The notes under the pieces: generated by a model
The model's database searches: none
What the model was told of the DNA's origin: nothing
What the model saw: only the letters and a program-made list of their open reading frames with translations
Shown: one piece after another, positions 1-64,000 of the stretch
Layout: the number at the start of each line of letters is the position of its first letter
Numbering within the stretch: position 1 is the stretch's first letter
NCBI RefSeq assembly: GCF_014635665.1
Contig: NZ_BMDG01000007.1
Span: 62,001-126,000 of the forward strand
DNA: 64,000 nt
Origin: Isoptericola cucumis
GTDB taxonomy: Bacteria > Actinomycetota > Actinomycetes > Actinomycetales > Cellulomonadaceae
Direction: 5' to 3'
Program-made: the position numbers and the translations under genes

Positions 1-114
1 GTCCGGGTCCACCGGGACGTCGGTGAGCACGGCGCGGGCCACCTCGGGCAGGTACGAGGTCGCGGCCGAGAACAGGGCCGCGAGCGCGGGCCCGACCGCC
101 GCCGGGGTGGTCAC
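1..114 (-). CDS. DUF4129-like protein, N-terminal fragment (runs off window edge)
   Basis: The reverse strand holds an open frame from a GTG at 114 to the window edge. The GTG overlaps the stop of the upstream membrane-protein gene in a GTGA arrangement, which implies translational coupling. The visible residues begin VTTPAAVGPAL and include LPEVARAVLTDVPVDPD. This resembles the N-terminus of actinobacterial DUF4129 proteins, which often follow a glycerophosphodiester phosphodiesterase membrane-domain gene beside mtrA. Only about 38 residues are visible, so the family assignment is inferred from context and a short motif. The existence of a coupled gene is better supported than its name. Confidence 0.5.
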   Translation of the reverse strand, partial: MTTPAAVGPALAALFSAATSYLPEVARAVLTDVPVDPD

Positions 115-1331
115 CGGGTGGTGCCCGACGGGCCGCCGGCCTGGGGCTGGGCCGCGGCCGTGGCGAGCTGGACGTCGAGACCCTCGCGGCGCATGCGCAC
201 GTCGATGTACAGGATGGCGACCACCGAGGACAGGAAGATCGTCGTGATGGCCGTCGAGATCACGGTCGCGAGCACCAGCGTCAGGACGGTGCCGAGCGTG
301 GCAGCGCCCGTCCCGGACGTGCTGAGGAAGCCGGAACCGAGCTGGATCGGGTACGTGATGATGCTGGAGGCGACGTTGACGATGATCGACGCCAGCAGGT
401 AGATGCCGAACAGGCGCCAGAACGAGCCGCGGGTGAGCCGCCAGGCCCGGGCGAGCGTCGTGCCGAGCCCTCGGCCCTCGAGCGCGAGCGCCGGGGCGAC
501 GAGGCCGAGGCGGACGCCGAACCACACGGCGCCGGCGATCAGGACCAGGATCATGAGCACCGTCAGCGCGACCGCCGCGCCGGTCGCCTGCTCGCCGAGG
601 CCGACGATGACCAGGACGAGGACGAGCGTCCACACGGCCATCAGGACGATGACGCCCAGCGTGCGCAGCAGCGCCCAGCCGATGAGGACGCCGACGCGCG
701 GGCGGACGCGGGACCAGACCTCGCGCACCGTGAGCTTGCGCCCGATGACCGACTGGCTGACCGACACCGTGAGGATGCCCTCGACGACCGGCGCGGCCAG
801 CAGCACGGTCACCAGGGAGCCGAGAGACGTGGCGACGACCTGGGCGTACATCGTGTCGAAGCCGGCGAGCTCGGGCTCCTCCGCCGTCACCGAACCGAAG
901 GTCGCCGCCAGGCTCGGCACCACCAGCTGCCCGACGAGCACCCCCAGCACCGTCGCGACCAGCAGGACGAGCGTGGCGACACCGAGCATCACGCCGGGGT
1001 TGTGCCGGATCGCGGAGAACGCGCCGTCGTAGATCTCGCCGAGCGTGAGCGGACGCAGCGGCACGATGCCGGGCTTGGCCGCCTGCGGGCCGTAGGGGGA
1101 GCCGTACGGGTTCGGGGCACCCGGCCCCGGCTGCCCGCCGCCGTACTGGCCCTGCCCGTGCTGGCCCCCGTGCTGGCCCTGGCCGTACTGGCCGCCGCCG
1201 TACTGACCCTGCCCGTGCTGGCCCGGCGGCGGGCCGGGAGGCGCGGCGTCCGGTCCGGGCTGGCCGTACCGGGGCGGCTGCGGTGCGTCGCCCCAGCCGG
1301 ACGGCGGGGCGGGCTGGTCGGGGGTGGACAT
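111..1331 (-). CDS. Polytopic membrane protein, glycerophosphoryl diester phosphodiesterase membrane-domain type
   Basis: The 406-residue product has a Gly/Gln/Tyr/Pro-rich cytoplasmic N-terminus (about residues 1-75) and then six or more hydrophobic segments, including LGVATLVLLVATVLGVL, LLRTLGVIVLMAVWTLV and TITTIFLSSVVAILYIDV-like stretches near the end. The layout fits the membrane domain found alone or fused to glycerophosphodiester phosphodiesterases. No catalytic phosphodiesterase domain is present, so the role is unknown. I start it at the ATG at 1331 (MSTPDQPAPP) because GGGAGG lies about 6 nt upstream; an in-frame GTG 14 codons earlier lacks this. It diverges from mtrA and overlaps the next gene by 4 nt. 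Confidence 0.8.
   Translation of the reverse strand: MSTPDQPAPPSGWGDAPQPPRYGQPGPDAAPPGPPPGQHGQGQYGGGQYGQGQHGGQHGQGQYGGGQPGPGAPNPYGSPYGPQAAKPGIVPLRPLTLGEIYDGAFSAIRHNPGVMLGVATLVLLVATVLGVLVGQLVVPSLAATFGSVTAEEPELAGFDTMYAQVVATSLGSLVTVLLAAPVVEGILTVSVSQSVIGRKLTVREVWSRVRPRVGVLIGWALLRTLGVIVLMAVWTLVLVLVIVGLGEQATGAAVALTVLMILVLIAGAVWFGVRLGLVAPALALEGRGLGTTLARAWRLTRGSFWRLFGIYLLASIIVNVASSIITYPIQLGSGFLSTSGTGAATLGTVLTLVLATVISTAITTIFLSSVVAILYIDVRMRREGLDVQLATAAAQPQAGGPSGTTR
1131..1224 (-). repeat. Coding minisatellite (Gly-Gln-Tyr/His repeats)
   Basis: Short imperfect repeats encode alternating GQYGGGQ and GQHGQ units in the N-terminal tail of the membrane protein. They are in frame and low complexity, and probably expand or contract between strains. 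Confidence 0.7.
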
Positions 1332-1500
1332 CGCGGCCTCCCGGGCTGCAGGGCGGTCGGTGGGCCCGGACACGGGACGTGGGCCGGGCGGCGGGGGCGG
1401 GACGCTGCGCGTCCGCCGGTGAGCACGACCCTAGTACGCGCGAACCCGCGGCGGCGCGACGTTTCCACCGGTGAGGGCTGCCGCCTGGCATCATGACCCC

Positions 1501-2181
1501 ATGAAGTCCCGAATCCTCGTGGTCGACGACGACATCGCCCTGTCCGAGATGATCGGCATCGTCCTGCGTTCCGAGGGCTTCGAGCCGACGTTCTGCGCGA
1601 GCGGCGACGGCGCGCTCACGGCCTTCCACGACGAGCAGCCCGACCTCGTCCTGCTCGACCTCATGCTGCCGGGCAAGGACGGCATCGAGGTCGCCCGCGA
1701 GATCCGCGCCGAGTCGGGCGTCCCCATCATCATGCTCACCGCGAAGACGGACACGGTCGACGTCGTCCTCGGCCTGGAGTCCGGCGCCGACGACTACGTG
1801 ACCAAGCCGTTCAAGCCCAAGGAGCTCGTGGCCCGCCTCCGGGCGCGCCTGCGCCGCACCGACGAGCCGGGCCCCGAGCGGCTGCGCGTCGGCGACGTCG
1901 AGATCGACGTCACGGGCCACAGCGTGGTCCGCGACGGCCACCGCATCAGCCTCACGCCGCTGGAGTTCGACCTGCTCGTCGCGCTCGCCCGCAAGCCCTG
2001 GCAGGTCTTCACCCGCGAGGTGCTGCTGGAGAAGGTGTGGGGCTACCGGCACAGCGCCGACACGCGGCTGGTCAACGTGCACGTGCAGCGGCTGCGGTCC
2101 AAGGTCGAGCGCGACCCCGAGAACCCGTCGGTCGTCCTGACGGTCCGGGGCGTGGGTTACAAGGCCGGTGCCCCCCGCTGA
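1501..2181 (+). CDS. mtrA: Response regulator MtrA (OmpR/PhoB family)
   Basis: The 226-residue product has a receiver domain (residues 3-115) with acidic residues D9/D10, phospho-acceptor D53 and K102 in TKPF, followed by an OmpR-type winged helix (about 130-225). In actinobacteria MtrA is an essential regulator of cell division, cell-wall hydrolase and osmotic genes, and is phosphorylated by MtrB. The neighbours mtrB and lpqB give the same conserved trio. The start at 1501 (MKSRILVVDDD) matches the receiver-domain N-terminus, so I did not use an in-frame GTG 30 nt upstream. No Shine-Dalgarno sequence precedes it; CATCAT sits 6 nt before the ATG, so a leaderless transcript is possible. Confidence 0.95.
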   Translation: MKSRILVVDDDIALSEMIGIVLRSEGFEPTFCASGDGALTAFHDEQPDLVLLDLMLPGKDGIEVAREIRAESGVPIIMLTAKTDTVDVVLGLESGADDYVTKPFKPKELVARLRARLRRTDEPGPERLRVGDVEIDVTGHSVVRDGHRISLTPLEFDLLVALARKPWQVFTREVLLEKVWGYRHSADTRLVNVHVQRLRSKVERDPENPSVVLTVRGVGYKAGAPR

Positions 2182-3991
2182 CTCCGCCGTGCGCAGCGTC
2201 CGCCGGGCGTTGCGGCGGTGGCGGGACGCGCTCTCCACGACCGCGCGCTCGCTGGCACGGCGGTGGCGGTCCTCCCTCCAGCTACGGGTGGTGACGTCGG
2301 CGCTCGCGCTCGGCGTGGTGGCCCTGGCCCTCCTCGGCGTGTACCTGTCGTTCTCGATCCGCGACGGCCTGTTCGAGCAGCGGGTGGACCGCATCGAGCA
2401 GGAGAACGTCGCGATGACCGAGCAGGTGCGCACGACGTTCCAGTCCTCCCCGGCCACGACGACGGCGGACCTGCAGACGCTGCTCAGCACCATGATCCAG
2501 ACGCTGTCCGCGGGTGCGTCGAGCGCCCAGGACTTCCTGCTGCTGAGCGCGCCGGACCTGCCCGTCCGCTCGCTCGACGTCGCGACCGAGCCCGGGCTGA
2601 ACGACGTGGTCAGCCCGCAGCTGCGGGCGGCCACCGTGTCGTCCAGCGGGCAGGTGCTGCAGTCGGTCCGGCTCCCGGCCGAGTACACGGGCTCGGGGGT
2701 GGCGGAGCCCGGCGTGGTCGTCGGGTCCACGGTCGAGGTCCCGACCATCGGCACCTACGAGCTGTACGCGATCTACTCGCTGCAGGCCGAGCAGGAGACG
2801 CTGGCGTTCGTGCAGCGCACCCTGGCGGTGGGCGCCGTCGCCATCCTCGCCCTCGTCGGCGTCCTCACCTGGGTCGTGACGCTGCAGACGGTCGCGCCGG
2901 TGCGCCGGGCGGCGACGGTCGCGGCCCGGCTGGCCGACGGGCACCTGGACGAGCGGATGGCCGGCAGCCGGGGCCACGACGAGATGGCGACGCTCGCGCG
3001 CACGTTCAACGAGATGGCGGCGAACCTCGAGGACCAGATCGCGCGGATGGAGGAGCTCTCGGCCGCCCAGCGCCGGTTCGTCTCCGACGTCTCGCACGAG
3101 CTGCGCACCCCGCTGACGACGATCCGCATGGCGGGCGACGTCATCCACGCCTCCCGCGAGGACCTCGACCCCGCGGCGGAGCGGTCGGCGGAGCTGCTCG
3201 TCACGCAGCTCGACCGCTTCGAGTCGCTGCTGACCGACCTGCTGGAGATCAGCCGGTTCGACGCGGGCGCGGCCGTGCTCGACGTCGAGCCGCGCGACCT
3301 GCGCGACCTCGTGTCCGTCGTGGTCGAGACGGCGGCGCCGCTCGCGGCGTCCAAGGGCGTGTTCCTGTCGGTGTCCCTGCCCGAGGAGCCGGCCACCGCC
3401 GACGTCGACCCGCGCCGCGTGGAGCGGGTCGTGCGCAACCTCGTCGTCAACGCGCTGGAGCACGCCGAGGGCAAGCCGGTGGAGGTGACGGTCGCCACCG
3501 ACCCGAAGGCGGTGGCGGTCGTGGTGCGCGACCACGGCATCGGGCTCACGCCCCAGCAGCTGCAGCGGGTCTTCGACCGGTTCTGGCGGGCGGACCCCGC
3601 GCGCACGCGCACCACCGGCGGGACCGGCCTGGGGCTGGCCATCTCGGTCGAGGACGCGCACCTGCACGCCGGCTGGCTCGAGGCGTGGGGCAAGCCCGGC
3701 GAGGGGGCGAGCTTCCGGCTCACGCTGCCGCGCCGCGCCGGGATCCGGCTCGAGCGGTCGCCGGTCCCGCTGACCGGGCCCTCGCGCGGCGTCACGTCGC
3801 TGCCCACCGGCCAGATCCCGGTGGTGAACCCGCCCACGGGACCGACGCCCACGGCGATCCCGGAGCTGGCGGCGGGCGACGCCGCCGACACCCCGGGCAC
3901 GCCGGGCGACGCGGGTACGGTGGAGGCCGACGGCCCCGCGGACGCCGTGGACCCCGTGGACGGTGCCGTGCACGAGGAGGGGACCCGATGA
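2168..3991 (+). CDS. mtrB: Sensor histidine kinase MtrB
   Basis: The 607-residue membrane kinase partners MtrA. It has TM1 at about residues 40-64, an extracytoplasmic domain at 65-215, TM2 at 218-241, HAMP at 243-295, and a HisKA domain with phospho-acceptor H310 in FVSDVSHELRTPL. An HATPase domain follows, with N-box NLVVNALEHA, G1 DHGIGLT and G2 GGTGLGLA. A Pro/Ala/Asp-rich tail follows the kinase core from about residue 530. The GTG start overlaps mtrA by 14 nt; a second GTG at 2189 is an alternative. The stop overlaps the lpqB ATG (ATGA), so the trio is very likely one operon. Confidence 0.95.
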   Translation: MPPADSAVRSVRRALRRWRDALSTTARSLARRWRSSLQLRVVTSALALGVVALALLGVYLSFSIRDGLFEQRVDRIEQENVAMTEQVRTTFQSSPATTTADLQTLLSTMIQTLSAGASSAQDFLLLSAPDLPVRSLDVATEPGLNDVVSPQLRAATVSSSGQVLQSVRLPAEYTGSGVAEPGVVVGSTVEVPTIGTYELYAIYSLQAEQETLAFVQRTLAVGAVAILALVGVLTWVVTLQTVAPVRRAATVAARLADGHLDERMAGSRGHDEMATLARTFNEMAANLEDQIARMEELSAAQRRFVSDVSHELRTPLTTIRMAGDVIHASREDLDPAAERSAELLVTQLDRFESLLTDLLEISRFDAGAAVLDVEPRDLRDLVSVVVETAAPLAASKGVFLSVSLPEEPATADVDPRRVERVVRNLVVNALEHAEGKPVEVTVATDPKAVAVVVRDHGIGLTPQQLQRVFDRFWRADPARTRTTGGTGLGLAISVEDAHLHAGWLEAWGKPGEGASFRLTLPRRAGIRLERSPVPLTGPSRGVTSLPTGQIPVVNPPTGPTPTAIPELAAGDAADTPGTPGDAGTVEADGPADAVDPVDGAVHEEGTR

Positions 3992-5712
3992 GCTCCGGAC
4001 GACGCGACCGGCGTGGTGGCACGACGGCCGCCGCCGCGCTGCTGGTGCTCCTCCTCGGCGTGGTGGCGTCCTGCGCCCGCATCCCCACCGACGGCGCGGT
4101 GCGGGACGGGACCGCCGAGCTCGAGCAGGCGAGCGAGATCGGGTACATCCCGGCGGGGCCCACGCCCGGGGCCGAGCCCGACGTGATCGTCCAGGGCTTC
4201 CTCAACAACGCGCAGGCGGGGCCGACGTCCGTCGCGTCGTTCGCCGCCGCCCAGGAGTACCTCACGCGCTCGGCCTGGACCGGCTGGGACCGGTACACGC
4301 GCGTCCTCGTGCTGGACGGGAGCCCGCAGCTCATCCCCGCCGACGTGGCCGACGACGCCACCACCACGACGGTCAGGGCGTCCGCCGTCGTGGTCGCGAC
4401 CCTCGACGAGAACGGCGTGTACGCGGAGGAGCCCGAACCGCGCTCCATCGAGCTGCCGTTCACGCTGACCAGGCGCGCGGACGGCGAGTGGCGCATCTCC
4501 CAGCTCGACGACGGGCTGATGCTCTCCACCGCGTTCTTCAGCCAGGCCTTCCACCTCACCAGCCTGTACTTCCCGACGCCCGACCTCGCCTGGTGGGTCC
4601 CGGACGTGCGCTGGTTCCCCCGCCAGACCTGGCGCACGGACGCGACGAGCGCCATCCTCGCGGGCCCGCCCGAGTGGCTCGCGGACTCCACCACGACGGT
4701 CGTGCCCGAGGGCACGTCCCTCGCGATCGACGCCGTGACCGTGGGCGACGACGGCACGATCGACGTCAGCCTGACCTCCCCGATCACCCAGGCCACGACC
4801 GAGCAGCGCGCGCTCACGCTCGCGCAGCTCGAGGCCACGCTCGTCGAGGGCGGGGAGGCGCGGGACGTGCAGCTCTCCGCCCGCACCTCCCCGCTGGCGG
4901 TGCCCGAGGAGGTGGAGATCTCCACGCCGCAGACCGTCGGCGACGCCCTCGCCGTCACCGACGGCAAGGTGCAGCGGTTCGAGGGGGAGTCCCTCGGCGA
5001 CCTCGACGACGCGCCGTCGCTCGCGGGCCTCGACCCGACGGCGCTCGCGGTGGGACCGGGCTCCGAGCCCGTCGTGGTGCGCGACGGCGACGACCGGATC
5101 GTGCGCCTGTCGGCGGCCGGCCCCGAGGCGGTGATGTCGGGCAAGGACCTCGTCGCGCCGTCGGTGGACCGGTACGCGGCCGTCTGGAGCGCGCGGGGCA
5201 ACCGGATCTCCGTGGCGACCGCGTCCGGCGCGGTGCAGGAGATCGACGTCGACTGGCTGGACTCGCGGTCGGTGCGGTCGGTGCGGGTGTCGCCGGAGGG
5301 CGCGCGCGTCGCGGTCGTCAGCGCGGGCCCGAGCGGCCGGCTGGTGCACGTGGCCGGCATCCAGCGGGACGCGGACGGCGTCCCGACGGGGCTGTCCGCG
5401 CCCGTGCAGGTGGGCGCGTCCGTCGGGCAGGTGGACCTCGCGGTGTGGCAGGAGGAGGCGGTCCTCGCGCTGCTCGGCGCCGAGGAGGACGGCGACCGGG
5501 CGGTCTTCCTCGCCGGCGTCGGCGGGCAGCCCGGGACCGGCGGCCTCTCGCGGGCGCTGACCGGCATCGCGGGCCCGCAGTGGGTCACGGCGTCGGTCGG
5601 CTCGGGAGCCCTGCTGGTGCTCGACGGCGACGGCAGCCTGTTCTCGCGGCAGACGTCGTCGCTGTGGCCCCTCGTGACCGAGGACGTCGACCTCGTCGCC
5701 TACCCGGGCTGA
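3988..5712 (+). CDS. lpqB: MtrAB-associated lipoprotein LpqB
   Basis: The 574-residue product has a type II signal peptide: basic MSSGRRDRRGG, a hydrophobic AAAALLVLLLGV stretch and the lipobox VASC with lipidated Cys29. A GerMN-like domain and a beta-propeller-like LpqB C-terminal region follow. In actinobacteria LpqB sits outside the membrane, contacts the MtrB sensor domain and modulates MtrA phosphorylation and cell-wall integrity. Its ATG overlaps the mtrB stop by 4 nt, which supports co-translation. Length and position match the conserved mtrA-mtrB-lpqB locus. Confidence 0.95.
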   Translation: MSSGRRDRRGGTTAAAALLVLLLGVVASCARIPTDGAVRDGTAELEQASEIGYIPAGPTPGAEPDVIVQGFLNNAQAGPTSVASFAAAQEYLTRSAWTGWDRYTRVLVLDGSPQLIPADVADDATTTTVRASAVVVATLDENGVYAEEPEPRSIELPFTLTRRADGEWRISQLDDGLMLSTAFFSQAFHLTSLYFPTPDLAWWVPDVRWFPRQTWRTDATSAILAGPPEWLADSTTTVVPEGTSLAIDAVTVGDDGTIDVSLTSPITQATTEQRALTLAQLEATLVEGGEARDVQLSARTSPLAVPEEVEISTPQTVGDALAVTDGKVQRFEGESLGDLDDAPSLAGLDPTALAVGPGSEPVVVRDGDDRIVRLSAAGPEAVMSGKDLVAPSVDRYAAVWSARGNRISVATASGAVQEIDVDWLDSRSVRSVRVSPEGARVAVVSAGPSGRLVHVAGIQRDADGVPTGLSAPVQVGASVGQVDLAVWQEEAVLALLGAEEDGDRAVFLAGVGGQPGTGGLSRALTGIAGPQWVTASVGSGALLVLDGDGSLFSRQTSSLWPLVTEDVDLVAYPG

Positions 5713-5850
5713 CCACCGCCGGCGCCGGCCGGCACCGGGCCGGCCGCGGGCGGGCCCCCGAGTCTGTCCGCAGGCGCCGTACGGGCGCCGTCGTCCCCAG
5801 GTGGCCCGCGGGCCAGGGGAAGGGGCCCGTGCGGCCGGCAGGCTCGGCAC

Positions 5851-6678
5851 GTGCCTGCACCCTCCGAGCCGACCGCCCGCGGTCCCGCGCCCGCGCCACC
5901 GGTCCTCTGGGCGCGCGAGCTCGCGCGTCTCGTGGTGCCGGTGTCGTGCCCCGGGTGCGGCCGGCCGGACCTGCCGTGCTGCCCGGCGTGCGCCGCGCTG
6001 CTGCACGGGCCGCTGCTGCGCGCCGAGGCCACGGCGCCGCGCCTCGACCGGCTGGACGGCGTCGCGCCGCTGCCGGTCTGGGCGCTCGCCCGGTACGCGG
6101 ACGAGGTGCGAGGGCTCGTCGTCGCCTGGAAGGACCACGGCCGCGTCGACCTGGACCGGGTGCTCGCGCCGGCCCTGGAACGCGCGGGCGGCCAGGTCGC
6201 GGGGGCCGTGGCCGACGCGGCCGCCGGACGCACCGTCCTCGTCGTGCCCGCGCCGTCGACCGCGTCCTCGCGCCGCGCCCGCGGCCGGGACCACCTCGCA
6301 CCGCCCGCCCGGGCCGTGGTCCGCGGGCTGCGTGGCGCCGGGGTGGCGGCCCGTGCCGTGCCCGCGCTCCGGCGGCTGCGGGGCCCGGACCAGGTGGGCC
6401 TCGGGGCGCGTGCGCGGGGGCGCAACCTCGCGAACGCGGTCGTCGTGCGGGGGCGGGCACTGCCGACGGGCGGCGGCCCGCCGGCCTGCCTGCTGCTGGA
6501 CGACGTCGTCACGACAGGTGCGACGCTGGCCGCCGGCGAGCGCGCGCTGGAGGCTGCCGGGGCGGACGTCGTAGCCGCCCTGGTCGTCGCGGCGACGCCG
6601 CCGCCGGGCCGGCGCCGCACCGGCACAGACCCTCCACCGCCAGCGGTGTACCGGGCGAGCGCGGACGGGTTAGCCTAG
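5851..6678 (+). CDS. ComF family phosphoribosyltransferase-like protein
   Basis: The 275-residue product has a cysteine-rich N-terminal knuckle (CPGCGRPDLPCCPAC, about residues 31-45) that probably binds zinc. A type I phosphoribosyltransferase fold follows, with the PRPP-binding loop LLLDDVVTTGATLA near residues 213-226. ComF proteins are needed for DNA uptake in naturally competent bacteria; the role in actinobacteria is not established. The position between lpqB and hpf matches the M. tuberculosis locus. The GTG at 5851 is 138 nt after lpqB. The TAG stop overlaps TAGCCT, a possible -10 element (6671-6676) for hpf. Confidence 0.85.
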   Translation: MPAPSEPTARGPAPAPPVLWARELARLVVPVSCPGCGRPDLPCCPACAALLHGPLLRAEATAPRLDRLDGVAPLPVWALARYADEVRGLVVAWKDHGRVDLDRVLAPALERAGGQVAGAVADAAAGRTVLVVPAPSTASSRRARGRDHLAPPARAVVRGLRGAGVAARAVPALRRLRGPDQVGLGARARGRNLANAVVVRGRALPTGGGPPACLLLDDVVTTGATLAAGERALEAAGADVVAALVVAATPPPGRRRTGTDPPPPAVYRASADGLA

Positions 6679-6854
6679 GGATCCGACGGCGGGTGGGGTG
6701 CCACCGGCGCACCGCTCGTCGGACCCCACGAGCGGGCCGGGCCCAGCGTCCGGCGACCGGGAGGTGGTGCCGAGACCGGCACCCCCAGAGGTGCCCAGAC
6801 AGCACATCCGGGCCGCTCGGGTCGGGCGGCCTCACGACGAAGTGGAGCAACACG

Positions 6855-7511
6855 ATGGAGATCGTCGTCGTCGGCAGGCACACGGAGGTGGCGGACAGGT
6901 TCCGCCGTCACGTGGAGGACAAGCTCACCAAGGTCACCCAGCTCGCGCCCCACGCTCGCCGCGTGGACGTGGAGGTCACCCGCGAGAACAACCCGCGGCT
7001 GTCCGAGGTGCGCGAGAAGGTGGAGCTCACCGTCCGGGACAAGGGCCCCGTCATCCGCGCCGAGGCGGCTGCGGACGACCGGTTCGGTGCCCTCGACATG
7101 GCGCTCGACAAGCTCTCCGAACGACTGCGGCGATCGCGCGACCGGCGCAAGGACCACCGCCGCCGCGCGAACGACGTCATGGCCGCCGTCGATGTCCGCC
7201 CCTACGAGGAGGTCGCGGCCGAGACCGCCGCGGCAGCCGAGCCCGCCGTCCTGACGGAGCCCGGCGACGCCGTCGAGCACCAGCTCGGGGACTCTCCGGT
7301 GGTGATCCGCCAGAAGCTCCACCGGGCCGAGCCGATGACGATCGACGACGCGGTCTACCAGATGGAGATGGTGGGCCACGACTTCTTCCTCTTCATCGAC
7401 AAGGAGTCGGCCCGTCCGGCCGCCGTCTACCGGCGCAAGGGCTGGACGTACGGCGTGATCGAGCTGGACTCGCAGGTCGACGGGGTCGAGCCCGTCACCG
7501 AGCTCGTCTGA
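6855..7511 (+). CDS. hpf: Long ribosome hibernation-promoting factor HPF
   Basis: The 218-residue product has an N-terminal RaiA/HPF domain (about residues 1-105, beginning MEIVVVGRHTEV) that binds the 30S decoding centre. An acidic linker leads to the C-terminal dimerisation domain (about 155-215, with DDAVYQMEMVGHDFFLF). Long HPF pairs 70S ribosomes into inactive 100S dimers in stationary phase or hypoxia. GGAG ends 7 nt before the ATG. TAGCCT at 6671-6676 would give an untranslated leader of about 170 nt. A large structured inverted repeat begins 38 nt after the stop and probably forms part of the 3' end. Confidence 0.95.
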   Translation: MEIVVVGRHTEVADRFRRHVEDKLTKVTQLAPHARRVDVEVTRENNPRLSEVREKVELTVRDKGPVIRAEAAADDRFGALDMALDKLSERLRRSRDRRKDHRRRANDVMAAVDVRPYEEVAAETAAAAEPAVLTEPGDAVEHQLGDSPVVIRQKLHRAEPMTIDDAVYQMEMVGHDFFLFIDKESARPAAVYRRKGWTYGVIELDSQVDGVEPVTELV

Positions 7512-7549
7512 CCCTCACAGGCCGCGCCGGCTCGTGTCGGCTCGCGGTC

Positions 7550-7652
7550 CGAGCTGGTCGGGACCTTCGTCGCGGGGACGCGTTCACGGGCGCCAGGGCG
7601 CCCTCCACTTCGGGAGGGATACGTCCCCGCGACGCAGGTCCCGACCAGCTCG
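7550..7652 (+). repeat. Structured inverted-repeat element, copy 1 (41-nt core closed by a 31-bp stem)
   Basis: The left arm (7550-7580) and right arm (7622-7652) are reverse complements over 31 nt with one mismatch. The 41-nt core (7581-7621) opens with CGTTCAC, then forms hairpin GGGCGC-CAGG-GCGCCC, then hairpin CTCC-ACTTCG-GGAG, and ends GGATA. The predicted shape is a three-way junction. A second copy at 40251-40351 keeps the core but has unrelated arms. Core differences are compensatory. It begins 38 nt after the hpf stop. No protein-coding role is supported. Confidence 0.85.
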
Positions 7653-7763
7653 TCTGCTGTCGGTCACCCGCGGTGCCGTGGACTTCTCGTCGCGGAGAAT
7701 CGCTGATCGGCTCGTTCGCCGCGGCTCGTCCTGGCTGTCGGTGGGGGCGGGCAGGATGGCCGC

Positions 7764-8996
7764 GTGGACTCGATCTCGCTCGCCCAGGCCCGCCGGATCG
7801 CGCTGGCGGCACAAGGCCTCGACCGCCCACGCCCGGCCGCGGCGGGGCCGGTCACGATGCGCCGGCTGACGGCCGAGGTGAGCCGGCTCAACCTGCTGCA
7901 GATCGACTCGGTGAACGTGCTCGCCCGTGCGCACCTCGTCCCGCTGTACTCGCGGCTGGGGCCGTACGACGTCGGCCTGCTCGACCGGGCGTCGGGCAGC
8001 GCGCCGCGCAAGCTCGTCGAGACCTGGGCGCACGTGGCGTCGTTCGTGCCGGTCACCACCTACCCGCTGCTCGAGTGGCGCCGGCGCCGCTACCAGGACG
8101 AGGCGTGGGGCGCGATCGCGGGTGCGCCCCTGGCGCACGCCGCCGAGGTCGACCTGGTGCGCGGGATGGTCGCCGAGCGGGGGCCGGTGACCGCCCGCGA
8201 GATCCACGACGAGCTCGAGGCCGCCGGCCGCACCGCGCCCCGCTCGCGGGAGGAGTGGGGGTGGAACTGGACGGTCGCGAAGCGCTGCCTCGAGTTCCTC
8301 TTCTTCACCGGCGAGGTGATGTCGGCGCGGCGCAACTCCGCGTTCGAGCGCTGCTACGACCTGCCGGAGCGGGTGCTGCCGCCCGCCGTCCGCGCCGCCG
8401 GCCCCGTGCCCGACGACGAGGCGGTGCGGCGCCTGCTCGAGCTCGGCGCGCGGGCGCACGGCGTCGGCACGGCCCGCTGCTTCGCCGACTACTTCCGCCT
8501 GCGCGGGCCGGCCGTCAAGCGCGCGCTCGCCGAACTCGTGGAGGAGGGCACCCTGGAGCCGGTGGAGGTCGAGGGCTGGGCCGAGCGCACGTACCGGCAC
8601 CGGGCCGCGCGGCTGCCGCGCCGGGCCACGGCGCGCACGCTGCTCAGCCCGTTCGACCCGCTGGTGTGGGAGCGTCGCCGCCTCGAGGCGCTGTTCGACG
8701 TCTACTACCGCATCGAGATCTACGTGCCCGCGCCCCAGCGCACCCTCGGGTACTACGTCCTGCCGTTCCTCGAGGGCGATGCCGTCACCGCGATGGTCGA
8801 CCTCAAGGCCGACCGGCAGGCGGGTGTGCTGCGGGTGCAGGCGGCGCACGCCACCGCGCACGCGACCGCCGACACCGCGGCCGCGCTCGGCGCCGAGCTC
8901 GACGTGCTCGGCGGCTGGCTGGGCCTGGGCACCACCTCGGTCGCGCCGGCGGGCGACCTGGCGGCCGACCTCGCCGGAGCCGTGCGCGCCGCCTGA
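7764..8996 (+). CDS. YcaQ-family winged-helix DNA glycosylase-like protein
   Basis: The 410-residue protein belongs to the YcaQ/AlkX (HTH_42) family. It shows the N-terminal SLAQARRIALAAQGL segment, the LNLLQIDSVNVLARAH block and C-terminal ARLPRRATARTLLSPFDPLVWERRR. Characterised members unhook DNA interstrand crosslinks and monoadducts; actinobacteria carry many paralogues, including ones that protect antibiotic producers from their own alkylators. QID at about residues 47-49 corresponds to the glutamine-rich active-site region described for this family. The GTG start is the first good start after the inverted-repeat element. The gene stands alone, and function is inferred from family membership. 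Confidence 0.8.
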   Translation: MDSISLAQARRIALAAQGLDRPRPAAAGPVTMRRLTAEVSRLNLLQIDSVNVLARAHLVPLYSRLGPYDVGLLDRASGSAPRKLVETWAHVASFVPVTTYPLLEWRRRRYQDEAWGAIAGAPLAHAAEVDLVRGMVAERGPVTAREIHDELEAAGRTAPRSREEWGWNWTVAKRCLEFLFFTGEVMSARRNSAFERCYDLPERVLPPAVRAAGPVPDDEAVRRLLELGARAHGVGTARCFADYFRLRGPAVKRALAELVEEGTLEPVEVEGWAERTYRHRAARLPRRATARTLLSPFDPLVWERRRLEALFDVYYRIEIYVPAPQRTLGYYVLPFLEGDAVTAMVDLKADRQAGVLRVQAAHATAHATADTAAALGAELDVLGGWLGLGTTSVAPAGDLAADLAGAVRAA

Positions 8997-9055
8997 CCTG
9001 CCGGGCGCGCCCGGGACTCGTAGGATCAGCGCGTCCCCGAGGGTCAGGAGCGACC

Positions 9056-10639
9056 ATGGCCACGGCCGTGCTGTACCTCGCCGCCGCGCTGGTCGGGGGC
9101 TTCGCGGCGACGCTCGTCCGGCTGCCGCCGCTCGTGGGCTTCCTCGCCGCCGGGTTCGCCCTCGGCGCGGCCGGCGCGCCGGAGCTGCCGGAGCTGGAGC
9201 TGGTCGCCCAGCTCGGTGTCGCGCTGCTGTTGTTCGCCATCGGGCTCAAGCTCGACGTCCGCTCCCTGGTGCGGCCGGAGATCTGGCTGACCACGCTCGT
9301 GCACCTGGTGGTGAGCGTGGCGGTCGCCGTGGGCTTCCTCGGGCTGCTCGCCGTCGTCGGGATCGGGCTGCTCGCGGACGAGTCCGTGGGGTCGCTGGCC
9401 CTCGTCGGCCTCGCCCTGTCGTTCTCCTCGACGGTGTTCGTCGTGAAGGTGCTCGAGGACCGCTCGGACGCGACGGCGCTGTACGGGCGCATCGCCGTCG
9501 GCGTGCTGGTGGTGCAGGACGTCGTCGCGGTGGCGTTCCTCGCCGTCTCGACCGGGGAGCCGCCGAGCCCGTGGGCGTTCGCGCTGGTCGCGCTGGTCCC
9601 CGGCGCGTGGGTCCTGCGGCGGGTGTGGGACCGCGCGGGCCACGGCGAGCTGCAGGCCCTGTTCGGCGCGTTCGTGGCGCTGGTGCCCGGGTTCTGGCTC
9701 TTCGAGGTCGCCGGGCTGTCGGGCGACCTGGGCGCGCTGGTCATGGGCGCGCTGCTCGCCGGGCACCCGCACGCCACCGAGCTGTCGCGCTCGCTGCTGA
9801 CGGTCAAGGACCTCGCGCTCGTCGCGTTCTTCCTGCAGATCGGCCTGCACGGCGTCCCGGCCGCCGTCGACGTCGTCCTCGCCGTGCTGCTCCTGCTGAT
9901 GCTGCCGCTGCAGGTCGGGCTCTACGCCGGGCTGCTGTGGCTGATGCGCCTGCGCCGCCGCACGTCGTTCCTCGCGGGCCTCGCGCTCGGCAACTACTCG
10001 GAGTTCGGCATCATCGTGGTCGCCTTCGGCGTGACCGGCGGGCTGCTCGACGAGGAGTGGACGGTGATCGTCTCGCTCGCGGTCGCGGCGAGCTTCGTCG
10101 TGTCGGCCGTGGTCAACCGCCGCGGCGTCGAGATCGCCGGGTGGCTCACGCGGCTGCTGCCGGCCCGCGACGCCGCACGGCTGCACCCCGACGACCGGCC
10201 GGTCGACATCGGCGACGTGGACGCCGTCGTCCTCGGCCTGGGCCGGGTCGGCTCGGCCACCTACCGCCAGCTGCGCGACGCCCACGGCCTGGACGTGATG
10301 GGCGTCGAGCACGACCAGACGCGCGTGGCCACCCTGCGGGAGGACGGCATCGCGGTGGTCCGGGCCGACGCGACCGACTGGGAGTTCTGGGCGCGGGTCA
10401 AGCGGGCCGGGCACGTGCGGCTGGCGGTGCTCGCCATGCCGTTCCACAAGGCGAACCTCATCGCCCTCGCCCGGCTGCGCGCGGCCGGGTTCGACGGCCG
10501 GGTGGCCGCGATCGCGCGCTACGACGAGGACGCCGACGAGCTGCGCCGCCACGGGGCCCACGCGGTCTTCCACCTGTACGGTGCGGCCGGGGCGGAGCTC
10601 GCGGACCGGGCCGTGACGGAGCTGGCCGAGGGCCGCTGA
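9056..10639 (+). CDS. Cation:proton antiporter with C-terminal TrkA-N domain (KefB/CPA2-like)
   Basis: The 527-residue product has about 11-12 hydrophobic segments across residues 1-370, typical of the CPA2 Na+/H+ exchanger fold, with LALGNYSEFGIIVVAFG in the core. The cytoplasmic nucleotide-binding RCK/TrkA-N domain begins near residue 385 (VDAVVLGLGRVGSATYRQL, a Rossmann GxGxxG motif). The family exports K+ or Na+ in exchange for protons and often responds to NAD(H) or glutathione-type ligands. AGGAG precedes the ATG by 5 nt, and TAGGAT at 9021-9026 is a likely -10 element. Substrate specificity cannot be read from the sequence. Confidence 0.85.
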   Translation: MATAVLYLAAALVGGFAATLVRLPPLVGFLAAGFALGAAGAPELPELELVAQLGVALLLFAIGLKLDVRSLVRPEIWLTTLVHLVVSVAVAVGFLGLLAVVGIGLLADESVGSLALVGLALSFSSTVFVVKVLEDRSDATALYGRIAVGVLVVQDVVAVAFLAVSTGEPPSPWAFALVALVPGAWVLRRVWDRAGHGELQALFGAFVALVPGFWLFEVAGLSGDLGALVMGALLAGHPHATELSRSLLTVKDLALVAFFLQIGLHGVPAAVDVVLAVLLLLMLPLQVGLYAGLLWLMRLRRRTSFLAGLALGNYSEFGIIVVAFGVTGGLLDEEWTVIVSLAVAASFVVSAVVNRRGVEIAGWLTRLLPARDAARLHPDDRPVDIGDVDAVVLGLGRVGSATYRQLRDAHGLDVMGVEHDQTRVATLREDGIAVVRADATDWEFWARVKRAGHVRLAVLAMPFHKANLIALARLRAAGFDGRVAAIARYDEDADELRRHGAHAVFHLYGAAGAELADRAVTELAEGR

Positions 10640-10826
10640 CCTGCGCGTCCCGCGCGGTCGGGGGCCCCCGGGTCGTTCGTCGGGCGCGAACCTGAGCACC
10701 GCGTCCAGGTGAGCGGCCTAGGATGTGCGGGTGTGACCCACGGTGCGGTCGTCAGACCGCCCGCCGCCAGATCCGCCACCGTCCGGTCCCGGTACCACCG
10801 GGGCGTCACCGACCCAGGAGTACTGC

Positions 10827-13853
<3,027 letters not shown>

Positions 13854-13857
13854 CCTC

Positions 13858-13886
13858 CCGGGCCCGCCCCCGACGGGCGGGCCCGG
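13858..13886. terminator. Bidirectional GC hairpin between convergent secA and Rv3235-like gene
   Basis: Arms of 12 nt (13858-13869 and 13875-13886) are perfectly complementary around the loop CCGAC. It lies directly after the secA stop and at the end of the convergent gene, so it can serve both strands. Confidence 0.7.
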
Positions 13887-14594
13887 TCAGCCGATCTCGA
13901 GGACGGCGACGCGCCACGTGCCGCGCCGTGCCTCGAGCCGCACGGCGGCCGCACGGACCCGGCCGTCGTCGTCGAGGACGACGGTGGCCTCCGCGACGTC
14001 CTCACCGAGGCGGACCAGGCGCACCCGGCGCACCAGCACCGGGCGGTTCCCCGCACCCTCGGCGACCGTGCCGCCCGCGGCGTGCTCGCGCAGGAGCCTG
14101 GCCCGCTCGACCAGCTGGTCGCGGACCTGCGGCGTGACCCACCGCGCCAGCTGGGCGGCCGGGCGCTCGCCCCGCAGCACCTCGACCGCGGCGCGCACCA
14201 CCGCACAGCACTGTGCGGTGGGGTCCGGCAGCGGCGCGGGAGGCTGCTCGCGCAACGGGCGCTCGAGCTCGTCCTCGAGCTCCACCGTGCGGCGGGCGGA
14301 CGGCGCGCCGACGCGGACCTTGCGCACCCCGGGCCGCGTCGCCGCGCGCGGGTAGCCGGCCGGTCCCTGCCGGCGCGGTGCCCCGGTCACCCGGGGCGGG
14401 CGCGGCGCGTCGACCGCGGGTGCCGTCGCCGCGGTGGGCGCGTCCGGCCGAGGCGTCGGCCGAGCGTCCGGCGCGGTGCCGGCAGGCCGGCCGGTCGTCG
14501 ACGAGGACGGGGCCGGGGCCGCGGACGGCGGCAGGGTCGACGGGACGGTCGACGGGGAGGTCGCGGTCGTGGTCGGGGTGACGGTCGTGGTCAT
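13887..14594 (-). CDS. Rv3235 family protein (DUF6459)
   Basis: The 235-residue product has a Thr/Pro/Ala-rich disordered N-terminal half (about residues 1-95). The conserved C-terminal domain contains TAQCCAVVRAAVEVLRGERPAAQLARWVTPQVRDQL and ends in a beta-rich segment, WRVAVLEIG. This matches the M. tuberculosis Rv3235 family, of unknown function, that sits near secA in many actinobacteria. It has no signal peptide or membrane segment and is probably cytoplasmic. It converges on secA and lies 76 nt downstream of the LysM gene, so the two may share a transcript. Confidence 0.8.
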   Translation of the reverse strand: MTTTVTPTTTATSPSTVPSTLPPSAAPAPSSSTTGRPAGTAPDARPTPRPDAPTAATAPAVDAPRPPRVTGAPRRQGPAGYPRAATRPGVRKVRVGAPSARRTVELEDELERPLREQPPAPLPDPTAQCCAVVRAAVEVLRGERPAAQLARWVTPQVRDQLVERARLLREHAAGGTVAEGAGNRPVLVRRVRLVRLGEDVAEATVVLDDDGRVRAAAVRLEARRGTWRVAVLEIG

Positions 14595-14670
14595 GAGGGC
14601 CTCCGGGGAGTGCGGCGTCGTCGGGCACCGGGTGGGGCAGCGGGGTGGCGGCCGGAAGAGTTCCGGCAGG

Positions 14671-15519
14671 TCAGCCGGGCGTGCGCAGCACCTGGCCGGG
14701 CAGGATGAGGTCGGGGTCGGCGCCGAGGACGTCGCGGTTCGCGTCGTGCCAGCGGGTCATCTCGCGCAGCACGTCGGCGTCCGAGGGGGAGCCGCCGAGC
14801 TGCGCTGCCGCGATGTCCCAGAGGGTGTCGCCGCGCACCACGACGCGGGTCCCGTCGTCCGGCGGGGTGCCGCGCGCCGCGGAGAGGACGTCGTGGGACA
14901 CGGTGGAGGGGCGGTCCGGCGATGCGTCGGGCCGCGCGTCGGCGTCGGGGGTGCCGTCGAGAGGCGCGGTGTCGGCGTCGGTCACGGCCGTGACGGCTCC
15001 GTCGACGTGGGTGCCGGGGCCGGCGGGGGCCGCGGGCGTCGCGGGCTGCGGGGCGTCGTCGGACGCGGGCTGCCACCCGAGGTCGAGGACGACCGAGGCC
15101 GGCGCCGAGTCGGGGCTCGTCTCCCCGCCGTCCGCCGCGAGCGCCGCCGTGGGGGCGAGCGCGAGCCCCGTGCCGACCCCGATGCCGACCGCGGACCGTG
15201 CGAGCCTGCGCACGAGGGCGGGCGCCACGCGGTCGAGCAGCGCCTCGCCGGCCCGCCACCGGTGGCCCAGCCGGGCCGCCGCCACGTAGAGGAGCCCGAC
15301 CAGCGCGCTCAGGGCGAGCCAGGTCGCCGCGACGGACCCGACGGCGAGCACCGCCAGCTCGACCGCCCGGTCGACGGGGATCGTGGGCACGGCCTCGAGC
15401 CGGGCGGGGAGCAGGGGCCAGGCGCGGTGCCCCAGCGCCGCGGCGACCGCGGCCGCCGCCAGGAGGACGAGCGCCAGTCGGGCGGTGCCGTGCTCGCGGT
15501 GTCCCGTCGTGCTGGACAT
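14671..15519 (-). CDS. LysM-domain membrane/envelope protein
   Basis: The 282-residue product has two or three hydrophobic segments near the N-terminus: [36 protein letters not shown] and a possible cleavage region at LALAPTAALAADG. A Pro/Ala/Asp-rich linker leads to a C-terminal LysM motif (VVVRGDTLWDIAAAQLGG to ILPGQVL), which binds peptidoglycan. The start at 15519 (MSSTTGHREHG) has a strong AAGGAG 6 nt upstream; the frame remains open a further 183 nt but lacks a ribosome site. A periodic AT/GC repeat lies 32 nt upstream of the start. Its exact role is unknown. Confidence 0.8.
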   Translation of the reverse strand: MSSTTGHREHGTARLALVLLAAAAVAAALGHRAWPLLPARLEAVPTIPVDRAVELAVLAVGSVAATWLALSALVGLLYVAAARLGHRWRAGEALLDRVAPALVRRLARSAVGIGVGTGLALAPTAALAADGGETSPDSAPASVVLDLGWQPASDDAPQPATPAAPAGPGTHVDGAVTAVTDADTAPLDGTPDADARPDASPDRPSTVSHDVLSAARGTPPDDGTRVVVRGDTLWDIAAAQLGGSPSDADVLREMTRWHDANRDVLGADPDLILPGQVLRTPG

Positions 15520-15550
15520 CAGGTCTCCTTCGTCCCGCTGCCGATCCCGA

Positions 15551-15590
15551 ATCATCTCCGATGATGTCGGTTGATAGCAGTTGATGTGTT
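15551..15590. promoter_or_regulatory. Four 10-bp phased AT/GC repeats, candidate BldC-type binding array
   Basis: Four consecutive 10-bp units start with atcat, atgat, ttgat and ttgat, each followed by five mostly G/C bases. The array lies in the divergent gap between the LysM gene and the gene at 15690. BldC binds phased AT-rich direct repeats as head-to-tail oligomers in Streptomyces, and bldC itself is 650 nt away. Binding here is inference. Confidence 0.4.
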
Positions 15591-15689
15591 CTGGTGCTGG
15601 ATATTGAAGCGGACTGGTGCCGGGTTGTCTACCCGGGCATGCTGTGGGCGTCCGCCGACCGGCGGGGCCGAGCGAGAGATGAGGGCCGC

Positions 15690-16235
15690 ATGGGTGCCGC
15701 ACCGACCCGGTGGGAGCTGCTCTTCGCCGACCTGGAGGCCCGGTTCGCCGCCGAGGAGGCCGCCGAGCGCGAGGGCACCGTCGCCGACCTCACCCGCGCC
15801 GAGCAGGCCTCGATCGGGCTCACGGAGCGGCTGCGGGCGGTCGTGGGCGGCGGGGTCCGGCTCGACCTCGCGGACGGCGAGGGGATCGAGGGCCGGCTGC
15901 TGCGGGTCGCCGACGGCTGGCTCCTGCTGGAGGGCCACGGGGCTCGCGGCCGCGTCCAGCACCTGGTGCCGCGCGCCGCGCTCACCGGGGTGGTCGGCCT
16001 GGGGCGTCAGGCGGTGCCGTCCGGCGCCCGCACCGACCGGCTCGGCCTGGGGCACGTGCTGCGCGGGCTGCAGCGGGACCGGGCGCGGGTGCTCGTCCGC
16101 ACGACCGGGGGAGCGTCGACCGGGCGGATCGGCCGGGTGGGGTCGGACCACCTCGACGTCGAGGAGATCGACCGTGCGCGACCCGTCGTGCGGACGGTGC
16201 CGTTCGGGGCCGTGCTGCGCGTCAGCGAGGCGTGA
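15690..16235 (+). CDS. Hypothetical actinobacterial protein
   Basis: The 181-residue product has no recognisable catalytic motif. It begins with an acidic helical segment (LLFADLEARFAAEEAAEREGTVADLTRAEQASIGLTERL) and is then beta-rich: VRLDLADGEGIEGRLLRVADGWLLLEG, followed by a similar second half (RVLVRTTGGASTGRIGRVGSDHLDVEEI). The two halves look like a pair of small barrel-like repeats. It is probably cytoplasmic. I start it at the ATG at 15690 (MGAAPTRWELL); the open frame extends to 15594 without supporting signals. It converges on bldC with only 6 nt between stops. I do not recognise its function. Confidence 0.65.
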   Translation: MGAAPTRWELLFADLEARFAAEEAAEREGTVADLTRAEQASIGLTERLRAVVGGGVRLDLADGEGIEGRLLRVADGWLLLEGHGARGRVQHLVPRAALTGVVGLGRQAVPSGARTDRLGLGHVLRGLQRDRARVLVRTTGGASTGRIGRVGSDHLDVEEIDRARPVVRTVPFGAVLRVSEA

Positions 16236-16241
16236 GGGCCC

Positions 16242-16451
16242 TCAGAGGTCGCCCGAGGCGATCCGGTCCCGGGTGCGCGCGTACTGGTGCTCGATGTACT
16301 CCTCGAGCTTGCTCGCCTCGACCCGCCACACCTTCTTGGGCCCGACCTGGATCGCCGGCAGCTCGCCCGAGCGCACCAGGGAGTAGGCCTGGGTGCTCGA
16401 GATGTTGAGCATCTCCTGCACGTCGGCGAGAGACAGGAACCGGCTGGTCAT
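16242..16451 (-). CDS. bldC: BldC-family MerR-like DNA-binding protein
   Basis: The 69-residue product is a single winged helix-turn-helix (FLSLADVQEMLNISSTQAYSLVRSGELPAIQVG), nearly identical in plan to Streptomyces BldC. BldC controls development and secondary metabolism by head-to-tail binding to phased repeats. Non-sporulating actinobacteria keep it, with undefined targets. The ATG at 16451 is chosen because the domain starts immediately; the open frame runs 228 nt further without homology. CAGAAT lies 6 nt before the ATG with no Shine-Dalgarno sequence, so a leaderless mRNA is likely. Confidence 0.9.
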   Translation of the reverse strand: MTSRFLSLADVQEMLNISSTQAYSLVRSGELPAIQVGPKKVWRVEASKLEEYIEHQYARTRDRIASGDL

Positions 16452-16457
16452 ACCGAG

Positions 16458-16463
16458 ATTCTG
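16458..16463 (-). promoter_or_regulatory. Probable -10 element (CAGAAT) of a leaderless bldC transcript
   Basis: CAGAAT on the minus strand ends 6 nt before the bldC ATG. This is the same spacing as TAGAAT before argS and would put the transcription start on or next to the start codon. Confidence 0.45.
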
Positions 16464-16590
16464 GCACAGGCGTCGTCCGTGTTGACCGTCGTTGTCCACA
16501 GCGGTGGTCGGAAGCACTCTGCGGATCACGGATGATAGTTGTCCGGCGCGACGACGCGCCGCGTCAGCACCGATCCTCCGGAGGACGTCC

Positions 16591-17244
16591 GTGAGCACCG
16601 ACCACCTGCCCGCACCGGCCGCCCCGCGCCTGCGTCGCCCCACGTGGCGCGACCCGCGCCTCGTCGTCGGCGTCGTCATCGTCGCCGCCTCGGTGGCGCT
16701 GGGGTCGTGGGCCGTCTCCAGCGCGGGACAGACCGTCGCGGTCTACGCCGCCGACGGCACCCTCACCCCCGGCGAGCCGCTCCAGGCCGACCAGCTGCGC
16801 ACGGTGGACGTGCGGCTCGGCTCCGGCACCGAGCTCTACCTGAGGGCCGACGAGCCGCTCCCCGAGGACCTCGTCGCCCTGCGCGTCGTCGACGAGGGCG
16901 AGCTCGTCGCGCGGACGGCGCTCGGCACCGGGGCGGACGTCGACGTCCGGTCCGTCGCCGTCCCCGTCGACCGCGGCGTCTCCGAGCGGATCCGGCCGGG
17001 CGCCGTCGTGGACCTCTGGTCGGTGCCCGAGGCGGCGGCCGGCGGCCAGGAGGCCGGCGAGCCCACCTCCGTCGTGAGCGGCGTCGTCGTCGAGCAGGTC
17101 GACACCTCGGACGGCGGCCTGGTCGTGGCCGACGGGGCCACGCTGCACGTGCTCGTGCCGTCCGACGAGCTGCCCGCCGTGCTGCGGGCCCTGGCGTCGC
17201 CGGGCAGCGTCACGGTGGTGCCCCAGGCGGGGGCCGGAGCCTGA
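16591..17244 (+). CDS. SAF-domain membrane-anchored protein
   Basis: The 217-residue product has one N-terminal transmembrane helix (VVGVVIVAASVALGSWAV, about residues 26-44). An SAF-type domain follows (TLTPGEPLQADQLRTVDVRL to LVARTALG), as in CpaB/RcpC pilus proteins and FlgA. The start at 16591 (GTG, VSTDHLPAP) has GGAGGA 5 nt upstream. Its stop overlaps the next start (TGATG), so it is coupled to a CpaE-like ATPase gene. CpaB and CpaE together usually mean Tad/Flp pilus assembly, but no pilin, CpaF or TadB/C gene is present in the window, so that link stays tentative. Confidence 0.8.
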   Translation: MSTDHLPAPAAPRLRRPTWRDPRLVVGVVIVAASVALGSWAVSSAGQTVAVYAADGTLTPGEPLQADQLRTVDVRLGSGTELYLRADEPLPEDLVALRVVDEGELVARTALGTGADVDVRSVAVPVDRGVSERIRPGAVVDLWSVPEAAAGGQEAGEPTSVVSGVVVEQVDTSDGGLVVADGATLHVLVPSDELPAVLRALASPGSVTVVPQAGAGA

Positions 17245-18707
17245 TGGCCGCGAGCCTGACCGTGCTGAGCGCGGTGCGCGGGCCCGCCGAGACCGACGTC
17301 GTGCTCGCCCTGGGCGCGCCCGGGTCCGGCATCACCGTCACCCGTCGCTGCGGCGACGTCGCGGAGCTGCTGGCCGCGTCCGCCGCCGGGGCCGGCGCCG
17401 TCGCCGTCGTCTCGGCGGACCTGCCCGGCCTCGACCGCGACACCGTCGGCCGCCTGCACGCCGACGGCGTCCGCGTGGTCGTGCTGGGCGACGCCGCGTC
17501 GCCGGCCGACCGGCTGCGGGCGGTCGGCGTGGACGTCGTCGTCGAACGCTTCGACGAGGCCCACCTGGTCGCCGCGGTACGCGAGGCGGCCACCGTCGTC
17601 GTGACGGGCGGGCCCGGGCGGTCCGCCGTGGCCGAGCCGGAGGCGGGGATGCTCCTCGGGCGCGGCGGGCGCGACGCCGGACCGGCCGCGGACGACGGCC
17701 CGGCCCCCGGCTCCGCCGCCGACGACGACTCTGACGACGGCACGGTGCCGGGCGGGCGCCACGGCCGCGTCGTGGCGGTGTGGGGCCCCGTGGGCGCGCC
17801 CGGCCGCACCACGACGGCGGTCGAGCTCGCGGCGGCCCTCGCCGGGCTCGGGGCACGGTCCGCCCGGCGCGGCCGTCGCCGGCACGGGGCGGGGCGCGGG
17901 CCCGGTCACGGTGCTGATCAGGGGTCGGGTCACGAGGCCGGGCCCGCCCTCCTCGTGGACGCCGACACGTACGGGTCGTCGGTCGCGGCACGGCTCGGGC
18001 TCCTCGACGACGCCCCCGGGCTCGCGGCGGCGGCACGCGCCGCGAGCCAGGGCACCCTCGACCTGCCCACGCTGGCCCGGCACAGCCCGGTCGTCGCGGG
18101 CTCGATGCGGGTGCTCACCGGCATCACGCGCGCCGCCCGCTGGCCGGAGCTGTCCGCCTCCGCGCTGGAGGTCGTGTTCGAGCGCGCTCGTGAGCTGGCG
18201 GACTGGACCGTGGTCGACTGCGGGCCGCTGCTCGAGGCCGACGAGCTGCTGATGTACGACACCCACGCTCCGCAGCGGAACGCGGCCACGCTCGCCGCGC
18301 TGGAGGCCGCCGACGTCGTGGTCGTCGTCGGCGCGGCCGACCCGGTCGGCATCCAGCGCCTCGTGCGGGGCCTGGAGGACCTCGCCGAGGTGCCGGTCCC
18401 GGTCGCCGCACCGCGTGTCGTCGTCGCCAACCGGGTGCGCGCGTCGGCCGTCGGGCCGCAGCCCGAGGCCGCGGTGCGCGACGCCCTCGCCCGGTACGCG
18501 GGCGTCGACGACCTGTCCGTCGTGCCGGACGACCCGACGTCGCTCGACGCCGCCGTCCTGGTGGGCCGCACCCTCGCGGAGCACGCCCCGGGCTCGCCCG
18601 CGCGCGAGGCGGTCGCAGCCCTCGCCGACCGGGTGCGCGGCCTCGCGCGCGAGCCCGGGTCCGCGGGAGCCGGCTCCGCGCGGGCCGCCGCCACCGTCGG
18701 CGGCTGA
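17244..18707 (+). CDS. CpaE-like ParA/MinD-family ATPase with variant Walker A
   Basis: The 487-residue product has an N-terminal receiver-like region (about residues 1-120) and an acidic/Gly-rich linker. A MinD-like P-loop NTPase domain begins at VVAVWGPVGAPGRTTTAVELA (near residue 175). The Walker A reads GAPGRTTT, with arginine where the catalytic lysine of KGGxGKT normally sits. The switch I-like LLVDADTYGSS and VVDCGPLLE motifs are kept. A His/Gly/Arg-rich insert lies at about 205-230. CpaE proteins localise Tad pili or related secretion machines. The ATG overlaps the SAF gene stop by 1 nt. Confidence 0.8.
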   Translation: MAASLTVLSAVRGPAETDVVLALGAPGSGITVTRRCGDVAELLAASAAGAGAVAVVSADLPGLDRDTVGRLHADGVRVVVLGDAASPADRLRAVGVDVVVERFDEAHLVAAVREAATVVVTGGPGRSAVAEPEAGMLLGRGGRDAGPAADDGPAPGSAADDDSDDGTVPGGRHGRVVAVWGPVGAPGRTTTAVELAAALAGLGARSARRGRRRHGAGRGPGHGADQGSGHEAGPALLVDADTYGSSVAARLGLLDDAPGLAAAARAASQGTLDLPTLARHSPVVAGSMRVLTGITRAARWPELSASALEVVFERARELADWTVVDCGPLLEADELLMYDTHAPQRNAATLAALEAADVVVVVGAADPVGIQRLVRGLEDLAEVPVPVAAPRVVVANRVRASAVGPQPEAAVRDALARYAGVDDLSVVPDDPTSLDAAVLVGRTLAEHAPGSPAREAVAALADRVRGLAREPGSAGAGSARAAATVGG

Positions 18708-18757
18708 CGGCGCGCCGCCGTGCGGCCGTCGGCGCCGTCGCACGGCAGACTGTGCCC

Positions 18758-19273
18758 ATGCGCATCTACGTGCCAGCCACCCTCGACGAGCTCACCGGTG
18801 CCGCCGTCACCGCGGGGGGAGCGCGGTGGGACCTCCCGGCCCGCGTCGTGCACGCCGTCACCCCGGCCCTCGCGGCGGCCTACCCCGAGGACGACGACGA
18901 GGGGCACGAGTACGCGGCGTTCCTCGCGGCCGCCGACGACTCGCTCGCGCTCGTCGCCGCACGACCCGCCGCGGTGCCGCTGCGGGCCGTGGTCTCGCTG
19001 GACGTGCCGGACGGCGTCGTGACCCCGGCCCGGGCCGAGCCCGGCGCCGACACGGCCGAGAGCGCCGTCGAGGCCGCCGCGGTGCCCGGCGTCGAGATCG
19101 TGGCCGTCCACGTGGACGAGCCCGAGGCGGCGGCCGACGTGCGCGCGGTGCTCACCGCCGCGGACGGCCCCGACGACCAGGACGACGCGCTCGACGCCGC
19201 GCTGGAGCGGGTCACCGACCGGGACCTGCTCTGGTACGACCCCACCGAGATCGGCGAGATCCCGCGCCCCTGA
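18758..19273 (+). CDS. DUF6912 family protein
   Basis: The 171-residue acidic product begins MRIYVPATLDELTGAAVT, the characteristic opening of this actinobacterial family. It ends with the conserved LLWYDPTEIGEIP. It has no membrane segment and no known function; members often lie near hisN or secA. The ATG at 18758 matches the family N-terminus; a GTG two codons earlier is also possible. The gene converges with hisN, with only 4 nt between stops. Confidence 0.75.
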   Translation: MRIYVPATLDELTGAAVTAGGARWDLPARVVHAVTPALAAAYPEDDDEGHEYAAFLAAADDSLALVAARPAAVPLRAVVSLDVPDGVVTPARAEPGADTAESAVEAAAVPGVEIVAVHVDEPEAAADVRAVLTAADGPDDQDDALDAALERVTDRDLLWYDPTEIGEIPRP

Positions 19274-19277
19274 GGGG

Positions 19278-20099
19278 TCAGCCGAGGTAGACCAGGGTGG
19301 CGTCGTGCAGGTGGCCGTTGGTCGCGAGCGCGTTGCCGCCCCACGGGCCCTTCTCGCCGTCGAGCGAGGTGAACCGGCCGCCGGCCTCGGTGACGATGGG
19401 CGCGAGCGCCGCCATGTCGTACACCTCGAGCTCGGGCTCGGCCGCGAGGTCGGCGGCGCCCTCGGCGACGAGCATGTAGGACCAGAAGTCCCCGTACCCG
19501 CGGGTGCGCGCGCACTGCCGGGTGAGGTCGAGGAAGCCGTTGAGCTTGTCCCGCTCCTCCCACCCGGACAGCGACGAGTACGAGAACGAGGCGTCCGACA
19601 GCGACGACACCCCGGACACCGACATCCGGCTGGCCGAGGCGAGCGACTTCCCGGTCCACGCGCCCGAGCCCTTCGCGGCCCACCAGCGCCGGCCCAGCGC
19701 GGGCGCCGAGACGAGGCCCATGACGACGTCCTCGCCGTCGGCGAGCGCGATCAGCGTGGCCCACACGGGGACGCCGCGCACGAAGTTCTTGGTGCCGTCG
19801 ATCGGGTCGATGATCCAGCGCCGCGCCCCGCTGCCCGCCGAGCCGTACTCCTCGCCGACGATGGCGTCGCGGGTGCGCGCCCGGTGCAGCTGGGCGCGGA
19901 TGAACTCCTCCGCGGACCGGTCGGCGTCGGAGACCGGCGTGTCGTCGGGCTTGCGCTCCACGTGCAGGTCGACCGCACGGAACCGGGACATGGTGATGGC
20001 GTCCACCTGGTCGGCGATGACGTGGGCCAGGCGCAGGTCGTCCTCGTACGTGCGCGCGGGTCCGCTGGTGGGGCTGGGAGTCGGCTGGGTATGGGACAC
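19278..20099 (-). CDS. hisN: Histidinol-phosphatase HisN (inositol monophosphatase family)
   Basis: The 273-residue product has the IMPase-family metal-binding motifs GEEYG (about residue 82) and WIIDPIDGTKNFVRG (about 94-108), plus the C-terminal DMAALAPIVTEAGG signature. In actinobacteria this family supplies the histidinol-phosphate phosphatase step of histidine biosynthesis. The GTG start (VSHTQPTP) lies 52 nt downstream of rsgA, and the order aroA-rsgA-hisN suggests one transcript. A related inositol or fructose phosphatase cannot be excluded from sequence alone, but DLLWYD-type neighbours and order favour HisN. Confidence 0.85.
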   Translation of the reverse strand: MSHTQPTPSPTSGPARTYEDDLRLAHVIADQVDAITMSRFRAVDLHVERKPDDTPVSDADRSAEEFIRAQLHRARTRDAIVGEEYGSAGSGARRWIIDPIDGTKNFVRGVPVWATLIALADGEDVVMGLVSAPALGRRWWAAKGSGAWTGKSLASASRMSVSGVSSLSDASFSYSSLSGWEERDKLNGFLDLTRQCARTRGYGDFWSYMLVAEGAADLAAEPELEVYDMAALAPIVTEAGGRFTSLDGEKGPWGGNALATNGHLHDATLVYLG

Positions 20100-20151
20100 G
20101 CCTCACACGCTAGCGGTCCCCGGCCGCGAGCGGTGACCAGGCGCGCGGGGG

Positions 20152-21198
20152 TCAGTCCGAGGCGCTGCGTGCCGTGAGCAGGCGCCGGAACGACGCCAGC
20201 CGGGCCGACCGCGCCGCGCGGGCGTCGTCGTCGGGCGCGTCGTCCACCCAGTCGTCGAGCGCGCAGTCCGGCGAGTCGGCGAGGTGCGTGCACCCGCGGG
20301 GGCAGGCGGCGGCCACGGCGCCCAGGTCCTCGAACGCGGCGAGCAGGTGGGCCGTCTCCACGTGCGCGAGCCCGAACGAGCGCACCCCGGGGGTATCGAT
20401 GACCCAGCCGTCGTGCTCCGTGTCGTCGGCCGCCGGGCCCACGGGCAGCCGCAGCGCGACCGCCGACGTCGAGGTGTGCCGGCCGCGGCCGGTGACATCG
20501 TTGACGATGCCGGTCGCCCGCCGCGCCTCGGGCACCAGCGCGTTGATCAGCGTGGACTTGCCGACCCCGGAGTGGCCGACGAGCACCGACGAGCGGCCGA
20601 GCAGGCGCTCGCGCACGGTTTCGACGGACGCCGGGTCGTCGCTACGGGTGACGACGACGTCGACGCCGATCGGCTCGTACAGCGCGCGCAGGTCGTCGGC
20701 CGGGGCGAGGTCGGCCTTGGTGAGGCACAGCAGCACGTCCATGCGTGCGTCGTACGCGGCGACGACGCAGCGGTCGATCATGCCGGTGCGGGGCTCGGGC
20801 TGGGCGAGGGCGGTCACGACGACGAGCTGGTCGGCGTTCGCGACGACGATCCGCTCGTAGGGGTCCGTGTCGTCGGCGGTGCGGCGCAGCACCGAGGTGC
20901 GTTCCTGGATGCGCACGATCCGCCCCAGCGTGCCGGCGTCGCCCGTGGTGTCGCCGACGACGTCCACCCGGTCGCCGACGACGACGCGGGTGCGGGTCAG
21001 CTCCCGGGCCTTCATCGCGACGACCGTGCGCTCGTGGGGGGAGCCGTCGTCGACGACGAGCTGGTAGCGGCCCCGGTCGACGCCCACGACCTGGCCCGTG
21101 ACCGCGTCCGCGTGCTCGGGCCGCTGCTTGGTGCGCGGCCGCGAGCCGCGCTTCGACGGGCGGGCGAACCGGGCGTGCTCGTCGCGGGCCCGCGCCAT
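20152..21198 (-). CDS. rsgA: Ribosome small-subunit GTPase RsgA
   Basis: The 348-residue product is a circularly permuted GTPase that aids late 30S maturation. After an OB-like domain, G4 (LTKAD) comes before G1 (GHSGVGKST) and G3 (DTPG), as expected for the permuted order. A zinc-binding C-terminus follows (CPRGCTHLADSPDC). The basic N-terminus (RFARPSKRGSRPRTKQRP) is typical of actinobacterial forms. The ATG at 21198 overlaps the aroA stop (ATGA), so the two are translationally coupled. A longer open frame to 21426 is only the aroA shadow. Confidence 0.93.
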   Translation of the reverse strand: MARARDEHARFARPSKRGSRPRTKQRPEHADAVTGQVVGVDRGRYQLVVDDGSPHERTVVAMKARELTRTRVVVGDRVDVVGDTTGDAGTLGRIVRIQERTSVLRRTADDTDPYERIVVANADQLVVVTALAQPEPRTGMIDRCVVAAYDARMDVLLCLTKADLAPADDLRALYEPIGVDVVVTRSDDPASVETVRERLLGRSSVLVGHSGVGKSTLINALVPEARRATGIVNDVTGRGRHTSTSAVALRLPVGPAADDTEHDGWVIDTPGVRSFGLAHVETAHLLAAFEDLGAVAAACPRGCTHLADSPDCALDDWVDDAPDDDARAARSARLASFRRLLTARSASD

Positions 21199-22577
21199 CA
21201 GGCCGCTGCCCCCGGGCCGCCGGCGACGCCGAGCATGCGCTCCCACATGGCGTCGAACCCCGGGAGGGTCTTCGCGGTGGTCGCGACGTCCTCGACCCGG
21301 ACGCCCGGCACCCGCAGGCCGAGGAGCGCGCCCGAGGTGGCCATGCGGTGGTCGGCGTAGGTGCGGAAGACGGAGCCGTGCAGCGGCTGCGGCGTGATGA
21401 CGAGGCCGTCGCGCGTCTCCTCGCACCGGCCGCCCATGCGGGTGATCTCGGTGGCCAGCGCGGCCAGCCGGTCGGTCTCGTGGCCGCGCAGGTGCGCGAT
21501 GCCGCGCAGCCGGGTGGGGGAGTCCGCGAGCGCCGCGAGGGCGGCGAAGGTCGGGGCGAGCTCGCCCGCCGCGCGCAGGTCGACGTCGACCCCGTGGATC
21601 TCCCCGGAGCCGGTCACGACCAGGACGTCGCCGTCGGCGCCGGGCTCGGTCGTCGTCACGGCGCCCATGCGCTCCAGCAGCTGCGGGACGAGGGCGCCCG
21701 GCTGGGTGGTCGACGCCGGCCAGCCGGGCACGCGCACGGTGCCGCCGGCGACGAGCGCGGCCGCGAGGAACGGCGCCGCGTTCGACAGGTCCGGCTCGAC
21801 GCGGACGTCCCGCGCGGCGACGGGCCCCGGCGCGACCTGCCAGATGCCGCTGCGCGAGTCGTCGACCCGGACGCCCGCGTCGCGCAGGGTGGCGACCGTC
21901 ATCTCGATGTGCGGGACGCTGGGCAGGGTGCTGCCCACGTGGCGCAGGGTCAGCCCGCGCTCGTACCGGGCGGCGGCCAGCAGCAGGCCCGAGACGAACT
22001 GCGACGACGCGGAGGCGTCGACGTCCACGGCGCCACCGCCGACGCGGCCGGTGCCGTGCACCGTGAACGGCAGGTGGGTGGGCAGCCGGCCGGCGGGGGC
22101 CTGGCCGTCGTCGGTCACCCTGATGCCGAGGGTGTGCAGCGCCGCGAGCACCGGGCCCATGGGGCGCACGCGTGCCTGGGGGTCGCCGTCGAAGTGCACC
22201 GGGCCGTCGGCGAGCGCGGCGACCGGCGGCAGGAAGCGCATGACCGTCCCCGCCAGGCCGGTGTCGACCCGGGTGCCCCCGCGCAGCGGGCCGGGCGTGA
22301 CGTGCAGGGTGGCGGGGTCGTCGCCCTCGGTGACGGCGACGCCGAGGTCGCGCAGCGACGCGATCATGAGGTCGGCGTCGCGGGAGCGCAGGGCGCCGCG
22401 CAGCGTCCCGGGGCCGTCGGCGAGGGCGGCCAGCACGAGCAGGCGGTTGGTCAGCGACTTGCTGCCCGGGACCTCGACCGTCGCGTCCAGCGCCCCGGTG
22501 GCGACGGGGGCGGGCCAGGCGTCACCGACCCCCGGGTCGGCGGCGGGCTGCGGGTGCGGCGGGACGGCTGCGCTCAT
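21198..22577 (-). CDS. aroA: 3-phosphoshikimate 1-carboxyvinyltransferase (EPSP synthase)
   Basis: The 459-residue product catalyses the sixth shikimate step, joining PEP to shikimate-3-phosphate. Conserved blocks visible are [20 protein letters not shown] (S3P/PEP site), [36 protein letters not shown] and the late [19 protein letters not shown]. Length is normal for the enzyme. It is first in the aroA-rsgA-hisN run and overlaps rsgA by 1 codon. Its upstream gap of 74 nt to the DoxX-like gene holds no clear terminator, so earlier transcription may read in. Confidence 0.95.
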
Positions 22578-22651
22578 GCCCCCGAGGCTAGTTCACGGCC
22601 CGTGGTCGGCGACGGCGGGTCTCGTCGTCGCTCGCCCGGTCGCCCTGTCGA

Positions 22652-23221
22652 TCAGTCGGCGACGCGGTGCAGCTCGCGCTCGGCGGCGGCCCTGGCATGC
22701 TCGAGCTGGTGGGTGGCGGCGCCCTTGGCGTGCTTCAGCTCGCGCGCCCCGCGGCCCTTGGCGTGCTCGAGCTCGCGCGACGCCTTCGCGCGCGCGGCCT
22801 GCACGCGGTAGGTGAGGCCGGGGCGGCCCTCGAGGTCGATGCCGGCGACGACCGCCGCCCCGACCTTGCCGAGGTCCTTGACGAAGGCGGCGGTCTTGAG
22901 GCTGCGTTCGGCCCCGCGGCTGGTGAACGGCTGGTGCGCGACGGCCAGCGGGGCGGTGAGCGCGGCGAGGGCCAGCGCCGCCGAGCGGGGGGTGCGGCCG
23001 ACGGCGAGGAGCAGGCCGGCGACGGCGGTCGCCGCGCCGTGGACCCGCACGAGGAGCGACAGCTGGGTGTCGCTCAGGGGCTCGGTGCCCACGGTGTCGG
23101 TGACCAGGGCCGCGCCGTCGCGCGCGGCCTCGACGTGCTCGGCCGGGTGGAGCGCGGCCTGCACGCCGTCGTACACGAACGGGGCGGCCAGCAGGGGCCT
23201 GGCGATACGACGCAGCAGCAT
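22652..23221 (-). CDS. DoxX family membrane protein
   Basis: The 189-residue product starts MLLRRIARPLLAAPFVYDGVQAALHP, the usual DoxX N-terminus, and has further hydrophobic stretches (VHGAATAVAGLLLAVG, SAALALAALTAPLAVA). A highly charged C-terminal tail carries repeated AR/ELEHAKGRGARELKHAKGA heptad-like units, which suggest a cytoplasmic coiled coil of about 60 residues. DoxX proteins are linked to redox or sulfur metabolism, and in mycobacteria to a membrane oxidoreductase complex with SodA and SseA; neither partner is here. The longer open frame to 23308 has no ribosome site. Confidence 0.8.
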   Translation of the reverse strand: MLLRRIARPLLAAPFVYDGVQAALHPAEHVEAARDGAALVTDTVGTEPLSDTQLSLLVRVHGAATAVAGLLLAVGRTPRSAALALAALTAPLAVAHQPFTSRGAERSLKTAAFVKDLGKVGAAVVAGIDLEGRPGLTYRVQAARAKASRELEHAKGRGARELKHAKGAATHQLEHARAAAERELHRVAD

Positions 23222-23316
23222 GGACCCACTGTGGCAGAGGGCCGCGAGCGTCGCGCGGGGACTCGCGGTGGGCGCCAGCGTTCGCTCCGCGTACCGCGGA
23301 CCGGTCATTCCGGCCG

Positions 23317-23347
23317 GTCACTCCCACCAGTCACTCCCACCAGTCAC
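23317..23347. repeat. 13-bp tandem duplication
   Basis: GTCACTCCCACCA occurs twice in tandem (23317-23329, 23330-23342) and is followed by GTCAC. It overlaps the end of the small ORF at 23331-23456, and the unit after the ORF stop repeats its terminal codons, as if the 3' end had slipped and duplicated. Confidence 0.85.
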
Positions 23348-23456
23348 GGTGGGAGCGCGGGGGAGTGCGCGTGCCGAGCCCGTCCTGTCGGACGACGCGG
23401 GGGAGCGCGACGAGCGAGACGACGGTGAGGATCGCGAGGACGACGAGGAGTTCCAT
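23331..23456 (-). CDS. Small single-pass membrane peptide (41 aa), unrecognised
   Basis: An ATG at 23456 opens a 41-residue frame, MELLVVLAILTVVSLVALP, followed by a basic linker and the C-terminus HRDWWE. The N-terminal 19 residues form a clear transmembrane helix. The rest is a short charged tail ending in a Trp pair, which is the profile of a genuine small membrane protein rather than a shadow. It diverges from the GlxA-family regulator, with a 17-bp inverted repeat between them. I know no function. No strong Shine-Dalgarno sequence is visible. Confidence 0.5.
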   Translation of the reverse strand: MELLVVLAILTVVSLVALPRVVRQDGLGTRTPPRSHRDWWE

Positions 23457-23473
23457 GGCAGTAATGATTCGCG

Positions 23474-23509
23474 CATGGCACTTCTGCCACGAGTGGCAGA
23501 AGTGCCATG
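23474..23509. promoter_or_regulatory. Perfect 17-bp inverted repeat between small ORF and glxA-like gene
   Basis: Arms CATGGCACTTCTGCCAC (23474-23490) and its complement (23493-23509) flank a GA spacer. Each arm also contains its own palindrome, TGGCA-N4-TGCCA, so it could hold two adjacent dimer sites. It sits 18 nt from the small ORF start and 40 nt from the regulator start. An operator shared by both genes is the simplest reading. Confidence 0.6.
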
Positions 23510-23549
23510 TAGCGTCGACATCCTGCCGAGTCCGTGCGACGCTGGTCGC

Positions 23550-24512
23550 ATGATCCAGAAGGTGGCGGCCGTCGTCGTCCCGGGCGCGGCGCCGTTCGAG
23601 CTCGGGGTGGCCTACGAGGTCTTCGGCATCGACCGCCGGGACACGGGCGGGCCGTCGTTCGACTTCACGCTCTGCACGCCGCGGCCCGGCCCCGTGCCCA
23701 CCAAGGGCGGGTTCCCGGTGGTGGTCGACGCGGGTCTCGAGGCGACCGACGACGCCGACGTCGTCGTGGTCGTCGCCTACGGGATCGAGGACGACGACGG
23801 CGCCCCGCCGCACGAGCTGCTCGACGCGCTGCGGCGCGCGCACGCGCGCGGCGCCTGGCTGTTCGCCATCTGCTCCGGCGCGTTCGCGCTCGCGCACGCC
23901 GGCCTGCTCGACGGCCGGCGCTGCACGACGCACTGGATGTACACCGACCGGCTGGCCGAGCTCGCCCCCGCCGCCGACGTGGACGCCGGGGTGCTGTTCG
24001 CGCAGGACGGCCGGATCCTCACCAGCGCGGGCACGGGGGCCGGCATCGACGCGGCCCTGCACCTGGTGCGCACCGAGCTGGGCGCCGACGCGGCCCGCCA
24101 CGTCGCCCGCCGCATGGTGGTGCCGCCCCAGCGCGAGGGCGGACAGGCCCAGTTCGTCGTCGACCCGCTGCCGCGCGAGGGCGAGTCGCTCGCGGGGCTG
24201 CTCGCGTGGATGCGCGAGCACCTGGCGGCCGAGCACACGGTGTCCCGGCTCGCGCGGCGGGCGGCGATGTCCGAGCGCACCATCGCGCGCCGGTTCCGGC
24301 AGGAGACCGGCACGACGCCGGCGGCCTGGCTCGCCCGGCAGCGCGTGGCGCGCGCTCAGGAGCTGCTCGAGAGCACCGAGGCGCCCGTCGACGAGATCGC
24401 GCACCTCGTCGGCTTCGGCACGGCGGCCGTGCTGCGGCACCATTTCGCCCGGCACCTCGGCACCAGCCCGCTGGCCTACCGGCGGCGGTTCTCCTGCGCC
24501 GAGGCGAGCTGA
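23550..24512 (+). CDS. GlxA-family transcriptional regulator (DJ-1/PfpI + AraC)
   Basis: The 320-residue product has an N-terminal DJ-1/PfpI-like sensor domain (residues 1-170). Its nucleophile-elbow region [23 protein letters not shown] keeps a cysteine. The C-terminal AraC domain has two helix-turn-helices (about 215-320, [24 protein letters not shown] and [25 protein letters not shown]). Such regulators respond to unknown small ligands and often control adjacent genes; the divergent small membrane ORF is the natural candidate. ATG at 23550. No good Shine-Dalgarno sequence is seen. Confidence 0.85.
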
Positions 24513-24562
24513 CCGGCCGCCGACCGGCACCAGGCGGGCCCCCGGCCGGCCGGGCGTCCGCC

Positions 24563-24589
24563 GGGAATTCCGGGCGTCCCGTCGCGGTT
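24563..24589 (+). promoter_or_regulatory. SigR-type promoter GGGAAT-N18-GTT upstream of sigR
   Basis: GGGAAT at 24563-24568 is followed by exactly 18 nt and then GTT at 24587-24589. This is the Streptomyces SigR consensus and supports positive autoregulation under thiol-oxidative stress. An in-frame GTG at 24599 lies about where transcription would begin. Confidence 0.75.
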
Positions 24590-24820
24590 GCACACCCCGT
24601 GGAGCCCAGCACCCCGGCAGCGACCGCCGTCCTGCCCGAACAGACCCGCACCGACGGTCGTGCCGACGCGCGCGCTGGCGAGGTGCGGCTCTTCGGCGTC
24701 CCGGCGCTCGCGGCGCACGCGACCGACGTCCCCGCGGCCGAGACGCTGCTCGGCCCCGCAGCACCGCACACCTCGTGGATCGGAGGACCAGCCTCGGTGG
24801 CTCGACTAGGCTCGACGGTG

Positions 24821-25528
24821 ATGACCCAGAACCTGGACCCGACGGGCGCGCCAGCCCCGGACGGTTCCCACGGGACCATGCACGACCAGGCGGACGACAC
24901 GGCAGCCGTGGAGATCCCCGAGGACACCGAGCGCGCCCCGGAGGAAGAGACGGCGAACGCGCGCGCGGCCCGCTTCGAGCGTGACGCCCTGCAGTATCTC
25001 GACCAGCTCTACTCGGCGGCGCTGCGGATGACGCGCAACCCCGCCGACGCCGAGGACCTGGTCCAGGAGACGTTCGCGAAGGCGTTCGCCGCGTTCCACC
25101 AGTACAAGCCCGGCACCAACCTCAAGGCGTGGCTGTACCGGATCCTCACCAACACGTTCATCAACAACTACCGCAAGAAGCAGCGCGAGCCCAAGCAGTC
25201 CCAGGCCGAGGATATCGAGGACTGGCAGATCGCACGGGCGGCGTCGCACACGTCGCAGGGGCTGCGCTCGGCCGAGGCCGAGGCGCTCGACCGCCTGCCC
25301 GACTCCGACGTCAAGCGCGCGCTGCAAGAGCTCCCCGAGGACCGGCGCATGGTCGTGTACTACGCCGACGTCGAGGGGTTCCCCTACAAGGAGATCGCCG
25401 AGATCATGGGTACGCCGATCGGGACGGTGATGTCCCGGCTGCATCGTGGTCGTCGCCAGCTGCGCGAGCTGCTCGCCGACTACGCCACGAAGCGTGGGCT
25501 GGTCGCTGCCCGTGGAGGAACGTCATGA
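24821..25528 (+). CDS. sigR: ECF sigma factor SigR/SigH type
   Basis: The 235-residue group IV sigma factor directs the thiol-oxidative stress regulon. Region 2 (about residues 50-120: [31 protein letters not shown], then [33 protein letters not shown]) matches SigR/SigH closely. Region 4 follows ([44 protein letters not shown]). I use the ATG at 24821. The frame stays open upstream, and a GTG at 24599 would give a 309-residue isoform like the unstable SigR' of Streptomyces. Its stop overlaps the rsrA ATG, the standard sigma/anti-sigma coupling. Confidence 0.92.
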
Positions 25529-25800
25529 CCGATCCGATCACCCCGATCCCGCACGAGCAGGCCGAGGGGGAGACCGAGTGCGAGCACGCGCTCGTGCATC
25601 TCAACGAGTACCTCGACTCGGAGATGACCCCCGAGGACGAGCGGCGCATGCGCGCGCACGTGGCGCACTGCTCGCCGTGCCTGGCGGAGCTGAGCGTCGA
25701 GGAGCTCGTGAAGCAGCTCGTGCGGCGCTCGTGCGCCGAGCGGGCGCCCGACGCGCTGCGGGTGCGCATCCACGAGCAGCTCACGATCCTGAGCCGCTGA
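25525..25800 (+). CDS. rsrA: Zinc-binding anti-sigma factor RsrA
   Basis: The 91-residue product is a ZAS-family anti-sigma factor that holds SigR inactive until disulfide stress ejects zinc. Ligands fit the family: C19, H45, C49 and C52 in the HxxxCxxC motif (HVAHCSPC). A further cysteine, C70, is present. Its length is close to the roughly 105 residues of Streptomyces RsrA. The ATG overlaps the sigR stop (ATGA). A long bidirectional terminator begins 16 nt after its stop. Confidence 0.92.
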
Positions 25801-25816
25801 GCCGGCGCCTGCCCCC

Positions 25817-25871
25817 CGAGACGACGAAGGGACGGACCGCACCCTGTGCGGTCCGTCCCTTCGTCGTCTCG
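25817..25871. terminator. Long perfect palindromic terminator, 26-bp stem
   Basis: Arms 25817-25842 and 25846-25871 are perfectly complementary over 26 bp around the loop CCT. It lies between the convergent rsrA and bL37 genes and probably ends both transcripts. There is no U-tract, as is common in high-GC actinobacteria. Confidence 0.85.
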
Positions 25872-25889
25872 CCGAGAGCTGGTCTCGGC
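25871..25889. terminator. Second hairpin after the rsrA terminator
   Basis: GCCGAGA and TCTCGGC pair around a 5-nt loop directly next to the 26-bp stem. It is closer to the bL37 stop (25900) and may be the terminator for that gene. Confidence 0.5.
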
Positions 25890-25899
25890 GAGGGCAGCG

Positions 25900-25974
25900 T
25901 CAGGCGTTGGGACGCTTGCCGTGGTTCGCGGCGTTGCCCTTGCGGCTACGGCGCTTGCGACCGCGCTTGCTCAT
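25900..25974 (-). CDS. 50S ribosomal protein bL37
   Basis: The 24-residue, extremely basic peptide begins MSKRGRKRRSRKG and ends ANHGKRPNA. It matches the actinobacterial large-subunit protein bL37 seen in mycobacterial ribosome structures. It is below normal gene-calling cut-offs and easily missed. Transcribed away from the DUF4097 gene and towards rsrA, it shares the rsrA terminator region. A GGAG-like sequence (GAGGAG on the minus strand) lies just upstream of the ATG. Confidence 0.9.
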   Translation of the reverse strand: MSKRGRKRRSRKGNAANHGKRPNA

Positions 25975-26175
25975 GATGGTCTCCTCACGATGTGGACGGG
26001 GGTCGCCCCCATCTTCCCACACGGCACCTCGCGCACGGTCCCGCCCGGAGATCCGGGATCTCCCCGATCCTCCGGCGGGACGGTTTCTGGCAGGGTGGGA
26101 CACGAGGCCCGGCGGCAGGTCCGGGCGCCGCGGCCCGAGGCCGCGCCAGATCGCACAGTTCGCACGAGGAGCCGC

Positions 26176-26976
26176 ATGAGCACGGAGTCGTGGGCGGTCG
26201 CCGCCCCGCAGACGATCGAGGTCGAGGGAGTCGCCGGGGTGGACCTGCGCCTGCAGGGCGGGCGCGCCGAGGTGGTCGCCGACCCGGCGGCCACCGGTGC
26301 CCGGGTCGAGGTGCTCGAGCTCTCCGAGAAGCCGCTGCAGGTGTCGCGCGACGGCGACCGGCTGCGCATCGGGTACGAGAGCTCGTGGTTCGACTCGGTC
26401 GTGGCGCGCGTCAAGAGCCCGCGGCAAGGCGAGCGGGCCGTAGTGCGGGTCGTCGTGCCGCCGGACGTGGCCGTCGACGCCGGCACCGTCGACGCGGACG
26501 TCGAGGTCTCCGGCAGCCGGCGGGTCGCCGTGCGCACCGCCACCGGCGCGGTCCGGACGTCGGGCACCACGGGCCCGATGTCGGTCAAGACGGTCTCGGG
26601 CGACGTCGCCGCGTCCGACCACACGGGGGACCTCAGCGCGTCGGTGGTGTCCGGGCGCGTGTCCCTCGCCGGGACGCTCGGCCGGGTGTCGCTCACCACC
26701 GTGTCGGGCGCGGTCACCGTGTCCGCCCTCTCGGCGAGCCCCATGATCACCGCCCGGACCGTGTCCGGTGCCCTCGACGTCCGGCTGCCGGCCGGCACGC
26801 CCGTGAACGTCAAGGTGCGCGGCGCGTCGGGCCAGGTCGTGCTCGACGGGTCCGTGCTGCCCAGCAGCGGCGCGACCCTCGTCGTGGACCACACGGAGCC
26901 GCCGGCCGAGGGCGCGGCCGCCGCCTACCTCTCCGCCACCGTCACCAACGCCCACGTGACCATCGACCGTCGCTGA
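26176..26976 (+). CDS. DUF4097 family beta-strand repeat protein
   Basis: The 266-residue product is a parallel beta-helix-like protein. Short repeats around SG or TVSG turns recur from about residue 125 to 220 (VKTVSGDVAAS, ASVVSGRVSLA, LTTVSGAVTVS, ARTVSGALDVR), typical of DUF4097. It has no signal peptide and is probably cytoplasmic, like the toastrack-fold proteins that often accompany membrane sensors; none is adjacent. The ATG follows GAGGAG by 4 nt. The DinB gene begins 16 nt downstream, so the two probably share a transcript. Confidence 0.8.
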   Translation: MSTESWAVAAPQTIEVEGVAGVDLRLQGGRAEVVADPAATGARVEVLELSEKPLQVSRDGDRLRIGYESSWFDSVVARVKSPRQGERAVVRVVVPPDVAVDAGTVDADVEVSGSRRVAVRTATGAVRTSGTTGPMSVKTVSGDVAASDHTGDLSASVVSGRVSLAGTLGRVSLTTVSGAVTVSALSASPMITARTVSGALDVRLPAGTPVNVKVRGASGQVVLDGSVLPSSGATLVVDHTEPPAEGAAAAYLSATVTNAHVTIDRR

Positions 26977-26991
26977 CCGGGAGGAGCCCTC

Positions 26992-27525
26992 GTGCCCGCC
27001 GCCACACCGCACGTCACCCTGCTGACCGACGCCTTCGACCGTGTCGCCGGGGAGGCCCGGCGCGTGCTCGACGGGGCCACGCCGGAGCTGCTGGCCTACC
27101 GGCCGGACCCGGACGCGAACTCCGTCGCGTGGCTCCTGTGGCACCTGGCGCGCGTGCAGGACGACCACGTCGCCGACGTCGCGGGCACGCCCCAGCGCTG
27201 GACGGCGGGCGGGTGGGCCGACCGCTTCGCGCTCCCGCTCGACCCGTCGGACACGGGGTACGGGCACACGCCCGACGAGGTCGCCCTGGTCCGCCCGGGG
27301 GCGGACCTGCTGCGCGGGTACGTCGACGACGTCCACGCGGCCAGCCTGGCGTTCGTGGCGACGCTGTCCGGCGACGACCTCGAGCGCGTCGTCGACACCG
27401 CGTGGGACCCACCGGTCACCCTCGGCGTCCGTCTCGTGAGCGTGGTGGCCGACGACCTGCAGCACGTCGGGCAGGCCTCCTACGTCCGCGGCCTGGCGGA
27501 GCGGGCCGGCGTGGCCGTGGGCTGA
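26992..27525 (+). CDS. DinB superfamily (DUF664-like) protein
   Basis: The 177-residue product has the four-helix DinB/DUF664 pattern: LTDAFDRVAGEARRVLDGATPELLAYRP, then NSVAWLLWHLARVQDDHVADV with a metal-ligand histidine, and a second histidine in DDLQHVGQASYVRGL. Actinobacterial members are often mycothiol-dependent metalloenzymes, though the activity of this one is unknown. The GTG start has GAGGAG 6 nt upstream. It converges with the SGNH-like gene with 4 nt between stops. Confidence 0.8.
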   Translation: MPAATPHVTLLTDAFDRVAGEARRVLDGATPELLAYRPDPDANSVAWLLWHLARVQDDHVADVAGTPQRWTAGGWADRFALPLDPSDTGYGHTPDEVALVRPGADLLRGYVDDVHAASLAFVATLSGDDLERVVDTAWDPPVTLGVRLVSVVADDLQHVGQASYVRGLAERAGVAVG

Positions 27526-27529
27526 CCCG

Positions 27530-28132
27530 TCACTCGTCGGACGGCAGCCCCAGCCAGGCGTGCCACCCGGTGTGCAGCACCAGCCACGCCATGAGCCCGT
27601 ACCCGGCCTGGCCCGGGTAGGTGTTGCCGTTCGTCGCGAGGTCCGCCAGCCACTGCTCGTGCTGCGCCAGCGGCGTGTACGTGTCCACGTAGGGCACGCG
27701 GCGGCGGGCGGCGACGTCGGCGAAGGCGGCGGAGAGCTCGGCGATCCGGGTGCCGTCCTCCTCGCGCCCGGGCGGCGGCCCGACGACGAACGACGGGATC
27801 CGGCTCGTCTCGGCGACGTCGAGCACGTTCGCCAGGTTCAGCCGCGACCGCGCGACGGACAGGCCCGAGTCGACGTCGTGCCGGCCCAGCGCGACCACGA
27901 GGCGGTTGTCGCAGGTGGCCTCCGGGCCGAACCGGCTCTCCGTCTCCGCCTGCCAGCGGGCGCCGAGCGCCGACGTCGTCTCGCCGGGCACGGCGAGGGT
28001 GAACGCCATCGCCGGCTGCTCGAACCGGGTGCGCGCCATGACGCGGCCCGTCCAGCCGAGCGCCCTGGCGTCGCCGACCCCCACGCTGAGCTCGTCACCG
28101 ACGACGCAGATGCGCACCTCCGGCTGGGTCAC
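27530..28132 (-). CDS. SGNH/GDSL-hydrolase-fold protein lacking the catalytic residues
   Basis: The 200-residue product follows the SGNH hydrolase layout, but every catalytic block is altered. Block I reads VVGDELSVGVG, with Glu14 where GDS has its nucleophile Ser. Block III reads LGRHD, with His85 in place of the oxyanion Asn. Block V reads TYPGQAGYGLMAW, with Tyr172 where the catalytic His lies. The fold is probably kept for binding or structure and not hydrolysis. There is no signal peptide. The GTG at 28132 has GAGGGA just upstream. The fold assignment is inference from motif spacing. Confidence 0.7.
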   Translation of the reverse strand: MTQPEVRICVVGDELSVGVGDARALGWTGRVMARTRFEQPAMAFTLAVPGETTSALGARWQAETESRFGPEATCDNRLVVALGRHDVDSGLSVARSRLNLANVLDVAETSRIPSFVVGPPPGREEDGTRIAELSAAFADVAARRRVPYVDTYTPLAQHEQWLADLATNGNTYPGQAGYGLMAWLVLHTGWHAWLGLPSDE

Positions 28133-28281
28133 CGATCCCTCACCGTCCCTATCCTCGTCCGCCGCCCGCGGTCCGCGGCCGTTGCGCGGCCATTGTGGGG
28201 CCACGGCGGCCCGCCGCCGCGTCTCCCACGCCGGGCCGTCGGGAGGTGTCGTCCCGGCGCCCGGCGGGTGCCCAGGGCCGC

Positions 28282-29247
28282 TCAGAGGATCGTCGCACCC
28301 CAGCGCACGGTGTGCTCGTCGCCCGGGGCAAGCCGGACGAGGTCGTCGCCCGTGTTGAACGCGTCGGCCACGCAGCTCATCGGCTCGGCGGCCAGGCCGA
28401 ACCGCTCGTGGCCGGCGATGTGGTCGGCCGAGCAGACCTGCCAGCAGTCCATCGTCTCGTCCATCCACACGGCCACGGTGCGCCCGTCGGGGCAGCCGAG
28501 CCGTGCCCACGCGAGGCCGCCGGCGTCCCGCGTCGCGCCGACCCAGGCGTCGTCGAGGTCCAGGCCGGCCATGCTGCGGGTCTCCCGCAGGTCGTAGGGG
28601 CCCGCGACGGGCTCGGTGCCCGTGGGCAGCAGCCGGTCGTCGACGGTGACGTGCGTCGTGGCGTCGAGGCTGACGGTGCAGTCGTCCAGGGCGGCGCCGC
28701 CCGTCGACAGCCACGGGTGGAAGCCGATCCCGTACGGCGCGGTGCCCGCGCCCACGTTGCGGGTGCGCACCACGACCTCCAGGCCGGCGGCCGAGAGGCG
28801 GTAAGTGACGCGGGATACCAGCTGGAACGGCCATCCCTTCTGCGCCGGCAGCGCGAGCTCGAGCGTCACGGCGTCGTCGGCCACCTCCACGGCCTCCCAC
28901 CGGTACCAGCAGGCCAGGCCGTGCAGGGCGGTCCCGCGGTCGGGCTCGCTCACCGCGACCTGGTGCCGGGTGCCGTCCGCGGTGTAGACGCCGTCGCGCA
29001 GGCGGTTCGGCCAGGGCAGCAGCACGGCGGCGTTGAAGACCGGCGCGGCCTCGTCCTCGCGGAACGGCACGAAGACGTCACGACCGTCCACGGAGTACTC
29101 GCGCACCATCGCGCCGACCTCGGCGATCGTGGCTCGGTGTCCGCCGGAGGCGATACGGTGCTGGGCGCCCGACGGCGGGGGCGTTCCGGGCGCGGTCGAC
29201 GGGACGTGGCCGGGGCCGGCCGGGGTGGAGGTGGCGTCGGTGTTCAC
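28282..29247 (-). CDS. Aldose 1-epimerase family protein
   Basis: The 321-residue product resembles galactose mutarotase: VLLPWPNRLRDGVYTADG, a conserved histidine in TALHGLACWYRWE and another in YGIGFHPWLSTGG. The C-terminal block QVCSADHIAGHERFGLAAEPMSCVADAFN contains the catalytic-type glutamate. Such enzymes interconvert anomers of free sugars and would suit a plant-polysaccharide degrader. Two GTG starts (29247, 29253) are possible and neither has a clear Shine-Dalgarno sequence. The upstream gap is a divergent promoter region shared with the aldo/keto reductase. Confidence 0.82.
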   Translation of the reverse strand: MNTDATSTPAGPGHVPSTAPGTPPPSGAQHRIASGGHRATIAEVGAMVREYSVDGRDVFVPFREDEAAPVFNAAVLLPWPNRLRDGVYTADGTRHQVAVSEPDRGTALHGLACWYRWEAVEVADDAVTLELALPAQKGWPFQLVSRVTYRLSAAGLEVVVRTRNVGAGTAPYGIGFHPWLSTGGAALDDCTVSLDATTHVTVDDRLLPTGTEPVAGPYDLRETRSMAGLDLDDAWVGATRDAGGLAWARLGCPDGRTVAVWMDETMDCWQVCSADHIAGHERFGLAAEPMSCVADAFNTGDDLVRLAPGDEHTVRWGATIL

Positions 29248-29373
29248 GCTCACACCGTAGTCGGGACGCCGGATGGTCGTGCGCGACGTAGCGTAAGGGG
29301 GCCATGCATGGGGGGCCCGTACCGGGACCATGGAGCACACGGTGCGGTGGATCGCACCATGAACGGAGGAACG

Positions 29374-30369
29374 ATGGAGAAGCAGGTGCTCGGCCGCACC
29401 GGCCGGCTGGTGTCGGTGGTCGGCCTGGGAACCTGGCAACTGGGTGCCGACTGGGGGTCGGTCACGGACGACCAGGCCCGCGCGGTCCTGGATGCCTCGC
29501 TCGAGTCCGGCGTCACGTTCTTCGACACTGCTGACGTGTACGGCGACGGCCGCAGCGAACAGGCCGTCGGCGCCTTCCGCGCCGACCACGCGAACGCCGG
29601 GATCACGGTCGCGACGAAGATGGGCCGCCGGATGGACCAGGTGCCCGAGAACTACGTGCTCGAGAACTTCCGCAAGTGGACCGACCGCTCGCGGCGCAAC
29701 CTCGGCATGGAGACGCTCGACCTCGTGCAGCTGCACTGCCCGCCCACCGCCGTCTATTCCTCCGACGAGGTCTACGACGCGCTCGACACCCTCGTGGAGG
29801 AGGGAGTCACCGCCGCGTACGGCGTCTCGGTCGAGACCGTGGACGAGGCGCTGACGGCGATCGCACGGCCGGGCGTGGCCACGGTGCAGATCATCCTCAA
29901 CGCGTTCCGGCTCAAGCCGCTGGACGAGGTCCTGCCGGCCGCGTCCGAGGCGGGCGTGGGCATCATCGCCCGCGTGCCGCTCGCGTCCGGCCTGCTGTCC
30001 GGCCGGTACACGCACGAGACGACCTTCGCCGACGACGACCACCGGACGTTCAACCGCAAGGGCGAGGCGTTCGACGTCGGCGAGACCTTCTCCGGCGTCC
30101 CGTTCGACGTCGGCGTCGACGCCGCCGCGCGGTTCACGGAGCTGGCCGGGACGGCCCTCAACCAGGAGCTCACGCCCGCGCAGGCCGCGATCGCGTGGGT
30201 GTGGCAGCGTGCCGGCGTGTCCACCGTCATCCCGGGCGCGCGGTCGCCGGAGCAGGCCCGCCTCAACGCCGCCGCGGGCTCGGCCCAGGTGCTCGGGCCG
30301 CTGTTCACCTCCGGGGTGCGGGAGATCTACGACGACTCGATCAAGGAGCACGTCCAGGACAAGTGGTGA
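29374..30369 (+). CDS. Aldo/keto reductase
   Basis: The 331-residue product is an NADPH-dependent AKR with the (beta/alpha)8 pattern. The catalytic tetrad can be traced: Asp in FFDTADVYG, Tyr in the same motif, Lys in VATKMGRR and His in DLVQLHCPP. The cofactor-binding C-terminal block is VSTVIPGARSPEQARLNAAAG. The substrate is unknown. The ATG at 29374 has CGGAGGA 4 nt upstream; an earlier ATG at 29359 lacks one. GGTGCG and CGCACC flank the region just before the ribosome site as a small inverted repeat. A 54-nt perfect palindrome follows the stop. Confidence 0.85.
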   Translation: MEKQVLGRTGRLVSVVGLGTWQLGADWGSVTDDQARAVLDASLESGVTFFDTADVYGDGRSEQAVGAFRADHANAGITVATKMGRRMDQVPENYVLENFRKWTDRSRRNLGMETLDLVQLHCPPTAVYSSDEVYDALDTLVEEGVTAAYGVSVETVDEALTAIARPGVATVQIILNAFRLKPLDEVLPAASEAGVGIIARVPLASGLLSGRYTHETTFADDDHRTFNRKGEAFDVGETFSGVPFDVGVDAAARFTELAGTALNQELTPAQAAIAWVWQRAGVSTVIPGARSPEQARLNAAAGSAQVLGPLFTSGVREIYDDSIKEHVQDKW

Positions 30370-30393
30370 GGTCCGGCTCGCCGCCGGGCCGCC

Positions 30394-30447
30394 GCAGAAA
30401 GCCGGGAGGCCACCGCACCATGGTGCGGTGGCCTCCCGGCTTTCTGC
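30394..30447. terminator. 54-nt perfect palindrome (27-bp stem) between convergent genes
   Basis: The sequence from 30394 to 30447 equals its own reverse complement over 54 nt, centred on ACCATGGT. It separates the aldo/keto reductase from the convergent kgd gene and can act in both directions. With no loop, about 4 nt at the tip must be unpaired. Confidence 0.85.
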
Positions 30448-30460
30448 GTCCCGGCGAGGG

Positions 30461-33400
30461 TCAGCGGTCGAAGGCCTGCGCGACCAGGACCTCCTGCTGC
30501 TCCTTGTGCCGCTTGGCGGTGCCGGCCGCGGTGGACGCGGACGCGGGCCGGGCGACGACGCGCACGCGCGGCAGGTCCTCCGGCAGGGCGAGGTGCAGGA
30601 ACGACCAGGCGCCCTGGTTCTCCGGCTCGTCCTGGACCCAGACGACGTCGGCGCCGGCGTACTTCGCGAGCTCGGCGCGGACCTGCTCCTCCGGGAACGG
30701 GTAGAGCTGCTCGAGGCGCAGGATGGCGGTCCGCTCGTCCTGCCGCTTGCGGCGCTCGGCCAGCAGGTCGTAGTAGACGCGCCCGGTGCACAGGAGCACG
30801 CGGTCCACGGCGGCCACCTCGACCTCCGCGTCGGGCAGCACCGGCTCGAACGTGCCGGTGGTGAAGTCGTCGACGCTCGACGCCGCGGCCTTGAGGCGCA
30901 GCAGCTGCTTCGGCGTGAAGACGATCAGCGGGTGGCGCGGGCGGTCGTACGCCTGCCGGCGCAGCAGGTGGAAGTACGACGCCGGGGTGGACGGCTGGGC
31001 CACCGTCATGTTGTCCTCGGCCGCCATCTGCAGGAACCGCTCGATCCGTGCGGACGAGTGGTCCGGGCCCTGGCCCTCGTACCCGTGCGGCAGCAGCATG
31101 ACCAGCGACGAGTTCTGGCCCCACTTCTGCTCGGCCGACGAGATGAACTCGTCGATGACGGTCTGGGCGCCGTTGACGAAGTCGCCGAACTGCGCCTCCC
31201 ACAGCACCAGGGCGTCCGGACGCTCCACCGAGTAGCCGTACTCGAAGCCGAGGGCCGCGTACTCGCTCAGCGACGAGTCGTACACCCAGAACTTCGCCTG
31301 GTCGCCCGCCAGGTACAGCAGCGGGGTCCACTCGGCGCCGGTGTTGCGGTCGTGCAGGACGGCGTGGCGCTGCACGAAGGTGCCGCGGCGCGAGTCCTGC
31401 CCGGCGAGTCGCACCGGGGTGCCCTCCATGAGCAGCGACCCGAAGGCCACGAGCTCGCCGAAGCCCCAGTCGATGCCCCCCTCCTTCGACATCAGCTGGC
31501 GCTTCTCCAGCATCTGCGCGAGCTTGGGGTGCACGGTGAAGCCCTCCGGCGGCGCGACCTGCACGTCGCCGATGCGCTCGAGCACCGAGTGGGGGATGGC
31601 CGTCTGCCAGCCCACCATGTCGCCGGCGCCCGCGCGCTGCGACTCGGGCCGCTCCAGGCCGAGGATCTCGTCGTCGCCGTCGGGCGTGGTGTTCGCGCCC
31701 GCGGACTTGGTCTCGGTGAAGACCCGCTCGAGCTGCGACTGGTAGTCCTGCAGCGCCTGCTCGGCCTCCTCGACCGTGATGTCGCCGCGCGCCACGAGGT
31801 TCTTCGTGTACAGCTTGCGCACCGACTGCTTGGCCTCGATGAGGTTGTACATCAGCGGCTGCGTCATCGAGGGGTCGTCGCCCTCGTTGTGGCCGCGTCG
31901 GCGGTAGCAGACCATGTCGATGATGACGTCGCGGTCGAACTGCTCGCGGTACGCGAACGCCAGCTCGGCGACGCGCACGCAGGCCTCCGGGTCGTCGCCG
32001 TTCACGTGGAAGACGGGGACCTGGTAGCCCTTGGCGACGTCCGTCGCGTAGGTGGTGGAGCGCGACGACGACGGGCCGGTGGTGAAGCCGACCTGGTTGT
32101 TGATGATCACGTGGATCGTGCCGCCGGTACGGTACCCGCGCAGCTGCGCGAGGTTCAGCACCTCGGGGACGACGCCCTGGCCCGCGAACGCCGCGTCGCC
32201 GTGGATGAGGATCGGCAGGACGGAGAAGCCGTCGCCGCCCAGGTCGATGCGGTCCTGCTTGGCGCGCACGATGCCCTCGAGCACCGGGTCGACCGCCTCG
32301 AGGTGCGACGGGTTCGCGGCCAGGTAGACCTTGGTCGTGGCGCCGGTCTCGGCGGTGAACACGCCCTCGGTGCCGAGGTGGTACTTGACGTCGCCGGAGC
32401 CCTGGACGCTCTTCGGGTCGAGCTGGCCCTCGAACTCCTTGAAGATCTGGCCGTAGCTCTTGCCGGCGATGTTCGCGAGCACGTTGAGACGGCCCCGGTG
32501 GGCCATGCCGATGCCGACCTCGTCGAGGCCGCCCTCGGCGGCCCTGCTGAGGATCGCGTCGAGCAGCGGGATGACGGCCTCGCCGCCCTCGAGGGAGAAC
32601 CGCTTCTGGCCGACGAACTTCGTCTGCAGGAACGTCTCGAAGGCCTCGGCCGAGTTCAGGCGGCGCAGGATGCGCAGCTGGTCCTCGCGCGGCGTGCGGG
32701 CGTAGCCCGCCTCCAGGCGGTCCTGCAGCCACTTGCGCTGCGCCGGGTCGGCGATGTGCATGTACTCGATGCCGATCGAGCGGCAGTACGAGTCGCGGAG
32801 CAGGCCGAGGATGTCGCGCAGCGTGTCCTTCGACTTGCCGCCGAAGCCACCGGTGGGGAACCGGCGGTCCAGGTCCCACAGCGTGAGGCCGTGGTTCTGG
32901 ATGTCCAGGTCCGGGTGCTTGCGCTGGCGGTAGGCCAGGGGGTCGGTCTCGGCCATGAGGTGGCCGCGCGACCGGTAGGAGTGGACGAGCTCGGCGATCT
33001 TGGCCGGCTTCGCGGCCTCGACCTCGGCGTCGGTCGTGTTGTCGCGGACCCAGCGGACGGGCTCGTACGGCACGCGCAGCGCCGCGAACACCCGGTCGTA
33101 GAAGCCGTCGAGGCCGAGCAGCTTGTTGGCGAGGATCTTGAGGAACTCGCCCGACTGCGCGCCCTGGATGATGCGGTGGTCGTAGGTCGAGGTGACCGTC
33201 ATGACCTTCGAGATGCCCATGCGGGCGAGCTGCTCCTCGGACGCCCCGGCGAACTCGGCCGGGTAGTCCATGGCGCCGACGCCGATGATCGTGCCCTGGC
33301 CGGCCATCAGCCGCGGCACGGAGTGCACGGTGCCGATGCCACCCGGGTTGGTCAGCGAGATCGTGGTGCCGGCGAAGTCGTCCATGCCGAGCTTGCCGCC

Positions 33401-34318
33401 GCGCGCCTTGCGCACGAGCTCCTCGTAGGCCGCCCAGAAGCCGGCGAAGTCGAGTTCCTCGGCCTTCTTGACGCTGGGGACCAGCAGCTGGCGGGTGCCG
33501 TCGGGCTTGGCCAGGTCGATCGCCAGGCCGAAGCCCACGTGCGCCGGCTGCACCACGTGCGGCTTGCCGTCGACGACCTCGTAGTGGGCGTTCATCACCG
33601 GCATGTCGGACAGCGCCTCGACGAGGGCGAACCCGATGAGGTGGGTGAAGGAGATCTTGCCGCCGCGGCCGCGCGCCAGGTGGTTGTTGATGACGATCCG
33701 GTTGTCCACCATGAGCTTGGCGGGCACCGCGCGCACCGACGTGGCGGTGGGGACCTGGATCGAGGCCTCCATGTTCGTCACGACGCGGGCCGCCGGACCG
33801 CGCAGCTTCTGCACGTCGTCGGTGGCCTCGTCCTCGGCGCTCTTCGGCGACGTCTTCGCGACCTCCGCGTAGGGAGCGGTCGACGGCAGCGCCTCGGCGA
33901 CGGGCGGGGCGACGTCGGGGTCGGCGGGCACGGGGGTCGCGGCCGCGCGCTGACCGGACTCGGCCGCCGCGGTGCCGCCGGCCCGCGGAGCGGGCGCGGC
34001 CTCGGCGGGCTCGGTGGCGGGGGCCGGCCGCTCCGCCGCGGGCGGTGCCGCGGGGGCGGGCTGCTCGGCCGCGGGGGCCGGCTGCGCCGCTGGCGCGGGG
34101 GCCGGCTGCGCCGCTGGCGCGGGGGCCGGCGCGGCGGAGGCCTGGTCGGCGGCGCCGTTCGACTCGCCCGGGGTGTAGTCGGCGAAGAAGTCCCACCACG
34201 CGGGGTCTACCGCGTTCTTGTCCTTGAGGTACTGCTCGTAGAGCTCGTCCACGAGCCATTCATTGGCTCCGAACGCGCTCGCCACGCTGATCGACTCTGA
34301 CCCGTCCTTCGGGGACAC
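30461..34318 (-). CDS. kgd: Multifunctional 2-oxoglutarate decarboxylase/dehydrogenase (Kgd, E1/E2 fusion)
   Basis: The 1285-residue product is the actinobacterial SucA/Kgd. It has an N-terminal recruiting helix (FGANEWLVDELYEQY), an Ala/Pro-rich linker and an E2-type acyltransferase domain with YDHRIIQGAQSGEFL. The thiamine-dependent E1 domain follows (MAHRGRLNVLANI, GDAAFAGQGVV, HVIINNQVGFTTGP). It converts 2-oxoglutarate in the TCA cycle and is held in check by GarA-type FHA proteins in relatives. No lipoyl domain is present, as expected. GTG at 34318 (VSPKDGSES) is my choice among several GTGs (34321, 34336); no strong ribosome site decides it. Confidence 0.93.
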   Translation of the reverse strand: MSPKDGSESISVASAFGANEWLVDELYEQYLKDKNAVDPAWWDFFADYTPGESNGAADQASAAPAPAPAAQPAPAPAAQPAPAAEQPAPAAPPAAERPAPATEPAEAAPAPRAGGTAAAESGQRAAATPVPADPDVAPPVAEALPSTAPYAEVAKTSPKSAEDEATDDVQKLRGPAARVVTNMEASIQVPTATSVRAVPAKLMVDNRIVINNHLARGRGGKISFTHLIGFALVEALSDMPVMNAHYEVVDGKPHVVQPAHVGFGLAIDLAKPDGTRQLLVPSVKKAEELDFAGFWAAYEELVRKARGGKLGMDDFAGTTISLTNPGGIGTVHSVPRLMAGQGTIIGVGAMDYPAEFAGASEEQLARMGISKVMTVTSTYDHRIIQGAQSGEFLKILANKLLGLDGFYDRVFAALRVPYEPVRWVRDNTTDAEVEAAKPAKIAELVHSYRSRGHLMAETDPLAYRQRKHPDLDIQNHGLTLWDLDRRFPTGGFGGKSKDTLRDILGLLRDSYCRSIGIEYMHIADPAQRKWLQDRLEAGYARTPREDQLRILRRLNSAEAFETFLQTKFVGQKRFSLEGGEAVIPLLDAILSRAAEGGLDEVGIGMAHRGRLNVLANIAGKSYGQIFKEFEGQLDPKSVQGSGDVKYHLGTEGVFTAETGATTKVYLAANPSHLEAVDPVLEGIVRAKQDRIDLGGDGFSVLPILIHGDAAFAGQGVVPEVLNLAQLRGYRTGGTIHVIINNQVGFTTGPSSSRSTTYATDVAKGYQVPVFHVNGDDPEACVRVAELAFAYREQFDRDVIIDMVCYRRRGHNEGDDPSMTQPLMYNLIEAKQSVRKLYTKNLVARGDITVEEAEQALQDYQSQLERVFTETKSAGANTTPDGDDEILGLERPESQRAGAGDMVGWQTAIPHSVLERIGDVQVAPPEGFTVHPKLAQMLEKRQLMSKEGGIDWGFGELVAFGSLLMEGTPVRLAGQDSRRGTFVQRHAVLHDRNTGAEWTPLLYLAGDQAKFWVYDSSLSEYAALGFEYGYSVERPDALVLWEAQFGDFVNGAQTVIDEFISSAEQKWGQNSSLVMLLPHGYEGQGPDHSSARIERFLQMAAEDNMTVAQPSTPASYFHLLRRQAYDRPRHPLIVFTPKQLLRLKAAASSVDDFTTGTFEPVLPDAEVEVAAVDRVLLCTGRVYYDLLAERRKRQDERTAILRLEQLYPFPEEQVRAELAKYAGADVVWVQDEPENQGAWSFLHLALPEDLPRVRVVARPASASTAAGTAKRHKEQQEVLVAQAFDR
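34076..34123 (-). repeat. 24-bp tandem repeat in the kgd Ala/Pro linker
   Basis: A 24-nt unit occurs twice exactly (34076-34099, 34100-34123), followed by a partial third. It encodes PAPAAQPA-type repeats. It is in frame, so length changes keep the protein intact while altering the linker between recruiting helix and E2 domain. Confidence 0.85.
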
Positions 34319-34627
34319 CACGCGCGGATCGCCCACTTTCACACAGTTGCTTCGTTCGTTCGGAAGAGCCCCGGACGTGCCGGTGCGTGTCCCCAGCCTA
34401 TGCCCTCGGCGGTCGGGGGCCCGGGCGCCGGACCCGCGGGATCGGGCCGATCCGGGCGCCCGGCGAGGCCACTTCGACCGTCCGGTAATGCGCCGGGCAA
34501 CGACACACCCGGTCGGCCCGTGGATTGCGTCGGGCCCCGTCATGGATGGGCCATCCGGTCGGAATTCGCACCGGCAAGAGTGTGAGCAATCTCACTGTCG
34601 TTTCACCCGCCGGCGTCGGGCGTGGCG
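34319..34627. other. 309-nt intergenic region between kgd and the downstream two-component system
   Basis: This gap carries the kgd promoter. A minus-strand TAGGCT near 34396-34401 is a reasonable -10 element and would give a leader of about 70 nt containing direct repeats of GAACGAAC. A CRP-like palindrome lies at 34581-34596. I see no gene in it; the frames crossing it lack starts and codon bias. Confidence 0.5.
34581..34596. promoter_or_regulatory. CRP/GlxR-like palindrome TGTGA-N6-TCACT
   Basis: TGTGAGCAATCTCACT differs from the cAMP-receptor consensus TGTGA-N6-TCACA at only the last base. It lies about 260 nt upstream of kgd, a TCA-cycle gene that cAMP regulators control in some actinobacteria. 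Binding is not shown. Confidence 0.45.
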
Positions 34628-35722
34628 TCAGCCTTCCGTGTCGGTCGTGACCCCGGGCGCCGGGCGCGCGTGCACCGGCAGGGTCACCCGCATCGTGGCG
34701 CCGCGGTCGGTGTCGGCCACCTGGACGCGGCCGCCGTGCAGGTCCACCGCCCAGCGGACGATCGCCAGCCCGATCCCGGTCCCGCCCGTCGTGCTCGGCT
34801 GGCGGGACGCGCCCGTGGCCCGCGTGAACCGCTCGAAGACGCGGTCGCGGTCCTCGGGGGCGATGCCCGGCCCCTCGTCGCTCACCTCGAGGACGATCTC
34901 GTCGTCCACCGGGTAGGCGTCGAGGCGCACCGTGCCGCCGTGGGGGGAGTGGCGGATGGCGTTCTGCAGGAGGTTGGTGATGACCTGGCGCAGCCGCTCG
35001 ATGTCGGCCTCGAGCGTGAGGTCGGGCGGGGTCACGTCGACGACGTAGCTGAGGCCCTTGGCGGCGTCCACCATCGACATGGCCCGGGCCGTCTCCTCGA
35101 GGAAGTCGCCCACGGAGAACTCGTCGAGGACGAGCGCCGAGGCGCCCGCCTCCACGCGCGACAGGTCGAGCAGGTAGGTGACCAGCCGGGTGAGGCGCTC
35201 GGTCTGCTCGAGCGACAGCTCGAGCGCGGCCGGGGTCGGCTCGGTGACGCCGTCGACCATGTTCTCGAGCTGCGCCTGCAACGCCGCCACCGGCGTGCGC
35301 AGCTCGTGCGAGACGTTGGCGATCAGCTCGCGGCGCACCCGGTCCGAGGCGTCCAGGTCGGCGGCCATGACGTTGAAGGCCTCCGCGAGCTGGCCCACCT
35401 CGTCCCGGCTGGTCGCGCGCACCCGGATCGAGTAGTCGCCCGCTGCCATCGCCTGCACCGCCGCGGTCATGTCCCGCAGGGGGGACGTCATCCCGCGCGC
35501 GAGGATCTGCGTGATCACCAGCGACAGGAACACCGCCAGCGGCAGCGTGCGCGTGGGGCCGAGCTGGTTCTGCAGCCCGATCCACGTCACCAGGACGGCG
35601 AAGATCACCGTCGCGACGACCAGCACCCCCAGCTTGGTCTTGAGGGAGCGCAGCGGGTCCAGGGGCCGGACGTCGGGGATCCGGTGGTGGTGCGTGGAGC
35701 CGCGCGTCGGCCCGGTCGGCAC
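34628..35722 (-). CDS. Sensor histidine kinase (OmpR-type partner)
   Basis: The 364-residue product has two transmembrane segments (about residues 31-50 and 58-75) with only a very short loop between them, so it probably senses within or at the membrane. HAMP follows (LARGMTSPLRDMTAAVQAMAAGDYSIRV), then HisKA with H139 in LIANVSHELRTPVAAL. The HATPase core has NLLQNAIRHSPHG, DEGPGIAPEDRDRVFERF and TGGTGIGLAIVRWAV. The GTG start lies 1 nt after the response-regulator stop, so the pair is coupled. The signal is unknown; I would not name it after a characterised system. Confidence 0.88.
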   Translation of the reverse strand: MPTGPTRGSTHHHRIPDVRPLDPLRSLKTKLGVLVVATVIFAVLVTWIGLQNQLGPTRTLPLAVFLSLVITQILARGMTSPLRDMTAAVQAMAAGDYSIRVRATSRDEVGQLAEAFNVMAADLDASDRVRRELIANVSHELRTPVAALQAQLENMVDGVTEPTPAALELSLEQTERLTRLVTYLLDLSRVEAGASALVLDEFSVGDFLEETARAMSMVDAAKGLSYVVDVTPPDLTLEADIERLRQVITNLLQNAIRHSPHGGTVRLDAYPVDDEIVLEVSDEGPGIAPEDRDRVFERFTRATGASRQPSTTGGTGIGLAIVRWAVDLHGGRVQVADTDRGATMRVTLPVHARPAPGVTTDTEG

Positions 35723-35723
35723 G

Positions 35724-36497
35724 TCAGCTCGCCGGCGGCTCGAAGGCGTAGCCGACGCCGTGCACCGTCCGGATGAGGTCGGGCCCGAGCTTGCGGCGCA
35801 GCGCCTTGATGTGGGAGTCCACCGTGCGCGTCCCGCTCGCGTCGGCCCAGTCCCAGACCTCGGCGAGCAGCTTCTCGCGGGTCTGGACCGTCTTGGGCGA
35901 GCTCGCGAGCATGACCAGGAGCTCGAACTCCGTCGGGGTCAGGTGCACCTCCTCGCCGCCCCGGTGCACGCGCCGCTGCGCGCGGTCGATGGACACGTCG
36001 CCCATCACCATCGGCGGGTCGGCGGGCACGGTCACCGCGGCCTGGCTGGCGCGCTCGACGCGGCGCAGCAGCGCCTTGACCCGGGCGACGAGCTCGCGCA
36101 TGGAGAACGGCTTCGTCATGTAGTCGTCCGCACCGACGCCGAGACCCACCAGCATGTCGGTCTCGTCGTCCCGCGCGGTGAGCATGAGGATCGGGATGGG
36201 GTGGTCGGCCTGGATGCGGCGGGTCACCTCGAGCCCGTCGATGCCCGGCAGCATCACGTCGAGGACGATCGCGTCGGGGCGCAGGCGGGTCGCGGCGTCG
36301 ACGCCGGCGAGGCCGTCGCGCGCCACCTCGACGCGCCAGCCCTCGGCGGACAGGCGCTGCGCGATGGCGGCGGCGATCGCCGGCTCGTCCTCGACGACGA
36401 GCACGGTGGCGTTGGGCTGGCCTGGGCTCGGCGTCCCGCCCGCGGCGGGGCCGCCTCCCGGGGGGCTCGGAGGAGTCGGGGTGGTCATGGCTTCCAT
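35724..36497 (-). CDS. OmpR-family response regulator
   Basis: The 257-residue product has a Pro/Gly-rich N-terminal extension (about 28 residues) before a receiver domain with phospho-acceptor D80 and K in TKPF. A winged-helix effector domain follows (VHLTPTEFELLVMLASSPKTVQTREKLLAEVW). The ATG at 36497 (MEAMTTP) has GGGAG 6 nt upstream; the ATG at 36488 is a weaker alternative. Three 11-bp direct repeats lie 14-46 nt upstream of the start and look like its own operator. The next gene is its kinase partner. Confidence 0.88.
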   Translation of the reverse strand: MEAMTTPTPPSPPGGGPAAGGTPSPGQPNATVLVVEDEPAIAAAIAQRLSAEGWRVEVARDGLAGVDAATRLRPDAIVLDVMLPGIDGLEVTRRIQADHPIPILMLTARDDETDMLVGLGVGADDYMTKPFSMRELVARVKALLRRVERASQAAVTVPADPPMVMGDVSIDRAQRRVHRGGEEVHLTPTEFELLVMLASSPKTVQTREKLLAEVWDWADASGTRTVDSHIKALRRKLGPDLIRTVHGVGYAFEPPAS

Positions 36498-36510
36498 CTT
36501 GCACTCCCGG

Positions 36511-36543
36511 GCTGTGAACGCGCTGTGTACACGCTGTCCGTGC
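36511..36543. promoter_or_regulatory. Three 11-bp direct repeats, candidate OmpR/PhoP-type operator
   Basis: GCTGTGAACGC, GCTGTGTACAC and GCTGTCCGTGC follow each other without gaps. An 11-bp phase equals one helical turn and is the usual architecture for OmpR/PhoB-family regulators. The position in the divergent gap between the regulator and the CNNM gene suggests autoregulation and possibly control of the transporter genes. Confidence 0.6.
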
Positions 36544-36658
36544 GCGTCGGCCGCGAATCTGCGGCGACGGGGCCGGGCGCGCCGGATAACATCGGAGCCA
36601 CGATGGACGATCCTCGACATTCCAGACCGGACACCCTCCTCGGCTCGCGAGGTCGATC

Positions 36659-38011
36659 GTGCTAGGCGACGTGCTCATGGTCGCGCTCGGCGTGCTGCTC
36701 ACCGCCGGGACGGCCGTCTTCGTGGCGAGCGAGTTCTCCCTGGTCACCCTCGACCCCGCCGTCGTGGGCGGCGACGACGAGGAGGGCGACAGTCCGCCGC
36801 CCGGCCACGGCCCGTCCGCCGCGCGTCCTGGCGACCGCAGGGACCGCGCCGTCCGCGCCGGGCTGAAGCACCTGTCGACCGAGCTGAGCTCCGCACAGGT
36901 CGGCATCACCGTGACGACGATCCTGCTGGGCTACACCGCCCAGCCGGCGCTCCTGTCGCTCTTCTCCGCCGCGTTCGCCGGCACCGCCCTGGGGGCGGGG
37001 GTCGCGAGCGTGCTGGCCGGCGTGCTCGCCCTGCTCGTGGTCAACGCCTTCTCCATGCTCTTCGGCGAGCTCATCCCCAAGAACTTCGCGCTGTCGGCCC
37101 CGCACGCCACCGCGCGCGCGGCGGTGCCGGTCCAGCGCGTCTTCACCACGCTCTTCCGTCCCCTGATCTCCGTGCTCAACGGCTCCGCCAACACGCTGCT
37201 GCGCCGCATGGGCGTCGAGCCGCGCGAGGAGCTCTCGGGCGCCCGCTCGGCGTCGGAGCTCGTGTCGCTCGTGCGCCGCTCGGCGCAGGAGGGCACCCTC
37301 GAGCAGTCGGTCGCGACCCTCCTGGCGAACTCGCTCGAGCTCGACGAGCTCTCGGCACGGGACGTCATGACCGACCGGCTGCGCATGTCCGTCGTCGAGC
37401 GGGACACCACCGCGGCCGACGTCGTGGCGCTCGCACGGCGCACCGGGCACTCGCGCTTCCCCGTGATCGGCGACGACCGTGACGACGTGGTGGGCCTCGT
37501 GCACCTGCGCCGCGCGGTCGGCGTGCCGCACGACCGGCGCGCCGAGGTGCCGGCGGCCGCCCTCATGGTCGACGCCCCGCGCGTGCCCGAGACGGTCCGG
37601 CTGGGGCCGCTGCTCGTCGAGCTGCGCGGGCTGGGCCTGCAGATGGCCGTCGTCGTCGACGAGTACGGCGGCACGTCGGGCATCGTGACGCTCGAGGACG
37701 TCGTGGAGGAGCTGGTCGGCGACGTCGCCGACGAGCACGACCCGCGCCGCGCCGGGGTCGTGCGCGGCACCGACGGCTCCTGGGTGGTCCCGGGCGTGCT
37801 GCGCCCGGACGAGCTCGCCGAGCGCACCGGCCTGGACGTGCCGGAGGCGCCCGCGTACGAGACGCTCGGCGGCCTGGTCATGGCCCTCCTGGGCCGGGTG
37901 CCGGTCGTGGGGGACGAGGTCCAGGTGGACGACGTGCGGCTCCGGGTCGAGGCCATGGACTCGCGCCGGGTGGAGCGCGTGCGCGTGCTCGGGACCCAGG
38001 TGGCGCGATGA
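36659..38011 (+). CDS. CNNM/CorC hemolysin-family membrane protein 1
   Basis: The 450-residue product has an N-terminal CNNM transmembrane domain ([54 protein letters not shown]). A CBS pair follows (about residues 225-350: [11 protein letters not shown], then [25 protein letters not shown]), and then a CorC/HlyC C-terminal domain (about 360-440). The family moves or senses Mg2+ or Co2+. A charged insert ([15 protein letters not shown]) splits the first membrane helix region. GTG start; TAACAT at 36587-36592 is a plausible -10 element. It overlaps the second copy by 4 nt. Confidence 0.88.
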
Positions 38012-39072
38012 GCAACGGCACCGCCCTCCTCGTCGGCCTGCTCCTGCTGGTCGGCAACGCGTTCTTCGTCGGCGCCGAGTTCGCCGTCATCTCCGCCCGC
38101 CGCTCATCGATGGAGCCGCGCGCCGAGGCGGGCGACCGCCGCGCGCGGACGGCGCTGTGGGCGATGGAGCACGTGTCCCTCATGCTGGCGTGCGCGCAGC
38201 TCGGGGTCACCGTGTGCTCGACCGGCCTGGGGATCGTCGCCGAGCCGGCCCTGGCGCACCTCCTCGAGGGCCCGTTCGCGGCCCTCGGCATCCCCGAGTC
38301 CCTGGTGCACCCGGTGGCGCTCGTCATCGCGCTCGCGGTCGTGGTGTACCTGCACGTCGTGCTCGGCGAGATGGTCCCGAAGAACCTCGCGGTGGCCGGC
38401 CCGGAGACGGCGGCGCTGTGGTTCGCCCCGCCGCTGGTGCTCATCGCCCGCGCCGTGCGTCCCGTCATCGTGGCGCTGAACTGGGTCGCGAACCACGCCG
38501 TGCGCCTCGCCGGGGTCGAGCCGAAGGACGAGGTCGCCTCGGCGTTCACCGCCGAGGAGGTGCAGTCGATCGTCGAGCACTCGCAGGCGGAGGGCGTGCT
38601 GCACGACGAGCAGGGGCTGCTCACCGGCGCGATCGAGTTCTCGTCCCGCACCGCGGGCGACGTGATGGTGCCCCGGGACGAGCTGGTCGCCGTCGCGCAC
38701 GGCACCACGCCGGACGACATCGAGCACCTCGTGGCCCGGACGGGGTTCAGCCGGTTCCCCGTCCGCTCCGACGGCGACCCCGACAACGGCTCCGACGGCG
38801 GCGCCGCGTTCGACGGGTATCTCCACCTCAAGGACGTGCTCTACGCGTCGAACGGCGACCGCTTCGACCCGGTCCCGGACTGGCGGGTGCGGGCGCTCGC
38901 GTCCGTGCGCCCCGACGACGAGGTGGAGGACGCGCTGCGGGCCATGCAGCGCTCGGGCGCCCACCTGGCCCGCGTCGAGGGCGCTGACGGGGTGCTCGGC
39001 GTGGTGTTCCTCGAGGACATCCTCGAGGAGCTCGTCGGCGAGGTGCGGGACGCGATGCAGCGCCGCCGGTAG
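38008..39072 (+). CDS. CNNM/CorC hemolysin-family membrane protein 2
   Basis: The 354-residue paralogue overlaps the first by ATGA, so they are co-translated. It has the CNNM membrane domain ([59 protein letters not shown]). A CBS pair follows ([13 protein letters not shown], then [18 protein letters not shown]). The protein ends there, without the CorC C-terminal domain. This long/short pairing is common in actinobacteria and may reflect a heteromeric Mg2+ transporter. An acidic loop ([11 protein letters not shown]) interrupts the CBS region. Confidence 0.88.
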
Positions 39073-39172
39073 GCGCGCCACGGCGCGTGCCGGCCACAGC
39101 CGCCCCGCCGCCGGACGACGAGCGGGCGCCGTCGGGCGGGCACCGGGCGCGTGACCGGCGTCCGGACCGGGC

Positions 39173-39201
39173 TTGGCCGTGGCGCCGGACACCGTTATGG
39201 T
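39173..39201 (+). promoter_or_regulatory. Housekeeping-type promoter of the M15 peptidase gene
   Basis: TTGGCC (39173-39178), a 17-nt spacer and TATGGT (39196-39201) make a good sigma-70-like promoter. Transcription from about 39208 gives a leader of about 115 nt before the GTG at 39323. That is long enough for a regulatory RNA and contains GTGAATC. Confidence 0.6.
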
Positions 39202-39322
39202 TCCGTGACGGGCCGGTCAAGCGGTCGTGTGCGGGGGCACGCGACGCGGGACGGCCCGTGAATCTGAGGATCGGGGAGACCGAGCGACCGGGCGGGTCGT
39301 GAGGCAGGTGCACGGAGGTGTG

Positions 39323-40216
39323 GTGGACGCGACGTCGCAGGGTGACGAACCCGCGCTCCGTTCGCGACGGGCCATCCGTGAGGCAGAGCTCGCCAAGGCC
39401 GGCAAGAAGCCCCGTCGCCGCAGCACCCCCACCTCGCCCACCGCGTCCGCCCCGTCCTCGACGGGCGCCACGGCGCGCGCCCGCTCGGCCGCGCGCCACG
39501 CCGCCCCCGCCCCGCACGCCTGGGTGACGCGGGTCGCCGTCCTCGGCTCGCTCGCCGCCGCGACGATCGCCGTCCCGCTCGCCACCGACACCGTGGGTGC
39601 CGACCGCTCGCCGTTCGACCTGGACACCGTGCCGACCGGGCCGTCGACGCTCGCGCTCCTGAAGTCCGGCGTCGACACCCCCAAGACCTCCGCGGCGATC
39701 GCGGCCGCGCCGCGCGACGTCCGCGTCGAGACCACGTCCGCCAGTCGCACCGCCGAACGCAGCCCGTTGCCCGACTGCGACGCCGGCGCGTCGATCGACG
39801 GCGGCAACGGCACCCTCGCGGACCACTCGCTGTGCGACCTGTGGCAGCCGGGGGAGCGGCTGCGCGCCGACGCCGCCGTGGCGCTCAGCGCGCTCAACGA
39901 GGGCTTCCGTGCGCGGTTCGGCCGCGACCTGTGCCTGGTCGACACCTACCGGACCCTGTCCTCGCAGTACGCCGTGAAGGCGAGCCGCGGCTATCTCGCG
40001 GCGGTCCCCGGGGCGTCCATGCACGGATGGGGCCTGGCGATCGACCTGTGCAGCCAGGAGTACAGCTCGAGCGAGGTGTACGGCTGGCTCTGGGAGAACG
40101 GCGCCGCCTACGGCTGGGAGAACCCGCCGTGGGCGCAGCGCGGCGGCTCCGGCAACTACGAGCCCTGGCACTTCGAGTACCGGCCGGGCGTCGAAGAGGT
40201 CTCCTACTGGCACTGA
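39323..40216 (+). CDS. M15 family D-alanyl-D-alanine carboxypeptidase-like protein (VanY)
   Basis: The 297-residue product has a basic N-terminal stretch, a single hydrophobic helix (VTRVAVLGSLAAATIAVPLA, about residues 70-90) serving as signal anchor, a linker and a VanY-type domain. Zinc-site motifs are SMHGWGLAIDLC (His and Asp) and EPWHFEY (His). It would trim stem peptides in the cell wall. Two cysteine pairs in the domain suggest disulfides outside the cell. The GTG at 39323 follows GGAG by 5 nt; GTG at 39320 is equally possible. A structured inverted repeat starts 34 nt after the stop. Confidence 0.88.
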   Translation: MDATSQGDEPALRSRRAIREAELAKAGKKPRRRSTPTSPTASAPSSTGATARARSAARHAAPAPHAWVTRVAVLGSLAAATIAVPLATDTVGADRSPFDLDTVPTGPSTLALLKSGVDTPKTSAAIAAAPRDVRVETTSASRTAERSPLPDCDAGASIDGGNGTLADHSLCDLWQPGERLRADAAVALSALNEGFRARFGRDLCLVDTYRTLSSQYAVKASRGYLAAVPGASMHGWGLAIDLCSQEYSSSEVYGWLWENGAAYGWENPPWAQRGGSGNYEPWHFEYRPGVEEVSYWH

Positions 40217-40250
40217 GCGCCGGTGCCCGCTTCTCCTGCTGCTTGCGACC

Positions 40251-40351
40251 GAGGGGCAGCCGGGTTCCTCCGCGCGGTCGCGTTCACGCGCCCCAGGGGG
40301 CGCTCCACTTCGGGAGGGATACGACCGCGCGGAGAAACCCGGCCGCCCCTC
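40251..40351 (+). repeat. Structured inverted-repeat element, copy 2 (41-nt core closed by a 30-bp stem)
   Basis: Arms 40251-40280 and 40322-40351 are complementary over 30 nt with two mismatches; a 2-nt bulge allows about 5 more pairs outside. The core (40281-40321) matches copy 1 at 37 of 41 positions: CGTTCAC, hairpin GCGCCC-CAGG-GGGCGC, hairpin CTCC-ACTTCG-GGAG, then GGATA. The arms share no sequence with those of copy 1. It lies 34 nt after the M15 stop, in the same orientation relative to its upstream gene as copy 1. Confidence 0.85.
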
Positions 40352-40436
40352 TCGGTGTATCCGTCGCGCTCGTCGCCGTGGGGGACGCAGGCACCGTCGC
40401 GGGGCACGGTCGCCCGGTCGACGGCCCGGGTCGAAC

Positions 40437-41078
40437 TCAGGTCGTGAGCGTCGTGTTGCCGCCGAAGTCGTCGCGGAAACGCGGCCCCTGCGCGGCGAGC
40501 TCCTGCGCGTAGGACGCCGACCAGCCGCGGTACGGGTCGACGGCGAGCGACTCGTTCGAGAAGCGCCGGTCGTCGGTCAGCTCCGTGACGCAGAAGTCCG
40601 GGATCTGCAGGTCGGTGACCGGGCCGGAGCGCTCGCACTCCGCGACGACGAGCGGGTGGTTGGTGCCGCCGAAGACGTCGACCGACCAGCCGTCCGCACC
40701 CAGCCAGACCGCGTACCGCGTCTTGAGCACCTGCGCGCCGCCGCGCCGCACCAGCTCGACGCCGACCAGGGGATCGATCTGGCGCTCGGCCTCGTAGCGG
40801 GTGCCGCCGGCAGAGGGGCCCTTGACCGTCACGGCCGCGAAGTCGACCTGGCGGCGGTAGAGCTCCAGCACGTCGCGCGCGTCGCTGTCGCCCGCCACCC
40901 GCGCCTCGACGCCCGTCGCCTGCACGCGCACCCGCAGGGCGTACCCGCCGTCGGACAGGAAGTACGACTGCACGATGAGGGCGGGGGCGTCGCGCAGCGG
41001 GTCGGGCAGGTCCCGCACGAGGAAGCGGCGCTCGAACTCGAAGTCGGAGTACGCGGCGTCGGTGGAGTCAACGGTCAT
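40437..41078 (-). CDS. CYTH domain protein
   Basis: The 213-residue product has the CYTH (triphosphate tunnel) fold signature near the N-terminus, FEFERRFLV. This carries ExExR where ExExK is canonical. Alternating charged beta strands follow: YALRVRVQATG, VTVKGPSAGGTRYEAERQI and LKTRYAVWLGADGWSVDVFGG. CYTH enzymes hydrolyse inorganic triphosphate or make cyclic nucleotides. The family member at this locus is unassigned, and I infer a triphosphatase-like activity only loosely. It converges on the M15 peptidase gene, with copy 2 of the structured element in between. Confidence 0.8.
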   Translation of the reverse strand: MTVDSTDAAYSDFEFERRFLVRDLPDPLRDAPALIVQSYFLSDGGYALRVRVQATGVEARVAGDSDARDVLELYRRQVDFAAVTVKGPSAGGTRYEAERQIDPLVGVELVRRGGAQVLKTRYAVWLGADGWSVDVFGGTNHPLVVAECERSGPVTDLQIPDFCVTELTDDRRFSNESLAVDPYRGWSASYAQELAAQGPRFRDDFGGNTTLTT

Positions 41079-41145
41079 GCGACGAGCGTATCGAGGCCCG
41101 TGGTCCGACCGTCACCGCTCGTCGCCTCCCCCCGCCGCCCCCTCG

Positions 41146-42315
41146 TCAGCCGGTGTGCCCGGCCGGCGGCACCTCGCGACGCGCCGGGCCGACGTACTCG
41201 GACAGCGGGCGGATGAGGGAGTTCGCCGCCTGCTGCTCGGCCACGTGCGCCGTCCAGCCGGTGACGCGGGCCGCGACGAACAGCGGGGTGAACGTCGGGG
41301 TGTCGAAGCCCATGAGGTGGTAGGCGGGCCCGGACGGGTAGTCGAGGTTGGGGTAGATGCCCTTGCGCTCGACGAACTCGGCCTCGAGCGCGGCGTAGAG
41401 GTCCCCGAGGTCCGGCCGGTCGTAGTGGGCGACGAGGGTGTCGAGGGCGGCCTTCATCGTGGGCACGCGGGAGTCGCCGTGCTTGTACACCCGGTGGCCG
41501 AAGCCCATGATCTTGCGCTTGGCGGCCAGCGCGTCGTCGAGCCAGGCCGCGACGCGGTCGGCGCTGCCGATCTCCGCGAGCGTGTCCATCACGGCCTCGT
41601 TGGCGCCGCCGTGCAGCGGGCCCTTGAGCGCGGCGACGGCGCCCACGACGGCCGAGTGCACGTCCGCCAGCGTGGACGTGATGACGCGCGCCGTGAAGGT
41701 CGAGGCGTTGAAGGAGTGCTCGGCGTACAGGATCATCGAGCGGTTGAACGCGTCGGCGACGACCGGCTCCGGCTCGGTGCCGAACGTCATCCACAGGAAG
41801 TTCGCGGAGAAGTCGAGGTCGTCGCGCGGCTCCACGAGCTCGAGCCCGCGCCGGCGCCGCTGCCCGTAGGCGACGACGGCAGGCAGCGCCGCGAACAGCC
41901 GCACGCTGCGCGCGACGGTCTCCTCCGGACCGGCCGCGGCGTCCAGGGCGGTGAGACCCGCGACCTCGCGCGCCCCGATGACGCTCACCGCGGTGCGCAC
42001 CTCGTCCATGGGGTGCGCCGACGTGGGCAGCAGGTCGATCGCGGCCCGGACGTCGTCGGCCAGCGCGCGGTGCGCGCGCTCGGTGGCGCGCAGGTCGGCG
42101 AGCTCGGCGGCCGTGGGCAGGTCGTCGTGCCACAGCAGCCACGCGACGGCCTCGAACGGCTGGGTCGCGGCGAGGTCCTGCACCGGGTACCCGCGGTACA
42201 GCAGGGAGTTGGTCTCGGGGTCGACCTTCGAGATCGCCGTGACGTCGGCGACGACGCCGGCGAGCCCCTTGCGGACCTCGGGCTGCGTGGCGTCCTCGGG
42301 CTGGGTCATCGTCAT
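41146..42315 (-). CDS. prpC: 2-methylcitrate synthase / citrate synthase family
   Basis: The 389-residue product has the citrate-synthase motifs LLYRGYPVQDLA, GPLHGGANEAVMDTL with a catalytic His, and GFGHRVYKHGDSR with a second His. Aspartate is expected near VERKGIYPNLDYPSGPAYHLMG. Context with prpB and prpD identifies the 2-methylcitrate step joining propionyl-CoA and oxaloacetate. The ATG at 42315 has AAGGAG 5 nt upstream. It is the last gene of the prpD-prpB-prpC run, 57 nt after prpB. It could also serve as a housekeeping citrate synthase. Confidence 0.92.
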   Translation of the reverse strand: MTMTQPEDATQPEVRKGLAGVVADVTAISKVDPETNSLLYRGYPVQDLAATQPFEAVAWLLWHDDLPTAAELADLRATERAHRALADDVRAAIDLLPTSAHPMDEVRTAVSVIGAREVAGLTALDAAAGPEETVARSVRLFAALPAVVAYGQRRRRGLELVEPRDDLDFSANFLWMTFGTEPEPVVADAFNRSMILYAEHSFNASTFTARVITSTLADVHSAVVGAVAALKGPLHGGANEAVMDTLAEIGSADRVAAWLDDALAAKRKIMGFGHRVYKHGDSRVPTMKAALDTLVAHYDRPDLGDLYAALEAEFVERKGIYPNLDYPSGPAYHLMGFDTPTFTPLFVAARVTGWTAHVAEQQAANSLIRPLSEYVGPARREVPPAGHTG

Positions 42316-42371
42316 CGTGCTCCTTCGCGTCGATGGGGTGGGGGTGCCGGGTGGGTGGGGACGGCCTGCGC

Positions 42372-43283
42372 CTACCCGTGGTGCTGGTCGTCGAGGGAGA
42401 AGTCGTACACCCCGGCATCGAAGGCCCCGTAGCCGGCGTAGTCCACCAGCTCGTACAGCCGCGCCCGGGTCTGCATGGCCGGCACCTGGGACGCGAGGGA
42501 GCCCTCGGCCCGCAGCGCGTCGAGGCCGCGCTCGGCGGCGCCCATCGCCAGCCGCAGCATCGACACCGGGTAGATGACGAGCGCGACGCCGGCGTCGGCC
42601 AGCTGCCGGGCCGTGAACAGCTCGCTCTTGCCGAACTCCGTCATGTTGGCCAGGACCGGCACGTCCAGCGCGCTCGCGACGGCCTCGAACTCGGCGAGGT
42701 CGGCCATCGCCTCCGGGAAGATCGCGTCGGCCCCGGCGTCCACGAGCGCCTTCGCGCGGTCGATCGCGGCGCCGAGCCCCGCGACGGCGCGGATGTCGGT
42801 GCGGGCCATGATCAGCAGGTTCTCGTCGCGACGTGCGGCGGCCGCGGCACGCACGCGCTGCAGCGCCGTGGCGTCGTCGACGACCTGCTTGCCGTCGAGG
42901 TGGCCGCACCGCTTGGGGTTGACCTGGTCCTCGACGTGCAGGCCGGCGACGCCGGCGTCCTCGAGCGCCTGCACGGTGCGCGCCATGTTCATCGCCTCGC
43001 CGAAGCCCGTGTCGGCGTCCACGAGCGTCGGCAGGTCGGTCATCCGGGCGATCTGCCCGGCCCGGGTGGCGACCTCGGTCAGCGTCGTCAGCCCGACGTC
43101 GGGGAGCCCCAGGTCGGCCGCGACGACCGCGCCGGAGACGTAGACGCCGTCGAACCCCTTGTCCTGGACGAGCCGCGCGGCCAGCGGGTTGAACGCGCCC
43201 GGCAGCTGCAGCAGCCGGCCGGAGCGCAGCTGCTCGCGGAACGCGGCCCGCTTGGCCGCCGGGGTCGTCGTCGAGTAGAGCAT
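42372..43283 (-). CDS. prpB: Methylisocitrate lyase
   Basis: The 303-residue product belongs to the isocitrate lyase/PEP mutase family and splits 2-methylisocitrate to pyruvate and succinate. The active-site loop reads VNPKRCGHLDGK, the KRCGH motif that separates methylisocitrate lyases from other family members. Metal-binding DADTGFG is present. It begins 8 nt after the prpD stop and is followed by prpC, so the three form one operon. Confidence 0.93.
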   Translation of the reverse strand: MLYSTTTPAAKRAAFREQLRSGRLLQLPGAFNPLAARLVQDKGFDGVYVSGAVVAADLGLPDVGLTTLTEVATRAGQIARMTDLPTLVDADTGFGEAMNMARTVQALEDAGVAGLHVEDQVNPKRCGHLDGKQVVDDATALQRVRAAAAARRDENLLIMARTDIRAVAGLGAAIDRAKALVDAGADAIFPEAMADLAEFEAVASALDVPVLANMTEFGKSELFTARQLADAGVALVIYPVSMLRLAMGAAERGLDALRAEGSLASQVPAMQTRARLYELVDYAGYGAFDAGVYDFSLDDQHHG

Positions 43284-43291
43284 GAGGCTCC

Positions 43292-44809
43292 TCAGAAGAT
43301 CCCGGCGGGTACCGGGTGCGCGGTCAGGGGGTCCGCGAGCGGCGTCACCGTGAGGCCGCGCAGCTCGCGGGGGGCGAGCTCCGGCAGGCGCTGCGCCAGG
43401 TCGAGGAACCGCTCGGTCTCCGACGGCGCGAGCACGCCGTCCGCCAGCGCGCGGAACTTCGCGACGTACTGCTCGCGGGCGAACGGGCGCGCGCCCAGCG
43501 GGTGGGCGTCCGCGACGGCGATCTCCTCGACGACGCGCGTGCCGTCGGCGAGCTCGATCTCCACGCGCCCGCCGAACGACTTCTCCTCGGGGTCGCTCGA
43601 GTGGTAGCGGCGGGTCCACTCGGGGTCCTCGGCCGTCGTGACCTTGCGCCACAGCTCGACCGTGTCGGGGCGGCCCGCACGCTCGGGCGCGTAGCTGGCG
43701 ACGTGGTCCCAGGCGCCGTCCTGCAGCGCGACCGTGAAGATGTACGGGATCGAGTGGTCGAGCGTCTCGCGGCTCGCCGTCGGGTCGTACTTCTGCGGGT
43801 CGCCCGAGCCGGAACCGATGACGTGGTGCGTGTGGTGGCTGGTGTGCAGCACCACCGACGTCACGCGAGCCGGGTCCCGCAGCTCGGGCCGCTCGGTGCC
43901 GAGGCGCCGCGCCAGGTCGATCCACGCCTGGGCCTGGTACTCGGCCGAGTGCGCCTTGGTGTACGTGTCGAGGATCGCGGTGCGGGCCTCGCCGAGGCCG
44001 GGGAGCGGCACCGTGTAGCGCGCGTCGGGGCCGTCGAGCAGCCACGCGATCACCCCGTCGGAGCCCTCGTAGATCGGGCTGGGGGAGGTCTGGCCCCGCA
44101 GCGCGCGGTCGACGGCCTCGACCGCCATCTTCCCGGCGAACGCGGGGGCGTGGGCCTTCCACGTGGAGATCTCGCCCTTGCGCGACTGCCGGGTGGCGGT
44201 CGTGGTGTGCAGCGCCTGGCCGACGGCCTGGTAGATCGTCTCCGGGGCCAGGCCGAGCAGGGTGCCGATGCCGGCGGCGGCGGACGGCCCGAGGTGCGCC
44301 ACGTGGTCGATCTTGTGCGCGTGCAGGCTGATGCCCTTGACGAGGTCCACCTGGATCTCGTAGCCGGTGACGATCCCGCGCAGCAGGTCGGCGCCGCTGC
44401 GGCCCAGGTGCTGCGCGACGGCGAGCACCGGCGGGATGTTGTCGCCGGGGTGCGAGTACTCCGCGGCGAGGAAGGTGTCGTGGTAGTCCAGCTCGCGGAC
44501 CGCGACGCCGTTGGCCCACGCGGCCCACTCGGGGCTGGTGCGCACCGGGCTGCCGACCACCGTCGCGCCGGCGCCGCCGCGCGAGATGGGGTGCGCCTCC
44601 GCCTGCGCGCGGGCCGCGAGGATCGGCGCGCGGCCCAGCGACGCCGTCGCGACCGCCGCGTTGTCGATGACGCGGTTGATCACCATGTCGGTGACCTCGG
44701 CGGTCGGCTCGAGCTGCTCGGCGGCGACCTCGGCGATCTTCCAGGCGAGCTGCTCGTCGCGGGGGAGGTCCTCGTCGGGGCGGAAGACGCGGACGGTGTG
44801 GTCGATCAT
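43292..44809 (-). CDS. prpD: 2-methylcitrate dehydratase (MmgE/PrpD family)
   Basis: The 505-residue product dehydrates 2-methylcitrate in propionyl-CoA breakdown. Family blocks include the N-terminal [45 protein letters not shown] and [23 protein letters not shown]. Length fits PrpD (about 480-505). It heads the prpD-prpB-prpC operon; no prpR-type regulator is in the window. AAGGACA lies upstream of the ATG with loose spacing. A divergent promoter region of 379 nt separates it from an MHS transporter. Confidence 0.93.
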
Positions 44810-44871
44810 GGCGAGGGCTGTCCTTCGGCGAGGTGGCGGGCGTCGTCGCCCGTCGTCCGGGCTGCCCCTGG

Positions 44872-44900
44872 AACGTAACCCCCGCGGCGCGAACGGTCCA
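44872..44900 (-). promoter_or_regulatory. Promoter of the prpDBC operon
   Basis: On the minus strand, TGGACC (44895-44900) and TACGTT (44872-44877) are 17 nt apart, giving a recognisable -35/-10 pair. The predicted leader to the prpD ATG is about 57 nt. Confidence 0.5.
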
Positions 44901-45036
44901 GCGAGCCCCTGCCCGTGACGCGGGCCCGGGACGTGCCTGTGGCCGGACTCACGATGCGGCCCCCGAGCGGCCGTATCGGCGCAGGTGGCACGCCCTGCGG
45001 CTCGTGTCAGGAAGACGTCTCGTCCGGGCGGCGAAG

Positions 45037-45065
45037 TTGGATGCCGGGTCAACGATCCGTAATGT
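45037..45065 (+). promoter_or_regulatory. Promoter of the MHS transporter gene
   Basis: TTGGAT (45037-45042) and TAATGT (45060-45065) are 17 nt apart. The leader to the ATG at 45189 is about 117 nt and contains the hairpin at 45132-45162 (GCGCC-c-AGGTG pairing with CACCTGGCGC). Confidence 0.55.
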
Positions 45066-45188
45066 GGCCGCCCATGTTCGGGCTTGGCGCCCGCCGTCGG
45101 GCGAGCGCCGGTCACCCTGTCACGGGCCGCAGCGCCCAGGTGCCGCCTGGTGCCACCTGGCGCCGACCTGCCGGCCACGGAAGGAAAC

Positions 45189-46730
45189 ATGACCGCCGTA
45201 CTCCCCGACCCCCAGTCCGCAGACCGCCCCGCAGACCGCCCCGCCGCGCGCCCCGCCGCGCGCCGCGCGGCTCCAGGCCGACGTCGCCGGCTGCGGGTCT
45301 CCGACGTCACCGTCGTCGACGGCCCGATGCTCAAGAAGACCATCGGCGGCACCGTCGTCGGCAACTTCATGGAGTGGTACGACGTCGGCGTCTACGGCTA
45401 CCTGGCCGTCGTCATGGGCGCGGTGTTCCTGCCCACGGCGTCCTCCGGCGTCCAGATCCTGTTCTCGCTCGGCGTCTTCGCCTCCACCTACGTGGCGCGC
45501 CCGCTGGGCGGGATCATCTGCGGCCGCATCGGCGACCGGATCGGCCGGCAGAAGGTGCTGTCCTTCACGCTCATCATGATGGCGGCCTCCACGTTCCTCA
45601 TCGGCCTGCTGCCGACGTACGACACGATCGGCGCCGTCGCGCCGCTGCTGCTGGTGCTGCTCAAGCTCCTGCAGGGCTTCTCCACCGGCGGCGAGTACGC
45701 CGGTGTCACGACCTTCGTCGTCGAGCACGCCCCCGACCGGCGCCGCGGCTGGGCCGCGTCGTTCCTCGACTTCGGCACCTACGTCGGGTTCGCCGCCGGC
45801 GCGGTCGTCGTGACGGTGCTGCAGGTGACGCTCGGGGAGCAGGCGGTGCTCGACGGCGCCTGGCGGATCCCGTTCCTCGTCGCCGGGCCGATCGGTGCCT
45901 TCGCCGTGTGGTTCCGCCTGAAGATCGAGGAGACCCCCGCGTTCCAGGCGCAGCAGGCGGCCACCGAGCAGGACGGCGGTGCCGCGGCGGCGCAGGCTGC
46001 AGCGGCCGCGCCCACCCTGCGGTCCCTGTGGAAGCCGCTGGCCGTGGCCATGGTCCTCGTGGCCGTCGCGAACACGGCGTCCTACGTCCTCACCAGCTAC
46101 ATGCCGACCTATCTCACCGACACGCTGGGCTACGACGCGGTCGACGGGACGCTGCTGACGGTGCCGGTGCTCGTGCTCCTCGCGGGGATGATCCTCGTCG
46201 CCGGCCCGATCAGCGACCGTGTCGGCCGTCGCCCGCTGATGTGGTTCGGCACGGGCTCCATGCTGGTGCTGTCGGTGCCCGCGTTCGCGCTGCTGGCCGC
46301 GGGCCACGTCTGGTCGACCCTGCTGGGCCTGTCCCTCATGGCGGTCCCGGTGGCGTCCCTGGTCGGCGTGCAGGCCGCGACGCTGCCGGCGATGTTCCCG
46401 ACGGCCGTCCGCTACCGGTCCATGGGACTCGCCTACAACGTCGCGCTCGCCGTCTTCGGGGGCACGACCCCGCTGATCGTCGAGGCGCTGACGCAGGCCA
46501 CGGGCTCGTCGCTGGCCCCGGCGTACTACGTCATGGCCTTCGCCGTGGTCGGCGCGGTGACGGTGTTCTTCCTGCGCGAGAGCGCCGGCCAGCCGCTGCC
46601 CGGGGCGATGCCGGCCGTCGACACGGACGCGGAGGCCGCGGAGCTCGTCGCGACCCAGGACGAGAACCCGAACCTCGACGTCGAGACCCTCCCGCTGCAC
46701 CGCGAGCCGGCAGCCTCCGGCGCGCACTGA
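45189..46730 (+). CDS. MFS transporter, metabolite:H+ symporter (MHS) family
   Basis: The 513-residue product has 12 predicted helices and MHS-family marks: [51 protein letters not shown] and a large cytoplasmic loop. The family includes ProP, KgtP, ShiA and citrate or dicarboxylate carriers. Position opposite prpDBC suggests uptake of propionate, citrate or a related acid. An N-terminal Ala/Asp/Pro/Arg repeat ([17 protein letters not shown]) is unusual for the family. The ATG at 45189 has AAGGAAA close upstream. A 29-bp hairpin terminator follows. Confidence 0.85.
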
Positions 46731-46753
46731 CGCCCGGGCTCCCCGGCCCCAGC

Positions 46754-46821
46754 CCCCTTCGAGAACGTCCTCACGGACGAAAGTCGGCCTCTTTTCGTCC
46801 GCGAGGACGTTCTCGAAGGGG
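46754..46821 (+). terminator. Long hairpin terminator (29-bp stem, 10-nt loop)
   Basis: Arms 46754-46782 and 46793-46821 are complementary over 29 nt with one mismatch; the loop is gtcggcctct. It lies 23 nt after the transporter stop. Confidence 0.85.
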
Positions 46822-46837
46822 AGAGGGCCGGCCGGGC

Positions 46838-46879
46838 ACGACGAAGGCCGCCGACCTCGAGGTCGGCGGCCTTCGTCGT
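46838..46879 (-). terminator. Perfect 42-nt palindrome ending the tRNA-Arg transcript
   Basis: This 42-nt sequence equals its reverse complement (21-bp stem, centre CTCGAG). It starts 4 nt past the tRNA 3' end on the minus strand and backs onto the transporter terminator. Confidence 0.85.
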
Positions 46880-46883
46880 ACGG

Positions 46884-46956
46884 TGCGCCTGAAGGGATTC
46901 GAACCCCCGACCTTCTGCTCCGGAGGCAGACGCTCTATCCACTGAGCTACAGGCGC
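46884..46956 (-). tRNA. tRNA-Arg (anticodon CCG)
   Basis: The 73-nt minus-strand gene folds as a cloverleaf. Acceptor GCGCCTG pairs with CAGGCGC. The D-arm is GCTCAGTGGATAGAGC. The anticodon stem TCTGC/GCAGA closes the loop CTCCGGA with anticodon CCG, reading CGG. The T-loop is GGTTCGAATCC. CCA is not encoded. It diverges from argS, the gene for its own synthetase, an adjacency also known in M. tuberculosis. Confidence 0.95.
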
Positions 46957-47109
46957 GGGCGCCGACACGTCTCGCCACAGGGCGATGCCGTCGGCACGGT
47001 GCACGAGACTACCAGCACCGCGGAGGCGCCGGGCACACCCGGGCACCCGGGCGGGCGCACGGGCCGGCGCACGGGCAGACAGCCGCACGGGCGCACGCGC
47101 CACCCTTTG

Positions 47110-47115
47110 TAGAAT
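47110..47115 (+). promoter_or_regulatory. -10 element TAGAAT of a leaderless argS transcript
   Basis: TAGAAT ends 6 nt before the argS GTG, so transcription would start on the start codon itself. No Shine-Dalgarno sequence is present. Confidence 0.6.
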
Positions 47116-47121
47116 CGCCCG

Positions 47122-48789
47122 GTGACCCCCGACGAGCTCTCGCAAGCACTCAGCGCTGCCCTCGCCGCGGCCGTGGCCGACGGCACCCTCGCCCTGCCCG
47201 CCGACGCCGTCCCGGCGACGGTGCACGTGGAGCGACCCCGCCAGCGCGAGCACGGCGACTGGGCCACGAACGTGGCGCTGCAGCTCGCCAAGAAGGCGGG
47301 CGCCCCGCCGAGGGCGATCGCGGAGGACCTCGCCGCGCGCATCCAGGCGACCCCGGGGGTCAAGTCGGCCGACGTCGCGGGTCCGGGCTTCCTCAACATC
47401 ACGCTCGACGCGGCCGCCGCCGGCGAGCTCGCCCGCACGGTCGTGACGGCCGGCGCCGACTACGGCCGCACGGACACGCTGGCCGGCCAGGTGCACGACC
47501 TGGAGTTCATCTCGGCGAACCCGACCGGACCGCTGCACATCGGCCACACCCGCTGGGCCGCGCTGGGCGACGCCCTGGCGCGCATCATGCGCGCCGCCGG
47601 CGCGGACGTCACCGCCGAGTACTACATCAACGACGCCGGCGCGCAGATGGACAAGTTCGGCCTGTCCGTCCTCGCCCGGGCCAAGGGCGAGGACGTGCCC
47701 GAGGGCGGGTACCCCGGCGAGTACGTCGCCGAGCGCGCCGCCGAGGTTCTCGAGCAGCGTCCCGACCTCCTCGACCTGCCCGAGGACGAGGCCGCGACGG
47801 TCGCCCGGGAGCTCGGCTACCAGGCGCAGCTCGCCGCGATCCGCCGCACGCTCGAGGTGTTCGGCGTGCACTTCGACGTGTGGTTCTCCGAGCGCACCCT
47901 GCACGAGGCGGGCGCCGTGGACCAGGCGGTCGCGCGCCTGCGCGAGCAGGGCCACGTCTTCGACGTCGACGGCGCCGTGTGGCTCCGCACCACCGACTTC
48001 GGCGACGACAAGGACCGGGTGATGATCCGGGCCAACGGCGAGCCCACGTACTTCGCCGCGGACGCCGCCTACTACCTGTCGAAGAAGGACCGCGGCTTCC
48101 CGGGCAAGATCTACCTGCTGGGCGCCGACCACCACGGGTACATCAACCGGCTCAAGGCGATCGCGGCGTGCGCGGGCGACGACCCGGAGCAGAACATCGA
48201 GGTGCTCATCGGGCAGCTCGTGAACATCGCGGGCCAGCGGATGGGCAAGCGCCGCGGCAACGCCCTGTACATGGACGAGCTCATCGAGTGGCTCGGCTCG
48301 GACGCGCTGCGCTACTCGCTGGCGCGGTTCCCCGCCGACACGCCGCTGTCGCTGTCCGGCGAGGAGATGCTCAAGCAGAGCAACGACAACCCGGTCTTCT
48401 ACGTGCAGTACGCGCACTCGCGCACCTGCGCCGTCGACCGCAACGCCGCCGACCGGGCCGTCTCGCGGACCCGCGAGGACGGCGCGGACGCCTTCGACCC
48501 CGCCCTGCTCACGCACGAGACCGAGGCGGCGCTGGTCGGCCGGCTCACGGAGTTCCCGCGGATCGTGGGCCAGGCGGCCGAGCTGCGCGAGCCGCACCGC
48601 GTCGCGCGGTACCTCGAGTCCCTCGCCGCCGACTACCACAAGTGGTACTCCGAGTGCCGCGTGACGCCGTACCCCGACGAGGAGGTCACCGACACGCACC
48701 GGACGCGGCTGTGGCTCAACGACGCCGTGCGCCAGGTGCTCGCGAACGGCCTCGACCTGCTGGGTGTCAGCGCCCCGGAGCGGATGTGA
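47122..48789 (+). CDS. argS: Arginyl-tRNA synthetase
   Basis: The 555-residue class I synthetase charges tRNA-Arg. The HIGH motif appears as GPLHIGHTRWAALGD. The KMSKS position reads MGKRRGN, a change many ArgRS enzymes share. The anticodon-binding DALR domain begins near DNPVFYVQYAHSRTCAV. Length is normal. The GTG start is supported by TAGAAT 6 nt upstream and family alignment. Its stop overlaps the lysA GTG (GTGA), so synthetase and lysine biosynthesis are translationally coupled. Confidence 0.96.
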   Translation: MTPDELSQALSAALAAAVADGTLALPADAVPATVHVERPRQREHGDWATNVALQLAKKAGAPPRAIAEDLAARIQATPGVKSADVAGPGFLNITLDAAAAGELARTVVTAGADYGRTDTLAGQVHDLEFISANPTGPLHIGHTRWAALGDALARIMRAAGADVTAEYYINDAGAQMDKFGLSVLARAKGEDVPEGGYPGEYVAERAAEVLEQRPDLLDLPEDEAATVARELGYQAQLAAIRRTLEVFGVHFDVWFSERTLHEAGAVDQAVARLREQGHVFDVDGAVWLRTTDFGDDKDRVMIRANGEPTYFAADAAYYLSKKDRGFPGKIYLLGADHHGYINRLKAIAACAGDDPEQNIEVLIGQLVNIAGQRMGKRRGNALYMDELIEWLGSDALRYSLARFPADTPLSLSGEEMLKQSNDNPVFYVQYAHSRTCAVDRNAADRAVSRTREDGADAFDPALLTHETEAALVGRLTEFPRIVGQAAELREPHRVARYLESLAADYHKWYSECRVTPYPDEEVTDTHRTRLWLNDAVRQVLANGLDLLGVSAPERM

Positions 48790-50147
48790 CCGGCGTCCTC
48801 GGCGTGCCGTGGTCGCACGGCGTGGTGCGCCGCGCCGACGGTGCCGTCGAGGTGGGCGGCGTCGACGTCCGCGACCTCGCGGCGGAGCACGGCACCCCGG
48901 CGTACGTGCTGGACGAGGCGGACTTCCGCGCCCGCGCACGTGGCTACCGCACGGCGTTCGCGACGGCGTTCGCCGAGGTGGGCACGGGCGTCGACGTCTA
49001 CTACGCCGGCAAGGCGCTGCTCACCGTCGCCGTGGCGCGGTGGGCGCGCGAGGAGGGGCTGCGGGTCGACACCGCGTCCGGGGGCGAGCTGGCCGTCGCG
49101 CTGCGGGCGGGCGTGCCGGGCGCGGAGATCGGGCTGCACGGCAACAACAAGTCGGACGCCGAGATCGCCGCCGCGCTCGACGCCGGCGTGGGCCGGATCA
49201 TCGTCGACTCGCTCGTCGAGGTGGACCGGGTCGCGGCGCTCGCGGCCGCGCGGGGCGTCGTCGCGCCGGTCATGGTGCGCGTCACGACGGGGGTCCACGC
49301 GGGCGGGCACGAGTACATCTCGACCGCGCACGAGGACCAGAAGTTCGGGCTCTCGGTCAGCGCCGGCCCGACCGGTGGGGACTCGCCGGCGATGCAGGCC
49401 CTGCTGGCCGTCGTCGCACGCCCCGAGCTGCACCTGCTCGGGATCCACTCCCACATCGGCTCGCAGATCCTCGACCCGGCGGGCTTCGAGGCGGCCGCCC
49501 GCGTGGTGCTGCGCCTGCGGGCCGGCCTGGCGGACCGCACCGGCGTCCTGGTGGACGAGGTGGACCTCGGCGGCGGGTACGGGATCGCGTACCTGCCCGG
49601 CGAGGTCCCGCTCGAGGAGGACCGCATCGCGAAGGACGTCGCGAGCGCGGTCGCCGCGATCTGCGCCGAGCACGGCACGCCGCTGCCGCGGATCTCGATC
49701 GAGCCCGGGCGCGCGGTCGTCGGGCCGGCCGGTCTCACGCTCTACACGGTCGGCACGGTCAAGCCGGTCGTGCTGGACGACGGGCGCGTGCGCACGTACG
49801 TGTCCGTCGACGGCGGGATGAGCGACAACATCCGCCCGGCGCTGTACGGCGCGGACTATCACGCCGAGCTCGTCGGACGGTCGTCGGACGCCGAGCCGGT
49901 GCTCGCGCGCGTCGTGGGCAAGCACTGCGAGAGCGGCGACGTCGTCGTGCACGAGGTGATGCTCCCGGGCGACGTCCGTGCGGGCGACCTGCTGGCGGTC
50001 GCCGCCACGGGGGCGTACGGGCGCTCGATGGCGTCCAACTACAACCTCCTCACGCGGCCGCCGGTGGTCGCGGTCTCGGGCGGCGCCTCCCGCGTGCTCG
50101 TGCGCCGCGAGACCACCGACGACCTGCTCGCGCTCGACCTCGGCTGA
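48786..50147 (+). CDS. lysA: Diaminopimelate decarboxylase
   Basis: The 453-residue PLP enzyme (group IV decarboxylase, alanine-racemase fold) makes L-lysine from meso-diaminopimelate. PLP-binding lysine is in VYYAGKALLTVAVARW, the HSHIGSQ motif is present, and the active-site cysteine lies in GKHCESGDVV. The glycine-rich phosphate loop is DLGGGYGIAY. The argS-lysA coupling is a standard actinobacterial arrangement. A 200-nt gap follows before hom; it is GC- and purine-rich and holds no gene that I can see. Confidence 0.95.
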   Translation: MTGVLGVPWSHGVVRRADGAVEVGGVDVRDLAAEHGTPAYVLDEADFRARARGYRTAFATAFAEVGTGVDVYYAGKALLTVAVARWAREEGLRVDTASGGELAVALRAGVPGAEIGLHGNNKSDAEIAAALDAGVGRIIVDSLVEVDRVAALAAARGVVAPVMVRVTTGVHAGGHEYISTAHEDQKFGLSVSAGPTGGDSPAMQALLAVVARPELHLLGIHSHIGSQILDPAGFEAAARVVLRLRAGLADRTGVLVDEVDLGGGYGIAYLPGEVPLEEDRIAKDVASAVAAICAEHGTPLPRISIEPGRAVVGPAGLTLYTVGTVKPVVLDDGRVRTYVSVDGGMSDNIRPALYGADYHAELVGRSSDAEPVLARVVGKHCESGDVVVHEVMLPGDVRAGDLLAVAATGAYGRSMASNYNLLTRPPVVAVSGGASRVLVRRETTDDLLALDLG

Positions 50148-50347
50148 GGCGGAGGCGCAGCGCAGGGTGAGGGCCGAGGAACGAGGCACTCGCCCGCAGC
50201 GGAACCGCAGACTCAGCCGAAGGACCAGCACCGGCTGACGCCCGGCCGGACGCCCGCCGGGCCGGGGCGTGGACGGCTCGTCCCCGGGCGGCGCGCCGCG
50301 GCTATCCTGACCACCGTCCCCGCTGTCCCGATCCTGAAGGTGGCCCC

Positions 50348-51730
50348 GTGCCTGCAGCGCCCGACCCCGGGCTCGCCCCCGTCCCCCCGGTCGTCCCTCC
50401 CCGGCGCGCCCCCGGCACGCTGCGCGTCGCGCTGCTCGGCTACGGCGTGGTCGGTTCCGAGGTCGCGCGGGCCCTGGTGGAGCACGCCGACGACCTCGCT
50501 GCGCGGGCGGGCGCGAGGCTCGAGCTGGTCGGTGTCGCGGTGCGCGACGCGTCGCGCCCCCGCGAGGGGGTGGGCACCGTCGTGCCGGCCGACCTGCTGA
50601 CCGAGGACGCGCAGGGCCTGGTCGACCGCGCCGACCTCGTGGTCGAGGTCATGGGCGGCATCGAGCCGCCCCGCAGCCTCATCCGCCGCGCGATCGCGAG
50701 CGGCGCGAGCGTCGTGACCGCCAACAAGGCCCTGCTCGCGGCGCACGGGCCCGAGCTGTTCGAGGCCGCCGACGCCGCGGGTGTCGACCTGTCGTTCGAG
50801 GCCGCCGTGGCGGGCGCCATCCCGATCGTCCGGCCGGTGCGCGAGTCGCTGGCGGGCGACCACGTGCGCCGCGTGCTCGGCATCGTCAACGGCACCACCA
50901 ACTACGTGCTCGACCAGATGGCCACGTACGGCGTCGAGCTCGAGGACGCCGTCAAGGAGGCGCAGGGTCTCGGGTACGCGGAGGCGGACCCCACGGCCGA
51001 CGTCGAGGGGTTCGACGCGGCCGCCAAGGCCGCGATCCTCGCCTCGCTCGCGTTCCACACCCGCGTCTCGATCGACCAGGTCGCGCGCGAGGGCATCACC
51101 GGTGTGACGTCGGCGGACGTCACCGCCGCGGCCCAGACCGGGTACGTCATCAAGCTGCTGGCCATCGCCGAGCAGACCGCCGAGGGCGTCTCGGCGCGGG
51201 TGCACCCCGCCCTCGTCCCCGCGGAGCACCCGCTGGCCGCCGTGCGCGGGGCGTTCAACGCCGTCTTCGTCGAGGCCGACGGCGCGGGCCCGCTCATGTT
51301 CTACGGCCAGGGCGCGGGCGGTCGTCCCACCGCGTCCGCCGTGCTCGGCGACCTCGTCTCCGCCGCCCGCGACCGCCTCGCGGGCGGCAAGGGCGCGTAC
51401 GAGTCGGCCTACGCCTCGCTGCCCGTGCTGCCGGCGGACGCGGCCGTCACCCGCTACCAGGTGCGTCTCGTCGTCGCCGACCGCCCGGGCGTGCTGGCGC
51501 AGGTCGCCGGCGTCCTCGCGGACCACGGCGTCTCGATCGACACCGTGCGGCAGGCCGTCGACGAGGTGCCGGCCCCGTTCACGCCCGGCGACGGGTCCGC
51601 GGGCTCCGCCCACCTGCTGCTGACCACGCACGCGGCCCGCGAGGCGTCGCTCGCGTCCACGGTCGAGGCCCTGCGCGGGATCGAGCCGGTGCACCAGATC
51701 ACGTCCGTCCTGCGAGTCGAGGGAGTCTGA
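50348..51730 (+). CDS. hom: Homoserine dehydrogenase with ACT domain
   Basis: The 460-residue enzyme reduces aspartate semialdehyde to homoserine, the branch point to threonine, methionine and isoleucine. The NAD(P)-binding loop is [15 protein letters not shown], the substrate domain has [14 protein letters not shown] and [13 protein letters not shown], and a C-terminal ACT domain (about residues 375-455) should mediate threonine feedback. The GTG at 50348 has AAGGTGG 6 nt upstream. TATCCT at 50303-50308 is a likely -10 element and gives a leader of about 33 nt. thrC starts 2 nt after the stop. Confidence 0.95.
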
Positions 51731-51732
51731 CC

Positions 51733-52851
51733 ATGCCGACGGAACAGCCGACGGGACAGCGCGCCGCCCACCAGTGGCGCGGCGTCATCACCGAGTACGC
51801 GGACCGCCTGCCCGCCCACGTGCGCGAGCGCGTCGTGACGCTGGGGGAGGGCGGGACGCCCCTCGTGGCGGCGCCGGCGCTGTCCGAGCGCACGGGCGCC
51901 GACGTGCACGTCAAGGTCGAGGGCATGAACCCGACCGGGTCCTTCAAGGACCGCGGCATGACGACGGCGATCTCGGCGGCCGCGGGGCGCGGCGCGAAGG
52001 CCGTGGTCTGCGCGTCCACGGGCAACACCTCGGCGTCCGCCGCGGCGTACGCCACGCGCGCCGGCATGACCTGCGCCGTGCTCGTGCCGGACGGCAAGAT
52101 CGCGATGGGCAAGCTCAGCCAGGCGATCGCGCACGGCGCCCGCCTGCTGCAGGTGGACGGCAACTTCGACGACTGCCTCGTGGCGGCGCGCAAGCTCGCC
52201 GACGTCTACCCGGTCGAGCTCGTGAACTCGGTCAACCCCGACCGCATCGAGGGCCAGAAGACGGCGGCGTTCGAGATCGTCGACGTGCTCGGCGACGCCC
52301 CCGACATCCACTGCCTCCCGGTCGGCAACGCCGGCAACATCACCGCGTACTGGAAGGGCTACCGCGAGTACGCGGGCCTCGACGACGCGTCGCTGCCCGC
52401 CGTCGCCACCCGCACGCCGCAGATGTGGGGCTTCCAGGCCGCCGGGGCCGCCCCGATCGTCAAGGGCCACCCGGTCGACGAGCCGGACACCATCGCGACC
52501 GCCATCCGGATCGGCAACCCGGCGTCCTGGGAGCAGGCCACCCACGCCCGCGACACCTCCGGCGGCGTCATCGAGGCGGTCTCCGACGAGCAGATCCTCG
52601 CCGCGCACCGGATCCTGTCCGCCGAGGTCGGCGTGTTCGTCGAGCCGGCGTCGGCCGCGGGCGTCGCCGGGCTGCTGGCCCGCGCCGAGCGGGGCCTCGT
52701 GCCCGCGGGGGCGCGCGTGGTGGTCACGGTCACCGGCCACGGGCTCAAGGACCCGCAGTGGGCGCTGCGCACCCCGGAGGGCGGCGACGTGGAGCCCACC
52801 CGGGTGAGCGCCGACGTCGTATCCATCGCCGACGCGCTCGGGCTCGACTGA
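51733..52851 (+). CDS. thrC: Threonine synthase
   Basis: The 372-residue PLP enzyme (fold type II) converts O-phosphohomoserine to threonine. The PLP lysine sits in [12 protein letters not shown], and the phosphate-binding loop is [13 protein letters not shown]. The C-terminal GHGLKDP motif is intact. It lies between hom (2-nt gap) and thrB (65-nt gap), so hom-thrC-thrB probably make one transcript. Confidence 0.95.
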
Positions 52852-52916
52852 GCGGCACCGGCCGCAGGCGACAGACCCCACCGACTGAGCCCCGCACGGG
52901 GAGGACGGGAGCCAGG

Positions 52917-53876
52917 ATGCAGCTCGGCGCCGACCACGTGGTCGTCCGCGTGCCCGCCACGAGCGCGAACCTCGGTCCGGGCTTCGACGCCATGGGCCTC
53001 GCGCTCGCGATGCACGACGAGGTCGAGGTGGAGCTGCTCGCCACCGACGACGTCCTCGTGGAGGTGTCGGGGGAGGGAGCGGGCGAGGTCCCGGCGGGGG
53101 AGGACCATCTCGTGGTCCGGGCCCTGCGGCACACCCTCGAGCTCGCCGGCGCCCCCCGCACCGGCCTGCGGCTGCGCTGCGTGAACCGCGTCCCGCACGG
53201 TCGTGGGCTCGGCTCGTCCGCCGCGGCCGTGGTCGCCGGCGTCGTGGCCGCCCGCGCGCTGCTCGCCGACCCGCACGTGCTCGACGCCCGCGCGGTGCTG
53301 GCGATCGCCACGGAGTTCGAGGGGCACCCCGACAACGCCGCCCCGGCGATCCGCGGTGGCGCGACCCTCGCGTGGCAGTCGGGCGACGGTCCCCGCGCCG
53401 TGGACCTCGACGTCGACGAGCGGATCACCGCGACCGTCCTGGTCCCGGACGTCCGGCTCGCCACGAGCCGCGCCCGCGGCGTGCTGCCCGAGCAGGTCCC
53501 GCACGGCGACGCGGCGTTCACCGCCGGCCGCGCGGCGCTGCTCGTGGAGGCCCTCGCCCGCCGGCCGGAGCTGCTCTTCGACGCGACCGAGGAGCGCCTG
53601 CACCAGGACTACCGGGCGGGCGTCATGGTGGCCTCGTCCGAGCTGTTGCGAGCGCTGCGCGCCGAGGGGCTGGCCGCCACGGTCTCGGGCGCGGGACCTA
53701 CGGTCCTGGTGCTCACGTCGGGGGAGGGCACGGCGCGCCTCGACGGCGTCCTGGCCGGGCTCGTCGACGACGTGGCCGGCTGGCGGGCGCTGCGCCCGGG
53801 CATCGATCTCGACGGCGCGACCGCCCGGCGCGTCGGGCCTGCCGGAGGAGCGTCGTGGAGTGGTAAGATGCGGTGA
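52917..53876 (+). CDS. thrB: Homoserine kinase
   Basis: The 319-residue GHMP-family kinase phosphorylates homoserine. It has the N-terminal VPATSANLGPGFDAMGLAL block, the ATP-binding VPHGRGLGSSAAAVVAG loop and the C-terminal ATVSGAGPTVLVLTS motif. The ATG at 52917 is preceded by CCAGG, a weak ribosome site. Its last codons contain TAAGAT (53864-53869), a probable -10 element for rho. Confidence 0.95.
   Translation: MQLGADHVVVRVPATSANLGPGFDAMGLALAMHDEVEVELLATDDVLVEVSGEGAGEVPAGEDHLVVRALRHTLELAGAPRTGLRLRCVNRVPHGRGLGSSAAAVVAGVVAARALLADPHVLDARAVLAIATEFEGHPDNAAPAIRGGATLAWQSGDGPRAVDLDVDERITATVLVPDVRLATSRARGVLPEQVPHGDAAFTAGRAALLVEALARRPELLFDATEERLHQDYRAGVMVASSELLRALRAEGLAATVSGAGPTVLVLTSGEGTARLDGVLAGLVDDVAGWRALRPGIDLDGATARRVGPAGGASWSGKMR
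53864..53869 (+). promoter_or_regulatory. Possible -10 element (TAAGAT) for rho inside the thrB 3' end
   Basis: TAAGAT fits the TANNNT consensus; the -35 is weak. Transcription from about 53876 would give a 264-nt leader ahead of the rho GTG at 54140. The leader is C-rich and contains an 11-bp hairpin near 54055-54082. Confidence 0.4.
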
Positions 53877-54139
53877 GCCTTCGGGATGGACTACCGAGGC
53901 ACCCCCTCTTCTTGCCACGCGACATCTCGTGCGTGCCCGGCAGAGCCTGTGCCCAGGGTCGTCCGCCGCGGTGCAACGCGCTGCGGCCGTCACGCGCGAA
54001 GGCCGACACAACCCCGCCAGCCGACGCCGTCGTACCACTGATGCGAGGTTCCACGCGTCCTGGTGCCCACTGCACCGGGACGCCCGCCACCCCGGCCCGT
54101 GACATCGACAGGGCCGCATACGAGGGGGAAGGGTCCTTC

Positions 54140-56185
54140 GTGACGAACACCACCGACAGCCCGAACGCTTCAGCGTCCGGGAACCTGAGCTCGATGCGTC
54201 TCGCCGAGCTCCAGGCGCTGGCCGCGCAGCTCGGCGTGAAGGGCACGTCCCGCATGCGCAAGAGCGACCTGCAGGACGCGATCCGGAACCAGCGCGGCTC
54301 CGGCGCCCGCGCCGGGAGCGCGCCCGTGGCCGCGGCCAGCGCGGCCGCCCCCGCGGTCCGCAGCGACGCGCCCGCCTCGGCGTCCGCGCCGTCGTCCGAG
54401 GCGTCGTCCGCCCCGTCCGCCGAGGCCGGGAACGGCGCCGACCGCTCGGCCGAGGCGCCCCGCCGCGCCCGCCGGGCGACGCGCACCGCCGGCACGACGG
54501 ACGCCTCCGGCCAGCCTGACGCCGGCCGGCAGCAGAACGCCTCCGGCCAGGAGCAGGCTCGCGCCGAGTCGAAGCGCCCGTCGGGCGACCGCCCGAACGG
54601 CGCGGCGGACTCCGCGGCCGACCCCGACCGTGAGGCACGCCTCGCGCAGCTCGCCGAGGCGGTCGCCGCCCCGCGCGAGCGCGGTGCACGCCGCGGCGGC
54701 GAGCGTCCCACCGAGAAGGCCGCCGAGCGTGGCCAGAACGACGGTGACGCCCAGCGGGCCGACCGCGGCCAGGGTCGCTCGAACGACAGCGCGCCGAACG
54801 GCCAGCGCGACGAGCGCCGCCGCGACGACCGGCGCGACGACCGGCGCGACGACCGCATGAACGACGACGACCGGTCCGGCTCCCGTCGGCGCCGCGGTCG
54901 CGACCGTGGGCGGGACCGCAAGCGCGGCCGCAACCGCAGCGGCGCCGGCCCCGACGTCGCCGGCCTCGAGAACGACGTCGAGGTGCGCGAGGACGACGTC
55001 CTGCTGCCCGTCGCCGGCGTGCTCGACATCCTCGACAACTACGCGTTCGTGCGCACCAGCGGCTACCTGCCGGGGCAGAACGACGTGTACGTCTCGCTCA
55101 ACCAGGTCAAGAAGTCGGGCCTGCGCCGCGGCGACGCCGTCGTGGGCGCCATCCGCCAGCCCCGCGAGGGCGACGAGCCGCCGGCCGGCGGCAGCAGCAA
55201 GAACCCGCGCAACAAGTACAACGCGCTGGTGCGGCTGGACTCGGTCAACGGCATGACGCCCGAGGAGGCCCGCAAGCGGCCCGAGTTCGCCAAGCTCACC
55301 CCCCTGTACCCGCAGGAGCGGCTGCGTCTGGAGAACCCGGAGGCGACGCGCCTCACGCCGCGCGTGATCGACATCGTCGCCCCGATCGGCAAGGGCCAGC
55401 GCGGTCTCATCGTCTCGCCCCCGAAGGCCGGCAAGACGATCATCATGCAGCAGATCGCGAACGCCATCACGGCCAACAACCCCGAGGTCCACCTCATGGT
55501 GGTGCTCGTGGACGAGCGGCCCGAAGAGGTCACCGACATGGAGCGGACGGTCAAGGGCGAGGTCATCGCCTCGACGTTCGACCGGCCGGCCTCCGACCAC
55601 ACGATCGTCGCGGAGCTCGCGATCGAGCGTGCCAAGCGCCTGGTCGAGCTCGGTCAGGACGTCGTCGTGCTGCTCGACTCCATCACCCGCCTGTCGCGCG
55701 CCTACAACCTGGCCGCCCCCGCGTCGGGACGCATCCTCTCGGGTGGTGTGGACGCCGCGGCGCTCTACCCGCCGAAGAAGTTCTTCGGCGCGGCGCGCAA
55801 CATCGAGGAGGGCGGCTCGCTGACCATCCTCGGTTCCGCGCTGGTGGAGACCGGCTCGAAGATGGACGAGGTGATCTTCGAGGAGTTCAAGGGCACGGGC
55901 AACATGGAGCTCCGCCTGTCCCGCAACCTGGCCGACAAGCGGATCTTCCCGGCCGTGGACGTCAACGCGTCCGGTACGCGCCGCGAGGAGATCCTCATGG
56001 CCAAGGACGAGCTCTCGATCGTCTACAAGCTGCGCCGCGTGCTCGGCGCCCTGGACCAGCAGCAGGCTCTCGAGCTCCTGCTCGGTCAGCTGCGCAAGTC
56101 CAAGACCAACGTCGAGTTCCTCCTGCACGTGCAGAAGACGACGCCGGCGGGGCTCTCCGACGAGAACCCCGGCGAGACCGTCTGA
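54140..56185 (+). CDS. rho: Transcription termination factor Rho (actinobacterial form with insert)
   Basis: The 681-residue RNA helicase is far longer than the 419 residues of E. coli Rho. The Rho_N domain (about residues 18-50: [17 protein letters not shown]) is followed by an Ala/Ser then Arg/Asp/Gly-rich disordered insert to about residue 270. The RNA-binding CSD domain comes next, then the ATPase with Walker A SPPKAGKT and [12 protein letters not shown]. The GTG at 54140 ([11 protein letters not shown]) follows GAAGGG; the frame is open to 53873 without homology. Inserts like this enable Rho action on structured GC-rich RNA in actinobacteria. Confidence 0.95.
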
Positions 56186-56326
56186 GGCGGAACCACCGAC
56201 TCTGATCCCTCCCGCCCGCGGGAATTTCCGGGGCGCTCTGCGTTCTGGCACAATGGTTCGTCGGCCTGCCGGTTCACGGCCCGCTCTCCTGCGGGGCGAC
56301 CCGGTGGCATCACCCCTAGGAGCATC

Positions 56327-56536
56327 ATGAAGCCCGGTATCCATCCCGAGTACGTCGCCACCGAGGTCACCTGTACCTGTGGCAACACGTTCGTCACGCG
56401 CAGCACCGCGACCTCCGGCAAGATCAGCGCCGAGGTCTGCAGCGCCTGCCACCCGTTCTACACGGGCAAGCAGAAGATCCTCGACACCGGTGGCCGTGTG
56501 GCCCGGTTCGAGGCGCGCTACGGCAAGAAGAAGTAG
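56327..56536 (+). CDS. rpmE: 50S ribosomal protein bL31, zinc-binding (C+) form
   Basis: The 69-residue product has the four zinc cysteines C16, C18, C38 and C41 (CTC and CSAC). It is thus the C+ type that is replaced by a C- paralogue under zinc limitation in relatives. AGGAG precedes the ATG. GGGAAT at 56220-56225 is followed 16 nt later by GTT, a near-SigR promoter; SigR controls rpmE in Streptomyces. A branched hairpin terminator follows. Confidence 0.95.
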
Positions 56537-56543
56537 CACCCCC

Positions 56544-56608
56544 GCAGCGCCGGTGGTCCGCCCGACAACCTCTCCAGGGGCAGTCGGACGTCGGACCGCC
56601 GGCGCTGC
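56544..56608 (+). terminator. Hairpin terminator after rpmE
   Basis: Arms 56544-56560 and 56592-56608 pair over 17 nt with one G-U; the 31-nt apex forms its own short stem (CCGAC/GTCGG). Confidence 0.7.
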
Positions 56609-56684
56609 TGCTTTGCCGAGGTAATTCGCATCTCGACGAGGTAGTACCGGTCCGGACTACTTCGCGCCCGGACCGGGAGTACCG

Positions 56685-57776
56685 ATGACCGACCCGTTCG
56701 CCGCCGCACGGCCGCTGCTCGACGAGCACGCGGAGATCGAGCGAGCGCTCGCCGACCCGGGGGTGCACGCCGACGCGGGACGGGCACGATCCCTCGGGCG
56801 CCGGTACGCCGAGCTGAACCAGGTCGCCGCCGCGTACCGCGCGTGGGAGCAGGCGAACGACGACGCCGAGGCGGCCGCCGAGCTGGCCGCCGACGACGCG
56901 TCGTTCGCGGCCGAGCTGCCCGCGCTGCGGGCCGCGGCCGACGAGGCCTCCCAGCGGCTGCGCCGCGTCCTCGTGCCGCGTGACCCGGACGACGGTCGCG
57001 ACGTCATCCTCGAGATCAAGGCCGGCGAGGGCGGCGAGGAGTCCGCCCTGTTCGCGGGCGACCTGCTGCGCATGTACCTGCGCTACGCGGAACGCCGGGG
57101 ATGGCAGGCGCAGGTGCTGGACGCCACGGAGACCGAGCTCGGCGGCTACAAGGACGTCCAGGTGGCGGTCAAGTCCCGCGGCGCGAGCGACCCGGCCCAG
57201 GGGGTGTGGGCGAGCCTCAAGTACGAGGGCGGCGTGCACCGCGTGCAGCGGGTGCCGGTCACGGAGTCCCAGGGCCGCATCCACACGTCGGCCGCGGGCG
57301 TGCTCGTGCTGCCCGAGGTCGACGACCCGGGCGAGGTCGAGATCGACGCGAACGACCTGCGCATCGACGTCTACCGGTCCTCCGGGCCGGGCGGGCAGTC
57401 GGTCAACACGACGGACTCCGCGGTCCGGATCACGCACGTCCCCACCGGCATCGTGGTGTCGATGCAGAACGAGAAGTCCCAGCTGCAGAACAAGGAGCAG
57501 GCGATGCGCGTGCTGCGCGCGCGGCTGCTCGCGGCGCAGCAGGAGGCGGCCGCCTCGGCCGCGGCCGACGTGCGCCGCTCCCAGGTGCGCACCGTGGACC
57601 GCAGCGAGCGCATCCGCACCTACAACTTCCCCGAGAACCGCATCGCGGACCACCGCACGGGGTACAAGGCGTACAACCTCGACCACGTGCTCGCCGGCGA
57701 CCTGGACCCCGTGGTCCGGTCGGCGATCGACGCCGACGAGGCGGCGCGGCTCGCCGCGGCCGGCGACGGTGCCTGA
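56685..57776 (+). CDS. prfA: Peptide chain release factor 1
   Basis: The 363-residue product reads UAA and UAG stops. The GGQ motif lies in [20 protein letters not shown] with the methylated glutamine, and the decoding PxT-type region is upstream, around [12 protein letters not shown]. The ATG has GGGAG 6 nt upstream. It overlaps prmC, the methyltransferase for this glutamine, by 8 nt. Confidence 0.96.
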
Positions 57777-58707
57777 GCCGGCGCCCACGACCGCCGGTGC
57801 GAGCGTGCGCCGGGCGACGGCGCGGCTCGCGGACGCCGGCGTGCCCAGCCCGCGGGTGGACGCGGAGGAGCTGCTCGCACATGTGCTCGGCGTCGAGCGC
57901 GGGGAGGTGCGGCGGCTCGCGCTGCTGGACCGGGAGCTGCCCGGCGACGCCGGCGCCCGGTTCGCGGCGCTGGTCGCCCGGCGCGCGAGCCGCGAGCCGC
58001 TGCAGCACCTCACGGGCACGGCGCCGTTCCGGCACCTGGAGCTCGTGGTGGGCCCGGGGGTCTTCGTGCCGCGCCCGGAGACCGAGCAGGTCGCGCAGGT
58101 CGCCCTCGACGAGGCCGCGCGCGCACAGGCCGCGCGCGGCCGTGCCGTCGTCGTGGACCTGTGCACCGGGTCGGCGGCGATCGCGCTCGCGCTCGCGACC
58201 GAGCTGCCGGGCTCCCGGGTGCACGCCGTCGAGCTGGACGCGGCCGCCCACGCCTGGGCGGCGCGCAACGTCGCGGCCGTGACGGCGGCGGCCGGGGCGG
58301 CCGAGCCCCTCGTGCACCTGGTCCGTGGCGACGCGCGCCGGGCGCTCGCCGAGCTGGACGGCACGGTCGACGTCGTCGTCTCCAACCCGCCGTACGTCCC
58401 CCCGGACGCGGTCCCGCGCGACCCGGAGGTCGCCGCGCACGACCCGGCGGTGGCGTTGTACGGCCTGGGCGCGGACGGCCTCGAGGTGCCGCGCGGCGTC
58501 ACGGCCGCGGCGGCCCGGCTGCTGCGGCCCGGCGGGCTGTACGTCATGGAGCACGCGGAGGTGCAGGCCGCCGCCGCCCGCGCGATGGTCGCGGACGCCG
58601 AGGGCTTCGGGCCCGCCGAGACGCTCGGCGACCTGACCGGTCGTCCGCGCATGGTCGTGGCGCGCCGGCTCGGCGGGGCGCGGGACGGCGGGCCGGAGGA
58701 GTCGTGA
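57769..58707 (+). CDS. prmC: Release factor glutamine methyltransferase PrmC
   Basis: The 312-residue SAM-dependent enzyme methylates the GGQ glutamine of RF1 and RF2. SAM-binding [16 protein letters not shown] and the catalytic SNPPYVPPD motif are intact, with an N-terminal helical substrate domain (residues 1-90). The GTG start overlaps prfA by 8 nt, and the stop overlaps the next gene by 4 nt. Confidence 0.95.
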
Positions 58708-59501
58708 GCCGTGCCAGACTTGTGCCCGTGAGCAGCGCGCACGACGTCACCGACCCGAACTCCTGGGGCCCCGCGATCGACGAGGCCGTGAACACGATCT
58801 CGCGCGGCGGCCTCGTCGTGCTCCCGACGGACACGGTGTACGGCATCGGCGCGGACGCGTTCGACGCCGACGCCGTCGCCGCCCTGCTCGCGGCGAAGGG
58901 GCGAGGGCGCCAGATGCCGCCGCCGGTGCTCGTGCCCGACGTGCGCACCCTCGACGGGCTCGCCACCGACGTCCCGGACGACGCCCGCCGGCTCGTGGAG
59001 GCGTTCTGGCCGGGCGGGTTCACGATCATCCTGCGCGCGCAGCCGTCCCTGCACTGGGACCTGGGGGAGACGCACGGGACGGTCGCCCTGCGCATGCCGG
59101 ACCACCCGGCGGCCCTCGCCCTGCTGCGGCGCACCGGCCCCATGGCGGTCTCGAGCGCGAACCGCACCGGCAGCCCCGCCGCGCTGGACGCCGCCGACGC
59201 CCGCGAGCAGCTCGGCGACGCCGTCGGCACGTACCTCGACGGCGGGACGGCGCCCGGTGGCGTGGCGTCGACCATCGTCGACGCCACCGGGGAGCGGCTG
59301 CGCGTCGTGCGCGCCGGGGCGATCACGCTCGAGGCGCTGCGCGAGGTGGCGCCCGTGCTGGCCACCGACGGCACCGACGGCACCGAGGACACCGCCACGG
59401 CGGAGACGGCCGAGACGGCGGCGGACGGCGCGGCCGCCGACGGCGACGGCGACGAGACCGCCCCGGCGGCGGACACCCAGCAGGACGGTGCCGTCGGGTG
59501 A
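58704..59501 (+). CDS. L-threonylcarbamoyladenylate synthase (Sua5/YrdC/TsaC family)
   Basis: The 265-residue product makes threonylcarbamoyl-AMP for the t6A37 tRNA modification. Conserved residues lie in VVLPTDTVYGIGADAF, AKGRGRQMPPPVLV and MAVSSANRTGSPA. The C-terminal 55 residues are an Asp/Glu/Ala/Thr-rich low-complexity tail with short tandem repeats. It is too short for a full Sua5 domain, so this is the TsaC type with a tail. The GTG at 58704 has GGAGGA just upstream; GTG at 58728 is possible. The stop overlaps the wecA-like GTG. Confidence 0.92.
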   Translation: MSRARLVPVSSAHDVTDPNSWGPAIDEAVNTISRGGLVVLPTDTVYGIGADAFDADAVAALLAAKGRGRQMPPPVLVPDVRTLDGLATDVPDDARRLVEAFWPGGFTIILRAQPSLHWDLGETHGTVALRMPDHPAALALLRRTGPMAVSSANRTGSPAALDAADAREQLGDAVGTYLDGGTAPGGVASTIVDATGERLRVVRAGAITLEALREVAPVLATDGTDGTEDTATAETAETAADGAAADGDGDETAPAADTQQDGAVG

Positions 59502-60703
59502 GGGCGTATCTGCTCCTCATGCTCGTCGCCGCCGCGGTGACGTATCTCGCGACGCCGGGCGCGCGGTGGGTCGCGCGCCGCACGAACGCGATCAGTGCGG
59601 TCCGTGCGCGCGACGTGCACGTGCTGCCCACGCCGCGCCTGGGCGGGCTGGCGATGCTGCTCGGCATCGTCGTCGCGGTGGTGCTGGCCTCGCAGATGCC
59701 GTTCCTGTCGGGCGTCTTCGCCGACCCGCAGGCGTGGGGGATCGTCGGCGGCGCGGCGATCGTGTGCCTGCTGGGCTGGGCCGACGACGTGTGGGACCTC
59801 GACTGGATGACCAAGCTCGCGGGCCAGGTGCTGGCGGCGGGCTTCATGGCGTGGCAGCAGGTGCAGCTCACGTGGCTGCCGACGCCGGAGGGCCTGGTCA
59901 TCACGTCGTCGCGGCTGTCGCTGTTCGTCACGGTGCTGGTGGTCGTGGTGGCGATGAACGCCGTGAACTTCGTCGACGGGCTGGACGGTCTGGCGGCGGG
60001 GCTCATCGCGATCGGCGGCTCCGCCTTCTTCCTGTACTCCTACAGCCTCACGCAGCAGTCCAGCCCCGAGAACTACGCCAACCTCGCGACCATGCTGCTC
60101 GCGGTCCTCGTCGGCGTGTGCCTGGGCTTCCTGCCCCACAACTTCTACCCGTCGCACATCTTCATGGGTGACTCGGGGTCGATGGTGCTCGGCCTCGTCT
60201 TCGCCGGCGCCGCCATCACGATCACCGGGAACATCGACCCCACCGCGACCGGCGACGCGCTCTCCGGCGCCCAGCGCGTGCCTCTGTTCATCCCGCTGCT
60301 CCTGCCCGTGGCGGTCGTGCTCCTGCCGCTGCTCGACATGGCGCTGGCGGTGGTGCGCCGCGTCGCCGCGGGCAAGTCGCCGTTCCATCCGGACCGCATG
60401 CACCTGCACCACCGGATGCTGGCCCTGGGCCACTCGCACCGGCGCGCGGTGCTCATCCTGTACGTGTGGGCCGCGGTCTTCTCGTTCGGGGTGGCCGCCC
60501 TGGTGCGGTGGGACTGGTCCGTGGTGCTGACGGGCCTGGGCGTCGCGGTCGTCGTCGCCCTGCTGCTCACCCTGGGCCCGCTGCGGACCCGCGGCCGCTT
60601 CCTCGACGACGACGTCGCCACCGGAGCCGTGCCCGCGGTCCCGGCCGCCGCGGACGCCGTCGCCCCGACCCCGACCACCACCTCGCACGAAGGACGTTCC
60701 TGA
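59498..60703 (+). CDS. MraY/WecA-like UDP-GlcNAc:undecaprenyl-phosphate transferase
   Basis: The 401-residue polytopic protein belongs to the polyprenyl-phosphate N-acetylhexosamine-1-phosphate transferases (WecA/TagO type). Family marks are LPTPRLGGLAMLLG, the metal site NFVDGLDGLAAG, FMGDSGSMVLG and the cytoplasmic PDRMHLHHRML loop. It probably starts a cell-wall polymer linkage unit. It has about 11 helices and a Pro/Ala/Thr-rich tail. The position between sua5 and atpI matches M. tuberculosis Rv1302. Confidence 0.9.
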   Translation: MRAYLLLMLVAAAVTYLATPGARWVARRTNAISAVRARDVHVLPTPRLGGLAMLLGIVVAVVLASQMPFLSGVFADPQAWGIVGGAAIVCLLGWADDVWDLDWMTKLAGQVLAAGFMAWQQVQLTWLPTPEGLVITSSRLSLFVTVLVVVVAMNAVNFVDGLDGLAAGLIAIGGSAFFLYSYSLTQQSSPENYANLATMLLAVLVGVCLGFLPHNFYPSHIFMGDSGSMVLGLVFAGAAITITGNIDPTATGDALSGAQRVPLFIPLLLPVAVVLLPLLDMALAVVRRVAAGKSPFHPDRMHLHHRMLALGHSHRRAVLILYVWAAVFSFGVAALVRWDWSVVLTGLGVAVVVALLLTLGPLRTRGRFLDDDVATGAVPAVPAAADAVAPTPTTTSHEGRS

Positions 60704-61227
60704 TGACGACGCCCACCCCGCCCCAACCCGAGCAGCCGGAGCCCGGCGGCGAGCGGCCCGGACCCGGGGCCGCACCGGCCGGTGCCGCAGGGAACGACGC
60801 AGCGCCCTCGGCGCCCTCGGAGGCGACGGTGGCGGAGCGTGCCGTGCTGCGCACCGCGCTGCGCGACACCCTGATCCTCATCGGCGCGCTGCTGGTGCTC
60901 GGGGTGGGGATCGGCGCGCTCGTCGCCGGGACGGCGGGCGTCTGGGGCGCCCTCGTGGGCGCGGGGCTGGCCGCGTTCTTCTGCGCCACGACCATCTGGT
61001 CGATGCTGCGCACGGTCGGTTCCGGTCCGACGCGGATGGCCGCCTTCGTCATGGGCGCCTGGATCGCCAAGGTGATCGTGCTGATCGTGGTCCTGGCCCT
61101 CATCCAGGACGCGGACTTCTACGACCCGTACGTCCTGCTGGTCGTCCTCGCGGTCGGCGCGATCGGCTCGGCGCTGCTCGACTACCGCGCCGTCAAGGAC
61201 GGCCGGGTGCCCTACGTGCAGCCCTGA
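60703..61227 (+). CDS. ATP synthase protein I-like membrane protein
   Basis: The 174-residue product has a Pro/Gly/Ala-rich cytoplasmic N-terminus (about 45 residues) and four hydrophobic segments (LILIGALLVLGVGIGALV, GALVGAGLAAFFCATTIW, MAAFVMGAWIAKVIVLIVVLAL, VLLVVLAVGAIGSALL). It occupies the atpI position just before atpB, where the Rv1303-type protein helps c-ring assembly. The ATG overlaps the previous stop (TGATG). A promoter for atpB lies downstream, so it may not be fully co-transcribed with the synthase. Confidence 0.75.
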   Translation: MTTPTPPQPEQPEPGGERPGPGAAPAGAAGNDAAPSAPSEATVAERAVLRTALRDTLILIGALLVLGVGIGALVAGTAGVWGALVGAGLAAFFCATTIWSMLRTVGSGPTRMAAFVMGAWIAKVIVLIVVLALIQDADFYDPYVLLVVLAVGAIGSALLDYRAVKDGRVPYVQP

Positions 61228-61325
61228 TCCGGGTGCCGCGGCCGGGCGCCATCCTGTCGCCGCGGGCAATATCGTGCCCTTCTTCACAAGCCGCGGGATA
61301 TGGCCGCTGGCCCGCCTCCGGGGTG

Positions 61326-61354
61326 TCGGACCACGGGGGATCATCGGGTAGGCT
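61326..61354 (+). promoter_or_regulatory. Probable promoter of the ATP synthase operon
   Basis: TCGGAC (61326-61331) and TAGGCT (61349-61354) are 17 nt apart. The -10 is good and the -35 matches the consensus at three of six positions. Transcription would start near 61361, about 80-100 nt before atpB. Confidence 0.5.
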
Positions 61355-61461
61355 GTCCGCGAATCCATGACGGCCAGGTCCGATGGCGTGCCCCCCGCAC
61401 GGTGGAGCGCCTCGGTTCCGTACGACCTCCGGGAGTCCCCCTGTCTACGCCAGCGATCCCC

Positions 61462-62253
61462 ATGCTGCTCGCCGCTGAAGGTGACGGCGAGTTCCACGCG
61501 CCGACCGTCGCGGACTTCTTTCCTCCGGCCATCTTCTTCGAGGGCACGCCCTTCGAGTTCAACCGGGTCATGCTGGTCCGCGTCATCGCGGCCGTCGTGC
61601 TGCTGACCGTGTTCGTCATCGCGGCGCGGCGCGCGAAGCTGGTCCCGGGCCGGTTCCAGAACGCGATCGAGATGATCCTCGACTTCGTCCGCAACTCGAT
61701 CGCGGTCGAGGTCCTCGGCAAGGAGAACGGGCGCAAGTACTTCCCGCTCCTGGCGACGATCTTCTGCACCGTCCTGGTCATGAACATCACGACGGTGACG
61801 CCGTTCCTCAACATCGCCGGGACGTCGGTCATCGGCCTGCCGATCGTGCTGGCCCTGTGGACGTACGTCATGTACCTGGGCGCGGGCGTGAAGGCGCACG
61901 GCGTGGGCGGGTTCCTCAAGAACTCGCTGCTGCCGCCCGGTGTGCCGAAGGCGCTCTACGTGCTCCTCGTGCCGATCGAGGCGCTGCAGGTCTTCATCCT
62001 GCGGCCGGCGACGCTCGCCATCCGACTCATGGCCAACATGGTCGCGGGGCACCTCATGCTCGCGATCTGCTTCGCGGCCACGTCCTTCTTCCTCTTCGAC
62101 GCCGCCGGCGGCATGAAGCTGTTCGGAGCGGGCACGTTCGTGGCCGGCTTCGCGTTCTTCTTCTTCGAGATCTTCGTCGCGGCGCTGCAGGCGTACGTCT
62201 TCGCGATCCTCACCGCCGTCTACCTCAACCTGTCCGTCGAGGCGGAGCACTGA
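61462..62253 (+). CDS. atpB: ATP synthase F0 subunit a
   Basis: The 263-residue product (from ATG 61462) forms the proton channel half of F0. The essential arginine lies in PATLAIRLMANMVAGH, and the helices end LNLSVEAEH. The ATG has no ribosome site. A CTG at 61441 lies 5 nt after GGGAG and would add STPAIPM, so a CTG start is possible. The next gene, atpE, is 104 nt downstream beyond a GC hairpin. Confidence 0.92.
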   Translation: MLLAAEGDGEFHAPTVADFFPPAIFFEGTPFEFNRVMLVRVIAAVVLLTVFVIAARRAKLVPGRFQNAIEMILDFVRNSIAVEVLGKENGRKYFPLLATIFCTVLVMNITTVTPFLNIAGTSVIGLPIVLALWTYVMYLGAGVKAHGVGGFLKNSLLPPGVPKALYVLLVPIEALQVFILRPATLAIRLMANMVAGHLMLAICFAATSFFLFDAAGGMKLFGAGTFVAGFAFFFFEIFVAALQAYVFAILTAVYLNLSVEAEH

Positions 62254-62276
62254 CCGCACGGCGGTGCCCGGCCTGA

Positions 62277-63198
<922 letters not shown>

Positions 63199-63199
<1 letters not shown>

Positions 63200-64000
63200 T
63201 GCGGGGAACGAGCGGAGCATCTCTCGCCGCGGCACAGGAGCGCTTCGAGCCCGTGCTGCGGTCCGCCGGGGCGGACGCGCAGGCGCTCGGCGAGCAGCTG
63301 TTCGCCGTCGTGAGCGCGCTCGACGAGTCCGGCCCGCTGCGCCGTTCGTTGGCCGACCCGTCGCGCACCGGTGACGACAAGGCGGCCCTGGTCGCCCGTG
63401 TCCTCTCGGGCGGTACGGCCGGTGGCTTCGACGAGCGGGTCGTGGACCTCGTGACCGGGCTCGCCCGGTCCCGCTGGTCGAGCGACGCGGACCTCGTGGA
63501 CTCGCTCGAGCGTCTCGGGCTCGACGCCGTGCTGGCGTCCGCCGAGTCGCGCGGCGTGCTCGAGACGGTCGAGGACGAGCTCTTCCGCCTCACCCGGGCG
63601 CTCGTCGGCCAGCGCGAGGCGCGGCAGGTCCTCTCGGACCCGTCGACCTCCCCGGAGCGCCGTGCGGCCCTCGTCGACGCCCTGCTCGCGGGCAAGGTGG
63701 ACGGCGTGACCCAGGCCCTGGCCCGGCGCGCGACCACCACGCTGCGCGGCCGCCGCTTCGTCGCCACGCTCCTGTGGTTCGGCGAGGTCGCCGCGGAGCG
63801 CCGCAAGCGTCTCGTCGCGTCGGTCGTCAGCGGCACGGTGCTCACCCAGGCGCAGCAGTCCCGGCTCAGCGCGCTCCTGGAGAGCGCCTACGGCCGCGCC
63901 GTGCAGCTCAACGTCACGGTCGACCCGACCGTGATCGGAGGCCTGCGCATCCAGGTCGGCGCCGACGTCGTCGACTCCACCGTGCTGTCCCGCCTGGCCG
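63199..64000 (+). CDS. atpH: ATP synthase F1 subunit delta (nearly complete, 3' end outside window)
   Basis: The ATG at 63199 overlaps the atpF stop (TGATG). The visible 267 residues match the actinobacterial single-domain delta with the C-terminal beta region VDPTVIGGLRIQVGADVVDSTVLSRL. That segment links F1 to the b subunit. Only the last few residues should be missing. GGAGG lies just before the start. Confidence 0.93.

Follow-up and report, generated by a model that had tools for sequence, protein, structure and literature searches.

Two copies of a long palindromic element in a 64-kb window of Isoptericola cucumis (the whole stretch of DNA that was analysed, 64,000 nucleotides) belong to a family that is, on balance, best read as long transcription-terminator hairpins with gene-specific stems, whose tips carry a common folded module of ~41 nt read in trans. 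According to this proposal, each stem would belong to an individual gene, so that unrelated arms are expected, and the hairpin would form at the mRNA 3' end, most likely terminating transcription and/or protecting the 3' end; the identity of the two arms would probably be kept largely by template switching during replication. The tip module would consist of GTTCAC, a 6-bp hairpin and TCCACTTCGGGA, followed by 4-8 variable bases, together with about 10 conserved inner pairs of the stem. Its conservation is proposed to reflect something acting on the tip in trans, the candidate being a factor, most likely RNA-binding, that meets the sense RNA of the tip. Were the tip indeed bound in this way, one 3'-end control handle would be common to dozens of unlinked genes in these actinobacteria, including those for a Crp-type regulator, rpoC, sdhB, glpK and hpf.

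Table 1. Coordinates, within the 64-kb window, of the two capped hairpins, the host gene of copy 1 and the plain hairpins
Feature	Coordinates	Strand	Remarks
hpf (ribosome hibernation-promoting factor), host of copy 1	6855..7511 (start approximate)	+	NCBIfam TIGR00741 over cut-off; Pfam S30AE N and C domains
Copy 1, left arm (locus-specific)	7550..7580	+	30/31 positions pair with 7622-7652; starts 38 nt past hpf stop codon
Copy 1, conserved 41-nt core (tip module)	7581..7621	+	C; GTTCAC 7582-7587; hairpin 1 7588-7603; TCCACTTCGGGA 7604-7615; GGGATA 7616-7621
Copy 1, right arm	7622..7652	+	followed by TCTGCTGTCGGT
Plain perfect hairpin	23474..23509	.	17 pairs, loop 2
Plain hairpin, comparison terminator	25812..25876	+	28/31 pairs, loop 3; 11 nt past stop codon (own reading)
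Plain hairpin, comparison terminator	30391..30450	+	28/29 pairs, loop 2; 21 nt past stop codon (own reading)
Copy 2, left arm	40251..40280	+	28/30 positions pair with 40322-40351; starts 34 nt past stop codon (40214-40216) of gene with VanY domain
Copy 2, conserved 41-nt core	40281..40321	+	two swapped hairpin 1 pairs relative to copy 1
Copy 2, right arm	40322..40351	+	
Plain hairpin	46754..46821	.	28/29 pairs, loop 10; 23 nt past plus-strand stop codon (own reading)
Plain hairpin	46836..46881	.	21/22 pairs, loop 2; 2 nt beyond minus-strand tRNA gene 46884-46956

A sequence-only reading had described copy 1 as a long stem with one mismatch around a 41-nt core, and had traced the four core differences between the two copies to hairpin 1, where two G-C pairs are swapped; both descriptions are correct. 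It had further taken CGTTCAC and GGATA for conserved unpaired bases; the conservation around the junction was confirmed, but the unpaired state was not, the minimum-energy fold weakly pairing GTTC with GGAT. Folding z-scores on the two strands were -8.95 and -8.86 for copy 1 and -7.53 and -8.05 for copy 2, none of these four values being equalled in 200 shuffles. The second hairpin appears in the centroid fold of the sense strand and not in that of the antisense strand, and a C(UUCG)G loop, a stable RNA loop, is possible in TCCACTTCGGGA on the sense strand only. The recurrence of the 16-mer CACTTCGGGAGGGATA, which has two occurrences in the window when up to 3 mismatches are allowed (expected 0.27; equalled in 3 of 100 shuffles), is modest and by itself weak evidence; that the element is real is settled by the family of 142 elements described below, not by this recurrence.

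Within its own genome, the first pattern gave four matches at up to 3 mismatches, and the covariance model six sure copies (E 3e-21 to 2e-17), a seventh match with E 0.04 being excluded from the count. A looser pattern was present in 26 of 221 genomes of the taxonomic family, representing 5 of its 25 genera. The check proposed along with the initial reading (an Infernal model, related genomes and a covariation count) was run with model R1, built from 42 equal-length copies out of the 65 then in hand; strong stem covariation was obtained, and copies were recovered in 30 of 30 selected genomes from 5 genera (1 to 55 per genome), a biased sample of which 29 genomes, all except G142, were already known to be positive. 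Genomes of the same genus range from 2 to 55 copies. At the order level, at least 9 of 396 genomes and at least 2 of 109 genera, both in the same family, contained matches, these counts being floors as ten candidates were scored per genome. The strict pattern retrieved 12 stretches from a genome contig collection, all belonging to Isoptericola, Krasilnikoviella, Puerhibacterium or Myceligenerans, and had 0 matches in viral contigs. Among 394 genomes of the class, matches that look real appear to be confined to the same genus; six one-mismatch matches of the class-wide pattern outside it were dismissed as chance because no hairpin-1 complement was seen by eye and their number was close to that of the control (4). 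Nothing convincing was found outside the taxonomic family in the contig collection, the order sample or the class sample. Beside the gcvP match of G020, a genome of another genus, lies a 32-bp palindrome (L201, 1375-1490) with a longer hairpin 1 and a diverged core-like tip, homologous as judged by eye, and in view of this diverged core the model may miss distant members. The initial reading knew of no fitting named family; at gathering score, the sole Rfam 15 match in the whole window was a tRNA elsewhere, and a permissive scan of positions 7400-7800 gave five matches, all far below gathering, the best over the element being a microRNA model with 18.2 of 79 bits. Twenty loci of unclear context likewise had no Rfam match.

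Placement was analyzed for the 142 non-redundant elements in hand, which are a part of all copies in these genomes. The majority (107) lie 3' of a co-directional gene end, at a median distance of 30 nt past the stop codon; for 53 of them, the gene end on the other side is convergent. Seven elements are only antisense at a 3' end, 17 are within reading frames (11 antisense, 4 sense and 2 open both ways), and 11 were left without placement by a simple coding-signal test. Where genes converge, each of the two may have an element of its own, the two pointing in opposite directions (L010, L011, L015, L047, L050 and L054). Across 100 elements, T accounts for 34% of the 9 nt past the stem versus 15% at +21 to +40, with no true T-run, and A for 5% of the ~9 nt past the stem versus 12%; this T enrichment is weak next to that of classical terminators. 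Intrinsic (Rho-independent) terminators of high-G+C actinobacteria are often U-poor, and the elements resemble them in being GC-rich hairpins mostly 10-50 nt past the stop, with weak T enrichment and often between convergent genes. A stable GC-rich hairpin soon past the stop, in the sense of transcription, was found for the 107 elements mentioned, and the two window copies have z-scores of -7.5 or lower. They differ from such terminators in the stem of ~30 bp and in the sequence-conserved tip, which recurs at dozens of loci although the stems there are unrelated. An earlier context set of 101 host proteins falls into 48 clusters, the largest being of Crp type (14), glycerol kinase (9), RidA/YjgF type (8), isoprenyl transferase (6), SdhB (5), Hpf (4), FKBP (4) and RpoC (3). 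In 43 loci where an upstream protein gene was missing, no tRNA gene was found as host.

Long hairpins lacking the core at the same genes, and their absence from the gene interiors, suggest that the stem is a terminator belonging to the gene itself, on which the core sits as a separate tip. A scan of the window identified seven hairpins of at least 16 pairs, two of them capped by the core and five plain (17 to 28 pairs, loops of 2 to 10 nt). Two of these long plain hairpins adjoin each other at 46754-46881, with a plus-strand gene on one side and a tRNA gene of the minus strand on the other. Orthologous 3' ends were scored by script over 170 nt past the stop, with a hairpin cut-off of at least 14 pairs. 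The 30 crp loci, from 13 genera, comprise 14 with a plain hairpin (at least 16 pairs, loop up to 12 nt), 1 with a hairpin of 14-15 pairs, 4 with a larger loop (including G136, which has a decayed core, and G150), 1 with a core and 10 with none; the corresponding numbers are 14, 4, 3, 5 and 3 for 29 hpf loci, and 9, 2, 0, 13 and 4 for 31 glpK loci, of which a further 2 were without stop and 1 was masked. Long hairpins without an intact core hence occur in 19/30 crp, 21/29 hpf and 11/31 glpK loci, as against 1, 5 and 13 capped ones, and a hairpin of at least 14 pairs or a core is present in 20/30, 26/29 and 24/31 loci, respectively. The same scan found no hairpin of at least 14 pairs in 258 windows inside the crp, hpf and glpK genes. 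The initial view of the 103 nt as a single conserved element finds no support in this form, as coreless long hairpins occupy the same genes in many relatives. Plain stems have mostly 14-26 pairs, and up to 30, versus ~30 in capped ones, a difference expected if the ten inner pairs are the module's own. In glpK, recognisable arms and core are common to seven species, and G144 has the core on different arms; judging from these arms, stem turnover is fast. When the crp hairpin of G150 is aligned with its counterparts in G148 and G137, the 41-nt tip is missing between GGTC and ACGACC, and the arms have further gaps of 1-2 nt; this is the sole clean case with and without the tip found, and either loss or the original state is possible. 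Overall, the outer ~20 bp resemble a terminator-type hairpin that belongs to the individual locus, the shared module is the core plus about 10 inner pairs, and the tip appears separable from the stem. At the hpf 3' end of G142 (L247), the place of the terminator is taken by an imperfect palindrome of very large size; it contains a long G-run, which is perhaps an assembly problem.

Covariation in the stem is very strong. Among 42 sequences (1638 pair cells), 96.2% of pairs are standard versus 65.4% in shuffles, and the covariation score is 0.736 versus 0.161 in shuffles, a value reached by 0 of 500 shuffles and compared with at most 0.142 for slid partners; the structure was hand-set from the same 42 sequences, which favours the score, and the slid controls keep relatedness. 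The suggestion of a structured multi-copy family with compensatory changes is thereby upheld. Changes on both sides occur in 30 of 30 stem pairs and in two pairs of hairpin 1, and in none of hairpin 2; the ten inner stem pairs hold a consensus (CGCGCGGNCG on the left) and the outer 20 hold none. That selection acts on structure cannot be concluded from the arms by themselves. In 130 elements, the 3619 scored arm positions consist of 3532 Watson-Crick pairs, 20 G-U, 41 A-C and 26 other, A-C mismatches exceeding G-U pairs in the sense strand (41 versus 20, p = 0.0099). The arm differences between the 70 closest pairs of elements, which were picked by arm similarity, include some non-orthologues and share members between pairs, amount to 235 double Watson-Crick changes, 11 single changes to G-U, 27 to A-C, 24 other single and 17 other double changes. 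A helix evolving via G-U intermediates should show more G-U, and the ratio of 235 to 11 suits template switching better than RNA selection by way of wobble pairs. According to passages of PMC8794818, a single template-switching step can both generate and mend the arms of a hairpin, and passages of PMC8604942 give spacer inversion between inverted repeats as a known outcome of it. As an account of arm identity, template switching would do no worse than selection for an RNA helix, and the family offers a natural case for weighing selection against template switching in compensatory hairpin change, with 235 doubles and 11 G-U steps countable in one family.

Action of the tip at the RNA level is supported by the orientation of the elements, their distance to the stop, the presence of one element per gene in several convergent pairs and the possible, sense-only C(UUCG)G loop. 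Several observations speak against the proposed terminators with a common tip, among them the weak T enrichment and the 17 elements within reading frames. A purely RNA-level constraint would not predict the excess of A-C over G-U; in 10 of the 30 crp loci, no hairpin reaches 14 pairs; and 55 versus 2 copies in relatives of the same genus, with arms partly shared in the expanded genomes, look like proliferation. In addition, the element is present in gcvP in at least ten cases from four genera, in each of the ten in antisense and just before the C-terminal half, where a terminator for gcvP makes no sense; seven of these copies read as open frames. In one genus (g19), 13 gcvP sequences comprise three with the element, four with an apparent right arm only and six with neither. 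The gcvP tree of this genus, which has no starred branch, mixes element-present and right-arm-only states, and in G189 and its neighbour G190 an arm remnant and the native linker are both kept, as separate stretches. On these two grounds, the idea that insertion duplicated the target in inverted form, considered for the right-arm-only sequences, was set aside; loss is the simpler reading of the scars, and the g19 gcvP sequences are best read as a single old insertion followed by repeated loss. In a glycosyltransferase-like gene, so named from sequence reading, the core has the direction of the gene in G136 and the reverse direction in G144, while the arms on either side are conserved.

A bolder reading, less likely than not, is that of a selfish or co-opted module: the ~41-nt unit would spread by settling in the apices of existing long terminator hairpins, perhaps by template switching via shared inner-stem sequence, adopt the local arms, be able to flip and get lost, and provide many unlinked genes with the same RNA handle, on which a single trans-acting factor would act. 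A mobile tip may survive where terminators already stand, in which case the terminator and mobile readings would both be true together. A small non-autonomous palindromic mobile repeat of REP, MITE or Rickettsia-palindromic-element type, the main rival, placed after genes through tolerance and with an incidental terminator effect, is rather unlikely. It would be in keeping with the in-frame copies in gcvP and the glycosyltransferase-like gene, the apparent loss scars in g19, and the copy number of 2 to 55 within one genus, as well as with tandem units, spaced 74 to 87 nt, in which core and right arm are repeated but the left arm is not (L029, 1500-1650, plus strand; also L030, ~1410-1590, and L047, ~1110-1290, in reverse-strand coordinates). 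Some G135 and G141 copies also have related arms and partly related flanks. In a MITE, the arms would correspond to the terminal repeats, yet here they differ by locus: the outer 18 nt of the left arms have a mean identity of 41% among the six own-genome copies (33% when shuffled), 48% in G141 (42%) and 51% in G135 (39%), values barely above shuffled ones in the own genome and overall unlike conserved terminal inverted repeats, although single pairs in the latter two genomes reach 89% and 100%. Two enzyme types were searched for as partners, and neither the Y1 (REP-associated) transposase (control matched in 5 of 14) nor a reverse transcriptase of retron, DGR or group II intron (control matched in 3 of 14) was found in any of 26 genomes. 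The strong orientation to transcription (107 versus 7) and the retention at the same genes across genera (the glpK core in 13 of 31 loci listed) also stand against a mobile repeat.

Integron attC sites and gyrase/IHF-binding REP elements are examples of folded DNA that is recognised as such, and a single-stranded hairpin or cruciform recognised as DNA rather than RNA would explain the 3532 of 3619 Watson-Crick positions with no preference for G-U, the two orientations inside reading frames and the core inverted between conserved arms. Such a DNA-level site is nonetheless improbable given the orientation relative to the upstream gene, the second hairpin in the centroid fold of the sense strand but not the antisense, and the lack of a recombinase partner in the Y1 transposase and reverse transcriptase searches. 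An independent trans-acting small RNA family or a riboswitch-like aptamer within 3' UTRs, to which the strongly conserved bases around the three-way junction might point, is very improbable considering the functionally unrelated hosts (48 clusters), the absence of an Rfam match at gathering score and the 3' rather than leader position.

Long post-gene hairpins, small palindromic repeats and template-switch hairpins are already known kinds of element. REP/BIME elements are associated with RAYT transposases and conserve the palindrome itself; the present family is similar in that numerous palindromes stand near the 3' ends of genes, at times in inverted pairs, but here the stem varies, the tip is conserved and the Y1 transposase was found in none of the 26 genomes. 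Rickettsia palindromic elements (RPE) are palindromic repeats found in frame inside protein genes, and, judged by description, the in-frame copies in gcvP and the glycosyltransferase-like gene are like them; here, however, most copies follow genes, and the tip is conserved on variable arms. In the uptake-sequence terminators of Neisseria and Haemophilus, the shared repeat forms the stem; both systems have a common repeat built into many terminators, which in the present family is the tip, not the stem. Template-switch hairpins, as described in passages of PMC8794818 and PMC8604942, share the homogenisation of arms, few G-U intermediates and spacer inversion; those passages contain no counterpart of the conserved common tip module. 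A limited survey of the literature recognised no published description of a conserved tip on unrelated terminator stems.

Finally, a different, short repeat, GCGAGTCAGCG, occurs 54 and 78 times in 27 and 29 kb of the G141 and G135 loci, respectively, with no occurrence in the 64-kb window or in 22 kb of the G138, G140 and G147 loci. G141 and G135, rich in GCGAGTCAGCG, are also the genomes with the highest copy number of the capped hairpin.
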